39,504 bases of DNA from assembly GCA_030039675.1 (NCBI GenBank), contig JASHVE010000086.1, forward strand, positions 1 to 39,504, given 5' to 3'. Below, one piece after another: positions 1-39,504 of the stretch (position 1 is its first letter; the number at the start of each line of letters is the position of its first letter). Position numbers and translations under genes: made by a program. Source of the DNA: Acidobacteriaceae bacterium (GTDB taxonomy: Bacteria > Acidobacteriota > Terriglobia > Terriglobales > Acidobacteriaceae). The notes under the pieces were generated by a model, which saw only the letters and a list, made by a program, of their open reading frames with translations, had not been told where the DNA came from and searched no databases.

Positions 1-741
1 TCCGTGGGGACCCCGGTGCTTGGGCTTGTCGGCAAGGGGATTACGTTCGACACGGGCGGCATCTCGATCAAGCCGGCCGACAACATGGAGAAGATGAAGT
101 ACGACATGGCGGGCGGCGCGGCGATGCTGGGCGCGATGCGCGCCATTGCGCTGCTCAAGCCGAAGGTGCGGGTAATCGGCATTGTGTGCGCGGCCGAAAA
201 TATGCCGGACGGCAAGGCGCAGAAGCCGGGCGATGTGCAGACGGCCATGTCAGGCAAGACGATCGAGATCATCAACACCGACGCCGAGGGACGGCTGGTG
301 CTGGCCGACGGGCTGGCCTACGCGAAGCAACTGGGCGCGACCCACCTGATCGATGCGGCTACGCTGACTGGCGCGTGCGTGGTGGCGCTGGGCATGGTGA
401 ACGCAGGCGCGTTCTCGAATGACGATGCGACGTTTGCGAAGTTCGACGCGGCGCTGAAGGTCTCCGGCGAAAAGTTCTGGCGGCTGCCGCTGGGCGACGA
501 GTACATGGACCTGATCAAGTCCGACATTGGCGACATCAAGAACACCGGCGGGCGCTATGGCGGCGCGATCACCGCGGCGGAGTTTCTGCACGCCTTTGCC
601 GAAGAGACGCCATGGATTCACCTGGACATTGCGGGCGTGGCGTGGATCGAGGATTCCAAGCCATACATCGCCAAAGGGCCGAGCGGGATCGCGGTGCGGT
701 CGATTCTGGAGTGGGTGCGGAGCTACCAGGGAAACGCTTAG
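1..741 (+). CDS. pepA: Leucyl aminopeptidase (peptidase M17), 5'-truncated by window edge
   Basis: ORF 4..741 open to the left edge; M17 signature [17 protein letters not shown], plus [15 protein letters not shown] and [10 protein letters not shown]. Confidence 0.93.
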
Positions 742-944
742 GGAGTGCCGCAACGACTGGGTGCAGTGGTGTGCGATTCTGTGGTCGCTTCGTGGATCGA
801 GAGATGGTCTGTAGCGTTGCGATAAAACATTTCCCAATATCCCGCACAACGCGAGAACGGTATGACAGTGCCGTTTTCACGTTCCAGACTCAAACCCCAG
901 GGCTAGCGCGGTTCCAGATTTTACGCGACCTTTTCAGATCCACT

Positions 945-1063
945 TAGAGCAGTTCCCGAATTAACTTCGATTTTTTTGAGAGCTGTGCAGGGTGGCCTTT
1001 TCTTAAAGAAGAGGCCACTTTGACATGTCGCTTCGGTATAGAGCAACTCGGGAACTGCTATAG
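945..1063. repeat. Palindromic element, subfamily C (single copy)
   Basis: Outer arms AGCAGTTCCCGAaTT / AAcTCGGGAACTGCT; inner hairpin GTGGCCTTTTCTTaaaGAAGAGGCCAC; same layout as subfamilies A and B. Confidence 0.85.
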
Positions 1064-1278
1064 CTGTGATTGCGTGCATGTAGCGGTTTTTTACAAAGCG
1101 ATGACCAGCCGGTGACAATTGCGGCTCGCGAATTGGCCTACGCTTCATGCGAAGCACGGGTCTTCTCACAATTCACGATTCACAATCCGAGAACTGCCAG
1201 AGGAGGCGCTGCGCCCGGTACTCGCAGTTGCGGGTTCTGCGCTGCCTCTGTGCCTGACTTCAGAAGGAGAGTCGCATC

Positions 1279-2355
1279 ATGCAGCTTTGCAAGACCGCAG
1301 CCGCCGCTTGTCTCGGTGTCGTTCTTTCCATGCTTCCGGCCCCGGCCGAGGCACAGTATCAACTCACCAACCTGGTTTCGAATCAACTCCACCAGTTCCC
1401 GAACACGGCCCCGACCATCGATCCGCTGCTGGCCAACGCGTGGGGATTGGCTCGCAGCGCCACGAGCCCCTGGTGGATCAGCGATAACGATACGGGCTGG
1501 TCGACCCTCTATACCGCAACCGGAACACAAGAGTCGCTCAAGGTTTCGATTCCCACGGCCGGAAACGGGCCATCCTCGCCGACGGGCGTGAACGGCCCCG
1601 GCATGCCGACTGGAGTTGTGTCTAACGGGTCGTCGACGGATTTCCAGGTCGATGGGGAGCCGTCGAGCTTCATCTTCGCCACGCTGGATGGCACCATCAG
1701 CGCCTGGGCGTCGAAGGTGAACAAGAACCAGTCGACCATCGCGGTTGACGACTCAGCCGCCAAAGCCAGCTTCACAGGCCTGGCCATCACCAGCTATGCC
1801 ACGGGGAACTTTCTTTACGCCGCGGACAACGCCAATAATGTGATCGATGTGTACAACGGCAGCTGGGCATTTGTGAAGTCGTTCAGCGATCCCAATGCCC
1901 CGTCAACCTTCTCCGTCTTCGGCATTCAGGACATCAACGGCCTGGTTTACGTCACCTATGCCGTACCCAACGTGGGCGCCGGAGGCCTCGTCGACGTCTT
2001 CAAGGAGGACGGCACCTTTGTGAAGACACTGATTCAAGGAGACACGCTGAACCAGGCTTGGGGCGTGGCTGCTGCTCCGGCGAATTTTGGCCCCCTGAGC
2101 AATACTCTGCTGATCTCAAACAACTCGGTTGACGGAACCATCAATGCGTTCGATCCGATTACCGGAAAGTTTGTCGGCACAATCAGAGACCAGTTCGGCA
2201 GAAAGATTGTTCTCAATAACCTGTGGGGGATTTCCTTCGGCGGCGGAGCTACGAACAACGGAGCAACCAACGAGTTGTTCGTCACCGTGGGGCAGGGGAT
2301 TGGCACCAACGAACTGGCCGGTACGTTTGCAAAGATCGTCTTCAAGCCTCTCTGA
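1279..2355 (+). CDS. TIGR03118-like secreted beta-propeller-type protein
   Basis: 358-aa ORF with signal peptide (LCKTAAAACLGVVLSMLPAPAEAQ); YQLTNLVSNQ...DPLLANAWGLARSATSPWWISDNDTG and NNLWGISFG are typical of the family as recalled. Confidence 0.8.
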   Translation: MQLCKTAAAACLGVVLSMLPAPAEAQYQLTNLVSNQLHQFPNTAPTIDPLLANAWGLARSATSPWWISDNDTGWSTLYTATGTQESLKVSIPTAGNGPSSPTGVNGPGMPTGVVSNGSSTDFQVDGEPSSFIFATLDGTISAWASKVNKNQSTIAVDDSAAKASFTGLAITSYATGNFLYAADNANNVIDVYNGSWAFVKSFSDPNAPSTFSVFGIQDINGLVYVTYAVPNVGAGGLVDVFKEDGTFVKTLIQGDTLNQAWGVAAAPANFGPLSNTLLISNNSVDGTINAFDPITGKFVGTIRDQFGRKIVLNNLWGISFGGGATNNGATNELFVTVGQGIGTNELAGTFAKIVFKPL

Positions 2356-2384
2356 GAACAAATTGCCGGGTGAAGACGTAACGA

Positions 2385-2407
2385 GGGCCGCCTGAAATGG
2401 GCGGCCC
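2385..2407 (+). terminator. Terminator-like hairpin after the TIGR03118-like gene
   Basis: GGGCCGCC-TGAAATG-GGCGGCCC followed by TTCTACTT, 30 bp after the stop codon. Confidence 0.55.
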
Positions 2408-2787
2408 TTCTACTTGAGGCGGTTGAGTGCAATATTCGTGTTGATGCGCAAAGAGCGCAACGCTGACCAAGAAGCAGAAAAAATCAAGACCAGTAAAGCA
2501 ATAGCTCCATTCGTTATTGCTCCAACCCGCAATCGGAGCCGGCCCTCAGCGGTTGCTGTCCTGTCACCGGCTCACCGGAATTACCTTCTGATCGACAGGT
2601 TGCAGCGCTTCAAGCGAGTGCCCCATGCGCCGCGGCGCCGGTTACAACTTTTTGGTTGTTTCTCGACAGAACCGGAAAATCTTCCGCAAGAAATCAAATT
2701 GGAATTTGCTCATTGTCCGCAACACAAAATGAAGTTGCGCCGCTTTCCGCCGATTGAACAGATAGCAGCGAGTTGCCGGAGTGCGCC

Positions 2788-2907
2788 TAGAGAGCATTTT
2801 CGGAATACATATTGACTTTTTGAGAGCGGTGAAGGGTGGCTTTTTCTTGATGAAAAAGCCACTTGAGTTCACGCTTCCGGTCTACAGTAATTCCGAAAAT
2901 GCTATAG
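2788..2907. repeat. Palindromic element, subfamily A copy 1
   Basis: AGCATTTTCGGAAT ... ATTCCGAAAATGCT perfect 14-bp outer arms; inner hairpin GTGGCTTTTTC-TTGAT-GAAAAAGCCAC. Confidence 0.92.
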
Positions 2908-2957
2908 GCGGCGTGCAGCGACGCGTGTGCCTGGCTGGTGGCCGGAACGAGGATGCA

Positions 2958-3854
2958 ATGATCGAACGCACCGATCTGCTGGAGTCCGCGCTGGACAGCC
3001 TTCCCGACGGCGTGGCGGTGTTTGGCGCAGAGGGCAAGGTCGTGTGGTGGAACCACGCCGCGGAGGCCATCACCGGTTATGCCGGGATGGATCTGCCGGC
3101 GCAGCCGGTTGCTGCTGTGCTGGAAGGCCTGCTCGAGGGGAAGCAGCTCGCGGATCTGCATACCGGCTCGCAGGCGCATGCGGGGCGCGGAGCGCTGGTG
3201 CGGGTGAGGCACAAGCTGGGGCATGAAGTGGCGGTGATCGTGCGCGCGCTGATTCTGCGCGACGGGTTGGGCGATCGCATAGGGATGGCAGCCCTGTTTC
3301 ATCCCGCGGAGAGTCTGGAGGCGCTGCCGCGCGGCGACGCCGGAGAAAACGCCGACCTTGCGGCCAATCAAGTGGACCTGGAGGACCGGTTGAGCTGCGA
3401 GTTTGAGGACTTCCTGCACGGCGGCCCGCCGCTGGGCGTGCTATGGATTGGCGTGGATCAGGCGCACGAGTTGCGCAAGACGCACGGCGCCGCGGCCTGC
3501 CACGCCATGCTCGAGAAGGTACAGCATGCGCTAGCCGTCGGTTTACGGCCTTCGGAGCGGATTGGGCGCTTGGGTGAAGACGAGTTCCTGGTGATCGCGC
3601 ATGAGCGCACGCTGGAGGTGCTCGCGGGTCACGCGCAGACGCTGGCCGGGCTGGCGCGGACGGCCGACTTCCGCTGGTGGGGCGACCGGGTTTCACTCAC
3701 TGTAAGCATTGGTGCGGGACAGGCCGATGCGAGCCGCGACGAGACGCTGGCCCAGCTTCTCGATCGAGCGCGGAAGGCGATGGTCACGAGCATGCGCGAA
3801 GGAGGAAACCGCGTCGTGTGCGCGGCAGGAGAAAAGAAATGTTTGCCATCATAG
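2958..3854 (+). CDS. PAS / GGDEF-domain protein (GEDEF variant), putative diguanylate cyclase-like
   Basis: MIERTDLLESALDSLPDGVAVFGAEGKVVWWNHAAEAITGY is PAS-like; RIGRLGEDEFLVIA is a GGDEF variant. Upstream part of ORF 2781..3854 is element-derived, so an internal ATG at 2958 is preferred. Confidence 0.75.
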   Translation: MIERTDLLESALDSLPDGVAVFGAEGKVVWWNHAAEAITGYAGMDLPAQPVAAVLEGLLEGKQLADLHTGSQAHAGRGALVRVRHKLGHEVAVIVRALILRDGLGDRIGMAALFHPAESLEALPRGDAGENADLAANQVDLEDRLSCEFEDFLHGGPPLGVLWIGVDQAHELRKTHGAAACHAMLEKVQHALAVGLRPSERIGRLGEDEFLVIAHERTLEVLAGHAQTLAGLARTADFRWWGDRVSLTVSIGAGQADASRDETLAQLLDRARKAMVTSMREGGNRVVCAAGEKKCLPS

Positions 3855-4717
3855 GGGTTTTGGTTGTATTCGGCGCGGTGATCGGCGGTTTTCTGATGGA
3901 GAAAGGGCACCTTGCGGTGCTGGTTCAGCCAGCCGAACTCATCATCATTGCCGGCGCCGCGTCAGGAACTGTGCTGGTGGCCAATCCGTTGCGCATTCTC
4001 AAAGCTATCGTTGCCGGAGTGCTGGGTACGCTCAAGAGCTCGCAGTTCACGAAAGAGCATTACCTGAGCACGCTCAAGATGATGTACGAGTTCCTGCAGA
4101 AGGTGCGCAAGGAGGGCCTGCTGGCTATCGAGGCGGACGTGGAGAAGCCGAAGGAGAGCGCGCTGTTCAAGAACTATCCGCAGTTTCTCGGCGACGGGCA
4201 CGCGCTGCATTTTGTGTGCGACACCCTGCGCATGGCGATTACCGGCGGCGTGGAGCCCTTCGACATGGACCAGATGATGGAACTGGACATGGAGGTGCAT
4301 CATCAGGCATCGATGCAGCCGGTGGATGCCCTGACCACCGTGGCCGATTCGCTGCCGGGGCTGGGCATTGTGGCTGCGGTGCTGGGTGTGGTGATCACGA
4401 TGGGCGCGTTGGGCGGCCCTCCGGAGGAGATTGGAGCGCATGTGGCCGCGGCGCTGGTGGGCACGTTTCTCGGCATCCTTTTGTGCTATGGGGTAGTGGG
4501 GCCGCTGAGCGCGAACATGCGCAAGGCCGCGGATGAGCATAACGAGTATCTGCACGTGCTGCGCGTGCTGCTGCTGGCGTTTCTCAAAGGCAGCGCGCCG
4601 ATGATCGCCATCGAGATGGGTCGACGGGCGATTCCCGCGCACGCGCGGCCCAGTTTCGAAGAGATGGAGAAGAGCTGCAAGAACCAGGGAGCCGGCGCTG
4701 AGGCGGCTGCGGCGTGA
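3839..4717 (+). CDS. motA: Flagellar motor stator protein MotA
   Basis: MFAIIGVLVVFGAVIGGFLMEKGHLAVLVQPAELIIIAGAASGTVLVANP and ADSLPGLGIVAAVLGVVITMG match the MotA/TolQ family; start inside ORF 3677..4717. Confidence 0.93.
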   Translation: MFAIIGVLVVFGAVIGGFLMEKGHLAVLVQPAELIIIAGAASGTVLVANPLRILKAIVAGVLGTLKSSQFTKEHYLSTLKMMYEFLQKVRKEGLLAIEADVEKPKESALFKNYPQFLGDGHALHFVCDTLRMAITGGVEPFDMDQMMELDMEVHHQASMQPVDALTTVADSLPGLGIVAAVLGVVITMGALGGPPEEIGAHVAAALVGTFLGILLCYGVVGPLSANMRKAADEHNEYLHVLRVLLLAFLKGSAPMIAIEMGRRAIPAHARPSFEEMEKSCKNQGAGAEAAAA

Positions 4718-4726
4718 GAGCGAGTC

Positions 4727-4758
4727 AGCAAGTTAGCGAGTTAGCAAGTTAGCGAAGG
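4727..4758. repeat. Short 8-bp tandem repeat between motA and motB
   Basis: AGCAAGTT AGCGAGTT AGCAAGTT AGCGAAGG. Confidence 0.7.
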
Positions 4759-4815
4759 CTGCGCATCGGCGAAGGTTGGCGCGCGGCATCACAGCGTGAA
4801 GAGAAACAATCGAAC

Positions 4816-5712
4816 ATGACAGCGAAGACCCAGCCGATCATCATCAGGAAGAAGCACGGCCATGGCGGGCACCACGGCGGCGCGTGGAAGGTGGCGTACG
4901 CCGACTTCGTCACCGCGATGATGGCACTGTTCATTGTGCTGTGGCTGATGAGCTCGAGCGACAAGGTGAAGAAGGCCGTGGCCGGCTACTTCAATGATCC
5001 GAAAGGGACGGCCAACTTGCTGGGCACGACGATGGCAGGAAACGGCGTCGAAGTGGTGCAGAACGACGACGCTCTGAAGCGGCTGAAACAGAAGCTCGAA
5101 GAGGAGATCAAGGCCAAGAAAGAGCTGCAGAAGTTGTCGAAGCAGATCGAGATCACGATCACTCCGGAAGGACTGCGGATCGAGCTGATCGAATCGAAGA
5201 ACGGCACATTCTATGAGAGCGGCAGCGCGCAGCTCAGCGATAGCGGGCAGGAACTGCTGGCGCTGTTGGCCGGAGAGCTGAAGACCCTGCCGAACAATCT
5301 GCTGATCGAGGGGCACACCGACGCCGCGCAATACTCGACCAATGCGAACTACAGCAACTGGGAGCTCTCGGCCGATCGCGCCAACGCAGCGCGGCGGCTG
5401 ATGCAGGCCGATGGCGTGCGCCCCAACCAGGTCACGCAGATTCGCGGTTACGCTGACCAGCTGCTGCGCGTGAAGGACAATCCGTATGATCCGTCGAACC
5501 GCAGGATTTCGATTCTGGTGAAGAACCTGACTGTGGGTGTGCCGCAGATTCCATCGGGAGCGCCGGTGGCTGCGGCCAGCAAGCCTGCTTCCACGGCAGC
5601 GCCGCCGCAGAATGCGATGCAACCGGCCGCGCTGACTTCGGCAAAAGCTCCGGCGAGCAAGACGGGGCTGGTGGGCAAACTGACGGCGATGCTGCCAAGT
5701 AGGAAGAAATAA
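4816..5712 (+). CDS. motB: Flagellar motor protein MotB (OmpA-like peptidoglycan-binding domain)
   Basis: HGGHHGGAWKVAYADFVTAMMALFIVLWLMSS N-terminus; LLIEGHTDAAQYS OmpA-like motif. Confidence 0.95.
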   Translation: MTAKTQPIIIRKKHGHGGHHGGAWKVAYADFVTAMMALFIVLWLMSSSDKVKKAVAGYFNDPKGTANLLGTTMAGNGVEVVQNDDALKRLKQKLEEEIKAKKELQKLSKQIEITITPEGLRIELIESKNGTFYESGSAQLSDSGQELLALLAGELKTLPNNLLIEGHTDAAQYSTNANYSNWELSADRANAARRLMQADGVRPNQVTQIRGYADQLLRVKDNPYDPSNRRISILVKNLTVGVPQIPSGAPVAAASKPASTAAPPQNAMQPAALTSAKAPASKTGLVGKLTAMLPSRKK

Positions 5713-5736
5713 CAATCCTGATAGAAATCCCTGCGG

Positions 5737-7359
5737 TCAGGGATGCTTTTTGTGATTCGACGAAGAGACCGTATGGTCGCTTTTCTGGTGATTGCGGAGG
5801 GCCAGCTCCACGACGCGCAGCATGTCGGCTTCGGGTGCAGGTTTGCCGGTCCAGATTTCGAACTGGCGCGCACCCTGCTGCACGAACATTTCGAGGCCGC
5901 TGATGACGGTGAGGCCGCGTGAACGCGCCAGCTTGAGCAGTGCGGTATCGAGCGGGTTATAGACCATGTCGAAGACGACGTGGGCGTTCAGCTCGTTTTC
6001 AGCGATGGGCAAAGATTGAATGGCGCCGGTCATGCCGCAAGGCGTGGTGTTGATGATCGCGTCGAAGCGGTTTTTCACGAGCTGATCGCGCTTGACGGCC
6101 TTGGCTTTGGCTTTGCGGGCGAGAGCGACGGCGGTTTCGTGAGTGCGATTGGTGATGAAGACCTCCGCGCCCTGTTCGACCAGGCCGAAGACCGCGGCAC
6201 GCGCGGCGCCGCCTGCGCCAACGACCAGGATGCGCGAGCCCCTGAGCCGCATGCGCCGCTCGAGCGGCCGCACCACGCCCGCTACATCGGTATTGAAGCC
6301 GACGATCTTGCCGTCGCTGCTGACGCGCAGCGTGTTGCAGGCGCCGATGCGCGAAGTGAGCGGGTCCATGTTGGCCAGATGCGGCAGGACATCCTGCTTG
6401 AGCGGCATGGTGACAGCGACGCCGCTGAGCGGCAGCTCGCGGGTGAGGGTGAGCAGGTCGTCGAGGGACTTGACCTTCAGCGGCAGCATGATCGCGTTGA
6501 TGCTTTCGCGGCGAAAGGCAGTGTTGTGCATGAGCGGCGAAAGCGAGTGGCCGATGGGATTGCCGGCGACGCCGAAGATGCGCGTGGCCTGGTCGAGCTG
6601 CTCAACGCGGTAGAGGTCGACGAGCGTGCGCACGGTGGTCTGGCCGGGCGCGGTCTCCACGCCCTCGCCCGCCGAGGCGAAGGTAAACGCAGCGCCGGCG
6701 CGGGGACCCAGCAGGCGGCTGACGATGCCTTCTTCGCCCATGGCGATGCCAATGACATTGGAGTGCAGCGAGAGGTCCTCAATGAGCCGCAGCACGGCCA
6801 GATTGTCGGCCAGCGTGCGCGCGGTGGAAACGACTTTGACGAAGTCGGGCTCGAAGGCCTGGATGCGCTGCGCCGCCTGGGCCAGGCCTTTGGTGCGTGT
6901 GAAGTCGTGAAAGCTTACCAGCAGCGCGGCGCCCGCGGCGCGCACGGCGGCGCGGAACCTGGCGAGCTGGGGTTTGGTGGTCTGCTCGGCGGATTCGACT
7001 TCGAGGTCGACGATGTGGCAGCCGGCTTCGGCGGCGTGAAGCAGAATGTCCAGCTCGGAGGTGAGCGATCCGGCGAAGTGGCCGCCATTCTCTTTGCGGC
7101 GGCAGGTGGCGATGGCCATGATCTCGCGATTGTGCGCGAGGAAGTCCTTGAGCTGGGGCAGGGCGGCGGCGGGTTTGGGGAGCGGGTCCAGGCGGAACTC
7201 GAGAAACCGTGCGTCCTTGAGCGCGCCCTCGGCGCGGGAAAACAGTTCAGCCGGTGTACTGCCCTGCACAGCTACGCACAGCCTGGGCGCCCGCAGCCGC
7301 GGGGCCGCAGGCACAGGCGCGGGCATGGGAGCCACTGAACTGGGCGCAACGTGAGACAT
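5737..7359 (-). CDS. aroDE: Bifunctional 3-dehydroquinate dehydratase (type I) / shikimate dehydrogenase
   Basis: N-half type I DHQase-like (LLVSFHDFTRT, PDFVKVVSTART, GVVSR-like tail); C-half AroE (FGVAGNPIGHSLSPLMHN, GFNTDVAGV, VVGAGGAARAAVFGL). Start chosen at MSHVAPSS. Confidence 0.9.
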   Translation of the reverse strand: MSHVAPSSVAPMPAPVPAAPRLRAPRLCVAVQGSTPAELFSRAEGALKDARFLEFRLDPLPKPAAALPQLKDFLAHNREIMAIATCRRKENGGHFAGSLTSELDILLHAAEAGCHIVDLEVESAEQTTKPQLARFRAAVRAAGAALLVSFHDFTRTKGLAQAAQRIQAFEPDFVKVVSTARTLADNLAVLRLIEDLSLHSNVIGIAMGEEGIVSRLLGPRAGAAFTFASAGEGVETAPGQTTVRTLVDLYRVEQLDQATRIFGVAGNPIGHSLSPLMHNTAFRRESINAIMLPLKVKSLDDLLTLTRELPLSGVAVTMPLKQDVLPHLANMDPLTSRIGACNTLRVSSDGKIVGFNTDVAGVVRPLERRMRLRGSRILVVGAGGAARAAVFGLVEQGAEVFITNRTHETAVALARKAKAKAVKRDQLVKNRFDAIINTTPCGMTGAIQSLPIAENELNAHVVFDMVYNPLDTALLKLARSRGLTVISGLEMFVQQGARQFEIWTGKPAPEADMLRVVELALRNHQKSDHTVSSSNHKKHP

Positions 7360-7777
7360 AGTTGTCAATTGACGCATCTTACATGCGGTTCGCTGGAGAT
7401 GCAACTTACCGGCGGGGAGGTAGCCATAGGGCTTCGCACGAGCCGTTTTGCCGACCGCTTCGGCGGCAGGGGTGCCGGAAAGATGCCGGGAAAGGCGAGG
7501 CCAAGAGGCAGGATACAAAAGAGGGAGGGGGTGGGCTCTCCTCCGAGATCTACCCCCTGCTTTTCGGAGTTTTCGAAGATCCGGTTCGGCAGCGGATCAT
7601 AGCCTTTGCGACGCCTCGGAAAGGCCGAAACTCGAGCTCCGCCCGGGTTTCCCTTCCTTTCCCGCTGTCACACCCGTTGTATGAGTTTCCTTGCCGCTTT
7701 TGAGTTTCGTTTCCGATTCTCTTGATGGCCGGTGGCTACTCTTTCCTCCTGGAAGAATTCTCTTCCGTTACAAACCT

Positions 7778-7897
7778 TAGTCAGCATTTTCGGAATACAT
7801 ATAGACTCTTTGAGAGCAGTGAAAGGTGGCTTTTTCTTGATGAAAAAGCCACTTGAGTTCATGCTTTCGGTCTAAAGTAATTCCGAAAATGCTATGG
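7778..7897. repeat. Palindromic element, subfamily A copy 2
   Basis: Same 14-bp outer arms and GTGGCTTTTTC/GAAAAAGCCAC inner hairpin. Confidence 0.92.
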
Positions 7898-8065
7898 AAT
7901 CGCGGTCCGGGAGGCGAGTTGCCGGGCGGCGGCAATTTGGCTTATGGGTCGGAGATACTTCGCCTGCGACCAGAAGCGATTGCCGCATGGGCATAGCTTT
8001 CTGACTGGTGGGCCGAGGTTACCAACGGCGGGAAGGGTACGCAGGCCGTATGGTACAGTGGCGCC

Positions 8066-9010
8066 ATGCACCGGAAGAGTTCGGCTTTTTTTGCCCTGCT
8101 GCTCGGGATGGCTTTGGGCGCCACGGCAGCAGCGGGGCAAGCTGCCCCAGATCCGCCCGCGGATGGTCAGAATGCACCCGGAGCCGGCACTGCTCCGCGC
8201 ACGCCGGCCCCACCCCGCAGCCGCGCGAATCTGAGCTCTTCCTCAGCCGCAAGCCCGGCCAGCACAACGTCTCCCGGCGATTCCGATAGCGGCGCGGCCG
8301 ACTACCAGCCGCCTCACATTACGATCGCCACGCCGGCTCCCGCTGCGGCGCCCTGGCCGTGGCAGGACCGCATCTCCTGGGCGGCGAACCTGGTGCTGGT
8401 GATTCTGGGGTACGCAGGGATTCTTCTCGCGGTTTCGACTCTCAAGAAGATCGAGCGGCAGACGCAGTATTCAGAGGCCGCCGCGCAGGCGGCTGCAGAC
8501 AGCGCCCAGGCCGCGCTGCTGCACGCGCAGGCCCTGGAGCGTGCGGAGCGGCCGTGGATCCTGGTAACCATCGAGCCGTCGCACCGCGTGGAGAACCGTT
8601 TCATGGTGATGGCGACGAATCGCGGACGGCGCCCGGCACGGGTTCTTACCGCGGTGGACAAGATCACCATCCAGGCCGATCAGGCGTCGCTGCCGGAAGA
8701 GCCGCAGTACGACGACGCGGAGCCGAACGCCTCGCTGGCCGGCTTGATTCTGCTGCCCGGCGAGTCGACGGGCATCAAGGCATTCGGGCGCGACGATGTG
8801 GCAGCCCTGTGCGAGACCGAAGAGCAGGTGCAGCGGATCGAAAAATGGGAGGAATTGATCCTGCTCTACGGCAAGGTGGCCTACGAGGACCTGGTGGCTA
8901 CGGGCGATGCGCCGACACGGGAGACTGCGTGGTGCTGCTGGTACATCCACGGACGGCAGAACAGCGGGATGGTCACGGCGGGGTCGGCGGCTTATAACCG
9001 GCACACGTAG
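8066..9010 (+). CDS. Hypothetical secreted/membrane protein with one TM segment
   Basis: Signal-peptide-like N-terminus, Pro/Ser-rich linker, TM (ISWAANLVLVILGYAGILLAVSTL), AERPWILV segment. Confidence 0.7.
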   Translation: MHRKSSAFFALLLGMALGATAAAGQAAPDPPADGQNAPGAGTAPRTPAPPRSRANLSSSSAASPASTTSPGDSDSGAADYQPPHITIATPAPAAAPWPWQDRISWAANLVLVILGYAGILLAVSTLKKIERQTQYSEAAAQAAADSAQAALLHAQALERAERPWILVTIEPSHRVENRFMVMATNRGRRPARVLTAVDKITIQADQASLPEEPQYDDAEPNASLAGLILLPGESTGIKAFGRDDVAALCETEEQVQRIEKWEELILLYGKVAYEDLVATGDAPTRETAWCCWYIHGRQNSGMVTAGSAAYNRHT

Positions 9011-9026
9011 TAGAGAACCGTGCTCT

Positions 9027-9072
9027 CCCACCTTAGCCAATTCGCAAAAAGCGCGAATCGCCGAAGGTGGGG
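9027..9072. terminator. Hairpin between convergent genes, possible bidirectional terminator or repeat
   Basis: CCCACCTTAG...ATTCGC-AAAAA-GCGCGAAT...CGAAGGTGGG nested inverted repeat. Confidence 0.5.
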
Positions 9073-9102
9073 CACCCGGCACCCGGATTTGTAGAGCGCC
9101 GA

Positions 9103-10518
<1,416 letters not shown>

Positions 10519-10641
10519 GGGGCGCGAGCTTCCTCCTGCTGGATTCCGCGATGGTGGTTCTGATACCGGGGCGATGTACTCCTATCTTGCTTAATCGACT
10601 CAAAATTGCCAATCCCTGAATAGTGCTAAATAACATGCCCT

Positions 10642-10661
10642 TGGTAACCACCTGGTCACCA
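10642..10661. promoter_or_regulatory. Dyad upstream of the sigma-54 regulator gene
   Basis: TGGTAACCA-CC-TGGTCACCA. Confidence 0.3.
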
Positions 10662-10995
10662 GCGCCGAAACTGAGGCGAGAGACGCTGCCGCGCGCGTCG
10701 AAGATGGTCAGATAAGGTATTTATATTCAAATGCTTGCCGCAGGCTTTGCCGATACACCGGGGCGGAAAGCCGCTAAATTGGGCCAAATTGTGGCTAACT
10801 CTATGTAATCGTCTCTATTTAATGCTGTTATGGGTGGAGTGGCATGAGAATCACAGACCATGGCCAAGTGCGCATGGCGGAGAAAATTCCCACAGCACTC
10901 CCCGGAAAGTAACACTTTCGTGTTATGCGAGCTGCGGTACCGGGTTATTACTTCGGTGTGACTTTGCTCCCACCGTCGGGCCGGCTAGTGAAAAA

Positions 10996-11011
10996 CGGCA
11001 CGAGAATTGCC
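10996..11011 (+). promoter_or_regulatory. Sigma-54-type -24/-12 promoter candidate
   Basis: cGGCACG-AGAA-TTGCc, GG-N10-GC spacing. Confidence 0.55.
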
Positions 11012-11302
11012 AAATATGTTTGCGGGAACCGGAAAAACCCGGGCGCGAGAGGGCTTCCGGCGTCCTGCAAATTCCCGCTACTGCATGGGGCGAGGGGCGA
11101 AAAAGGAACCGCGAGACGTATCCAACAGGTCATCGGGCGATGCACCGAAATGGGTATTGGCAATTTCTATAAATCGTTTATTTAACTTATGTTGAGAACT
11201 ACCGATAGAGGGGTATAAAGCCAGAAAAGCGGGAGTGCCGAAACAGACTGCTGCTCGATGGCGGCGAAGTGAACTATGCGTCTCGAAGGGCTCGTTAAGC
11301 CG

Positions 11303-11353
11303 TGTATACGGCGCGTTCCACCACCTCAGAGCCCGCGTAAACAGCCGTGTACA
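11303..11353 (+). promoter_or_regulatory. Putative enhancer (UAS) dyad pair upstream of cpaA
   Basis: TGTATACGGC (11303-11312) and GCCGTGTACA (11344-11353), 9/10 inverted match; layout repeated upstream of flp1. Confidence 0.55.
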
Positions 11354-11413
11354 CTTCGTGGTCCTTGTGCCGGTAAGACTTTGATTTCAATGCCTTTCGG
11401 TCTGTCTGTGGTT

Positions 11414-11429
11414 TGGTGGGCCAATTGCT
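11414..11429 (+). promoter_or_regulatory. Sigma-54-type promoter candidate for the cpaA operon
   Basis: TGGTGGGCCAATTGCT: GG-N10-GC with TTGC -12, 48 bp before the preferred cpaA start. Confidence 0.55.
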
Positions 11430-11476
11430 TGAATGTGGCTACCACCCAGTACGGAGGCAGTAAAAGGAGCATGGGG

Positions 11477-11977
11477 ATGCACTCGTTTGCCTGGTGGCCG
11501 ACGCTGATCGTGGTAGCGGTGGCGACCTTCACGGATCTCCGATCCCGGCGCATCCCGAACTGGCTGGTGTTTCCTTTCCTGCTGGCGGGGATTGCGGTGA
11601 GCGGCTGGTTGAGAGGGTGGCATGGGATGGGGCAGAGTCTGGAAGGTTTAGGGTTGGGCGCCCTGCTGTTCGGGATTCTGTTTGTGCTGGGCGGCATGGG
11701 CGCGGGCGATGTGAAGCTTTGTGCCGCAATCGGGGCGTGGATTGGACCGGGACAGATGCTGATCGCGCTGGTGTTGACGGGCCTGGCGGGGGGCGTGATG
11801 GTGATCGGCTGGGCGCTTTATGCGGGATTCTTTCGGAACCTGTTTCAAGGGGCCGGGGATCTGGTGTTCGGTTGGAATAGCGGTGAAAGGGCGCAACTGA
11901 GCGATCCGAAACGGCGCAAGATGCCGTACGCGCCGGCGATCGCCATAGGCACGCTGATCTCGTTTTTTGCTAGGTGA
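11477..11977 (+). CDS. cpaA: Prepilin peptidase, CpaA/TadV type
   Basis: FTDLRSRRIPNWLVFPFLLAG and GMGAGDVKLCAAIGAWIGP A24 peptidase Asp motifs; start at ATG 7 nt after GGAG. Confidence 0.9.
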   Translation: MHSFAWWPTLIVVAVATFTDLRSRRIPNWLVFPFLLAGIAVSGWLRGWHGMGQSLEGLGLGALLFGILFVLGGMGAGDVKLCAAIGAWIGPGQMLIALVLTGLAGGVMVIGWALYAGFFRNLFQGAGDLVFGWNSGERAQLSDPKRRKMPYAPAIAIGTLISFFAR

Positions 11978-11987
11978 GGAAATAGAT

Positions 11988-13268
11988 ATGGACAGCTTGC
12001 ATTCGAATGATCGGGGTTCAAGCGACAAGCAGTACGGGACGAGGAGCGAGCGTGCCGTGACTGCGGATTCTTCCCCTTACTTCAGTTCGCAGTACCCGGA
12101 GTCAATCGGCGGTGCGGCGTTGTCGATTGCGCTGATTGGCTCCGATGACGAGCGCCGCTCGGCGATGCGGGCGACGGCCGGAGCTGCGGGCAACGATGTG
12201 CGTGAGTTCTCTTCCTATCCAGCCACTCTGGACGATGTGCCGAAGATGCTGGAATCCCACTATGACATCGTGATCATGGACCTGGACGCGGACCCCGAAT
12301 ACGCGCTGGAGCTGGTGGAGAGCATCTGTGCGCACGGCGGCGTGACGGTGATGGTGTATTCGGAAAAAAACGATCCGGATCTGCTGGTGCGGTGCATGCG
12401 CGCCGGCGCACGCGAGTTCCTGACCATGCCGCTGGATACAAACCTGGTGGCTGAGGCGCTGGTGCGAGCCGCGGCGCGGAGGCCGGTGACCAGGACGGGC
12501 AAGAAGACCGCGGGGCGGCTGCTGACGTTTATCGGCGCCAAGGGCGGCGCGGGCGTGACGACGATCGCTACCAATTTCGCGGTCGCACTGGCGCAGGACC
12601 CGAACCAGAAGACGCTGCTCATCGATCTCGATCTGCCGCTGGGCGATGCCGCGTTAAACCTGGGAATCGCGGCCGAATATTCGACGATCAATGCGCTGCA
12701 GTCGACGAACCGGCTGGACGCGAGCTTTCTTTCGCAGTTGCTGGTCAAGCACAGTTCCGGCGTTTCCGTGCTGGCGGCGCCGGGCAAGTTCATTCCGTAT
12801 GAAGCCTCTGAGGACGCCATCGAGCGCCTGTTCGAGGTGGCGCGGCGGGATTTCGATAACGTGGTGGTCGACTGGGGATCGCGGGTGGATTTCTCCGGGA
12901 CCAGCGTGCTGAAGCAGTCAACGTCGATTTATCTGATCACGCAGGCGGGCATTCCCGAACTACGCAACTCGAATCGTCTGATCTCGCAGTTTTTCGCCGG
13001 AGCAGGCTCGCAGCTGGAGATTGTGATCAACCGGTTTGAGCCGCGCGTGCTGGGCGTTGGAGAAGAGCACATTACCAAGGCGCTGACGCGGCCGGCGCAG
13101 TGGAAGATCCCGAACGATTACCCGTCGGTGCGCAAGATGCAGATCAATGCCACACCGCTGGCGCTGGCGGATTCGCCGATTTCGCGGTTGATCAAGCAGA
13201 TGGCGCGCTCGGCGACCGGGCAGGTGGAGACGCCGACGAAGAAGAAGGGTTTCAGCCTCTTTGGGTGA
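11988..13268 (+). CDS. cpaE: Pilus assembly ATPase CpaE/TadZ
   Basis: N-terminal receiver-like domain; FIGAKGGAGVTTIATNFAVALAQ deviant Walker A of MinD/ParA type. Confidence 0.9.
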   Translation: MDSLHSNDRGSSDKQYGTRSERAVTADSSPYFSSQYPESIGGAALSIALIGSDDERRSAMRATAGAAGNDVREFSSYPATLDDVPKMLESHYDIVIMDLDADPEYALELVESICAHGGVTVMVYSEKNDPDLLVRCMRAGAREFLTMPLDTNLVAEALVRAAARRPVTRTGKKTAGRLLTFIGAKGGAGVTTIATNFAVALAQDPNQKTLLIDLDLPLGDAALNLGIAAEYSTINALQSTNRLDASFLSQLLVKHSSGVSVLAAPGKFIPYEASEDAIERLFEVARRDFDNVVVDWGSRVDFSGTSVLKQSTSIYLITQAGIPELRNSNRLISQFFAGAGSQLEIVINRFEPRVLGVGEEHITKALTRPAQWKIPNDYPSVRKMQINATPLALADSPISRLIKQMARSATGQVETPTKKKGFSLFG

Positions 13269-13332
13269 GAGCACAGCGATGGGAGCGATAGCGGCTTCAT
13301 TCACGATTTTTTGATGGCAGGGACGGTACGAC

Positions 13333-14613
13333 GTGGAATTACTGAATCTGGAAAAGTACAAAGCCGAGATACACAGGACGCTGATCTCGAAGCTCGACCT
13401 CGAAAAGCTGTCGCGCGTTAATTCCAGCCAGGCGCGGCAGGCTGTGTCGAGCATCGTGAAGGAGATCATCGCCGATCAGCGCGTGCCGCTGAACTACGAC
13501 GAGCAGGAAAAGATCCAGGCTGACCTGCTCGACGAGGTCTTCGGACTTGGGCCACTGGAGCCGCTGCTGCGCGATCCGAAGATCTCCGACATTCTGGTTA
13601 ACGACAAAGACCATGTCTTCGTGGAAAAAGGCGGACTGCTGCAGAAGGTGAACACCTCTTTCCGCGACGACCGCCATCTGCTGCAGATCATCGACCGCAT
13701 CGTGTCGCGCGTGGGCCGCCGCGTAGACGAGTCCTCGCCGATGGTGGACGCGCGCCTGCCTGACGGATCGCGCGTGAACGCGATCATTCCGCCGCTGGCG
13801 CTGGACGGGCCTTCGCTCTCGATCCGCCGCTTTGGCACCGGACCGCTGGCGGCCAATCAGCTGGTGCAGTTGAAGAGCATTTCGCCGGAGATGATGGAAG
13901 TGCTGTCGGCGGCCGTGAAAGCGCGCATCAGCATCGTGATTGCAGGCGGCACCGGCGCCGGCAAAACGACCTTCCTGAATATTCTGTCGCAATACATTCC
14001 CAACAACGAGCGGCTGGTGACCATTGAGGACGCGGCCGAACTGAGGCTGGCGCAGGAAAACATCGTGCGCCTGGAGACGCGGCCGCCGAATATTGAAGGC
14101 CAGGGCGCGATCCGGCAGCGGCAACTGCTCATCAACTGCCTGCGTATGCGGCCTGACCGCATCATCATGGGCGAGGTCCGCGGCGAAGAAGCGTTCGACA
14201 TGCTGCAGGCGATGAACACGGGCCACGAAGGCTCGATGACCACGATTCACGCCAACACGCCGCGCGACGCCATTGCGCGTCTTGAATCGATGGTGGCGAT
14301 GGGCAACATGAACCTGCCGGAGAAATCGGTGCGGCAGCAGATCGCTTCGGCTATCACGATCGTGGTGCAGGCTACGCGTTTGAGCGACGGCACCCGTAAG
14401 GTCACCAGCGTGGCGGAGATCACGGGCATGGAAGAGAACGTGATCAGCATGCAGGAAATCTTCACGTTCCAGAAGAAAGGTATCGGTCCGGACGGGAGAG
14501 TGATCGGAGTGTTTTCGCCGACACGCATCCGCCCCAAGTTTTTAGAGCGGCTGCGGGTTTCGGGAATCGTGCTGCCGCCAGCGATCTTCGAACGGGAGAC
14601 GCTGGTTAACTAG
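13333..14613 (+). CDS. cpaF: Tad secretion ATPase CpaF/TadA
   Basis: [80 protein letters not shown]. Confidence 0.96.
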
Positions 14614-14629
14614 CGGAGAGGAGGCAGAC

Positions 14630-15604
14630 ATGCAGGCCATGCCACTGGTTGTCGTTCTGGTCTTTATCGGCGTGTTCACGATCATTGCGGTGCCCGTCAT
14701 CGCGATCGGATCGACCCGGAAGACCAAGCAGGTTCTGGCGACGCTAGACTCTGCGCTGGCGACCGAAAGCCCCGCGACGCGGGAACAGATCGTCAATATC
14801 CGGAAGGATTCAACACTCAGCAGCATTCCGTGGCTCAACTCGAAGCTGCTGCAATTTCAACTGGCGCCGTATCTGCAGGGACTGCTGAAGCAGGCGAATG
14901 TGAAGTGGAGCGCGGGCCGATTGCTCGCAGTATCGGGCGCCTGTTTCGGAATTCCAATGCTCATCATCTACAACCAGTTCGGAACGATGCTGGGAGGGCT
15001 GGGCGCCGGACTTGCGTTAGCCGCCGCGCCGTTCGGCTGGATCTTTTACATGCGCAACCGGCGCTTCGATCAGTTTCAGCAGGGACTGCCCGAAGCTCTG
15101 GACCTGATGGTGAGCGCACTGCGCGCGGGACACAGCCTGATCGCCGCGATGGGACTGGTGGCGCGGGAGTGCGCTGATCCGGTCGGTATCGAATTCCGGG
15201 CGTGCTTCGACGAGCAGAACTACGGACTCGAACTGAAGGCGGCCCTCGATAATATGCTGCATCGCATGCCTCTCCAGGACCTGAAGATTACGGCCACGGC
15301 GATCATGATCCAGAAGGAGAGCGGCGGCAATCTTGCCGAGGTGCTGGACAAGACGGCCCACGTGATCCGGGAGCGGTTCCGGCTCAAGCGGGAAGTGCAG
15401 GTGCATACGGCGCAGGGCCGGCTCACGGGATGGATCCTGAGCCTGTTGCCGGTGGCGCTGGGCGCGGCGCTGTATTTCGTGAATCCGAGCATGATGAGCG
15501 TTCTCTGGCATCGGGACATCGGCATCAAGCTGATCTGGGCGGCGATTGGCATGACGATCCTGGGCGGACTCGTGATTCGCCACATCGTCAATCTGGATAT
15601 GTAG
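14630..15604 (+). CDS. tadB: Tad inner-membrane protein TadB
   Basis: T2SF domain: QGLPEALDLMVSALRAGHSLIAAMGLVARE; follows cpaF. Confidence 0.92.
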   Translation: MQAMPLVVVLVFIGVFTIIAVPVIAIGSTRKTKQVLATLDSALATESPATREQIVNIRKDSTLSSIPWLNSKLLQFQLAPYLQGLLKQANVKWSAGRLLAVSGACFGIPMLIIYNQFGTMLGGLGAGLALAAAPFGWIFYMRNRRFDQFQQGLPEALDLMVSALRAGHSLIAAMGLVARECADPVGIEFRACFDEQNYGLELKAALDNMLHRMPLQDLKITATAIMIQKESGGNLAEVLDKTAHVIRERFRLKREVQVHTAQGRLTGWILSLLPVALGAALYFVNPSMMSVLWHRDIGIKLIWAAIGMTILGGLVIRHIVNLDM

Positions 15605-15613
15605 AGGCGAACC

Positions 15614-16534
15614 ATGACGATTACAATTCTGACTTTCGCGGTGATCTTCCTGCTGTTTGCAAGCGGCGGGCTGTTGCTGTTCTATCGTGAGGCCATGCTG
15701 AAGCGGATCTCGGAAGCGATCGATCCGCAGAACAAGCCGAAGCCGCGCTCGCTGCTGGATACCATCCAGCAGACCGGATCGTCGCTGGGCGGCGTGGTGG
15801 AGCACTTCGAGCACGTTTTGCCGAAGAGCCAGGCTGAGGTCTCGGTGATCTCGCAGCGCCTGATCCGCGCCGGCAACCGGAACGAGTCGGCGGTGAAAGT
15901 CTTCTACGGCATGAAGGTTCTGCTGCCTCTGCTGCTTTGCATTCTGGCACTGGTGACGGGACTCGCGCATGTGATGAGCTCGTTCTTCGTCTATGCGACG
16001 GCACTGGGCTTGGGATTCCTGGCGCCTGATTTCTGGTTGGGAAGGCAGATCAAGAAGCGTCAAAAGGCAATCGAGAAAGGCCTTCCCGATGTGCTCGACC
16101 TGCTGGTGATCTGCATTGAGGCTGGATTGAGTCTGGACCAGGCGACGGCGCGCACGGCCGACGAGCTGCGCACCGCCCAGCCGGAGTTGAGCGACGAGCT
16201 CAACGTCGTGGTGCTGGAGCAGCGCGCGGGCAGGCCGCGCGCCGATGCATGGCGCCATCTGGCCGAACGGACGGGCGTGGAGAGTTTGCGCAACATGGTT
16301 TCGATGCTGGTGCAGTCGGAACAACTCGGCACCAGCATCGCCAAGACGCTGCGTGTGCATGCCGACACGCTTAGAACGCAGCGTGTGCAGGCGATCGAAG
16401 AGATGGCCGCGAAGACCTCGGTCAAGCTGGTTTTCCCCCTGGTATTTTTTATTTTTCCTGCGCTGTTTCTGGTCGTACTCGGTCCGGCAGTGCTTATCAT
16501 GATCGACTCTTTCAAATCGCTTACAGGGCAATAA
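15614..16534 (+). CDS. tadC: Tad inner-membrane protein TadC
   Basis: T2SF domain: KGLPDVLDLLVICIEAGLSLDQATAR; KTSVKLVFPLVFFIFPALFLVVLGPA. Confidence 0.92.
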   Translation: MTITILTFAVIFLLFASGGLLLFYREAMLKRISEAIDPQNKPKPRSLLDTIQQTGSSLGGVVEHFEHVLPKSQAEVSVISQRLIRAGNRNESAVKVFYGMKVLLPLLLCILALVTGLAHVMSSFFVYATALGLGFLAPDFWLGRQIKKRQKAIEKGLPDVLDLLVICIEAGLSLDQATARTADELRTAQPELSDELNVVVLEQRAGRPRADAWRHLAERTGVESLRNMVSMLVQSEQLGTSIAKTLRVHADTLRTQRVQAIEEMAAKTSVKLVFPLVFFIFPALFLVVLGPAVLIMIDSFKSLTGQ

Positions 16535-16550
16535 GGGAAGGAGGAAACGC

Positions 16551-16646
16551 ATGGATAGTACGACGATCGTCCGGGTTGTTGCGGGCGTGCTGTTTGTCAT
16601 CGTGCTGGTGCTGTTGATTCAGCGCCGCCGCACCCGGGTGAAATAG
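16551..16646 (+). CDS. 31-aa single-TM micro-protein 1
   Basis: MDSTTIVRVVAGVLFVIVLVLLIQRRRTRVK; strong RBS GGAGG upstream; 22/31 identical to the next micro-ORF. Confidence 0.75.
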   Translation: MDSTTIVRVVAGVLFVIVLVLLIQRRRTRVK

Positions 16647-16777
16647 CCGGACGGTTTGGGGGATTGTGCGGCCCATGCAACAAGGAACACCTCCCGCCGT
16701 GTGACCGGGGACGGGAAGTTTTCGAGCGTTGGCCTGGTAATGGCTGATTGCAAAGTTAATGAGAGGAGAAAGGCTCT

Positions 16778-16873
16778 ATGGAGACAACCACACTAATCCG
16801 GCTTATAGCCGGTGTGTTGTTTGTAGTCGTTTTGGGTCTCTTGGTTCAACGCCGCCGCACGCGGGTGAAGTAG
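16778..16873 (+). CDS. 31-aa single-TM micro-protein 2
   Basis: METTTLIRLIAGVLFVVVLGLLVQRRRTRVK; GAGAGGAGAAAGG RBS-like sequence upstream. Confidence 0.75.
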   Translation: METTTLIRLIAGVLFVVVLGLLVQRRRTRVK

Positions 16874-17064
16874 CGCGGAACTCGGTGGAACCAGCGACGC
16901 CTTGCATTTGTGCAGGCGCCGCTGCCAGTTAGAGAAGTCCCGCCGACCGGGGCAAGCCGTGCTGAAAGATCCCGCCCCGGCAGGCCGATTCGGCGGCGGG
17001 AGAGGTGTTGTGTCCTCTTCTGCTTCTCTGGATGGCAGAGCTGTCCAAGAAGGGATTTGTTTAC

Positions 17065-18114
17065 ATGCACGGGACGCAAGAGGCAAAACGGATTTTCGGC
17101 AGAACGGGGAGTGATGCGGTGGTCGACGTGCCGCTTCCCAGGGGGACTATGGAATCACGGACACATTGCGCCTACAACCAGACCCGGGAGTGTTTTCTGG
17201 GGCTGGAAGTTACGGCCGCCGATCTGTCGTATGCAGGAATCGTGGAGCTGATGTCCACGATGACATTGAGATCGGGCGAGGGCTTGTGGATCGTGCCGTT
17301 CCGCGGTATCCCCACCGCCGGCCTTCCGGCGCCCCTGGATCTCATTTATCTCGACGAGGATTGCCGCATCATCGATCTGGTGGAGTCGTTCCCGACGTTC
17401 CGCATCAGCTCTTCGAGCCCGCGCGCAACCAGCGTGCTGGCCCTGCCGGTGCACTCGATTTATTCGTCGCAGAGCCAGGCCGGCGATCAGCTGGTGCTGT
17501 GCATGGCCGAGGAGATGGAACAGCGGCTGGAGCGGATTGCGAATCTGCGCGGCGAGACGACGACGGTACAGAGCGCGGTGCTGCTCAGAGAAAAGCCGCT
17601 GTGGAGCGGAGGCCCCGGCCTGTTGGAGCTGGAGAACCACTCCCAGCAGGAATTCCTGTTATCGAGGGGCACGCATGAGATGTCGCTGGCGCGGCCGGGC
17701 GAGAACACGTCGAAGCCGCCGCGGCGGTGGCTGGAGCGGTGGTGGTCTCCTGATCCGCGCAAAGCTCCCCGCGATCTGCTGCCTGGCCTCGCGGCCTATT
17801 ACTGGAATGGCGCCGCGCCGGAGCCGCACGGCATTCGCGACATCAGTTCGTCGGGATTGTATGTGGTGACCGAAGAGCGATGGTATCCCGGGACGCTGGT
17901 CCTGATGACGCTGCAGAGAACCGATGTGGGCGAAGAGATCGAAGAACGGTCGATTGCAGTGCAATCGCGCGCGGTGCGCTGGGGCACCGACGGCGTAGGC
18001 CTGAAGTTTGTTTTGCCGGACGCGCAGGACGTGAAGCGCGGCCACAATCTGCTCACGGATGGAGCGGATAGAAAGGCGCTGGAACGCTTTTTGCAGAGGT
18101 TGAAAAAAATGTAA
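17065..18114 (+). CDS. DUF192-like / PilZ fusion protein
   Basis: N-part GEGLWIVPFRGIPTAGLPAPLDLIYLDEDCRIIDLVE resembles DUF192; C-part RKAPR ... RDISSSGLYVVTEERWYPGTLV fits PilZ RxxxR and DxSxxG. Confidence 0.75.
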   Translation: MHGTQEAKRIFGRTGSDAVVDVPLPRGTMESRTHCAYNQTRECFLGLEVTAADLSYAGIVELMSTMTLRSGEGLWIVPFRGIPTAGLPAPLDLIYLDEDCRIIDLVESFPTFRISSSSPRATSVLALPVHSIYSSQSQAGDQLVLCMAEEMEQRLERIANLRGETTTVQSAVLLREKPLWSGGPGLLELENHSQQEFLLSRGTHEMSLARPGENTSKPPRRWLERWWSPDPRKAPRDLLPGLAAYYWNGAAPEPHGIRDISSSGLYVVTEERWYPGTLVLMTLQRTDVGEEIEERSIAVQSRAVRWGTDGVGLKFVLPDAQDVKRGHNLLTDGADRKALERFLQRLKKM

Positions 18115-18193
18115 TGCACAACGGCGCGGGGCGCCGGAAAGTGCGAGCGGCGTCGCGAAAGCAAGGCGACCGCTCAGCAAGCCGGGAGGAAGA

Positions 18194-18757
18194 ATGATGA
18201 AGAAACTGGTCAACCGCACGATGCGGACGCTTTTTGGAGTGCAGGGCCGGAGGAAAGCCGGCGCTGCTGTGAACCCGCATCAGGAAGGTGGCTGCATTCT
18301 GGCCCGTTGGCGCCGCGAAGAGCACGGCAATGCTGTGGTCGAGTTCGCGCTGACGCTTCCGATCCTGATGGGTTTGTTGATGGCCATCTTTGAGTTCGGC
18401 ATTGCGTTCAACAACCAGCTCCAGCTGACACAGGCCGTTGGAGCCGGGGCGCAATATCTGCAACTGATCCGACAAACAACTACAGATCCGTGCAAAGACA
18501 CGCTGACGACCATCGAGAATTCTGCTCCGACGCTCAAGCCCTCGAGCATCACACTCACGCTAACGATGAGTGGAGACAGTCCCGTGACGGCGAGCACCTG
18601 CTCGGGAGATCAGTCGGAGCTGGGACAAGGGGATCCTGTGACGGTGTATGCAAGCTACCCGTGCAACATCACCATTTTCGGCATGAATCTTGGCTCGCTT
18701 TCTACCCGGACTTTCAACTGCAATCTGACGGCACAAGTTACAGAGTATGAGTACTAA
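18194..18757 (+). CDS. tadE: TadE-like pseudopilin
   Basis: EEHGNAVVEFALTLPILMGLLMAIFEFGIAFNNQLQLTQAV TadE signature. Confidence 0.9.
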   Translation: MMKKLVNRTMRTLFGVQGRRKAGAAVNPHQEGGCILARWRREEHGNAVVEFALTLPILMGLLMAIFEFGIAFNNQLQLTQAVGAGAQYLQLIRQTTTDPCKDTLTTIENSAPTLKPSSITLTLTMSGDSPVTASTCSGDQSELGQGDPVTVYASYPCNITIFGMNLGSLSTRTFNCNLTAQVTEYEY

Positions 18758-18782
18758 ATTCAATCATTTCGAGGACAATTCC

Positions 18783-20408
18783 ATGAAGAAGACTATCGGG
18801 TTATTTGTCCATAAGGCCCTCAATGACCAAGGCGGACAGATCCTGCCATGGATCGCAGTCGTATTGGTCGGAATTATGGGCGCGGCAGGGCTTTCGATCG
18901 ATGTCGGTCGCGCCTATGTCGCTCACAGCCAGCTGCAGAATTACGCGAACGCCGCGGCGCTGGCAGCAGCGGGAGAGGTGTATAACACTTCTTCCACGAA
19001 TAACGCAAGCACGGTCGCAACCAGCTACAGCGCCGCGAGTGGCGACGAAAATGTAAACGCCAGTCTGGGAACTGTAACCACCACGGTGACCACGGTATGT
19101 CTCAACGCCCTCATGCCGTTGGGATCGACGTGCGGCAGCGGCTCGCCGGCCAATGCTGTCAAAGTGAAGCAGACGGCCACTGTGCCGACTACCTTCATGA
19201 AGCTTTTCGGCTTCAACTCTCTCTCTGTCTCGTCCATGGCAACTGCATCCATGCAGGGCATGTCGAAGCCATGGAACGTGGCCATCATTCTGGACGCAAC
19301 TTCGTCGATGAGCGATGCACCGCCGTCGGGCAGCTGCACCGGGTACAGCACGGAGTTCTCGTGCGCACTTGGCGGCGTTCAGGCCCTCCTAGAGGCAGTA
19401 CAGCCTTGCGCCGGCGGGACGGGTTGCACCAGCGCCAACACACAGTTCCGCGTGGCCCTGTTCTCGTTCCCGAATGTCAGCACGGGCACGGTTGCCGACG
19501 AATGGAACTGCAGCGGCACGCCGACCAACGAGCACTACACGTTGCCGATTACGAACGGATACAGCAGCGAGACAACCACCTTGACGTCGTACACTCCCCT
19601 CACTTACAGCGGCGTCGATGCAACCTATGAAGATACACCGGTAAACACCAGCGACGGCGATGTCAACGGATTTGTATCCGATTACTGGTCCGCCACTCAA
19701 ACAAACAACCTGAATACGAGCTCTTCCATCGTGAAGGCTGTCACAGGTTGCATGAAGAATCCCGGCGGCGAGAGCACGTATTATGGCGGCGTGATCTACG
19801 CAGCACAGGCCGCGCTGGCCGCTGAACAGAAAGCCAATGGCGGGAACAACGCGCTGATCATCCTGAGCGACGGTCAGGCGAATGCGGACAACAGCAAGTT
19901 CCCATCGTCAGGTTCTTCGGCTAGCCCATCGGCCGATGGGTTCACGGTTACGACAAACTCGACCAGCAACACTACGACTAATTTAACGGGAACCAGCGGC
20001 TCTTTCGGCTACTATCCTGACTTCCATGATGAGTGCCAGCAGGCGATCATGGCAGCCCAGGCTGCGCAGACGGCGGGTACGACGGTGTTCTCGGTTGCCT
20101 TCGGCTCCGAAGACGACGGTTGCGCCGTTTCAGGAAGCGGAGTAACGGTGACCGATACAACGCTGATTGCAACTGCGACATCGGGCAATAGTGCGCTTTC
20201 GCTCTCGACGCTGACGCCGTGCATCACGATGAAGAACATGGCGTCTCCAACGACGGCGAACGGAACTTCGTACTTCTACGCAGATTCTTCCAGCGCCAGC
20301 AGCGGCTGCACTGATACGGCCCATACGGTGTCACAAATCAATCAGATCTTCTGGGCGATTTCGTCGTATTTCACAACTCCACGACTGGTGCCGAATAGCG
20401 CCACATAG
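18783..20408 (+). CDS. tadG: TadG-like pilus assembly protein with vWA domain
   Basis: DQGGQILPWIAVVLVGIMGAAGLSIDVGRAYVAHSQLQNYANAAALAAA; vWA-like NVAIILDATSSMSD. Confidence 0.88.
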   Translation: MKKTIGLFVHKALNDQGGQILPWIAVVLVGIMGAAGLSIDVGRAYVAHSQLQNYANAAALAAAGEVYNTSSTNNASTVATSYSAASGDENVNASLGTVTTTVTTVCLNALMPLGSTCGSGSPANAVKVKQTATVPTTFMKLFGFNSLSVSSMATASMQGMSKPWNVAIILDATSSMSDAPPSGSCTGYSTEFSCALGGVQALLEAVQPCAGGTGCTSANTQFRVALFSFPNVSTGTVADEWNCSGTPTNEHYTLPITNGYSSETTTLTSYTPLTYSGVDATYEDTPVNTSDGDVNGFVSDYWSATQTNNLNTSSSIVKAVTGCMKNPGGESTYYGGVIYAAQAALAAEQKANGGNNALIILSDGQANADNSKFPSSGSSASPSADGFTVTTNSTSNTTTNLTGTSGSFGYYPDFHDECQQAIMAAQAAQTAGTTVFSVAFGSEDDGCAVSGSGVTVTDTTLIATATSGNSALSLSTLTPCITMKNMASPTTANGTSYFYADSSSASSGCTDTAHTVSQINQIFWAISSYFTTPRLVPNSAT

Positions 20409-20432
20409 ACGTGGACGACCCAAGAACAACTG

Positions 20433-20468
20433 GCCCGGCGATTGGATCACCCACTCGCCGGGCTTTTT
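20433..20468 (+). terminator. Rho-independent terminator after tadG
   Basis: GCCCGGCGA - 13 nt - TCGCCGGGC followed by TTTTT. Confidence 0.88.
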
Positions 20469-20577
20469 ATGTGCTTCTATCACTTCCGGGAAGCAGCACC
20501 TTCACCCGTTAACGGTGCCGCGTTGCGGTAATGAATGCACCATGCCTTATCGAACGGACCCCATTACTGAAGGACCT

Positions 20578-20691
20578 TAGAGCATTTTCGGAATACATAT
20601 AGACATTTTGAGAGCAGTGAAAGGTGGCTTTTTCTTGATGAAAAAGCCACTTGAGTTCATGCTTTCGATCTACAGTAATTCCGAAAATGCT
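20578..20691. repeat. Palindromic element, subfamily A copy 3
   Basis: Perfect 14-bp outer arms AGCATTTTCGGAAT/ATTCCGAAAATGCT and inner hairpin. Confidence 0.93.
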
Positions 20692-20693
20692 TG

Positions 20694-20811
20694 TAGAGCG
20701 GTTCCACAGTTGATGTGCCCTTGCCGAAGCCGCGGAAGGTGGCATTTTCTTGAGGAAGATGCCACTTTGCAGCAGTGGCTTCAGGACATAGCAACTGTGG
20801 AACCGCTGTCG
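20694..20811. repeat. Palindromic element, subfamily B copy 1
   Basis: Perfect 16-bp outer arms AGCGGTTCCACAGTTG/CAACTGTGGAACCGCT; inner GTGGCATTTTC...GAAgATGCCAC. Confidence 0.93.
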
Positions 20812-20892
20812 CGGTCAAACCGGGGCCGTGACACTGGAGCATAACCTGCACGCCGGGCCATACTCCAGCGTCACAGCGTTTGCTGAAACGCC

Positions 20893-22287
20893 CTACTCGA
20901 ACTGTTCGGGAATGATGAGGAGCACTTCGACTTTGGCGATCTGGCCGTTTTCCGAGGCAGGGCGGAACTTCCAGCGCTCAAGGGAATCGAGAACGAACTG
21001 GGCTTCAGGAAACTGCTGCGGAAAGATGATGCTGAGGGTCTCGAATCTTCCCGCGTTGTTGACGAAGCCGTGAATCATGAGGGCGTCGGAATCGATGGAG
21101 CCGGGCGTGAGATTGGGGCGCACGATGCTGTAGGGCCACGGAGCGTCAAGGTGCGCAACGGAGCCGGCTTGTGCAGCGTCGGCCATGCGCGGCAGCGAGT
21201 ACTGGAGGATCCAGCTCTTTTCGAGGCCGACGTGCAGGTAGACCGTATAGGCCATCCTGCCCTGCCATACGTTGGTGATCTCCGGGTATTCGTCTTCGAG
21301 CGAAGATCCCACGATGACCGCGCCAAACCGTCCAGTGATGGGCTCGGAGATGACGGTAGCAGAATACTGATCGCCTCCGGCCGGCGCACCTGCCGGCGCC
21401 GCCTGTCCTTCGCCGGCATGGGCGCCCGCGGATTTACCGGTCCCGGCGCCGCTGCCTGCGGATTTGGTTTCGGTATCGCCATGGCCTTGTGAAGCTGCGG
21501 TCTTGGCCGGCCCGGTTGTAGCTCCCGACGCGTTGGCGGCGGCGACTTCATTTACCGGCGGGAGAGTGACAGTTCCGTTCGTCATCTTGACGTCAGAGAG
21601 CGACATCACCGCGGCAGGGGTGGGCGGGGCAGTGGACTGCGAGACGGTTGCTGGAGGAGTCGGCGGCTGCGGCGGCCCGTGCACCACGAGAGGCGTGGTG
21701 GTGGAAGGAGCCAGCAATTGTTTGAGCGACGGTTGCGTGGCTGACGAAATGGCGACGTCGTTCAGATTCGGTTCCTGGTTGGGCATTGTGAGTTTGGGTA
21801 TGACCGGGGTGGTCGCGGGTTTTTGCGGCACAGGCGCGACAATCTTTACCACCGGAGTCTTGGCAGGGGTCCAGAGGATGACCTGCGGCAGGGGAGCGGA
21901 TTTCATGAGCACCAGATTGGTGTGCAGGTCAGGCTGCAGCAGCGTCTGGGGAGCGATCTTGGCTTTCTCAAACCGAGGCGTCGCAAGCGCCTGCGCGGAT
22001 TCTCTTCCGCCGGGCGTGGCAGGGTGAGGCGTATGGCTCGGGCCAGGATGAGGCATGGCTTGCGCCACGGCGCGGCGCCCGTCGAGATCGGGCATCTTCA
22101 GATCGAGACGGCGAAGCGAGTAGCGGTCCAATGGAGCGTGCGTGATGACCGGCGGCGTGTAGAGGACGCCGAAGCAGACCATGCTGATGACGCCGACGTG
22201 AATCAGCGCCGAAACCGCCATTGTAATGGGTGTGCGGCGCGAATCCGAGTGCTGGGTGAAGAGTGTGACCGTGCGGGGGGACGTCAT
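20893..22287 (-). CDS. TonB-like energy transducer / Pro-rich periplasmic protein
   Basis: One N-terminal TM, long Pro-rich linker, C-terminal TonB_C-like GFVNNAGRFETLSIIFPQQFPEAQFVLDSLERWKFRPASENGQIAKVEVLLIIP. Track N-terminal 43 aa are partly element-derived; start set at MTSPRTVT. Confidence 0.75.
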   Translation of the reverse strand: MTSPRTVTLFTQHSDSRRTPITMAVSALIHVGVISMVCFGVLYTPPVITHAPLDRYSLRRLDLKMPDLDGRRAVAQAMPHPGPSHTPHPATPGGRESAQALATPRFEKAKIAPQTLLQPDLHTNLVLMKSAPLPQVILWTPAKTPVVKIVAPVPQKPATTPVIPKLTMPNQEPNLNDVAISSATQPSLKQLLAPSTTTPLVVHGPPQPPTPPATVSQSTAPPTPAAVMSLSDVKMTNGTVTLPPVNEVAAANASGATTGPAKTAASQGHGDTETKSAGSGAGTGKSAGAHAGEGQAAPAGAPAGGDQYSATVISEPITGRFGAVIVGSSLEDEYPEITNVWQGRMAYTVYLHVGLEKSWILQYSLPRMADAAQAGSVAHLDAPWPYSIVRPNLTPGSIDSDALMIHGFVNNAGRFETLSIIFPQQFPEAQFVLDSLERWKFRPASENGQIAKVEVLLIIPEQFE

Positions 22288-22344
22288 GAACGAGTCTATT
22301 TCCTCCGTTGCCGCGCCTGGCTTCGCATTGAGGAACTTACCGAT

Positions 22345-22461
22345 TCGAGCGGTTCCACAGTTGATGTGCCCTTGCCGAAGCCGCGGAAGGTGGCATTTTC
22401 TTGAGGAAAATGCCACTTTGCAGCAGTGGCTTCGGGATATAGCAACTGTGAAACCGGTGTA
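22345..22461. repeat. Palindromic element, subfamily B copy 2
   Basis: AGCGGTTCCACAGTTG ... CAACTGTGAAACCGGT; inner GTGGCATTTTC-TTGAG-GAAAATGCCAC. Confidence 0.92.
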
Positions 22462-22989
22462 AACTTCCTGGCCCGTGTCACCACAGCAAAAAAGGGAAAT
22501 CGTTCAGCCGCGTTTCCGGATTCCAGACTTCCCAGAAACAAATTGCTCTCGATCGTCTTTACCCGCGGCCGAGATTCTGACACGATTGACCGAGAGCCGA
22601 CGTGATGTTCTGGAATGCGGTTACTTCGGAGTTTACAGTCAACCCGATTGTACTTTGTCTGCCGAATCCGTGTTACCAGTTATGCCGGTGTGTTGATTGC
22701 AGTATGCCATTGTGGGAACAACTTTTGGTAGTTTCCACATCGCCTGTTGGAGTCATTGGTCGTAGCACTTTAGATACCTCGGAAACTCGAAAAAAAGCGA
22801 TTCTTGTGATTTTGGAGAAGCACTAACGGATATACTAAAGTCACACGACCCCTAACAAGGCTCAATGCCGACGCGTTCCCCCGGCACTAAGCGTGGATGG
22901 CAAGGCCGTTCGACTGGGCACTCCGATCCGAATGGGGCACAGAAAGGTGGAGTTGCCGGCACCACGGCCAACTCAGAGCACGTTGAGAG

Positions 22990-23835
22990 ATGAACCGAAG
23001 ACTGCTTACGATCCTTCTCGTCGCATTCGTGATAGCCAGTGTTTGCACCTTTCTGGTCTATCGAATTCTTGGCCATATGGTCGTGGCGTCCAAGCCGGTT
23101 TCCACTACGCGAGTGGTGGCGGCGGCGACCGATATCAAATTGGGAACCGTGCTAACCCCATCGGACCTAACCACCACTGAGATAGCCGGAGCTACGCCGA
23201 AGGGCGCCATCCTGAAACCGGAGCAGGCGCTCAATCGCGGCGTGATCGCGGACATCTACCAGGGTGAGCCGATCCTGGAGAGCCGCCTGGCTCCCGCCGG
23301 CTCGGGCGGCGGCCTGGCGGCTACGATTCCCGACGGCATGCGAGCCGCCGCTGTCCGGGTGGACGAAGTGGTGGGCCTGGCTGGATTCGTGACCCCGGGC
23401 ATGCGCGTGGACGTTCTGGCTTCCGGTATTCCGCCGAATGCTCCGCCGACGCAGGGCACGATCACGAAGACAGTGTTGCAGAATATCCAGGTGCTCTCGG
23501 CGGGAACCGATATTCAAAAAGATGCGGCAGGCAAGCCGCAGCAGGTGCAGGTGGTCAACCTGCTGGTGACACCGGAGCAGGCCGAGACGCTGAGTCTGGC
23601 CAGCCAGTTGAAGATTCAGCTGGTGCTGCGTAATCCGCTGGACACGAAGATTGCAGCGGTTCCCAACACGGCGATGAGCTCGCTGTTCACCGATCAAAAC
23701 CCAACACCGCAGCCGCAACGGAGAGTTGTGGCAAGGGCCGCTCCCAAGCCGGCGCCCCCGCAATATTCGATCCAGGTGATTAATGGATCGAGTACCACCG
23801 AAGAAAAATTCAGCTCGCCGGAGGGACAGCATTGA
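22990..23835 (+). CDS. cpaB: Flp pilus assembly protein CpaB/RcpC
   Basis: TDIKLGTVLTPSDLTTTEIAGATPKGAI SAF domain; GMRAAAVRVDEVVGLAGFVTPGMRVDVL. Confidence 0.92.
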   Translation: MNRRLLTILLVAFVIASVCTFLVYRILGHMVVASKPVSTTRVVAAATDIKLGTVLTPSDLTTTEIAGATPKGAILKPEQALNRGVIADIYQGEPILESRLAPAGSGGGLAATIPDGMRAAAVRVDEVVGLAGFVTPGMRVDVLASGIPPNAPPTQGTITKTVLQNIQVLSAGTDIQKDAAGKPQQVQVVNLLVTPEQAETLSLASQLKIQLVLRNPLDTKIAAVPNTAMSSLFTDQNPTPQPQRRVVARAAPKPAPPQYSIQVINGSSTTEEKFSSPEGQH

Positions 23836-25424
23836 GAGCGAAGACCTCAATAGCGATCACGTGGTTTTGCGCAGTGTCGTTCGCCGTTTGCGCCGGGCAC
23901 AGCATGCAGGCTCAAACGTCTCCAGCAGCCGGCGCTGCATCCCAGGATTCGACTAACGATTTGTCGGTGACAGTGGGCAAGACGGTGCTGGTGGATTGCG
24001 CCCAGCCGATCTCACGCGTGGCGATCGGGCTCGGCGAGGTTGCGCAGGCCAGTGCAGTGAGCCCCACCGAGATCATGGTGAATGGCAAAACCCCCGGAGA
24101 GACAAGCCTGATCATCTGGGATATTCACGGCGGACGGCAGTTCTTTAACGTGACCGTGCGGCCGATGGCAACGCTTTCGAGCGACAACCTGGATGCGGTG
24201 CGGCGGGAGCTGAGAACCGAGCTGCCGGGCCAGACAATCAAGGTGAGCTACGACAATAACAACATCTTTCTCCGCGGTGATGTGAAGGACCTCGTAAGCT
24301 CTGACCGGGCGGTGAAGATTGCTTCGACCGCGGGCAAGGTGGTGAACCTGCTGAATGTGGATGTGCCGGCGTCGGACCCGCAGATCCTGCTCAAGGTGCG
24401 TTTCTGCAGCGTGGATCGCACGTTGGAAAAGCAGCTTGGCATCAATTTATTCAATCTGGGCGCAGGGAATTTCGTCGGCGGGTCGACGACCGGCCAATAC
24501 AGCCCGCCGTTCCTTTCAGGGCCCTCGGGGTCGAGTTCCCAAGGTGTGGGAACCACCACCGGCAATGCGGCGCTCTCTAACGAGCTGAATCTTTTCGCCT
24601 TTTATCCGGGTCTTGGACTGGGTGCAACCATCGAGGCCATGGAGAGCAAGGGCCTGGTGGAGACTCTCGCAGAGCCCAATCTGCTGGCGACGAACGGCAA
24701 AGAGGCGAGCTTCCTGGCCGGCGGCGAGTATCCCTACCCTGTCGTGCAAGGCACGTCGGCGGGCGGATCGACTGCGGTGACGATCCAGTTCAAGGAGTAT
24801 GGAATCCGGCTCAACTTTATTCCCACGATCACCCCGCGGGGTACGATCCGGCTGCAGGTGGCTCCAGAGGTGAGCGCGCTGGACTTTGCGCACGCCGTGA
24901 CGATTTCGGGATTCGAAGTGCCGGCCATCACTTCGCGTAAGGTCAACACGGAAGTAGAGCTGAAAGACGGCCAAAGCTTCATCGTCGGCGGCCTGCTTGA
25001 TAATGAGGAATCCGAGACATTCGAGAAGGTTCCTTTCCTGGGCGACATTCCGGTGCTGGGCAAGTTCTTCCAGTCGATGACGAGAACCAAGTCGAACACC
25101 GAGCTGATTGTGATCGTCACACCGGAGCTGGTGGCGCCGATCCCTGCCGGTCAAACGCTGCCGCAGTTGAAGTATCCGGTTGCGTTCCTGCCGCCCAACT
25201 CGAACATTCCCATGCATACACCGGACGGCAAGACGCCGGAGAACACGCCGGCTCCTGCGCCGACGAGCGTACCGGTCGAGACGTTGCTCGACAGCATGAA
25301 ACCGGAGAAGCCTTTGATCATCGAAGGCAGCACCGGCGGCTTTGGGACAGCGGGGGCGCCGATCAATTCCGGCAGCACCACTTCCTATCCCGGCGGTGCA
25401 GGAACCGCGGCTGCGCCGCAATAG
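23832..25424 (+). CDS. cpaC: Flp pilus secretin CpaC/RcpA
   Basis: BON/pilus N-terminal region and secretin core LAEPNLLATNGKEASFLAGGEYPYPV, VPFLGDIPVLGKFFQS, ELIVIVTPELV; TTG start overlaps the cpaB stop. Confidence 0.94.
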   Translation: MRAKTSIAITWFCAVSFAVCAGHSMQAQTSPAAGAASQDSTNDLSVTVGKTVLVDCAQPISRVAIGLGEVAQASAVSPTEIMVNGKTPGETSLIIWDIHGGRQFFNVTVRPMATLSSDNLDAVRRELRTELPGQTIKVSYDNNNIFLRGDVKDLVSSDRAVKIASTAGKVVNLLNVDVPASDPQILLKVRFCSVDRTLEKQLGINLFNLGAGNFVGGSTTGQYSPPFLSGPSGSSSQGVGTTTGNAALSNELNLFAFYPGLGLGATIEAMESKGLVETLAEPNLLATNGKEASFLAGGEYPYPVVQGTSAGGSTAVTIQFKEYGIRLNFIPTITPRGTIRLQVAPEVSALDFAHAVTISGFEVPAITSRKVNTEVELKDGQSFIVGGLLDNEESETFEKVPFLGDIPVLGKFFQSMTRTKSNTELIVIVTPELVAPIPAGQTLPQLKYPVAFLPPNSNIPMHTPDGKTPENTPAPAPTSVPVETLLDSMKPEKPLIIEGSTGGFGTAGAPINSGSTTSYPGGAGTAAAPQ

Positions 25425-25467
25425 GTCCGCAACCTGCGCGTCACCGCGAGCAATCTGAGGCTGAAGG

Positions 25468-25908
25468 ATGAACCTGTTCCAACGGATTGCTTGCGGGTGG
25501 CGGCGTTTTCTTACGCCGGGGCCCGCAAAGGTTCCGGAGAGCCCGCTCAAGGTAGTGAATACGACGCGCGGCACAGTGATGGCGACGCGTCTTGATGTGG
25601 CCAACAGCGGAAAAACGCGCAGAAAGGGCCTGCTGGGACGCGATCATCTCGCGTCCGGTGAAGGCTTGTGGATTATTCCCTGCGAATCTGTGCATACGTT
25701 CTTCATGCGATTCCCTATCGACCTGGTCTATCTTGACCGCGGAAACTGCGTCAGGAAGGTGAGGAGCAGCGTGGGTGCGTGGCGGATCTCGGGGTGCTTT
25801 GCGGCGCACTCAGTGCTGGAACTGCCTGCGGGTACGGTGCGCGCAACGGCGACGAAGCGCGGGGACGCGATCGAGATGACGCCTGCCGGTTCTGAACAGG
25901 CCGGTTAG
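25468..25908 (+). CDS. DUF192 family protein
   Basis: RKGLLGRDHLASGEGLWIIPCESVHTFFMRFPIDLVYLDRGNCVRKV is a canonical DUF192 motif. Confidence 0.9.
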   Translation: MNLFQRIACGWRRFLTPGPAKVPESPLKVVNTTRGTVMATRLDVANSGKTRRKGLLGRDHLASGEGLWIIPCESVHTFFMRFPIDLVYLDRGNCVRKVRSSVGAWRISGCFAAHSVLELPAGTVRATATKRGDAIEMTPAGSEQAG

Positions 25909-26023
25909 AGCGGTCCCACAGTTGATATGCCCTTGCCGAAGCCGCGGAAGGTGGCATTTTCTTGAGGAAAATGCCACTTTGCAGCAGTGGCTTCGGGATA
26001 TAGCAACTGTGAAACCGCTGTAG
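25906..26023. repeat. Palindromic element, subfamily B copy 3
   Basis: AGCGGTcCCACAGTTG ... CAACTGTGAAACCGCT; inner GTGGCATTTTC-TTGAG-GAAAATGCCAC; first TAG is the stop codon of the DUF192 gene. Confidence 0.92.
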
Positions 26024-26045
26024 CGCCGGCCGGCTCCGGCTCGCC

Positions 26046-27362
26046 TTACACGGCTGCGATCAGGTCTTTCTTCCGGGAATGATTCATATATATCCATGCA
26101 TAGAACAGGCTCAGGGCAAGCAGGCTGAGTGGAACCGGAAAGATGCGCACGGTTAGAGGCAAAGGCAGCCGGAGGATCACGTCGAGGAAGATCCACAAGA
26201 TGTCTCCTGTCACGACGAGCGCTGTTGCGCTTACCAGGAGCGCGAGCCATCTGGTTATTGCGCCGCCTTCGGTCCAAAGCATGGCGCAGGCGGGAATCGC
26301 CAGCAGCAGGAGCTTGGTGTCCTGCTGACGGTGGTAAACAGGCAGCATGGACAGTGCGGCGATGGCTGCGAGGGCAAACCAGCGTTCTCGCCCCTGAGCA
26401 CGGTTTCGCAACGCGACAATTATCAAAGGAAGGAATGCCGCGAAAACTGCGATGAAGCTGGCTGAATTGTAGAAATGCGGGTCGTCTTTAAATGAGCTGA
26501 GGACTACAGACAGGTTGACCATCATGCCCAAGCCATATCGGCCCGTGGAAGCGGGTCCGGGATCGCTGAGGCCGCCGCGTGCGGAAAGCGCCGCCGTGTT
26601 CGAGCGCCACTCCTGAATCCAATGCGGTGCCACATGCCATGTCCACAGGAGTGCAGGGGCGCTGATCAGCAGAGCCAACAGGAGAGTGCGGAGCGCATGC
26701 TTGCGGCAGGTTCCTCCTGACAACAAAAAATAGAGCCAGATCAATCCCGCATCTTGCGGCTTAAGCGCGAGGCTCGCGGCAAGGCAAATCGTACCAGCAG
26801 CGATCCAGCGTTCCTTCATAAAACACCAGACAGCAACGACACAGAGGCCCACGGCAATCCCTGCGGCATTGCTGAGCGCCACAAGGTCACCGCTGTTGAC
26901 GAGGAAGAAGCCGAGCAGGAGGCCGGAGATCCTCGGCGCATGATTGGCTCCGATATCCCAAATCAGGAACGAAGCGAGAATGAGGCTGCCGATGGTGAGC
27001 GCCATCCATAGCACGTGTGCAGGACCCCATGACAGCGCGGCGAAGGGCGCGGTGATCATGAAGGCAGATGGCAGGTACAGGTACCGCGACACAATCTGAA
27101 GGACCTTTGGCGTGTCCAGCTGTCGATAAACGCCCTCCATCTGATAGAGGCGCAGTACCTCGCTTTGCTGGTATGGATCGTGATGCTGAAGAAGGCATCG
27201 CGCGGGGTAGTACAGGACTTTGAAGTCGACCATAGGAGTGGGCGAGGCTTTCTCCATGCCGATACCCAGCAGGAGAAATACGATGCACCCCATCAGGAGA
27301 AAATAGAATCCATCGCGGCGTTCCTTCGCTGTCCGGTTCACTGGTCGCTTCGCGTCCCCCAA
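26046..27362 (-). CDS. GT87/DUF2029-like polytopic glycosyltransferase
   Basis: DFKVLYYPARCLLQHHDPYQ, multiple TM segments, SLALKPQDAGLIWLYFLL. Confidence 0.78.
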   Translation of the reverse strand: MGDAKRPVNRTAKERRDGFYFLLMGCIVFLLLGIGMEKASPTPMVDFKVLYYPARCLLQHHDPYQQSEVLRLYQMEGVYRQLDTPKVLQIVSRYLYLPSAFMITAPFAALSWGPAHVLWMALTIGSLILASFLIWDIGANHAPRISGLLLGFFLVNSGDLVALSNAAGIAVGLCVVAVWCFMKERWIAAGTICLAASLALKPQDAGLIWLYFLLSGGTCRKHALRTLLLALLISAPALLWTWHVAPHWIQEWRSNTAALSARGGLSDPGPASTGRYGLGMMVNLSVVLSSFKDDPHFYNSASFIAVFAAFLPLIIVALRNRAQGRERWFALAAIAALSMLPVYHRQQDTKLLLLAIPACAMLWTEGGAITRWLALLVSATALVVTGDILWIFLDVILRLPLPLTVRIFPVPLSLLALSLFYAWIYMNHSRKKDLIAAV

Positions 27363-27456
27363 CTACAAGTCCAGAAATCAAGCAAACTGAGAAAGCTATG
27401 GCTGTCGAATTTCCTTCAGTAGTGAAGTGAATCTGTTGAATCTATCGCGTGCAGTG

Positions 27457-28695
27457 CTAGGAACGAGAAATATGCGCCGCCGAAACCGGCGCTTCGCCTC
27501 CGTGAGCTTGTACGAACTCCACCGGCGCGGAGACGGCGTGCGCAGCCGCAGAGGAGCGTGCAACGAGATACCACAAGAGCCACACCGGGGCCGTCCACAG
27601 ATAATAAACGGAGTTAATGCGGACGCGAAGCGCCTGGAGCTCGATGATGGCGAGGACGCAGACCAGGACAACGAGCAGGGGACGTTTGCGTGTGGTGAAG
27701 GCGCCGTGCATCACAGCCGGGATCGCGATGCTCTGATCATACAAAAAGGAATAGGGTGCGGCGATGAGCGAAACGAGGATCAGCAGATCGCCGTTTTCGA
27801 TCCAGCTCCATCCGTGGCGGCGGCGCCAGAAGAACCACACGGCCCACGCCGAGGCGACTGCGGCAGGCAAATATTGCAGCCAGACCGCGTTCCGATTGAT
27901 GGAGAAACGCATCGCGTCGCTGAGGCAAGGAACGAACTCCTGCACGACAGACGTGGAACGCATGAGCGCCAGATAGGCCGAGAAAGCAGATGGGTCGATC
28001 CAGAGTGTGAGGGCGCAGCTCGCCGCCGTCGCAGCCACAGCGCCGGCGAGCACCTTATAGCTGCGCGAGAACAAGATCCAGGCCAGCAGCGCCGCGGCGA
28101 AAGGGAGAAACAGATGCGGCTTGAGCACGCAGAGCCAGAGAGACGCGCCAGCCGCGAAGGGGCGAGTGCAGTGGTAGTAGAGGAACAGAGTCAGCCCGAG
28201 CAGCGCGAAGAGGGACGTCTGGCCCATGGTGAGACACATGAGGGCGGGCACAAAGGACAGACCGAGCCAATGAATATAATTTGGAGGTGAGCCATGCAGC
28301 TTGCGGACCAGATGCACGGAAATCAACAGGCAAGCGAGCAAGATGAGAGACCATAGAAGGGCTGCGATCCGTACGCCGAAGAAGCCCAGAGGAAAAGCGA
28401 GGGGTAATCCCCACGGAGGATTGCGCATAAGGAGGACGCCGTTGCCCTTCAGCCCCACCGAATGTTCAATGCGTCTTATCGCGCCTGCATCATAGGGATC
28501 AGCGTGCTGGACCAGCTGGCGACCGGTCGCATAATATGCGACGAAGTCGCGCGAACCGGCCATTTTGCCTGCAAGAGGCACTGTGAAAAGGAACAGTGCC
28601 GTGATGCCGAGAACCACGCCGCTGAGCAGCGCAATCGATATATCTGCGAGATCGTAGCGAGGCTTGGCCGCGGGCGGATGCGTGGTGTCCGGCAT
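27457..28695 (-). CDS. GT87/DUF2029-like polytopic glycosyltransferase
   Basis: RDFVAYYATGRQLVQHADPYDAGAI, multiple TM, LWLCVLKPHLFLPFAAALL; paralogous layout to the preceding gene. Confidence 0.78.
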   Translation of the reverse strand: MPDTTHPPAAKPRYDLADISIALLSGVVLGITALFLFTVPLAGKMAGSRDFVAYYATGRQLVQHADPYDAGAIRRIEHSVGLKGNGVLLMRNPPWGLPLAFPLGFFGVRIAALLWSLILLACLLISVHLVRKLHGSPPNYIHWLGLSFVPALMCLTMGQTSLFALLGLTLFLYYHCTRPFAAGASLWLCVLKPHLFLPFAAALLAWILFSRSYKVLAGAVAATAASCALTLWIDPSAFSAYLALMRSTSVVQEFVPCLSDAMRFSINRNAVWLQYLPAAVASAWAVWFFWRRRHGWSWIENGDLLILVSLIAAPYSFLYDQSIAIPAVMHGAFTTRKRPLLVVLVCVLAIIELQALRVRINSVYYLWTAPVWLLWYLVARSSAAAHAVSAPVEFVQAHGGEAPVSAAHISRS

Positions 28696-28785
28696 GGACG
28701 ATATTGTACCGATTGGCTGAAAAGCAGTGGATCGCACCGCGGCCACACTGCAATAACACACAGGTGGCATACACCTTTAGGTCAT

Positions 28786-28833
28786 GTATACGGCTCGCTC
28801 GTGGGAGAAGAACCACTGTAAACACGCGTATAC
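28786..28833 (+). promoter_or_regulatory. Putative enhancer (UAS) dyad pair upstream of flp1
   Basis: GTATACGGC ... TAAACAcgCGTATACAGC; same arrangement as upstream of cpaA. Confidence 0.55.
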
Positions 28834-28911
28834 AGCAAGGGTAGGCAAAAGCTCGCCAGATGAGATTGTAAGTGCTTCTTTCTTAAGAGACATTGCTTCA
28901 GAGACCCTGAA

Positions 28912-28927
28912 TGGCATGCCAGGTGCA
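28912..28927 (+). promoter_or_regulatory. Sigma-54-type promoter candidate for flp1
   Basis: TGGCATG-CCAG-GTGCA: one mismatch in the -24 box, GG-N10-GC spacing, 53 bp before the flp1 ATG. Confidence 0.65.
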
Positions 28928-28980
28928 TAGTAGGGGGTGCCCCGGCTGAGGCTGGGAATCAACTACTTGGAGAGATCGAG

Positions 28981-29166
28981 ATGAACAACCTTTTTCTGAA
29001 GATGTATGTTAAGGTCCAGGATTTCCTGAGCCGCGAGGAAGGCCAGGATCTGGTTGAGTACGCCCTGCTGATTACCCTGGTCGCACTGGCTGCCGTTTCC
29101 GGCATCAACAAGGTAGCCTCCGCAATCAACACCGTCTTCACCAACATTAGCAACACGCTTTCGTAA
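28981..29166 (+). CDS. flp: Flp/Fap-type pilin 1
   Basis: REEGQDLVEYALLITLVALAAVSGINKVASAINTVFTNISNTLS; GGAGAG RBS. Confidence 0.95.
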   Translation: MNNLFLKMYVKVQDFLSREEGQDLVEYALLITLVALAAVSGINKVASAINTVFTNISNTLS

Positions 29167-29218
29167 GCACTGGCAGAAGAACGTCAGGAACACGCACCCA
29201 GTACCTCAGCTCCTTCAC

Positions 29219-29260
29219 GGGAGAGCGTCGTATCGGACCCCACCGCCCCGTCGCTCTCCC
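29219..29260 (+). terminator. Intercistronic hairpin between the two pilin genes
   Basis: GGGAGAGCG - 24 nt - CGCTCTCCC; no strong T-tract. Confidence 0.5.
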
Positions 29261-29404
29261 TGCAAGGTTGTTATTCAGTTATCGGGCGGGGAGGTCAATC
29301 CCAACAGGTTTTGAATTGGGAGTTTGAACGCATCCAGGCTCGAGTATTAGAACTGAAAGCGCACGCATAGGATAGAAGCCAGGCTGGATATGGAGAAGCT
29401 TGAC

Positions 29405-29590
29405 ATGCACGATCAGTTCTTAAAACTACAACTCAAGTTCTGGGAATTGATATACGACGAGAATGGCCAGGACTTAGTGGAATACGGTTTGATCGTGACA
29501 GCGATTGCGCTGGCGGCAATTGGCGGCATACAGCATTTTGCTTCAGCGGTCGCAACGCTCTTCAATAACATTGATAATTCCCTTTCGTAA
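29405..29590 (+). CDS. Flp/Fap-type pilin 2
   Basis: DENGQDLVEYGLIVTAIALAAIGGIQHFASAVATLFNNIDNSLS; start at MHDQF preceded by GGAG. Confidence 0.9.
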   Translation: MHDQFLKLQLKFWELIYDENGQDLVEYGLIVTAIALAAIGGIQHFASAVATLFNNIDNSLS

Positions 29591-29626
29591 ATTCCCACGT
29601 CCCTCATTGACTTCCCAATTTATGCT

Positions 29627-29743
29627 TAGAGCGGTTCCACAGTTGATGTGCCCTTGCCGAAGCCGCGGAAGGTGGGATTTTCTTGCGGAAAATGCCACTT
29701 TGCAGCAGTGGTTTCGGGATATAGCAACTGTGAAACCGCTGTG
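29627..29743. repeat. Palindromic element, subfamily B copy 4
   Basis: AGCGGTTCCACAGTTG ... CAACTGTGAAACCGCT; inner hairpin with one unpaired change (GTGGgATTTTC). Confidence 0.92.
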
Positions 29744-29820
29744 GGCGAATACGGGTGGAATTCAGCATCCTCCGCGTTGCCAGTAGCGTAAACTTGCAAT
29801 GTTCCTAAAAACGCACTGAC

Positions 29821-31572
29821 ATGCTGCCGCCTTCTCCATCTGAGAGCACCGGCTCGCTGCTGATTGTTGAATGCGGCTTAACGGCGATCGCCACAGCATG
29901 CTCGTTTGCATGGCCAACGCTCGGCGCCAGATGGTTTGCGCGGATCGAGCGGCCGTTTGGGCGGCTGGCGCAGCGGAAAAAGGTTTCTATTTTTGTGGTG
30001 GGTCTGAGCGTCCTGGTTCTGCGCCTGGCACTTCTCCCTCTTTACCCGATCCCGATTCCGTTTGTTACAGATGATTTCAGCTTCCTGCTGGCTGGCGAGA
30101 CCTTCGCGCTGGGCCGGCTGACGAATCCCACGCCCGCGATGTGGACGCACTTTGAGAGCATCCACATCACAATGAAGCCGACCTACATGTCGATGTACTT
30201 CCCCGGGCAGGGGCTGATTCTGGCGGCGGGCCAGGTGTTGCTGGGCAATCCATGGTACGGGGTTCTGATCGTCAGCGCGCTGATGTGCGCCGCGCTCTGC
30301 TGGATGCTGCAGGCATGGCTGCCTCCGAAGTGGGCCCTGTTGGGCGGGTTGATGGCAGTGCTGCGGCTGGGCGTGTTCAGTTGCTGGACCAATACCTATC
30401 ACGCAGCCGGCTCGCTTGCAGCGCTGGGTGGCGCGCTGGTGCTTGGCGCATTACCGCGTCTTAAGAAGACGGCGCGGATGCGCTATGGCGTCCTGCTGGC
30501 GCTGGGCGCTGCCATTCTGGCTCTCACACGCGCCTACGAAGGGCTTTTGCTGTGCCTGCCGGCTGCCGTGGAGCTGGGACGCTGGCTGCTGCGTGGAAAA
30601 AACCTGCCGAGTACCGCGGTACTGGCGCGGCGCGCCGTTCTGCCGCTGGCCATCCTGATCACGGCAGGATCGTGGCTGGCGCTTTATGATTACCGGGCGT
30701 TTGGAAGTCCGACGACGCTGCCCTACACGGTGGACCGGAATACCTATGCCGTTACGCCGTATTTTGTCTGGCAGCATCAGCGGCCCACTCCCGCATACCG
30801 GCACGCGGTGATGCGGCAGTTCTACATGGATACGGAGTACGCGTTTTTCAAACAACTCCACAGCTGGAAAGGATTTATTCCACAGACGCTGATCAAGATC
30901 CAGTTTTCCGCGCAGTTTTATATCAGTTTTTCTCTGCTGCTACCGCTGATCATGCTGCGGCGAGCCTTTCTTGACCGGCGCATCCGCTTTTTGACGATCA
31001 CGATCGTGGTCATGGTGGCGGGACTGCTGATCGAGATCTATCTGCTGCCTCACTATGTGGCGCCTTTCACGGCGGCGTTTTATGCGATTGGTCTGCAGGC
31101 GATGCGGCATCTGAGGGTATGGAAGCCGGAGGGGAAGCCGGTGGGGCTCGAGTTGACACGAATGACCATTGCTGTGTGCGTTGTCCTGGCCGGAGTGCGT
31201 GTCTTTGCGCGGCCGCTGCACATCGCTCCGCCGGAGTTGCCGGTGAATAACTGGAACTGCACCTGGTTCGGTCCGGAGCACTACGGTGTGGAGCGGGCGC
31301 AGATCGAGTCGGAGCTGGAGAAGATGCCCGGCCAGCAATTGGCTATTGTGCGCTATGGCAAGGGTCATAACACCCTGAACGAGTGGGTCTATAACCAGCC
31401 GGATATCGATGGTTCCAAAGTCGTATGGGCTCGAGAGATGGATCCGGTGGATAATATGGAACTAATCCATTACTACGCCCACAGGAAGGTGTGGCTGGTT
31501 GAGCCGGATACGATTCCGGCCAGGGTGTCGCCCTATCCGGTACCGGGGATGACAAACGGAGCCATGCGCTAA
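29821..31572 (+). CDS. Polytopic membrane protein, GT39/ArnT-like (putative glycosyltransferase)
   Basis: 583 aa, many TM segments, FVTDDFSFLLAGETFALGRLTNPTP acidic loop; close paralog at 32881..34632. Confidence 0.65.
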   Translation: MLPPSPSESTGSLLIVECGLTAIATACSFAWPTLGARWFARIERPFGRLAQRKKVSIFVVGLSVLVLRLALLPLYPIPIPFVTDDFSFLLAGETFALGRLTNPTPAMWTHFESIHITMKPTYMSMYFPGQGLILAAGQVLLGNPWYGVLIVSALMCAALCWMLQAWLPPKWALLGGLMAVLRLGVFSCWTNTYHAAGSLAALGGALVLGALPRLKKTARMRYGVLLALGAAILALTRAYEGLLLCLPAAVELGRWLLRGKNLPSTAVLARRAVLPLAILITAGSWLALYDYRAFGSPTTLPYTVDRNTYAVTPYFVWQHQRPTPAYRHAVMRQFYMDTEYAFFKQLHSWKGFIPQTLIKIQFSAQFYISFSLLLPLIMLRRAFLDRRIRFLTITIVVMVAGLLIEIYLLPHYVAPFTAAFYAIGLQAMRHLRVWKPEGKPVGLELTRMTIAVCVVLAGVRVFARPLHIAPPELPVNNWNCTWFGPEHYGVERAQIESELEKMPGQQLAIVRYGKGHNTLNEWVYNQPDIDGSKVVWAREMDPVDNMELIHYYAHRKVWLVEPDTIPARVSPYPVPGMTNGAMR

Positions 31573-31742
31573 GCCGACGACTGTGTTGGACCGGCGAGGG
31601 GTCTTCCGGCAAAGTTGTGCGCTGTATCACAAGAGAGGAAACGCGACGTATGATCGTGCCTCGTGGACCTGACTGTGAATCCCGGCTTGTGGAGGCCGAT
31701 GGCGCAGTTGCGCTCCCTCTCGCAGGGCAAGGTATCTTGCCA

Positions 31743-32735
31743 ATGAGCAAGAGTGCGCAGGCAGTGTGGCTCCGGCTTCGACCTTTGGGCAGGCCCGGCT
31801 TCCAACTTCTGATGGTTTACCTCGGTGTGGCTGCCGTGGTTGCTTCTGTGCTGGGTTGCTGGCTCACTGCCACTCAGGTCCCGAATGCGGCGAGTCTTGC
31901 ACTTGGCGCCGGCATCGCGCTTACGGCGATACTGCCGCTTCTTTTCTACATTGGAACTGCCGGAAAGCGATATCTGCGAGACGCGGCCTTCACAATTCTA
32001 TGGGTCATTTTCTGTTCGTTCATCCTTGGATTTCCGGTTACAGTCGCGTCCAGGCTGGGAATGGGGATTAACTTGCAGGACGCGCGTTTTGTGCAATGGG
32101 ACCACTGGCTTGGCATCAATGTTCCAGCCATTGCCGGATGGGCGTCGCATCATTGGTTGGGGAACATCGCGAACAAGAGTTATGCGTGGCTCTTCCCGTT
32201 CATGCAGGTTGCAATCTTTCTGCCCATTCTGGCCGGCGAGCTGAAATACACGCAGAAATTCGTTCTCGCCAATATGATGTCTTTCTTTTTGGGTATTCCT
32301 GTATTCGCCATGTTTCCGGCGATCGGGCCGTGGTTTGGCTACCATCTCGCTGCGAGACCGGATCAGGCAGCTTGCCAGGCATTGATCTTTCTCATGCGGA
32401 CTCCCGGACCGTATGTCTACCAATATCCGGCGGGGGCCATCTGTTTTCCTTCCTTTCACGTGGTGTGGGCGATTCTCTGTGTCCAGGCTTTGTGGTGGGT
32501 TCGCCCGTTGCGCATTCCCGTTTCGGCGTTTTGCGGACTGATCATTTTCTCGACGATGACCGTCGACAACCATTATTTTTGCGATGTGCTGGCCGGGATA
32601 GCGCTCGCTGCCGCTGCTCTCGTTTTGACGAACCGCCTGGTCGACTGGAATGCGCCCGACGCTGGTTCACCCAGTCGTTCAGGGCCCTCCAAGACAGAAA
32701 CGATTTCTCTGCCAGCCGGTGAAGCGATCGTCTGA
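31743..32735 (+). CDS. PAP2-superfamily membrane phosphatase/phosphotransferase
   Basis: ICFPSFHVVWAILCVQAL and DNHYFCDVLAGIALA catalytic motifs; ORF opens at 31617, ATG at 31743 preferred. Confidence 0.75.
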   Translation: MSKSAQAVWLRLRPLGRPGFQLLMVYLGVAAVVASVLGCWLTATQVPNAASLALGAGIALTAILPLLFYIGTAGKRYLRDAAFTILWVIFCSFILGFPVTVASRLGMGINLQDARFVQWDHWLGINVPAIAGWASHHWLGNIANKSYAWLFPFMQVAIFLPILAGELKYTQKFVLANMMSFFLGIPVFAMFPAIGPWFGYHLAARPDQAACQALIFLMRTPGPYVYQYPAGAICFPSFHVVWAILCVQALWWVRPLRIPVSAFCGLIIFSTMTVDNHYFCDVLAGIALAAAALVLTNRLVDWNAPDAGSPSRSGPSKTETISLPAGEAIV

Positions 32736-32880
32736 GAGGGAGCCCGGCGCAACGGCCCCAAGCCGCGGCAATTCCACAGATGCCGATGGCTCCGCCGATG
32801 TTCTTATCAGGGCGCGGACCAATCACGGGTCAGGAGTTTGCGCCATGATCCAATCTGCCTGGAGTCTGAACTGAGAAGTC

Positions 32881-34632
32881 ATGTTACTGCCTTCCGCTAC
32901 GGGATCAAATCAGACATTACAGATTCTTGAGCTCGGCCTTACCACGATCACGATTACCGCCGCATTCGCGTGGCCCGAGCTTGGCGCGAACGTGTTCCGG
33001 CGCGTCGAGGGTGCTCTCGGCGCGTTGGCGCGCAGAAAAAGGCTTGCGGCTGCCTCGGTTGGTTTGTGCGTGCTGGCGTTTCGGCTGGCCATCCTTCCTC
33101 TTTACCCGGTACCTCTTCCTTTTGTTCCCGACGACTTCAGTTTCCTGCTCGCGGCGGACACCTTCGTCCATGGCCGGCTGGCAAATCCGACGCCTGTGAT
33201 GTGGACGCATTTCGAAAGCATCCATATCACGATGCAGCCTACGTATACGTCCATGTACTTCCCGGGACAAGGCCTGCTGCTTGCGGCGAGCAAGCTGTTG
33301 CTGGGCAACCCGTGGTATGGTGTATTGCTTGCCAGCGCACTGATGTGCGCGGCGATCTGCTGGGCGCTGCAAGCGTGGCTGCCGCCGGGCTGGGCGCTGC
33401 TCGGCGGCAGCATTGCAGTCCTGCGTCTGGGGATTTTCAGCTGTTGGACGAATACGTACCACACGGCAGGATCTCTAAGCGCCTTGGGTGGAGCGCTGAT
33501 ACTGGGCGCACTTCCGCGACTGATGAGGACAGGCCGCTTTCGCTACGGCCTGCTCATGGGAATTGGAATCAGCATTCTGATTTTGACCCGGCCTTCCGAA
33601 GGGCTTCTGCTTTGTATTCCGGTCGCATTTGTACTGGGCCGATGGCTGATCAAAGGAAAGAACAGGCCAGCGGCGGGTTCTCTGGCGCGGCGCGCGGCTT
33701 TGCCGCTGGCCATAGTGGCCTGCACCATAGGCTGGCTTGGGTATTACGATTACCGGGCGTTTGGCTGTGCCACCACGCCGCCATACACCATCGATCGGAA
33801 TACCTATGCGGTTACGCCTTATTATGTTTGGCAGCCGCCGCGGCCGGTTCCGCATTACAGGCACCAGGTGATGCAGCATTTTTATACATATACGGAGTAC
33901 GAGTTTTACTCGAAAATCCGCACCTTTCCCGGGTTTCTATCTCAAACCCTGCTGAAATTTGTGATCGCGGTCCTGTTTTTTTCCTGTTGCCCGCTATTGT
34001 TTCCGCTCATTATGCTGCGCCGGGTCTTGATGGACCGCCGCATTCGCTTTCTTGTCATTTGCGGATTAGCTTCGTTTGTTGGGTTGATTGTCGAGATCTA
34101 CCTTGAGCCGTATTACATTGCCCCATTTACGGTGGCCTACTATGCTATCGGGTTGCAGGCCATGCGGCACCTTCGGGTTTGGAAACCCGAGGACAGGCCT
34201 GTTGGGCGAGGGATACTGCGTCTAACCGTCGTCCTCTGTATTGTGCTGGCAGGTCTGCGCCTGTTCGCGCAGCAACTCGATCTATCCGTTGCGGAGTGGC
34301 CGCCCAACAACTGGAATCTTACCTGGTATGGTCCTGAACATTACGGGGTGGAACGAGCTCAGATCGAATCCAGGCTGGAACAGCTCCCGGGCCCGCAGTT
34401 GGCCATTGTCCGCTATGGACCCAAGCACGAAAGCCTCGATGAGTGGGTTTACAATGGCGCGGACATCGATGGCTCCAAAGTCGTATGGGCAAGAGAGATG
34501 GATCCGGTAGATAATGAAGAGCTAATCCACCACTACGCCAACCGGAAGGTGTGGCTGGTTGAGCCGGACGCGATCCCGGCGAAGGTTTCGCCTTATCCAA
34601 CGCCTGACACGGCGGAAGTTGCGGCGCATTAA
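32881..34632 (+). CDS. Polytopic membrane protein, GT39/ArnT-like, paralog of 29821..31572
   Basis: 583 aa, FVPDDFSFLLAADTFVHGRLANPTPVMWTHFESIHITMQPTYTSMYFPGQGL aligns nearly throughout with the first paralog. Confidence 0.65.
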   Translation: MLLPSATGSNQTLQILELGLTTITITAAFAWPELGANVFRRVEGALGALARRKRLAAASVGLCVLAFRLAILPLYPVPLPFVPDDFSFLLAADTFVHGRLANPTPVMWTHFESIHITMQPTYTSMYFPGQGLLLAASKLLLGNPWYGVLLASALMCAAICWALQAWLPPGWALLGGSIAVLRLGIFSCWTNTYHTAGSLSALGGALILGALPRLMRTGRFRYGLLMGIGISILILTRPSEGLLLCIPVAFVLGRWLIKGKNRPAAGSLARRAALPLAIVACTIGWLGYYDYRAFGCATTPPYTIDRNTYAVTPYYVWQPPRPVPHYRHQVMQHFYTYTEYEFYSKIRTFPGFLSQTLLKFVIAVLFFSCCPLLFPLIMLRRVLMDRRIRFLVICGLASFVGLIVEIYLEPYYIAPFTVAYYAIGLQAMRHLRVWKPEDRPVGRGILRLTVVLCIVLAGLRLFAQQLDLSVAEWPPNNWNLTWYGPEHYGVERAQIESRLEQLPGPQLAIVRYGPKHESLDEWVYNGADIDGSKVVWAREMDPVDNEELIHHYANRKVWLVEPDAIPAKVSPYPTPDTAEVAAH

Positions 34633-34683
34633 GCCGGTTGTGTTGGTGGGGTGTGAGCTGATGGTGATTCAGGAGTTTGAGCC

Positions 34684-35472
34684 ATGATCAACGGAAAACG
34701 GGTTGCCGTGGTGATGCCGGCCTATAACGCGGAAAAGACGCTCGAGCGCACAGTCGCCGAGCTTACCGACGTGGTAGACATCAAGATTCTGGTCGATGAT
34801 TCGAGCAAGGACCGGACGGCGGAGTTGTCGCGTAGGCTCGGCGTACAGACGTTCGTCCATGACACCAACTACGGTTACGGACGCAACCAGCAGACCTGCT
34901 ACCGCGAGGCGCTGGCTGCCGGCGCAGACATCGTCGTGATGGTGCACCCGGACTACCAATACACTCCGTTGCTGGTTCCGGCCATGGCGGGCATGATCGC
35001 CAGCGGCGTGTACGATATGGTGCTGGCGTCGCGCATCCTGGGCCGCGGGGCGCTGAAGGGCGGCATGCCGCTCTACAAGTATGTCTTCAACCGCATGCTG
35101 ACGGCGTTTCAAAACCTGTTTCTGGGCGTAAAGCTCTCGGAGTATCACACGGGGTTCCGCGCCTTCTCGCGGGAGCTTCTGGAGGCGCTGCCGCTGCTTG
35201 AAAACTCCGACGATTTTGTCTTCGACAACCAGATGATTGCGCAGGCCGTGATGTTCGGCTTCGAGATCGGCGAGATTTCGTGCCCGACGAAATACTTTGA
35301 AGAAGCCTCTTCCATCAACTTCCGGCGCAGCGTGAAATACGGCCTGGGCGTGCTGGCCACGACCGCCGGATTTGTGGCGCACAAGCTGAGAATCCGTCGA
35401 TCACCGCGGTATGGCGCTACAGGCCGAAAAGTTTCACAGCAGTACTACTCCGGGACCGAGCGTGTGGCCTGA
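34684..35472 (+). CDS. Family 2 glycosyltransferase (dolichyl-phosphate mannose synthase-like)
   Basis: KRVAVVMPAYNAEKTLERTVAEL, DIKILVDDSSKDRTAELSRRLG, YQYTPLLVPAMAGMIASGVYDMVLASR. Confidence 0.88.
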   Translation: MINGKRVAVVMPAYNAEKTLERTVAELTDVVDIKILVDDSSKDRTAELSRRLGVQTFVHDTNYGYGRNQQTCYREALAAGADIVVMVHPDYQYTPLLVPAMAGMIASGVYDMVLASRILGRGALKGGMPLYKYVFNRMLTAFQNLFLGVKLSEYHTGFRAFSRELLEALPLLENSDDFVFDNQMIAQAVMFGFEIGEISCPTKYFEEASSINFRRSVKYGLGVLATTAGFVAHKLRIRRSPRYGATGRKVSQQYYSGTERVA

Positions 35473-36526
35473 CGTTGCGCGTCGCAGCGAAGGCCGTGTC
35501 CCGGTGCTCGATGGCTGGCGCAGCATCGCCATTTTGCTGGTGTTGTTTGAGCACATTGGCACGAGCCTAGCCGGCCGCTACACCGCGCCGTGGAGGCAAA
35601 CCGGACAGCACGGCGTTACCCTCTTCTTTGTACTCAGCGGCTTTCTGATCGCTTCCAGGCTGGCGGAAGGCCCCATCGACCTGAAGCGCTTTTATCTCCG
35701 GCGCTTCTTCCGCCTGATGCCGGTTGCATGGGCCTATCTTGCTGCTCTTGTACTCTTCGATCTACTCGCCAATGCGCATTTCACATCACTTAGAGAAGTG
35801 TGTGCGTGCCTCTTCTTTTATCGCAACTTCATCTCCGTTGGTGGCGGCGGAGCGATGGCCGGGCACTCCTGGTCGCTGTCGATCGAAGAGCAGTTCTACG
35901 TGGCGTGGCCCTGTCTGTTACGTTTCGCCGGTCCGTGCAGGGGAGGCTGGTTTGCCGCGGCGGGGGCCCTTGTGTGCGCCTGGTTCCGGCTGATGCACTG
36001 GAGCTTCTACAACCGGCAATGGTACGCGTTCCACACTGAAGTGCGCGCCGACGCGCTGCTGATCGGCTGCCTGTTCGCACCTTTGCTCGGCAACCCCAGG
36101 GTTCGGTCTTTCGCCGCGAAGCAGTCAGAATGCTGGACACTTCCAGCTCTGTCACTGCTGCTCTTCTGCATTGCCTGCTACCACTGGCTGCCGCCGCTGT
36201 TTGAGAGCCTCACTATCGGCTGCCTGGTTGCAGCATCGGCTGTGCATCCTCGTTGGCTCATGGCGCGATCCCTTTCGTGGCGGCCACTCACCTGGCTGGG
36301 AACGGTCTCGTATAGCATCTACGTCTGGCAACAGGTCTTTCTTTCGCATTACGCGGCAAGGACCGTCGTGATCAAGATGATGTGCCTGATGCCGCTGTTC
36401 GCGCTCGGCAGCTACTACCTCATCGAGCGGCGGGCAACACGCTTCGGTTATCGGATTACGAGTGCGCGCGGTGCGCATGCTGCGGAAGTGGATGGAGCCC
36501 TGGTCGCGGCGCAGGAAACGGCTTAA
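35411..36526 (+). CDS. Acyltransferase 3 (AT3/OafA-like)
   Basis: LDGWRSIAILLVLFEHIG, QHGVTLFFVLSGFLIASRL, GHSWSLSIEEQFYVAWP; overlaps the GT2 3' end. Confidence 0.87.
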   Translation: MALQAEKFHSSTTPGPSVWPDVARRSEGRVPVLDGWRSIAILLVLFEHIGTSLAGRYTAPWRQTGQHGVTLFFVLSGFLIASRLAEGPIDLKRFYLRRFFRLMPVAWAYLAALVLFDLLANAHFTSLREVCACLFFYRNFISVGGGGAMAGHSWSLSIEEQFYVAWPCLLRFAGPCRGGWFAAAGALVCAWFRLMHWSFYNRQWYAFHTEVRADALLIGCLFAPLLGNPRVRSFAAKQSECWTLPALSLLLFCIACYHWLPPLFESLTIGCLVAASAVHPRWLMARSLSWRPLTWLGTVSYSIYVWQQVFLSHYAARTVVIKMMCLMPLFALGSYYLIERRATRFGYRITSARGAHAAEVDGALVAAQETA

Positions 36527-36622
36527 GGCGATTTCCGACCATAGCGGGTGCCCGTCAATCCGCGTCGAAGCGAGCATGCGCCAGCCGCTGCCGCGACGGC
36601 GGTATACTTGCGCCGGGGCGGA

Positions 36623-39115
36623 ATGCGCGTGGATATTCCGTTTTTTGTCTTCATGTTGCGTTGTGAACACGCAAAGCGGACCGTCGTTGGTCTGCTGTTT
36701 CTCCTTTGTGTCCCGGTGGTGACGGGGCAGCCGCTTACCGCCCATGCGCCTGCTGTGCTGACGGCTGTGGATGAGAACGGCGTGGCGGTTGCCGGCGCGC
36801 AGATCACGATTCTCGAACCAGGACTCGGACCTGTGCAGTTGTGGACGGACTACGCGGGCCGCTGCTCGTTTACGCCGCGGCAAAGCGCGCCGTATCAGGT
36901 GCGTGCTGAAATGCCGGGGTTTTATCGGGCCGAGGAGAGCGGCATCGATGTGCGCCAGAGCAACCTGAAGATCGTGCTGCTGCACGAACAGATTGTGCGC
37001 GAGCAGGTGAATGTGACGGCATCCACGCCGGGCATCGATATTGAGCAGCCTTCCGACCAGATGACGATGAACACGCCGGAGATCGTCAACATTCCCTACC
37101 AGACCTCGCGCGACATTCGCTATCTTCTGCCCTACAACCCCGGCGTGGTGCAGGATGCTTCGGAGCAGGTTCATGTGGCCGGGTCAGAGACGTGGGAGAC
37201 GCTGGATACACTGGATGGTTTCGACATCCGCTCGCCGGAAGAAGGGACGCTGGACATGCGCGTGAGCGCCGATGCGGTGCGATCGGTCGACGTGGAGACG
37301 ACGCGGTATCCGGTAGAGTTCGGGCGTGCGACAGGCGGCGTGGTGGCTTTTTACACGGGGATGGGCGACAACAAATTCCGCTTCAATGCGACGAACTTTA
37401 TCCCTTCGCTCCGCGACGTGAACGGAATCCGCTTCGACAAATTTGTGCCGCGGTTCACTTTTTCCGGACCGCTGGAACGCAACCGGACCTGGTTTTACGA
37501 CGGGCTGGAGACCGAATACGACAACATTTATATTTCCGAGCTTCCGGCGAACGCCGATACCGACTCTCTGTTACGCGGCAGCAATCTTTTCAAGATTCAG
37601 TCGAACCTGACGCAGGCTGACATTCTGACGGCAGGATTGCTGTTCAACGATTACCATTCGCCGTATGACGGGATCTCGGCGCTTACTTCGCAACAGAGCA
37701 CGACGAATCGCGACATCATCGCATGGCTGCCTTATGTGCGCAATCAATGGAGCTTTGGAGGGGGAGCGCTGCTGGACGTCGGCGTAGGCGTGATGCGCTT
37801 CCGCGATGGCCACGAGCCGCACGGTGACGCGCCCTACGAAATTACGCCGGAGATCGCGCAGGGGAGCTATTTTGAAAATCTCACCGGGCGTTCGCAGCGC
37901 GTGGAAGGTACCGCGGCGCTGTATCTGCCGGCGCGGCACTGGGCGGGAATGCACGATGTGAAGATGGGCGTCGACCTGGATCACATTGGCTACAACCAGG
38001 ACCAGGTGCGCATGCCGGTGAATTATCTGCGTGAGAATGGAAAGCTTGACCGGCAGAGCGTTTTCGCGCCGGCGGCGCCGTTCGCGCTGCATAACGGCGA
38101 GGTGGGCGCATATGCGGAAGACCGCTGGCAGATGAGGAAGGATCTGCTGGTTGAGCCCGGATTGCGCTTCGACTGGGATGAGATCATCCGGCGGCCGCTT
38201 GTGTCACCGCGTCTTGCAGCGGTGTATGCGCCGGAGGGAACCAAGATCTCGGCGGGCATCGGGCTTTACTACGAGCACACGCAGCTTGCGTATTTCGCGC
38301 AGACATTCGCGGGAGTGCGCTACGACACGTATTACGAACCGGATGGGATGACTCCGGTTGGGCCGGCGCAGGAGACCGAGTTTACTGCGAAGGACGGATT
38401 GCTTCACGAGCCGCGAGCGTTGAACTGGAGCCTGGGGATCGAGCGAAAGCTGCCATGGGAGCTTCTGGCAGGCGCGAACTTTCTCGAAAAGCGGACCAGC
38501 AATGTGTTCACGTTTGCGAATCAGAGCGGGCCCGCTGAGTTGTCGGGGGATTATCTGCTCACGAACGGGCGGCAGGACCACTACGATTCATTCGAGGTGC
38601 ACGCGCGGCGGGTGTTTGCGAATGAGTACACGATTTTTGTTTCCTACATGCACTCCTCGGCGCATACCGATGCCGCGCTCGAGTATCTGCCTACGCCTTC
38701 GCCGCTGGGAGCGCAGCAGAGCGGACCGCTGCCATGGGATACGCCGAACCGCATTCTGTCATGGGGCTGGCTGCCGGTGCCAGTTGCGAAGCTGCACAAG
38801 CGATGGGATCTTGTGTATCTGTTCGATCGCCACACGGGGTTCCCCTACACGTCAGTCAATGCGGCGCAGCAGGTGGTGGGTGCGGCGGGGTCGCGGCGGT
38901 TTCCGGAGTATGTCAACTTCAGTCCCGGGCTGGAGTGGAAGTTTCATTTTCACGGCGCCTATTATGGATTGCGTGGCGTGATGGAGAACGCGACGGACAG
39001 CACGAATCCGGTAGTGGTGAATAGCGTCATCGATTCGCCGCAGTACGGAACCTTCAGCGAGCCGGAGGGGCGCGCATTTACGGCACGCATCCGGCTGATT
39101 GGTTCATCGAAGTAG
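36623..39115 (+). CDS. TonB-dependent receptor with N-terminal carboxypeptidase-regulatory-like domain
   Basis: TAVDENGVAVAGAQITILEPG; YPVEFGRATGGVVAFYTG; DRWQMRKDLLVEPGLRFDWDEI outer-membrane barrel features. Confidence 0.87.
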   Translation: MRVDIPFFVFMLRCEHAKRTVVGLLFLLCVPVVTGQPLTAHAPAVLTAVDENGVAVAGAQITILEPGLGPVQLWTDYAGRCSFTPRQSAPYQVRAEMPGFYRAEESGIDVRQSNLKIVLLHEQIVREQVNVTASTPGIDIEQPSDQMTMNTPEIVNIPYQTSRDIRYLLPYNPGVVQDASEQVHVAGSETWETLDTLDGFDIRSPEEGTLDMRVSADAVRSVDVETTRYPVEFGRATGGVVAFYTGMGDNKFRFNATNFIPSLRDVNGIRFDKFVPRFTFSGPLERNRTWFYDGLETEYDNIYISELPANADTDSLLRGSNLFKIQSNLTQADILTAGLLFNDYHSPYDGISALTSQQSTTNRDIIAWLPYVRNQWSFGGGALLDVGVGVMRFRDGHEPHGDAPYEITPEIAQGSYFENLTGRSQRVEGTAALYLPARHWAGMHDVKMGVDLDHIGYNQDQVRMPVNYLRENGKLDRQSVFAPAAPFALHNGEVGAYAEDRWQMRKDLLVEPGLRFDWDEIIRRPLVSPRLAAVYAPEGTKISAGIGLYYEHTQLAYFAQTFAGVRYDTYYEPDGMTPVGPAQETEFTAKDGLLHEPRALNWSLGIERKLPWELLAGANFLEKRTSNVFTFANQSGPAELSGDYLLTNGRQDHYDSFEVHARRVFANEYTIFVSYMHSSAHTDAALEYLPTPSPLGAQQSGPLPWDTPNRILSWGWLPVPVAKLHKRWDLVYLFDRHTGFPYTSVNAAQQVVGAAGSRRFPEYVNFSPGLEWKFHFHGAYYGLRGVMENATDSTNPVVVNSVIDSPQYGTFSEPEGRAFTARIRLIGSSK

Positions 39116-39125
39116 AGGAGCCCCG

Positions 39126-39350
39126 ATGAATGAGTTGGGCAAAATACTGCTGGGGCTGGGGCTGCTGCTCGCGTGCATCGGCGCAATTGTGCTGATCGCA
39201 GGTCGGGTCGGTTTGCCGTTGGGTCGCTTGCCCGGCGATTTCGGTTACAGGGGCAAGCGGGTTTCCTTTTACTTTCCGCTGGGCACATCGCTGCTGTTCA
39301 GTGTTTTGCTGAGTGTTCTCTTTTATCTCATCTCGCGTTTTCGCCGTTAA
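39126..39350 (+). CDS. DUF2905 family membrane protein
   Basis: MNELGKILLGLGLLLACIGAIVLIAGRVGLPLGRLPGDFGYRGKRVSFYFPLGTSLLFSVLLSVLFYLISRF. Confidence 0.9.
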   Translation: MNELGKILLGLGLLLACIGAIVLIAGRVGLPLGRLPGDFGYRGKRVSFYFPLGTSLLFSVLLSVLFYLISRFRR

Positions 39351-39504
39351 CAAATCCGAAGCGGTAGTCCGGCTTGAGCCCGCATTGGTAGACGGTGGAC
39401 TTGTCTGCATTGGTTCTCGCGGTGCAGTTGGCCCAACTCAGGTAGAGATCCGGACCGAGAAGAAAGACCATGGGCGTGCCGTTGACATCGGCTTCAATGC
39501 TGAC
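39328..39504 (-). CDS. C-terminal fragment of an uncharacterised protein running off the window
   Basis: Open minus-strand frame ...VSIEADVNGTPMVFLLGPDLYLSWANCTARTNADKSTVYQCGLKPDYRFGFVNGENAR*, convergent with DUF2905. Confidence 0.45.
   Translation of the reverse strand, partial: VSIEADVNGTPMVFLLGPDLYLSWANCTARTNADKSTVYQCGLKPDYRFGFVNGENAR

Follow-up and report, generated by a model that had tools for sequence, protein, structure and literature searches.

The window (the whole stretch of DNA that we analyzed, 39,504 nucleotides) carries a tad locus. The prepilin peptidase gene cpaA (11477..11977, plus strand; Pfam Peptidase_A24; start codon set from relatives) heads the tad assembly run cpaA-cpaE-cpaF-tadB-tadC. 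The 61-residue Flp-type pilin flp1 is encoded at 28981..29166 on the plus strand, and a second Flp-type pilin lies 3' of it at 29405-29587. On the minus strand, at 9103..10518, is the gene for an NtrC-type enhancer-binding protein with a degenerate N-terminal receiver, an AAA+ sigma-54 activator domain and a Fis-type helix-turn-helix. The activator domain (Pfam Sigma54_activat, 5.9e-68) has Walker A and B motifs and a GAFTGT loop, a form that differs from GAFTGA in its last residue and is found in 34 of 40 full-length sequences. The Pfam receiver model gave no match in this protein. In the receivers of the regulator and its orthologues, the Asp is kept in 40 of 42, Thr/Ser is replaced by Ala in 38, and Lys is replaced by Arg in 35. 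The genome also has a complete rpoN (AID, CBD and DBD).

Orthologues of the regulator occur in 34 of 40 same-genus genomes (E ≤ 1e-100). The linkage to cpaA extends further: six genomes from other genera of the family, and two from more distant members of the genus itself, have an orthologue at a distance of 0.4 to 2.3 kb from cpaA. Two further genes in or near the tad cluster encode a PAS-GGDEF protein (2781-3854) and a PilZ-domain protein (17005-18114), which suggests a cyclic-di-GMP link. Between the regulator gene and cpaA there is also a dyad, AACACTTTCGTGTT (10911-10926). A few relatives have similar dyads close to flp or cpaA, with 8 matches in 353 kb, some of them at overlapping loci, versus 0 to 1 in shuffles.

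Dyads and predicted sigma-54 promoters upstream of cpaA and flp1

Upstream of cpaA, positions 11337..11354 (plus strand) hold an 18-bp dyad, GTAAACAGCCGTGTACAC, of the form GTAAAC-N4-GTGTACAC, which we predict to be the site of the regulator. It is rare and is kept in relatives. Its counterpart 5' of flp1 is TGTAAACACGCGTATACA at 28817..28834 (plus strand). Each dyad is preceded by a single GTATAC 32-33 bp to its 5' side. For cpaA, this left element is GCCGTGTATACGGC (11299..11312, plus strand; core at 11304-11309, 33 bp 5' of the dyad), and for flp1 it is TGTATACGGC (28785..28794, plus strand). An earlier note on this DNA had described the cpaA region as an inverted pair of 10-mers. The sequences and positions of that pair are right (TGTATACGGC at 11303-11312 and GCCGTGTACA at 11344-11353), but the spacing given, 45 bp from centre to centre, is wrong and should be 41 bp. 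A distance of 45 bp fits only the direct-repeat register AGCCGTGTATAC/AGCCGTGTACAC at 11298/11343; the GTRTAC cores are 43 bp apart at cpaA and 42 bp apart (GTATAC) at flp1. Two sites are indeed present, but the right-hand block is a complete dyad by itself, which is a better parse than a half-site. The TAAACA-N2-CGTRTACA block that the note reported as common to both upstream regions was found at 11338 (cpaA) and 28819 (flp1).

Within the window, dyads of this form are confined to these two places (expected, 0.01). A scan of the 4.67-Mb assembly found the dyad core pattern at only three places and the reversed control pattern at none. A search of the window against Rfam returned no match.

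What lies downstream of the dyads? At cpaA, TGGTGGGCCAATTGCT (11414..11429, plus strand) has the GG-N10-GC spacing and TTGC-like -12 element that had been described, with GG at 11415-11416 and GC at 11427-11428. We predict that it is a -24/-12 sigma-54 promoter with a start near 11440. By consensus score alone this box is not significant, with 14 window sites as good and 11 expected. The conservation tests below are independent of the consensus weights used. The idea that the promoter is duplicated at flp1 holds for the matching dyad and left site, but the earlier note omitted flp1's own -24/-12 box, TGGCATGCCAGGTGCA (28912..28927, plus strand), which is much stronger than that of cpaA. Of all sites in the window, this predicted promoter, with an expected start near 28938, has the second-best consensus score, a level that shuffles are not expected to reach, and TGGCAC-type boxes occupy the equivalent place in relatives. 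The distance from the dyad centre to the predicted start is ∼94 bp at cpaA and ∼112 bp at flp1.

The best sigma-54-like match in the window is a different one, TGGAACGCTTTTTGCA at 18080-18095. It lies at the end of the PilZ-domain gene, 114 bp 5' of tadE, and has no dyad.

Conservation and spacing within the genus

To compare homologous loci, we aligned the cpaA upstream regions of 30 loci (the window and 29 same-genus genomes) using MAFFT. As the earlier note had anticipated, both half-sites were conserved: TGTATACG, GTAAACA-N2-CGTGTACAC and TTGG-N8-ATTGCW were kept between flanks that could not be aligned. At cpaA loci of regulator-bearing genomes, 25 of 31 had the full dyad and 3 more had a near-dyad, and most relatives had a GTATAC-like core 32-34 bp 5' of the dyad. 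Of 31 same-genus loci that have the regulator, 30 carry the motif TGG-N8-TTGCW 5' of cpaA, versus 1.4% of shuffled sequences. The cpaA box is thus significant on the basis of conservation, not of consensus. Two genomes have a small reading frame that separates the promoter from cpaA. The dyad was also found at 20 flp loci, with TGGCAC-type -24/-12 boxes downstream that scored 9-12 of 12; some of the flp loci listed encode the second or third of several consecutive pilins and lack their own site.

Across 40 same-genus genomes, the strict dyad pattern accounted for ∼87 sites among the matches listed, versus ∼10 for the reversed pattern. Most of the listed matches were 5' of cpaA or flp and, chance matches aside, the pattern is nearly confined there. 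The dyad motif could also serve to find more targets of the regulator. It failed as a marker beyond the genus, where it was found in 22 of 250 genomes, a background level with no tie to the regulator, and genomes of other genera that carry the regulator showed no enrichment of it. Upstream of cpaA in one genus outside this one, TGGATCGGCAATTGCW is preceded at 43-44 bp by a dyad of related form.

An additional element, overlooked by the earlier note, lies between enhancer and promoter. The sequence GTAAST-N2-TTGAWTT, found between the dyad and the -24 box, is the reverse complement of the IHF consensus. At cpaA the match is exact (WATCAANNNNTTR on the minus strand, AATCAAAGTCTTA; 11374..11386, 40 bp before the -24 box), and at flp1 just 7 of 9 positions match. 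At least 8 of 9 consensus positions were matched at 15 of 20 flp and 9 of 22 cpaA promoters, versus shuffled means of 2.0 and 1.2 and a maximum of 5. The element begins 39-42 bp 5' of the -24 box in nearly all promoters. The genome encodes two HU/IHF-family proteins, one of them nearest to IHF beta and slightly below the model cut-off.

The distances from dyad to promoter fell into classes of 66-68, 76-81 and 89-94 bp, and the intervals 69-75 and 82-88 bp were empty; relatedness of the genomes inflates these classes. One potential explanation is a face-of-helix requirement. We regard this as only suggestive, because the sequences are related and the two commonest classes differ by ∼12 bp, which is not exactly one turn. 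An exact helical repeat is not claimed, because the period fit was best near 13 and not 10.5.

A proposed Tad circuit and its alternatives

Can the regulator be lost while its predicted target sites are kept? Four same-genus genomes (G005, G021, G035 and G155) lack cpaA and also lack the regulator. In four others (G001, G002, G009 and G259) cpaA is present and only distant activators were found; in G001 and G002 the regulator gene is gone between cpaA and the next neighbour. A candidate stretch in G001, G002 and G009 was rejected as the regulator, and the gene is absent there. In three of these four cpaA-bearing genomes the GG of the cpaA -24 element is missing. TGG-N8-TTGCW was retained at cpaA in 1 of the 4, versus 30 of 31 with the regulator (Fisher P = 0.002, a value that overstates independence because the four genomes may be a single clade that descends from one loss). 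The two flp promoters seen in these genomes, those of G001 and G009, read AAGCACAACACTTGCT, a -24 element without GG, and their dyad is lost. All four genomes still have CGTGTACAC, the right-hand half-site at cpaA, and the IHF-like element; either decay is incomplete or these sites have another user. Loss of the regulator thus tends to go with partial or full decay of the promoter, which would make these genomes a natural experiment for the Tad circuit, possibly within one clade.

On the basis of these comparisons, we propose that a sigma-54 enhancer-promoter pair coordinates the Tad assembly and pilin genes through the regulator encoded at 9103-10518, a reading that we consider very probable. 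The Tad assembly operon would have its enhancer and promoter at 11299-11429, and the pilin gene flp1 would have a matching enhancer-promoter at 28785-28927. The regulator would bind the 18-bp dyads and probably also the half-site 32-33 bp 5' of each. An IHF or HU-like protein may bend the DNA at a site ∼40 bp 5' of the -24 box. The regulator, answering a presumed signal, would then act as an activator rather than a repressor: it would oligomerize, loop over, and spend ATP to open sigma-54 RNA polymerase at -24/-12. In this way the assembly machinery and the pilin would be made together. The earlier note had already read 11301-11429 as the upstream activating sequence and promoter of the Tad assembly operon. 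Every prediction of that reading that sequence comparison can address came out in its favor. The conserved sites, the constrained GG-N10-GC distance, the tad-linked regulator and the presence of rpoN all support it.

Could the promoters be sigma-54 dependent with a different activator of the genome at the dyads, the adjacent gene being linked for some other reason? Each genome has 12 to 33 activator candidates, the dyad resembles the TyrR and GcsR boxes of another activator class (PMC4894688), and cpaA half-sites survive where the regulator is missing. Against this, the regulator is linked to cpaA in many genomes and in other genera, it is absent together with tad, and the -24 GG decays where it is lost. 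We therefore consider a different activator improbable. Less probable still is a reading in which a repressor or a sigma-70 type regulator uses the dyads as its operators and the -24/-12 boxes arose by coincidence or play a secondary part. In its favor, the consensus score of the cpaA box is weak, and TTGACT-like hexamers lie slightly 5' of the box in some relatives. However, 30 of 31 loci conserve GG and TTGC with their exact spacing, the flp promoters have near-consensus boxes, the dyad-promoter distances are fixed, and the neighboring gene encodes a sigma-54 activator. Chance similarity in AT-richer intergenic DNA, to which the commonness of GG-N10-GC by itself might point, has a negligible probability and is already refuted by conservation, together with the genome-wide rarity of the dyad.

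The preferred reading, control of both promoters by the neighboring regulator, would give a lineage that has received little study a complete Tad-pilus control circuit in which operator, bending site and promoter are predicted to the base. A broader version of it is possible but doubtful, and we offer it tentatively. In that version, the degenerate-receiver, GAFTGT NtrC-type activator, perhaps phosphorylation independent, would govern a lineage-specific surface-appendage regulon and would use a single TyrR-like operator to drive Tad assembly, the scattered flp copies and additional surface operons in some species.

Known systems and other possible targets

Sigma-54 control of Tad-like pili is already known. 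In Desulfovibrio vulgaris, the mapped targets of the sigma-54 response regulator DVU2114 are a pilin gene and a pilus-assembly operon, and the authors call the pilin and downstream genes most similar to cpa/Tad (PMC3333781). The likeness to our regulator lies in these described targets, that is, in a sigma-54 type regulator of pilin and assembly genes; a point of difference is that DVU2114 is treated as a regular response regulator (PMC3333781). The layout of the operator also has precedents. The TyrR box (TGTAAA-N6-TTTACA) and the GcsR box (TGTAACG-N4-CGTTCCG) are both 18-bp dyads, as is the operator here (TGTAWAC-N4-GTWTACA), and GcsR also acts with an RpoN promoter (PMC4894688). Unlike the TyrR family, which has N-terminal ACT and PAS domains, the regulator here has a receiver-like domain; ACT and PAS domains were not found in it, and its match to the TyrR model runs through the AAA+ part only.

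The order enhancer, IHF site, promoter is standard (PMC7057263, PMC3897727). The orp operons of D. vulgaris, with an enhancer at -88 and -131 and the IHF consensus WATCARxxxxTTR, show the same order of enhancer, IHF site and -24/-12 box, but they are other operons under another regulator (PMC3897727), and IHF use in our case is inferred from sequence. In Pectobacterium, a two-component regulator adjoining the flp/tad cluster activates the cluster, which resembles the neighboring regulator here; the paper does not present that regulation as sigma-54 dependent, and a VasH mutant left flp/tad unchanged (PMC3767616). The text of Francke 2011 on sigma-54 is without Flp or Tad, and the Desulfovibrio sigma-54 regulome paper makes no mention of pili. 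Given DVU2114, the TyrR/GcsR layout and the standard order of elements, the kind of circuit is known, and the Tad circuit proposed here is a well-supported further case. In the open-access full text searched, we found no earlier description of this operator or regulator or for this lineage.

Are there targets other than cpaA and flp? The full enhancer-promoter anatomy was also found in two same-genus genomes, G020 and G030 (loci L109, L110, L111 and L112), 5' of other exported-protein genes. Their products are a secreted protein of 191 residues, with further exported proteins encoded after it, and a protein of 88 residues; a Pfam search of the proteins returned no family. Among other sites examined, two, in G008 and G014, look like chance matches. 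The third dyad in the genome of the window (L103:673-689, C464) lies 195 bp before a gene for a GAF-PAS histidine kinase. It has a weak -24/-12 box, TGGTTACTTTCGTGCT, and no left half-site, and we do not claim it as a target.

The tad region also contains a dispersed intergenic repeat, TTCGGGATATAGCAACTGTGAAACCG, with four copies (20780-20805, 22431-22456, 25992-26017 and 29713-29738) where none is expected. One of these copies adjoins a 14-bp hairpin.
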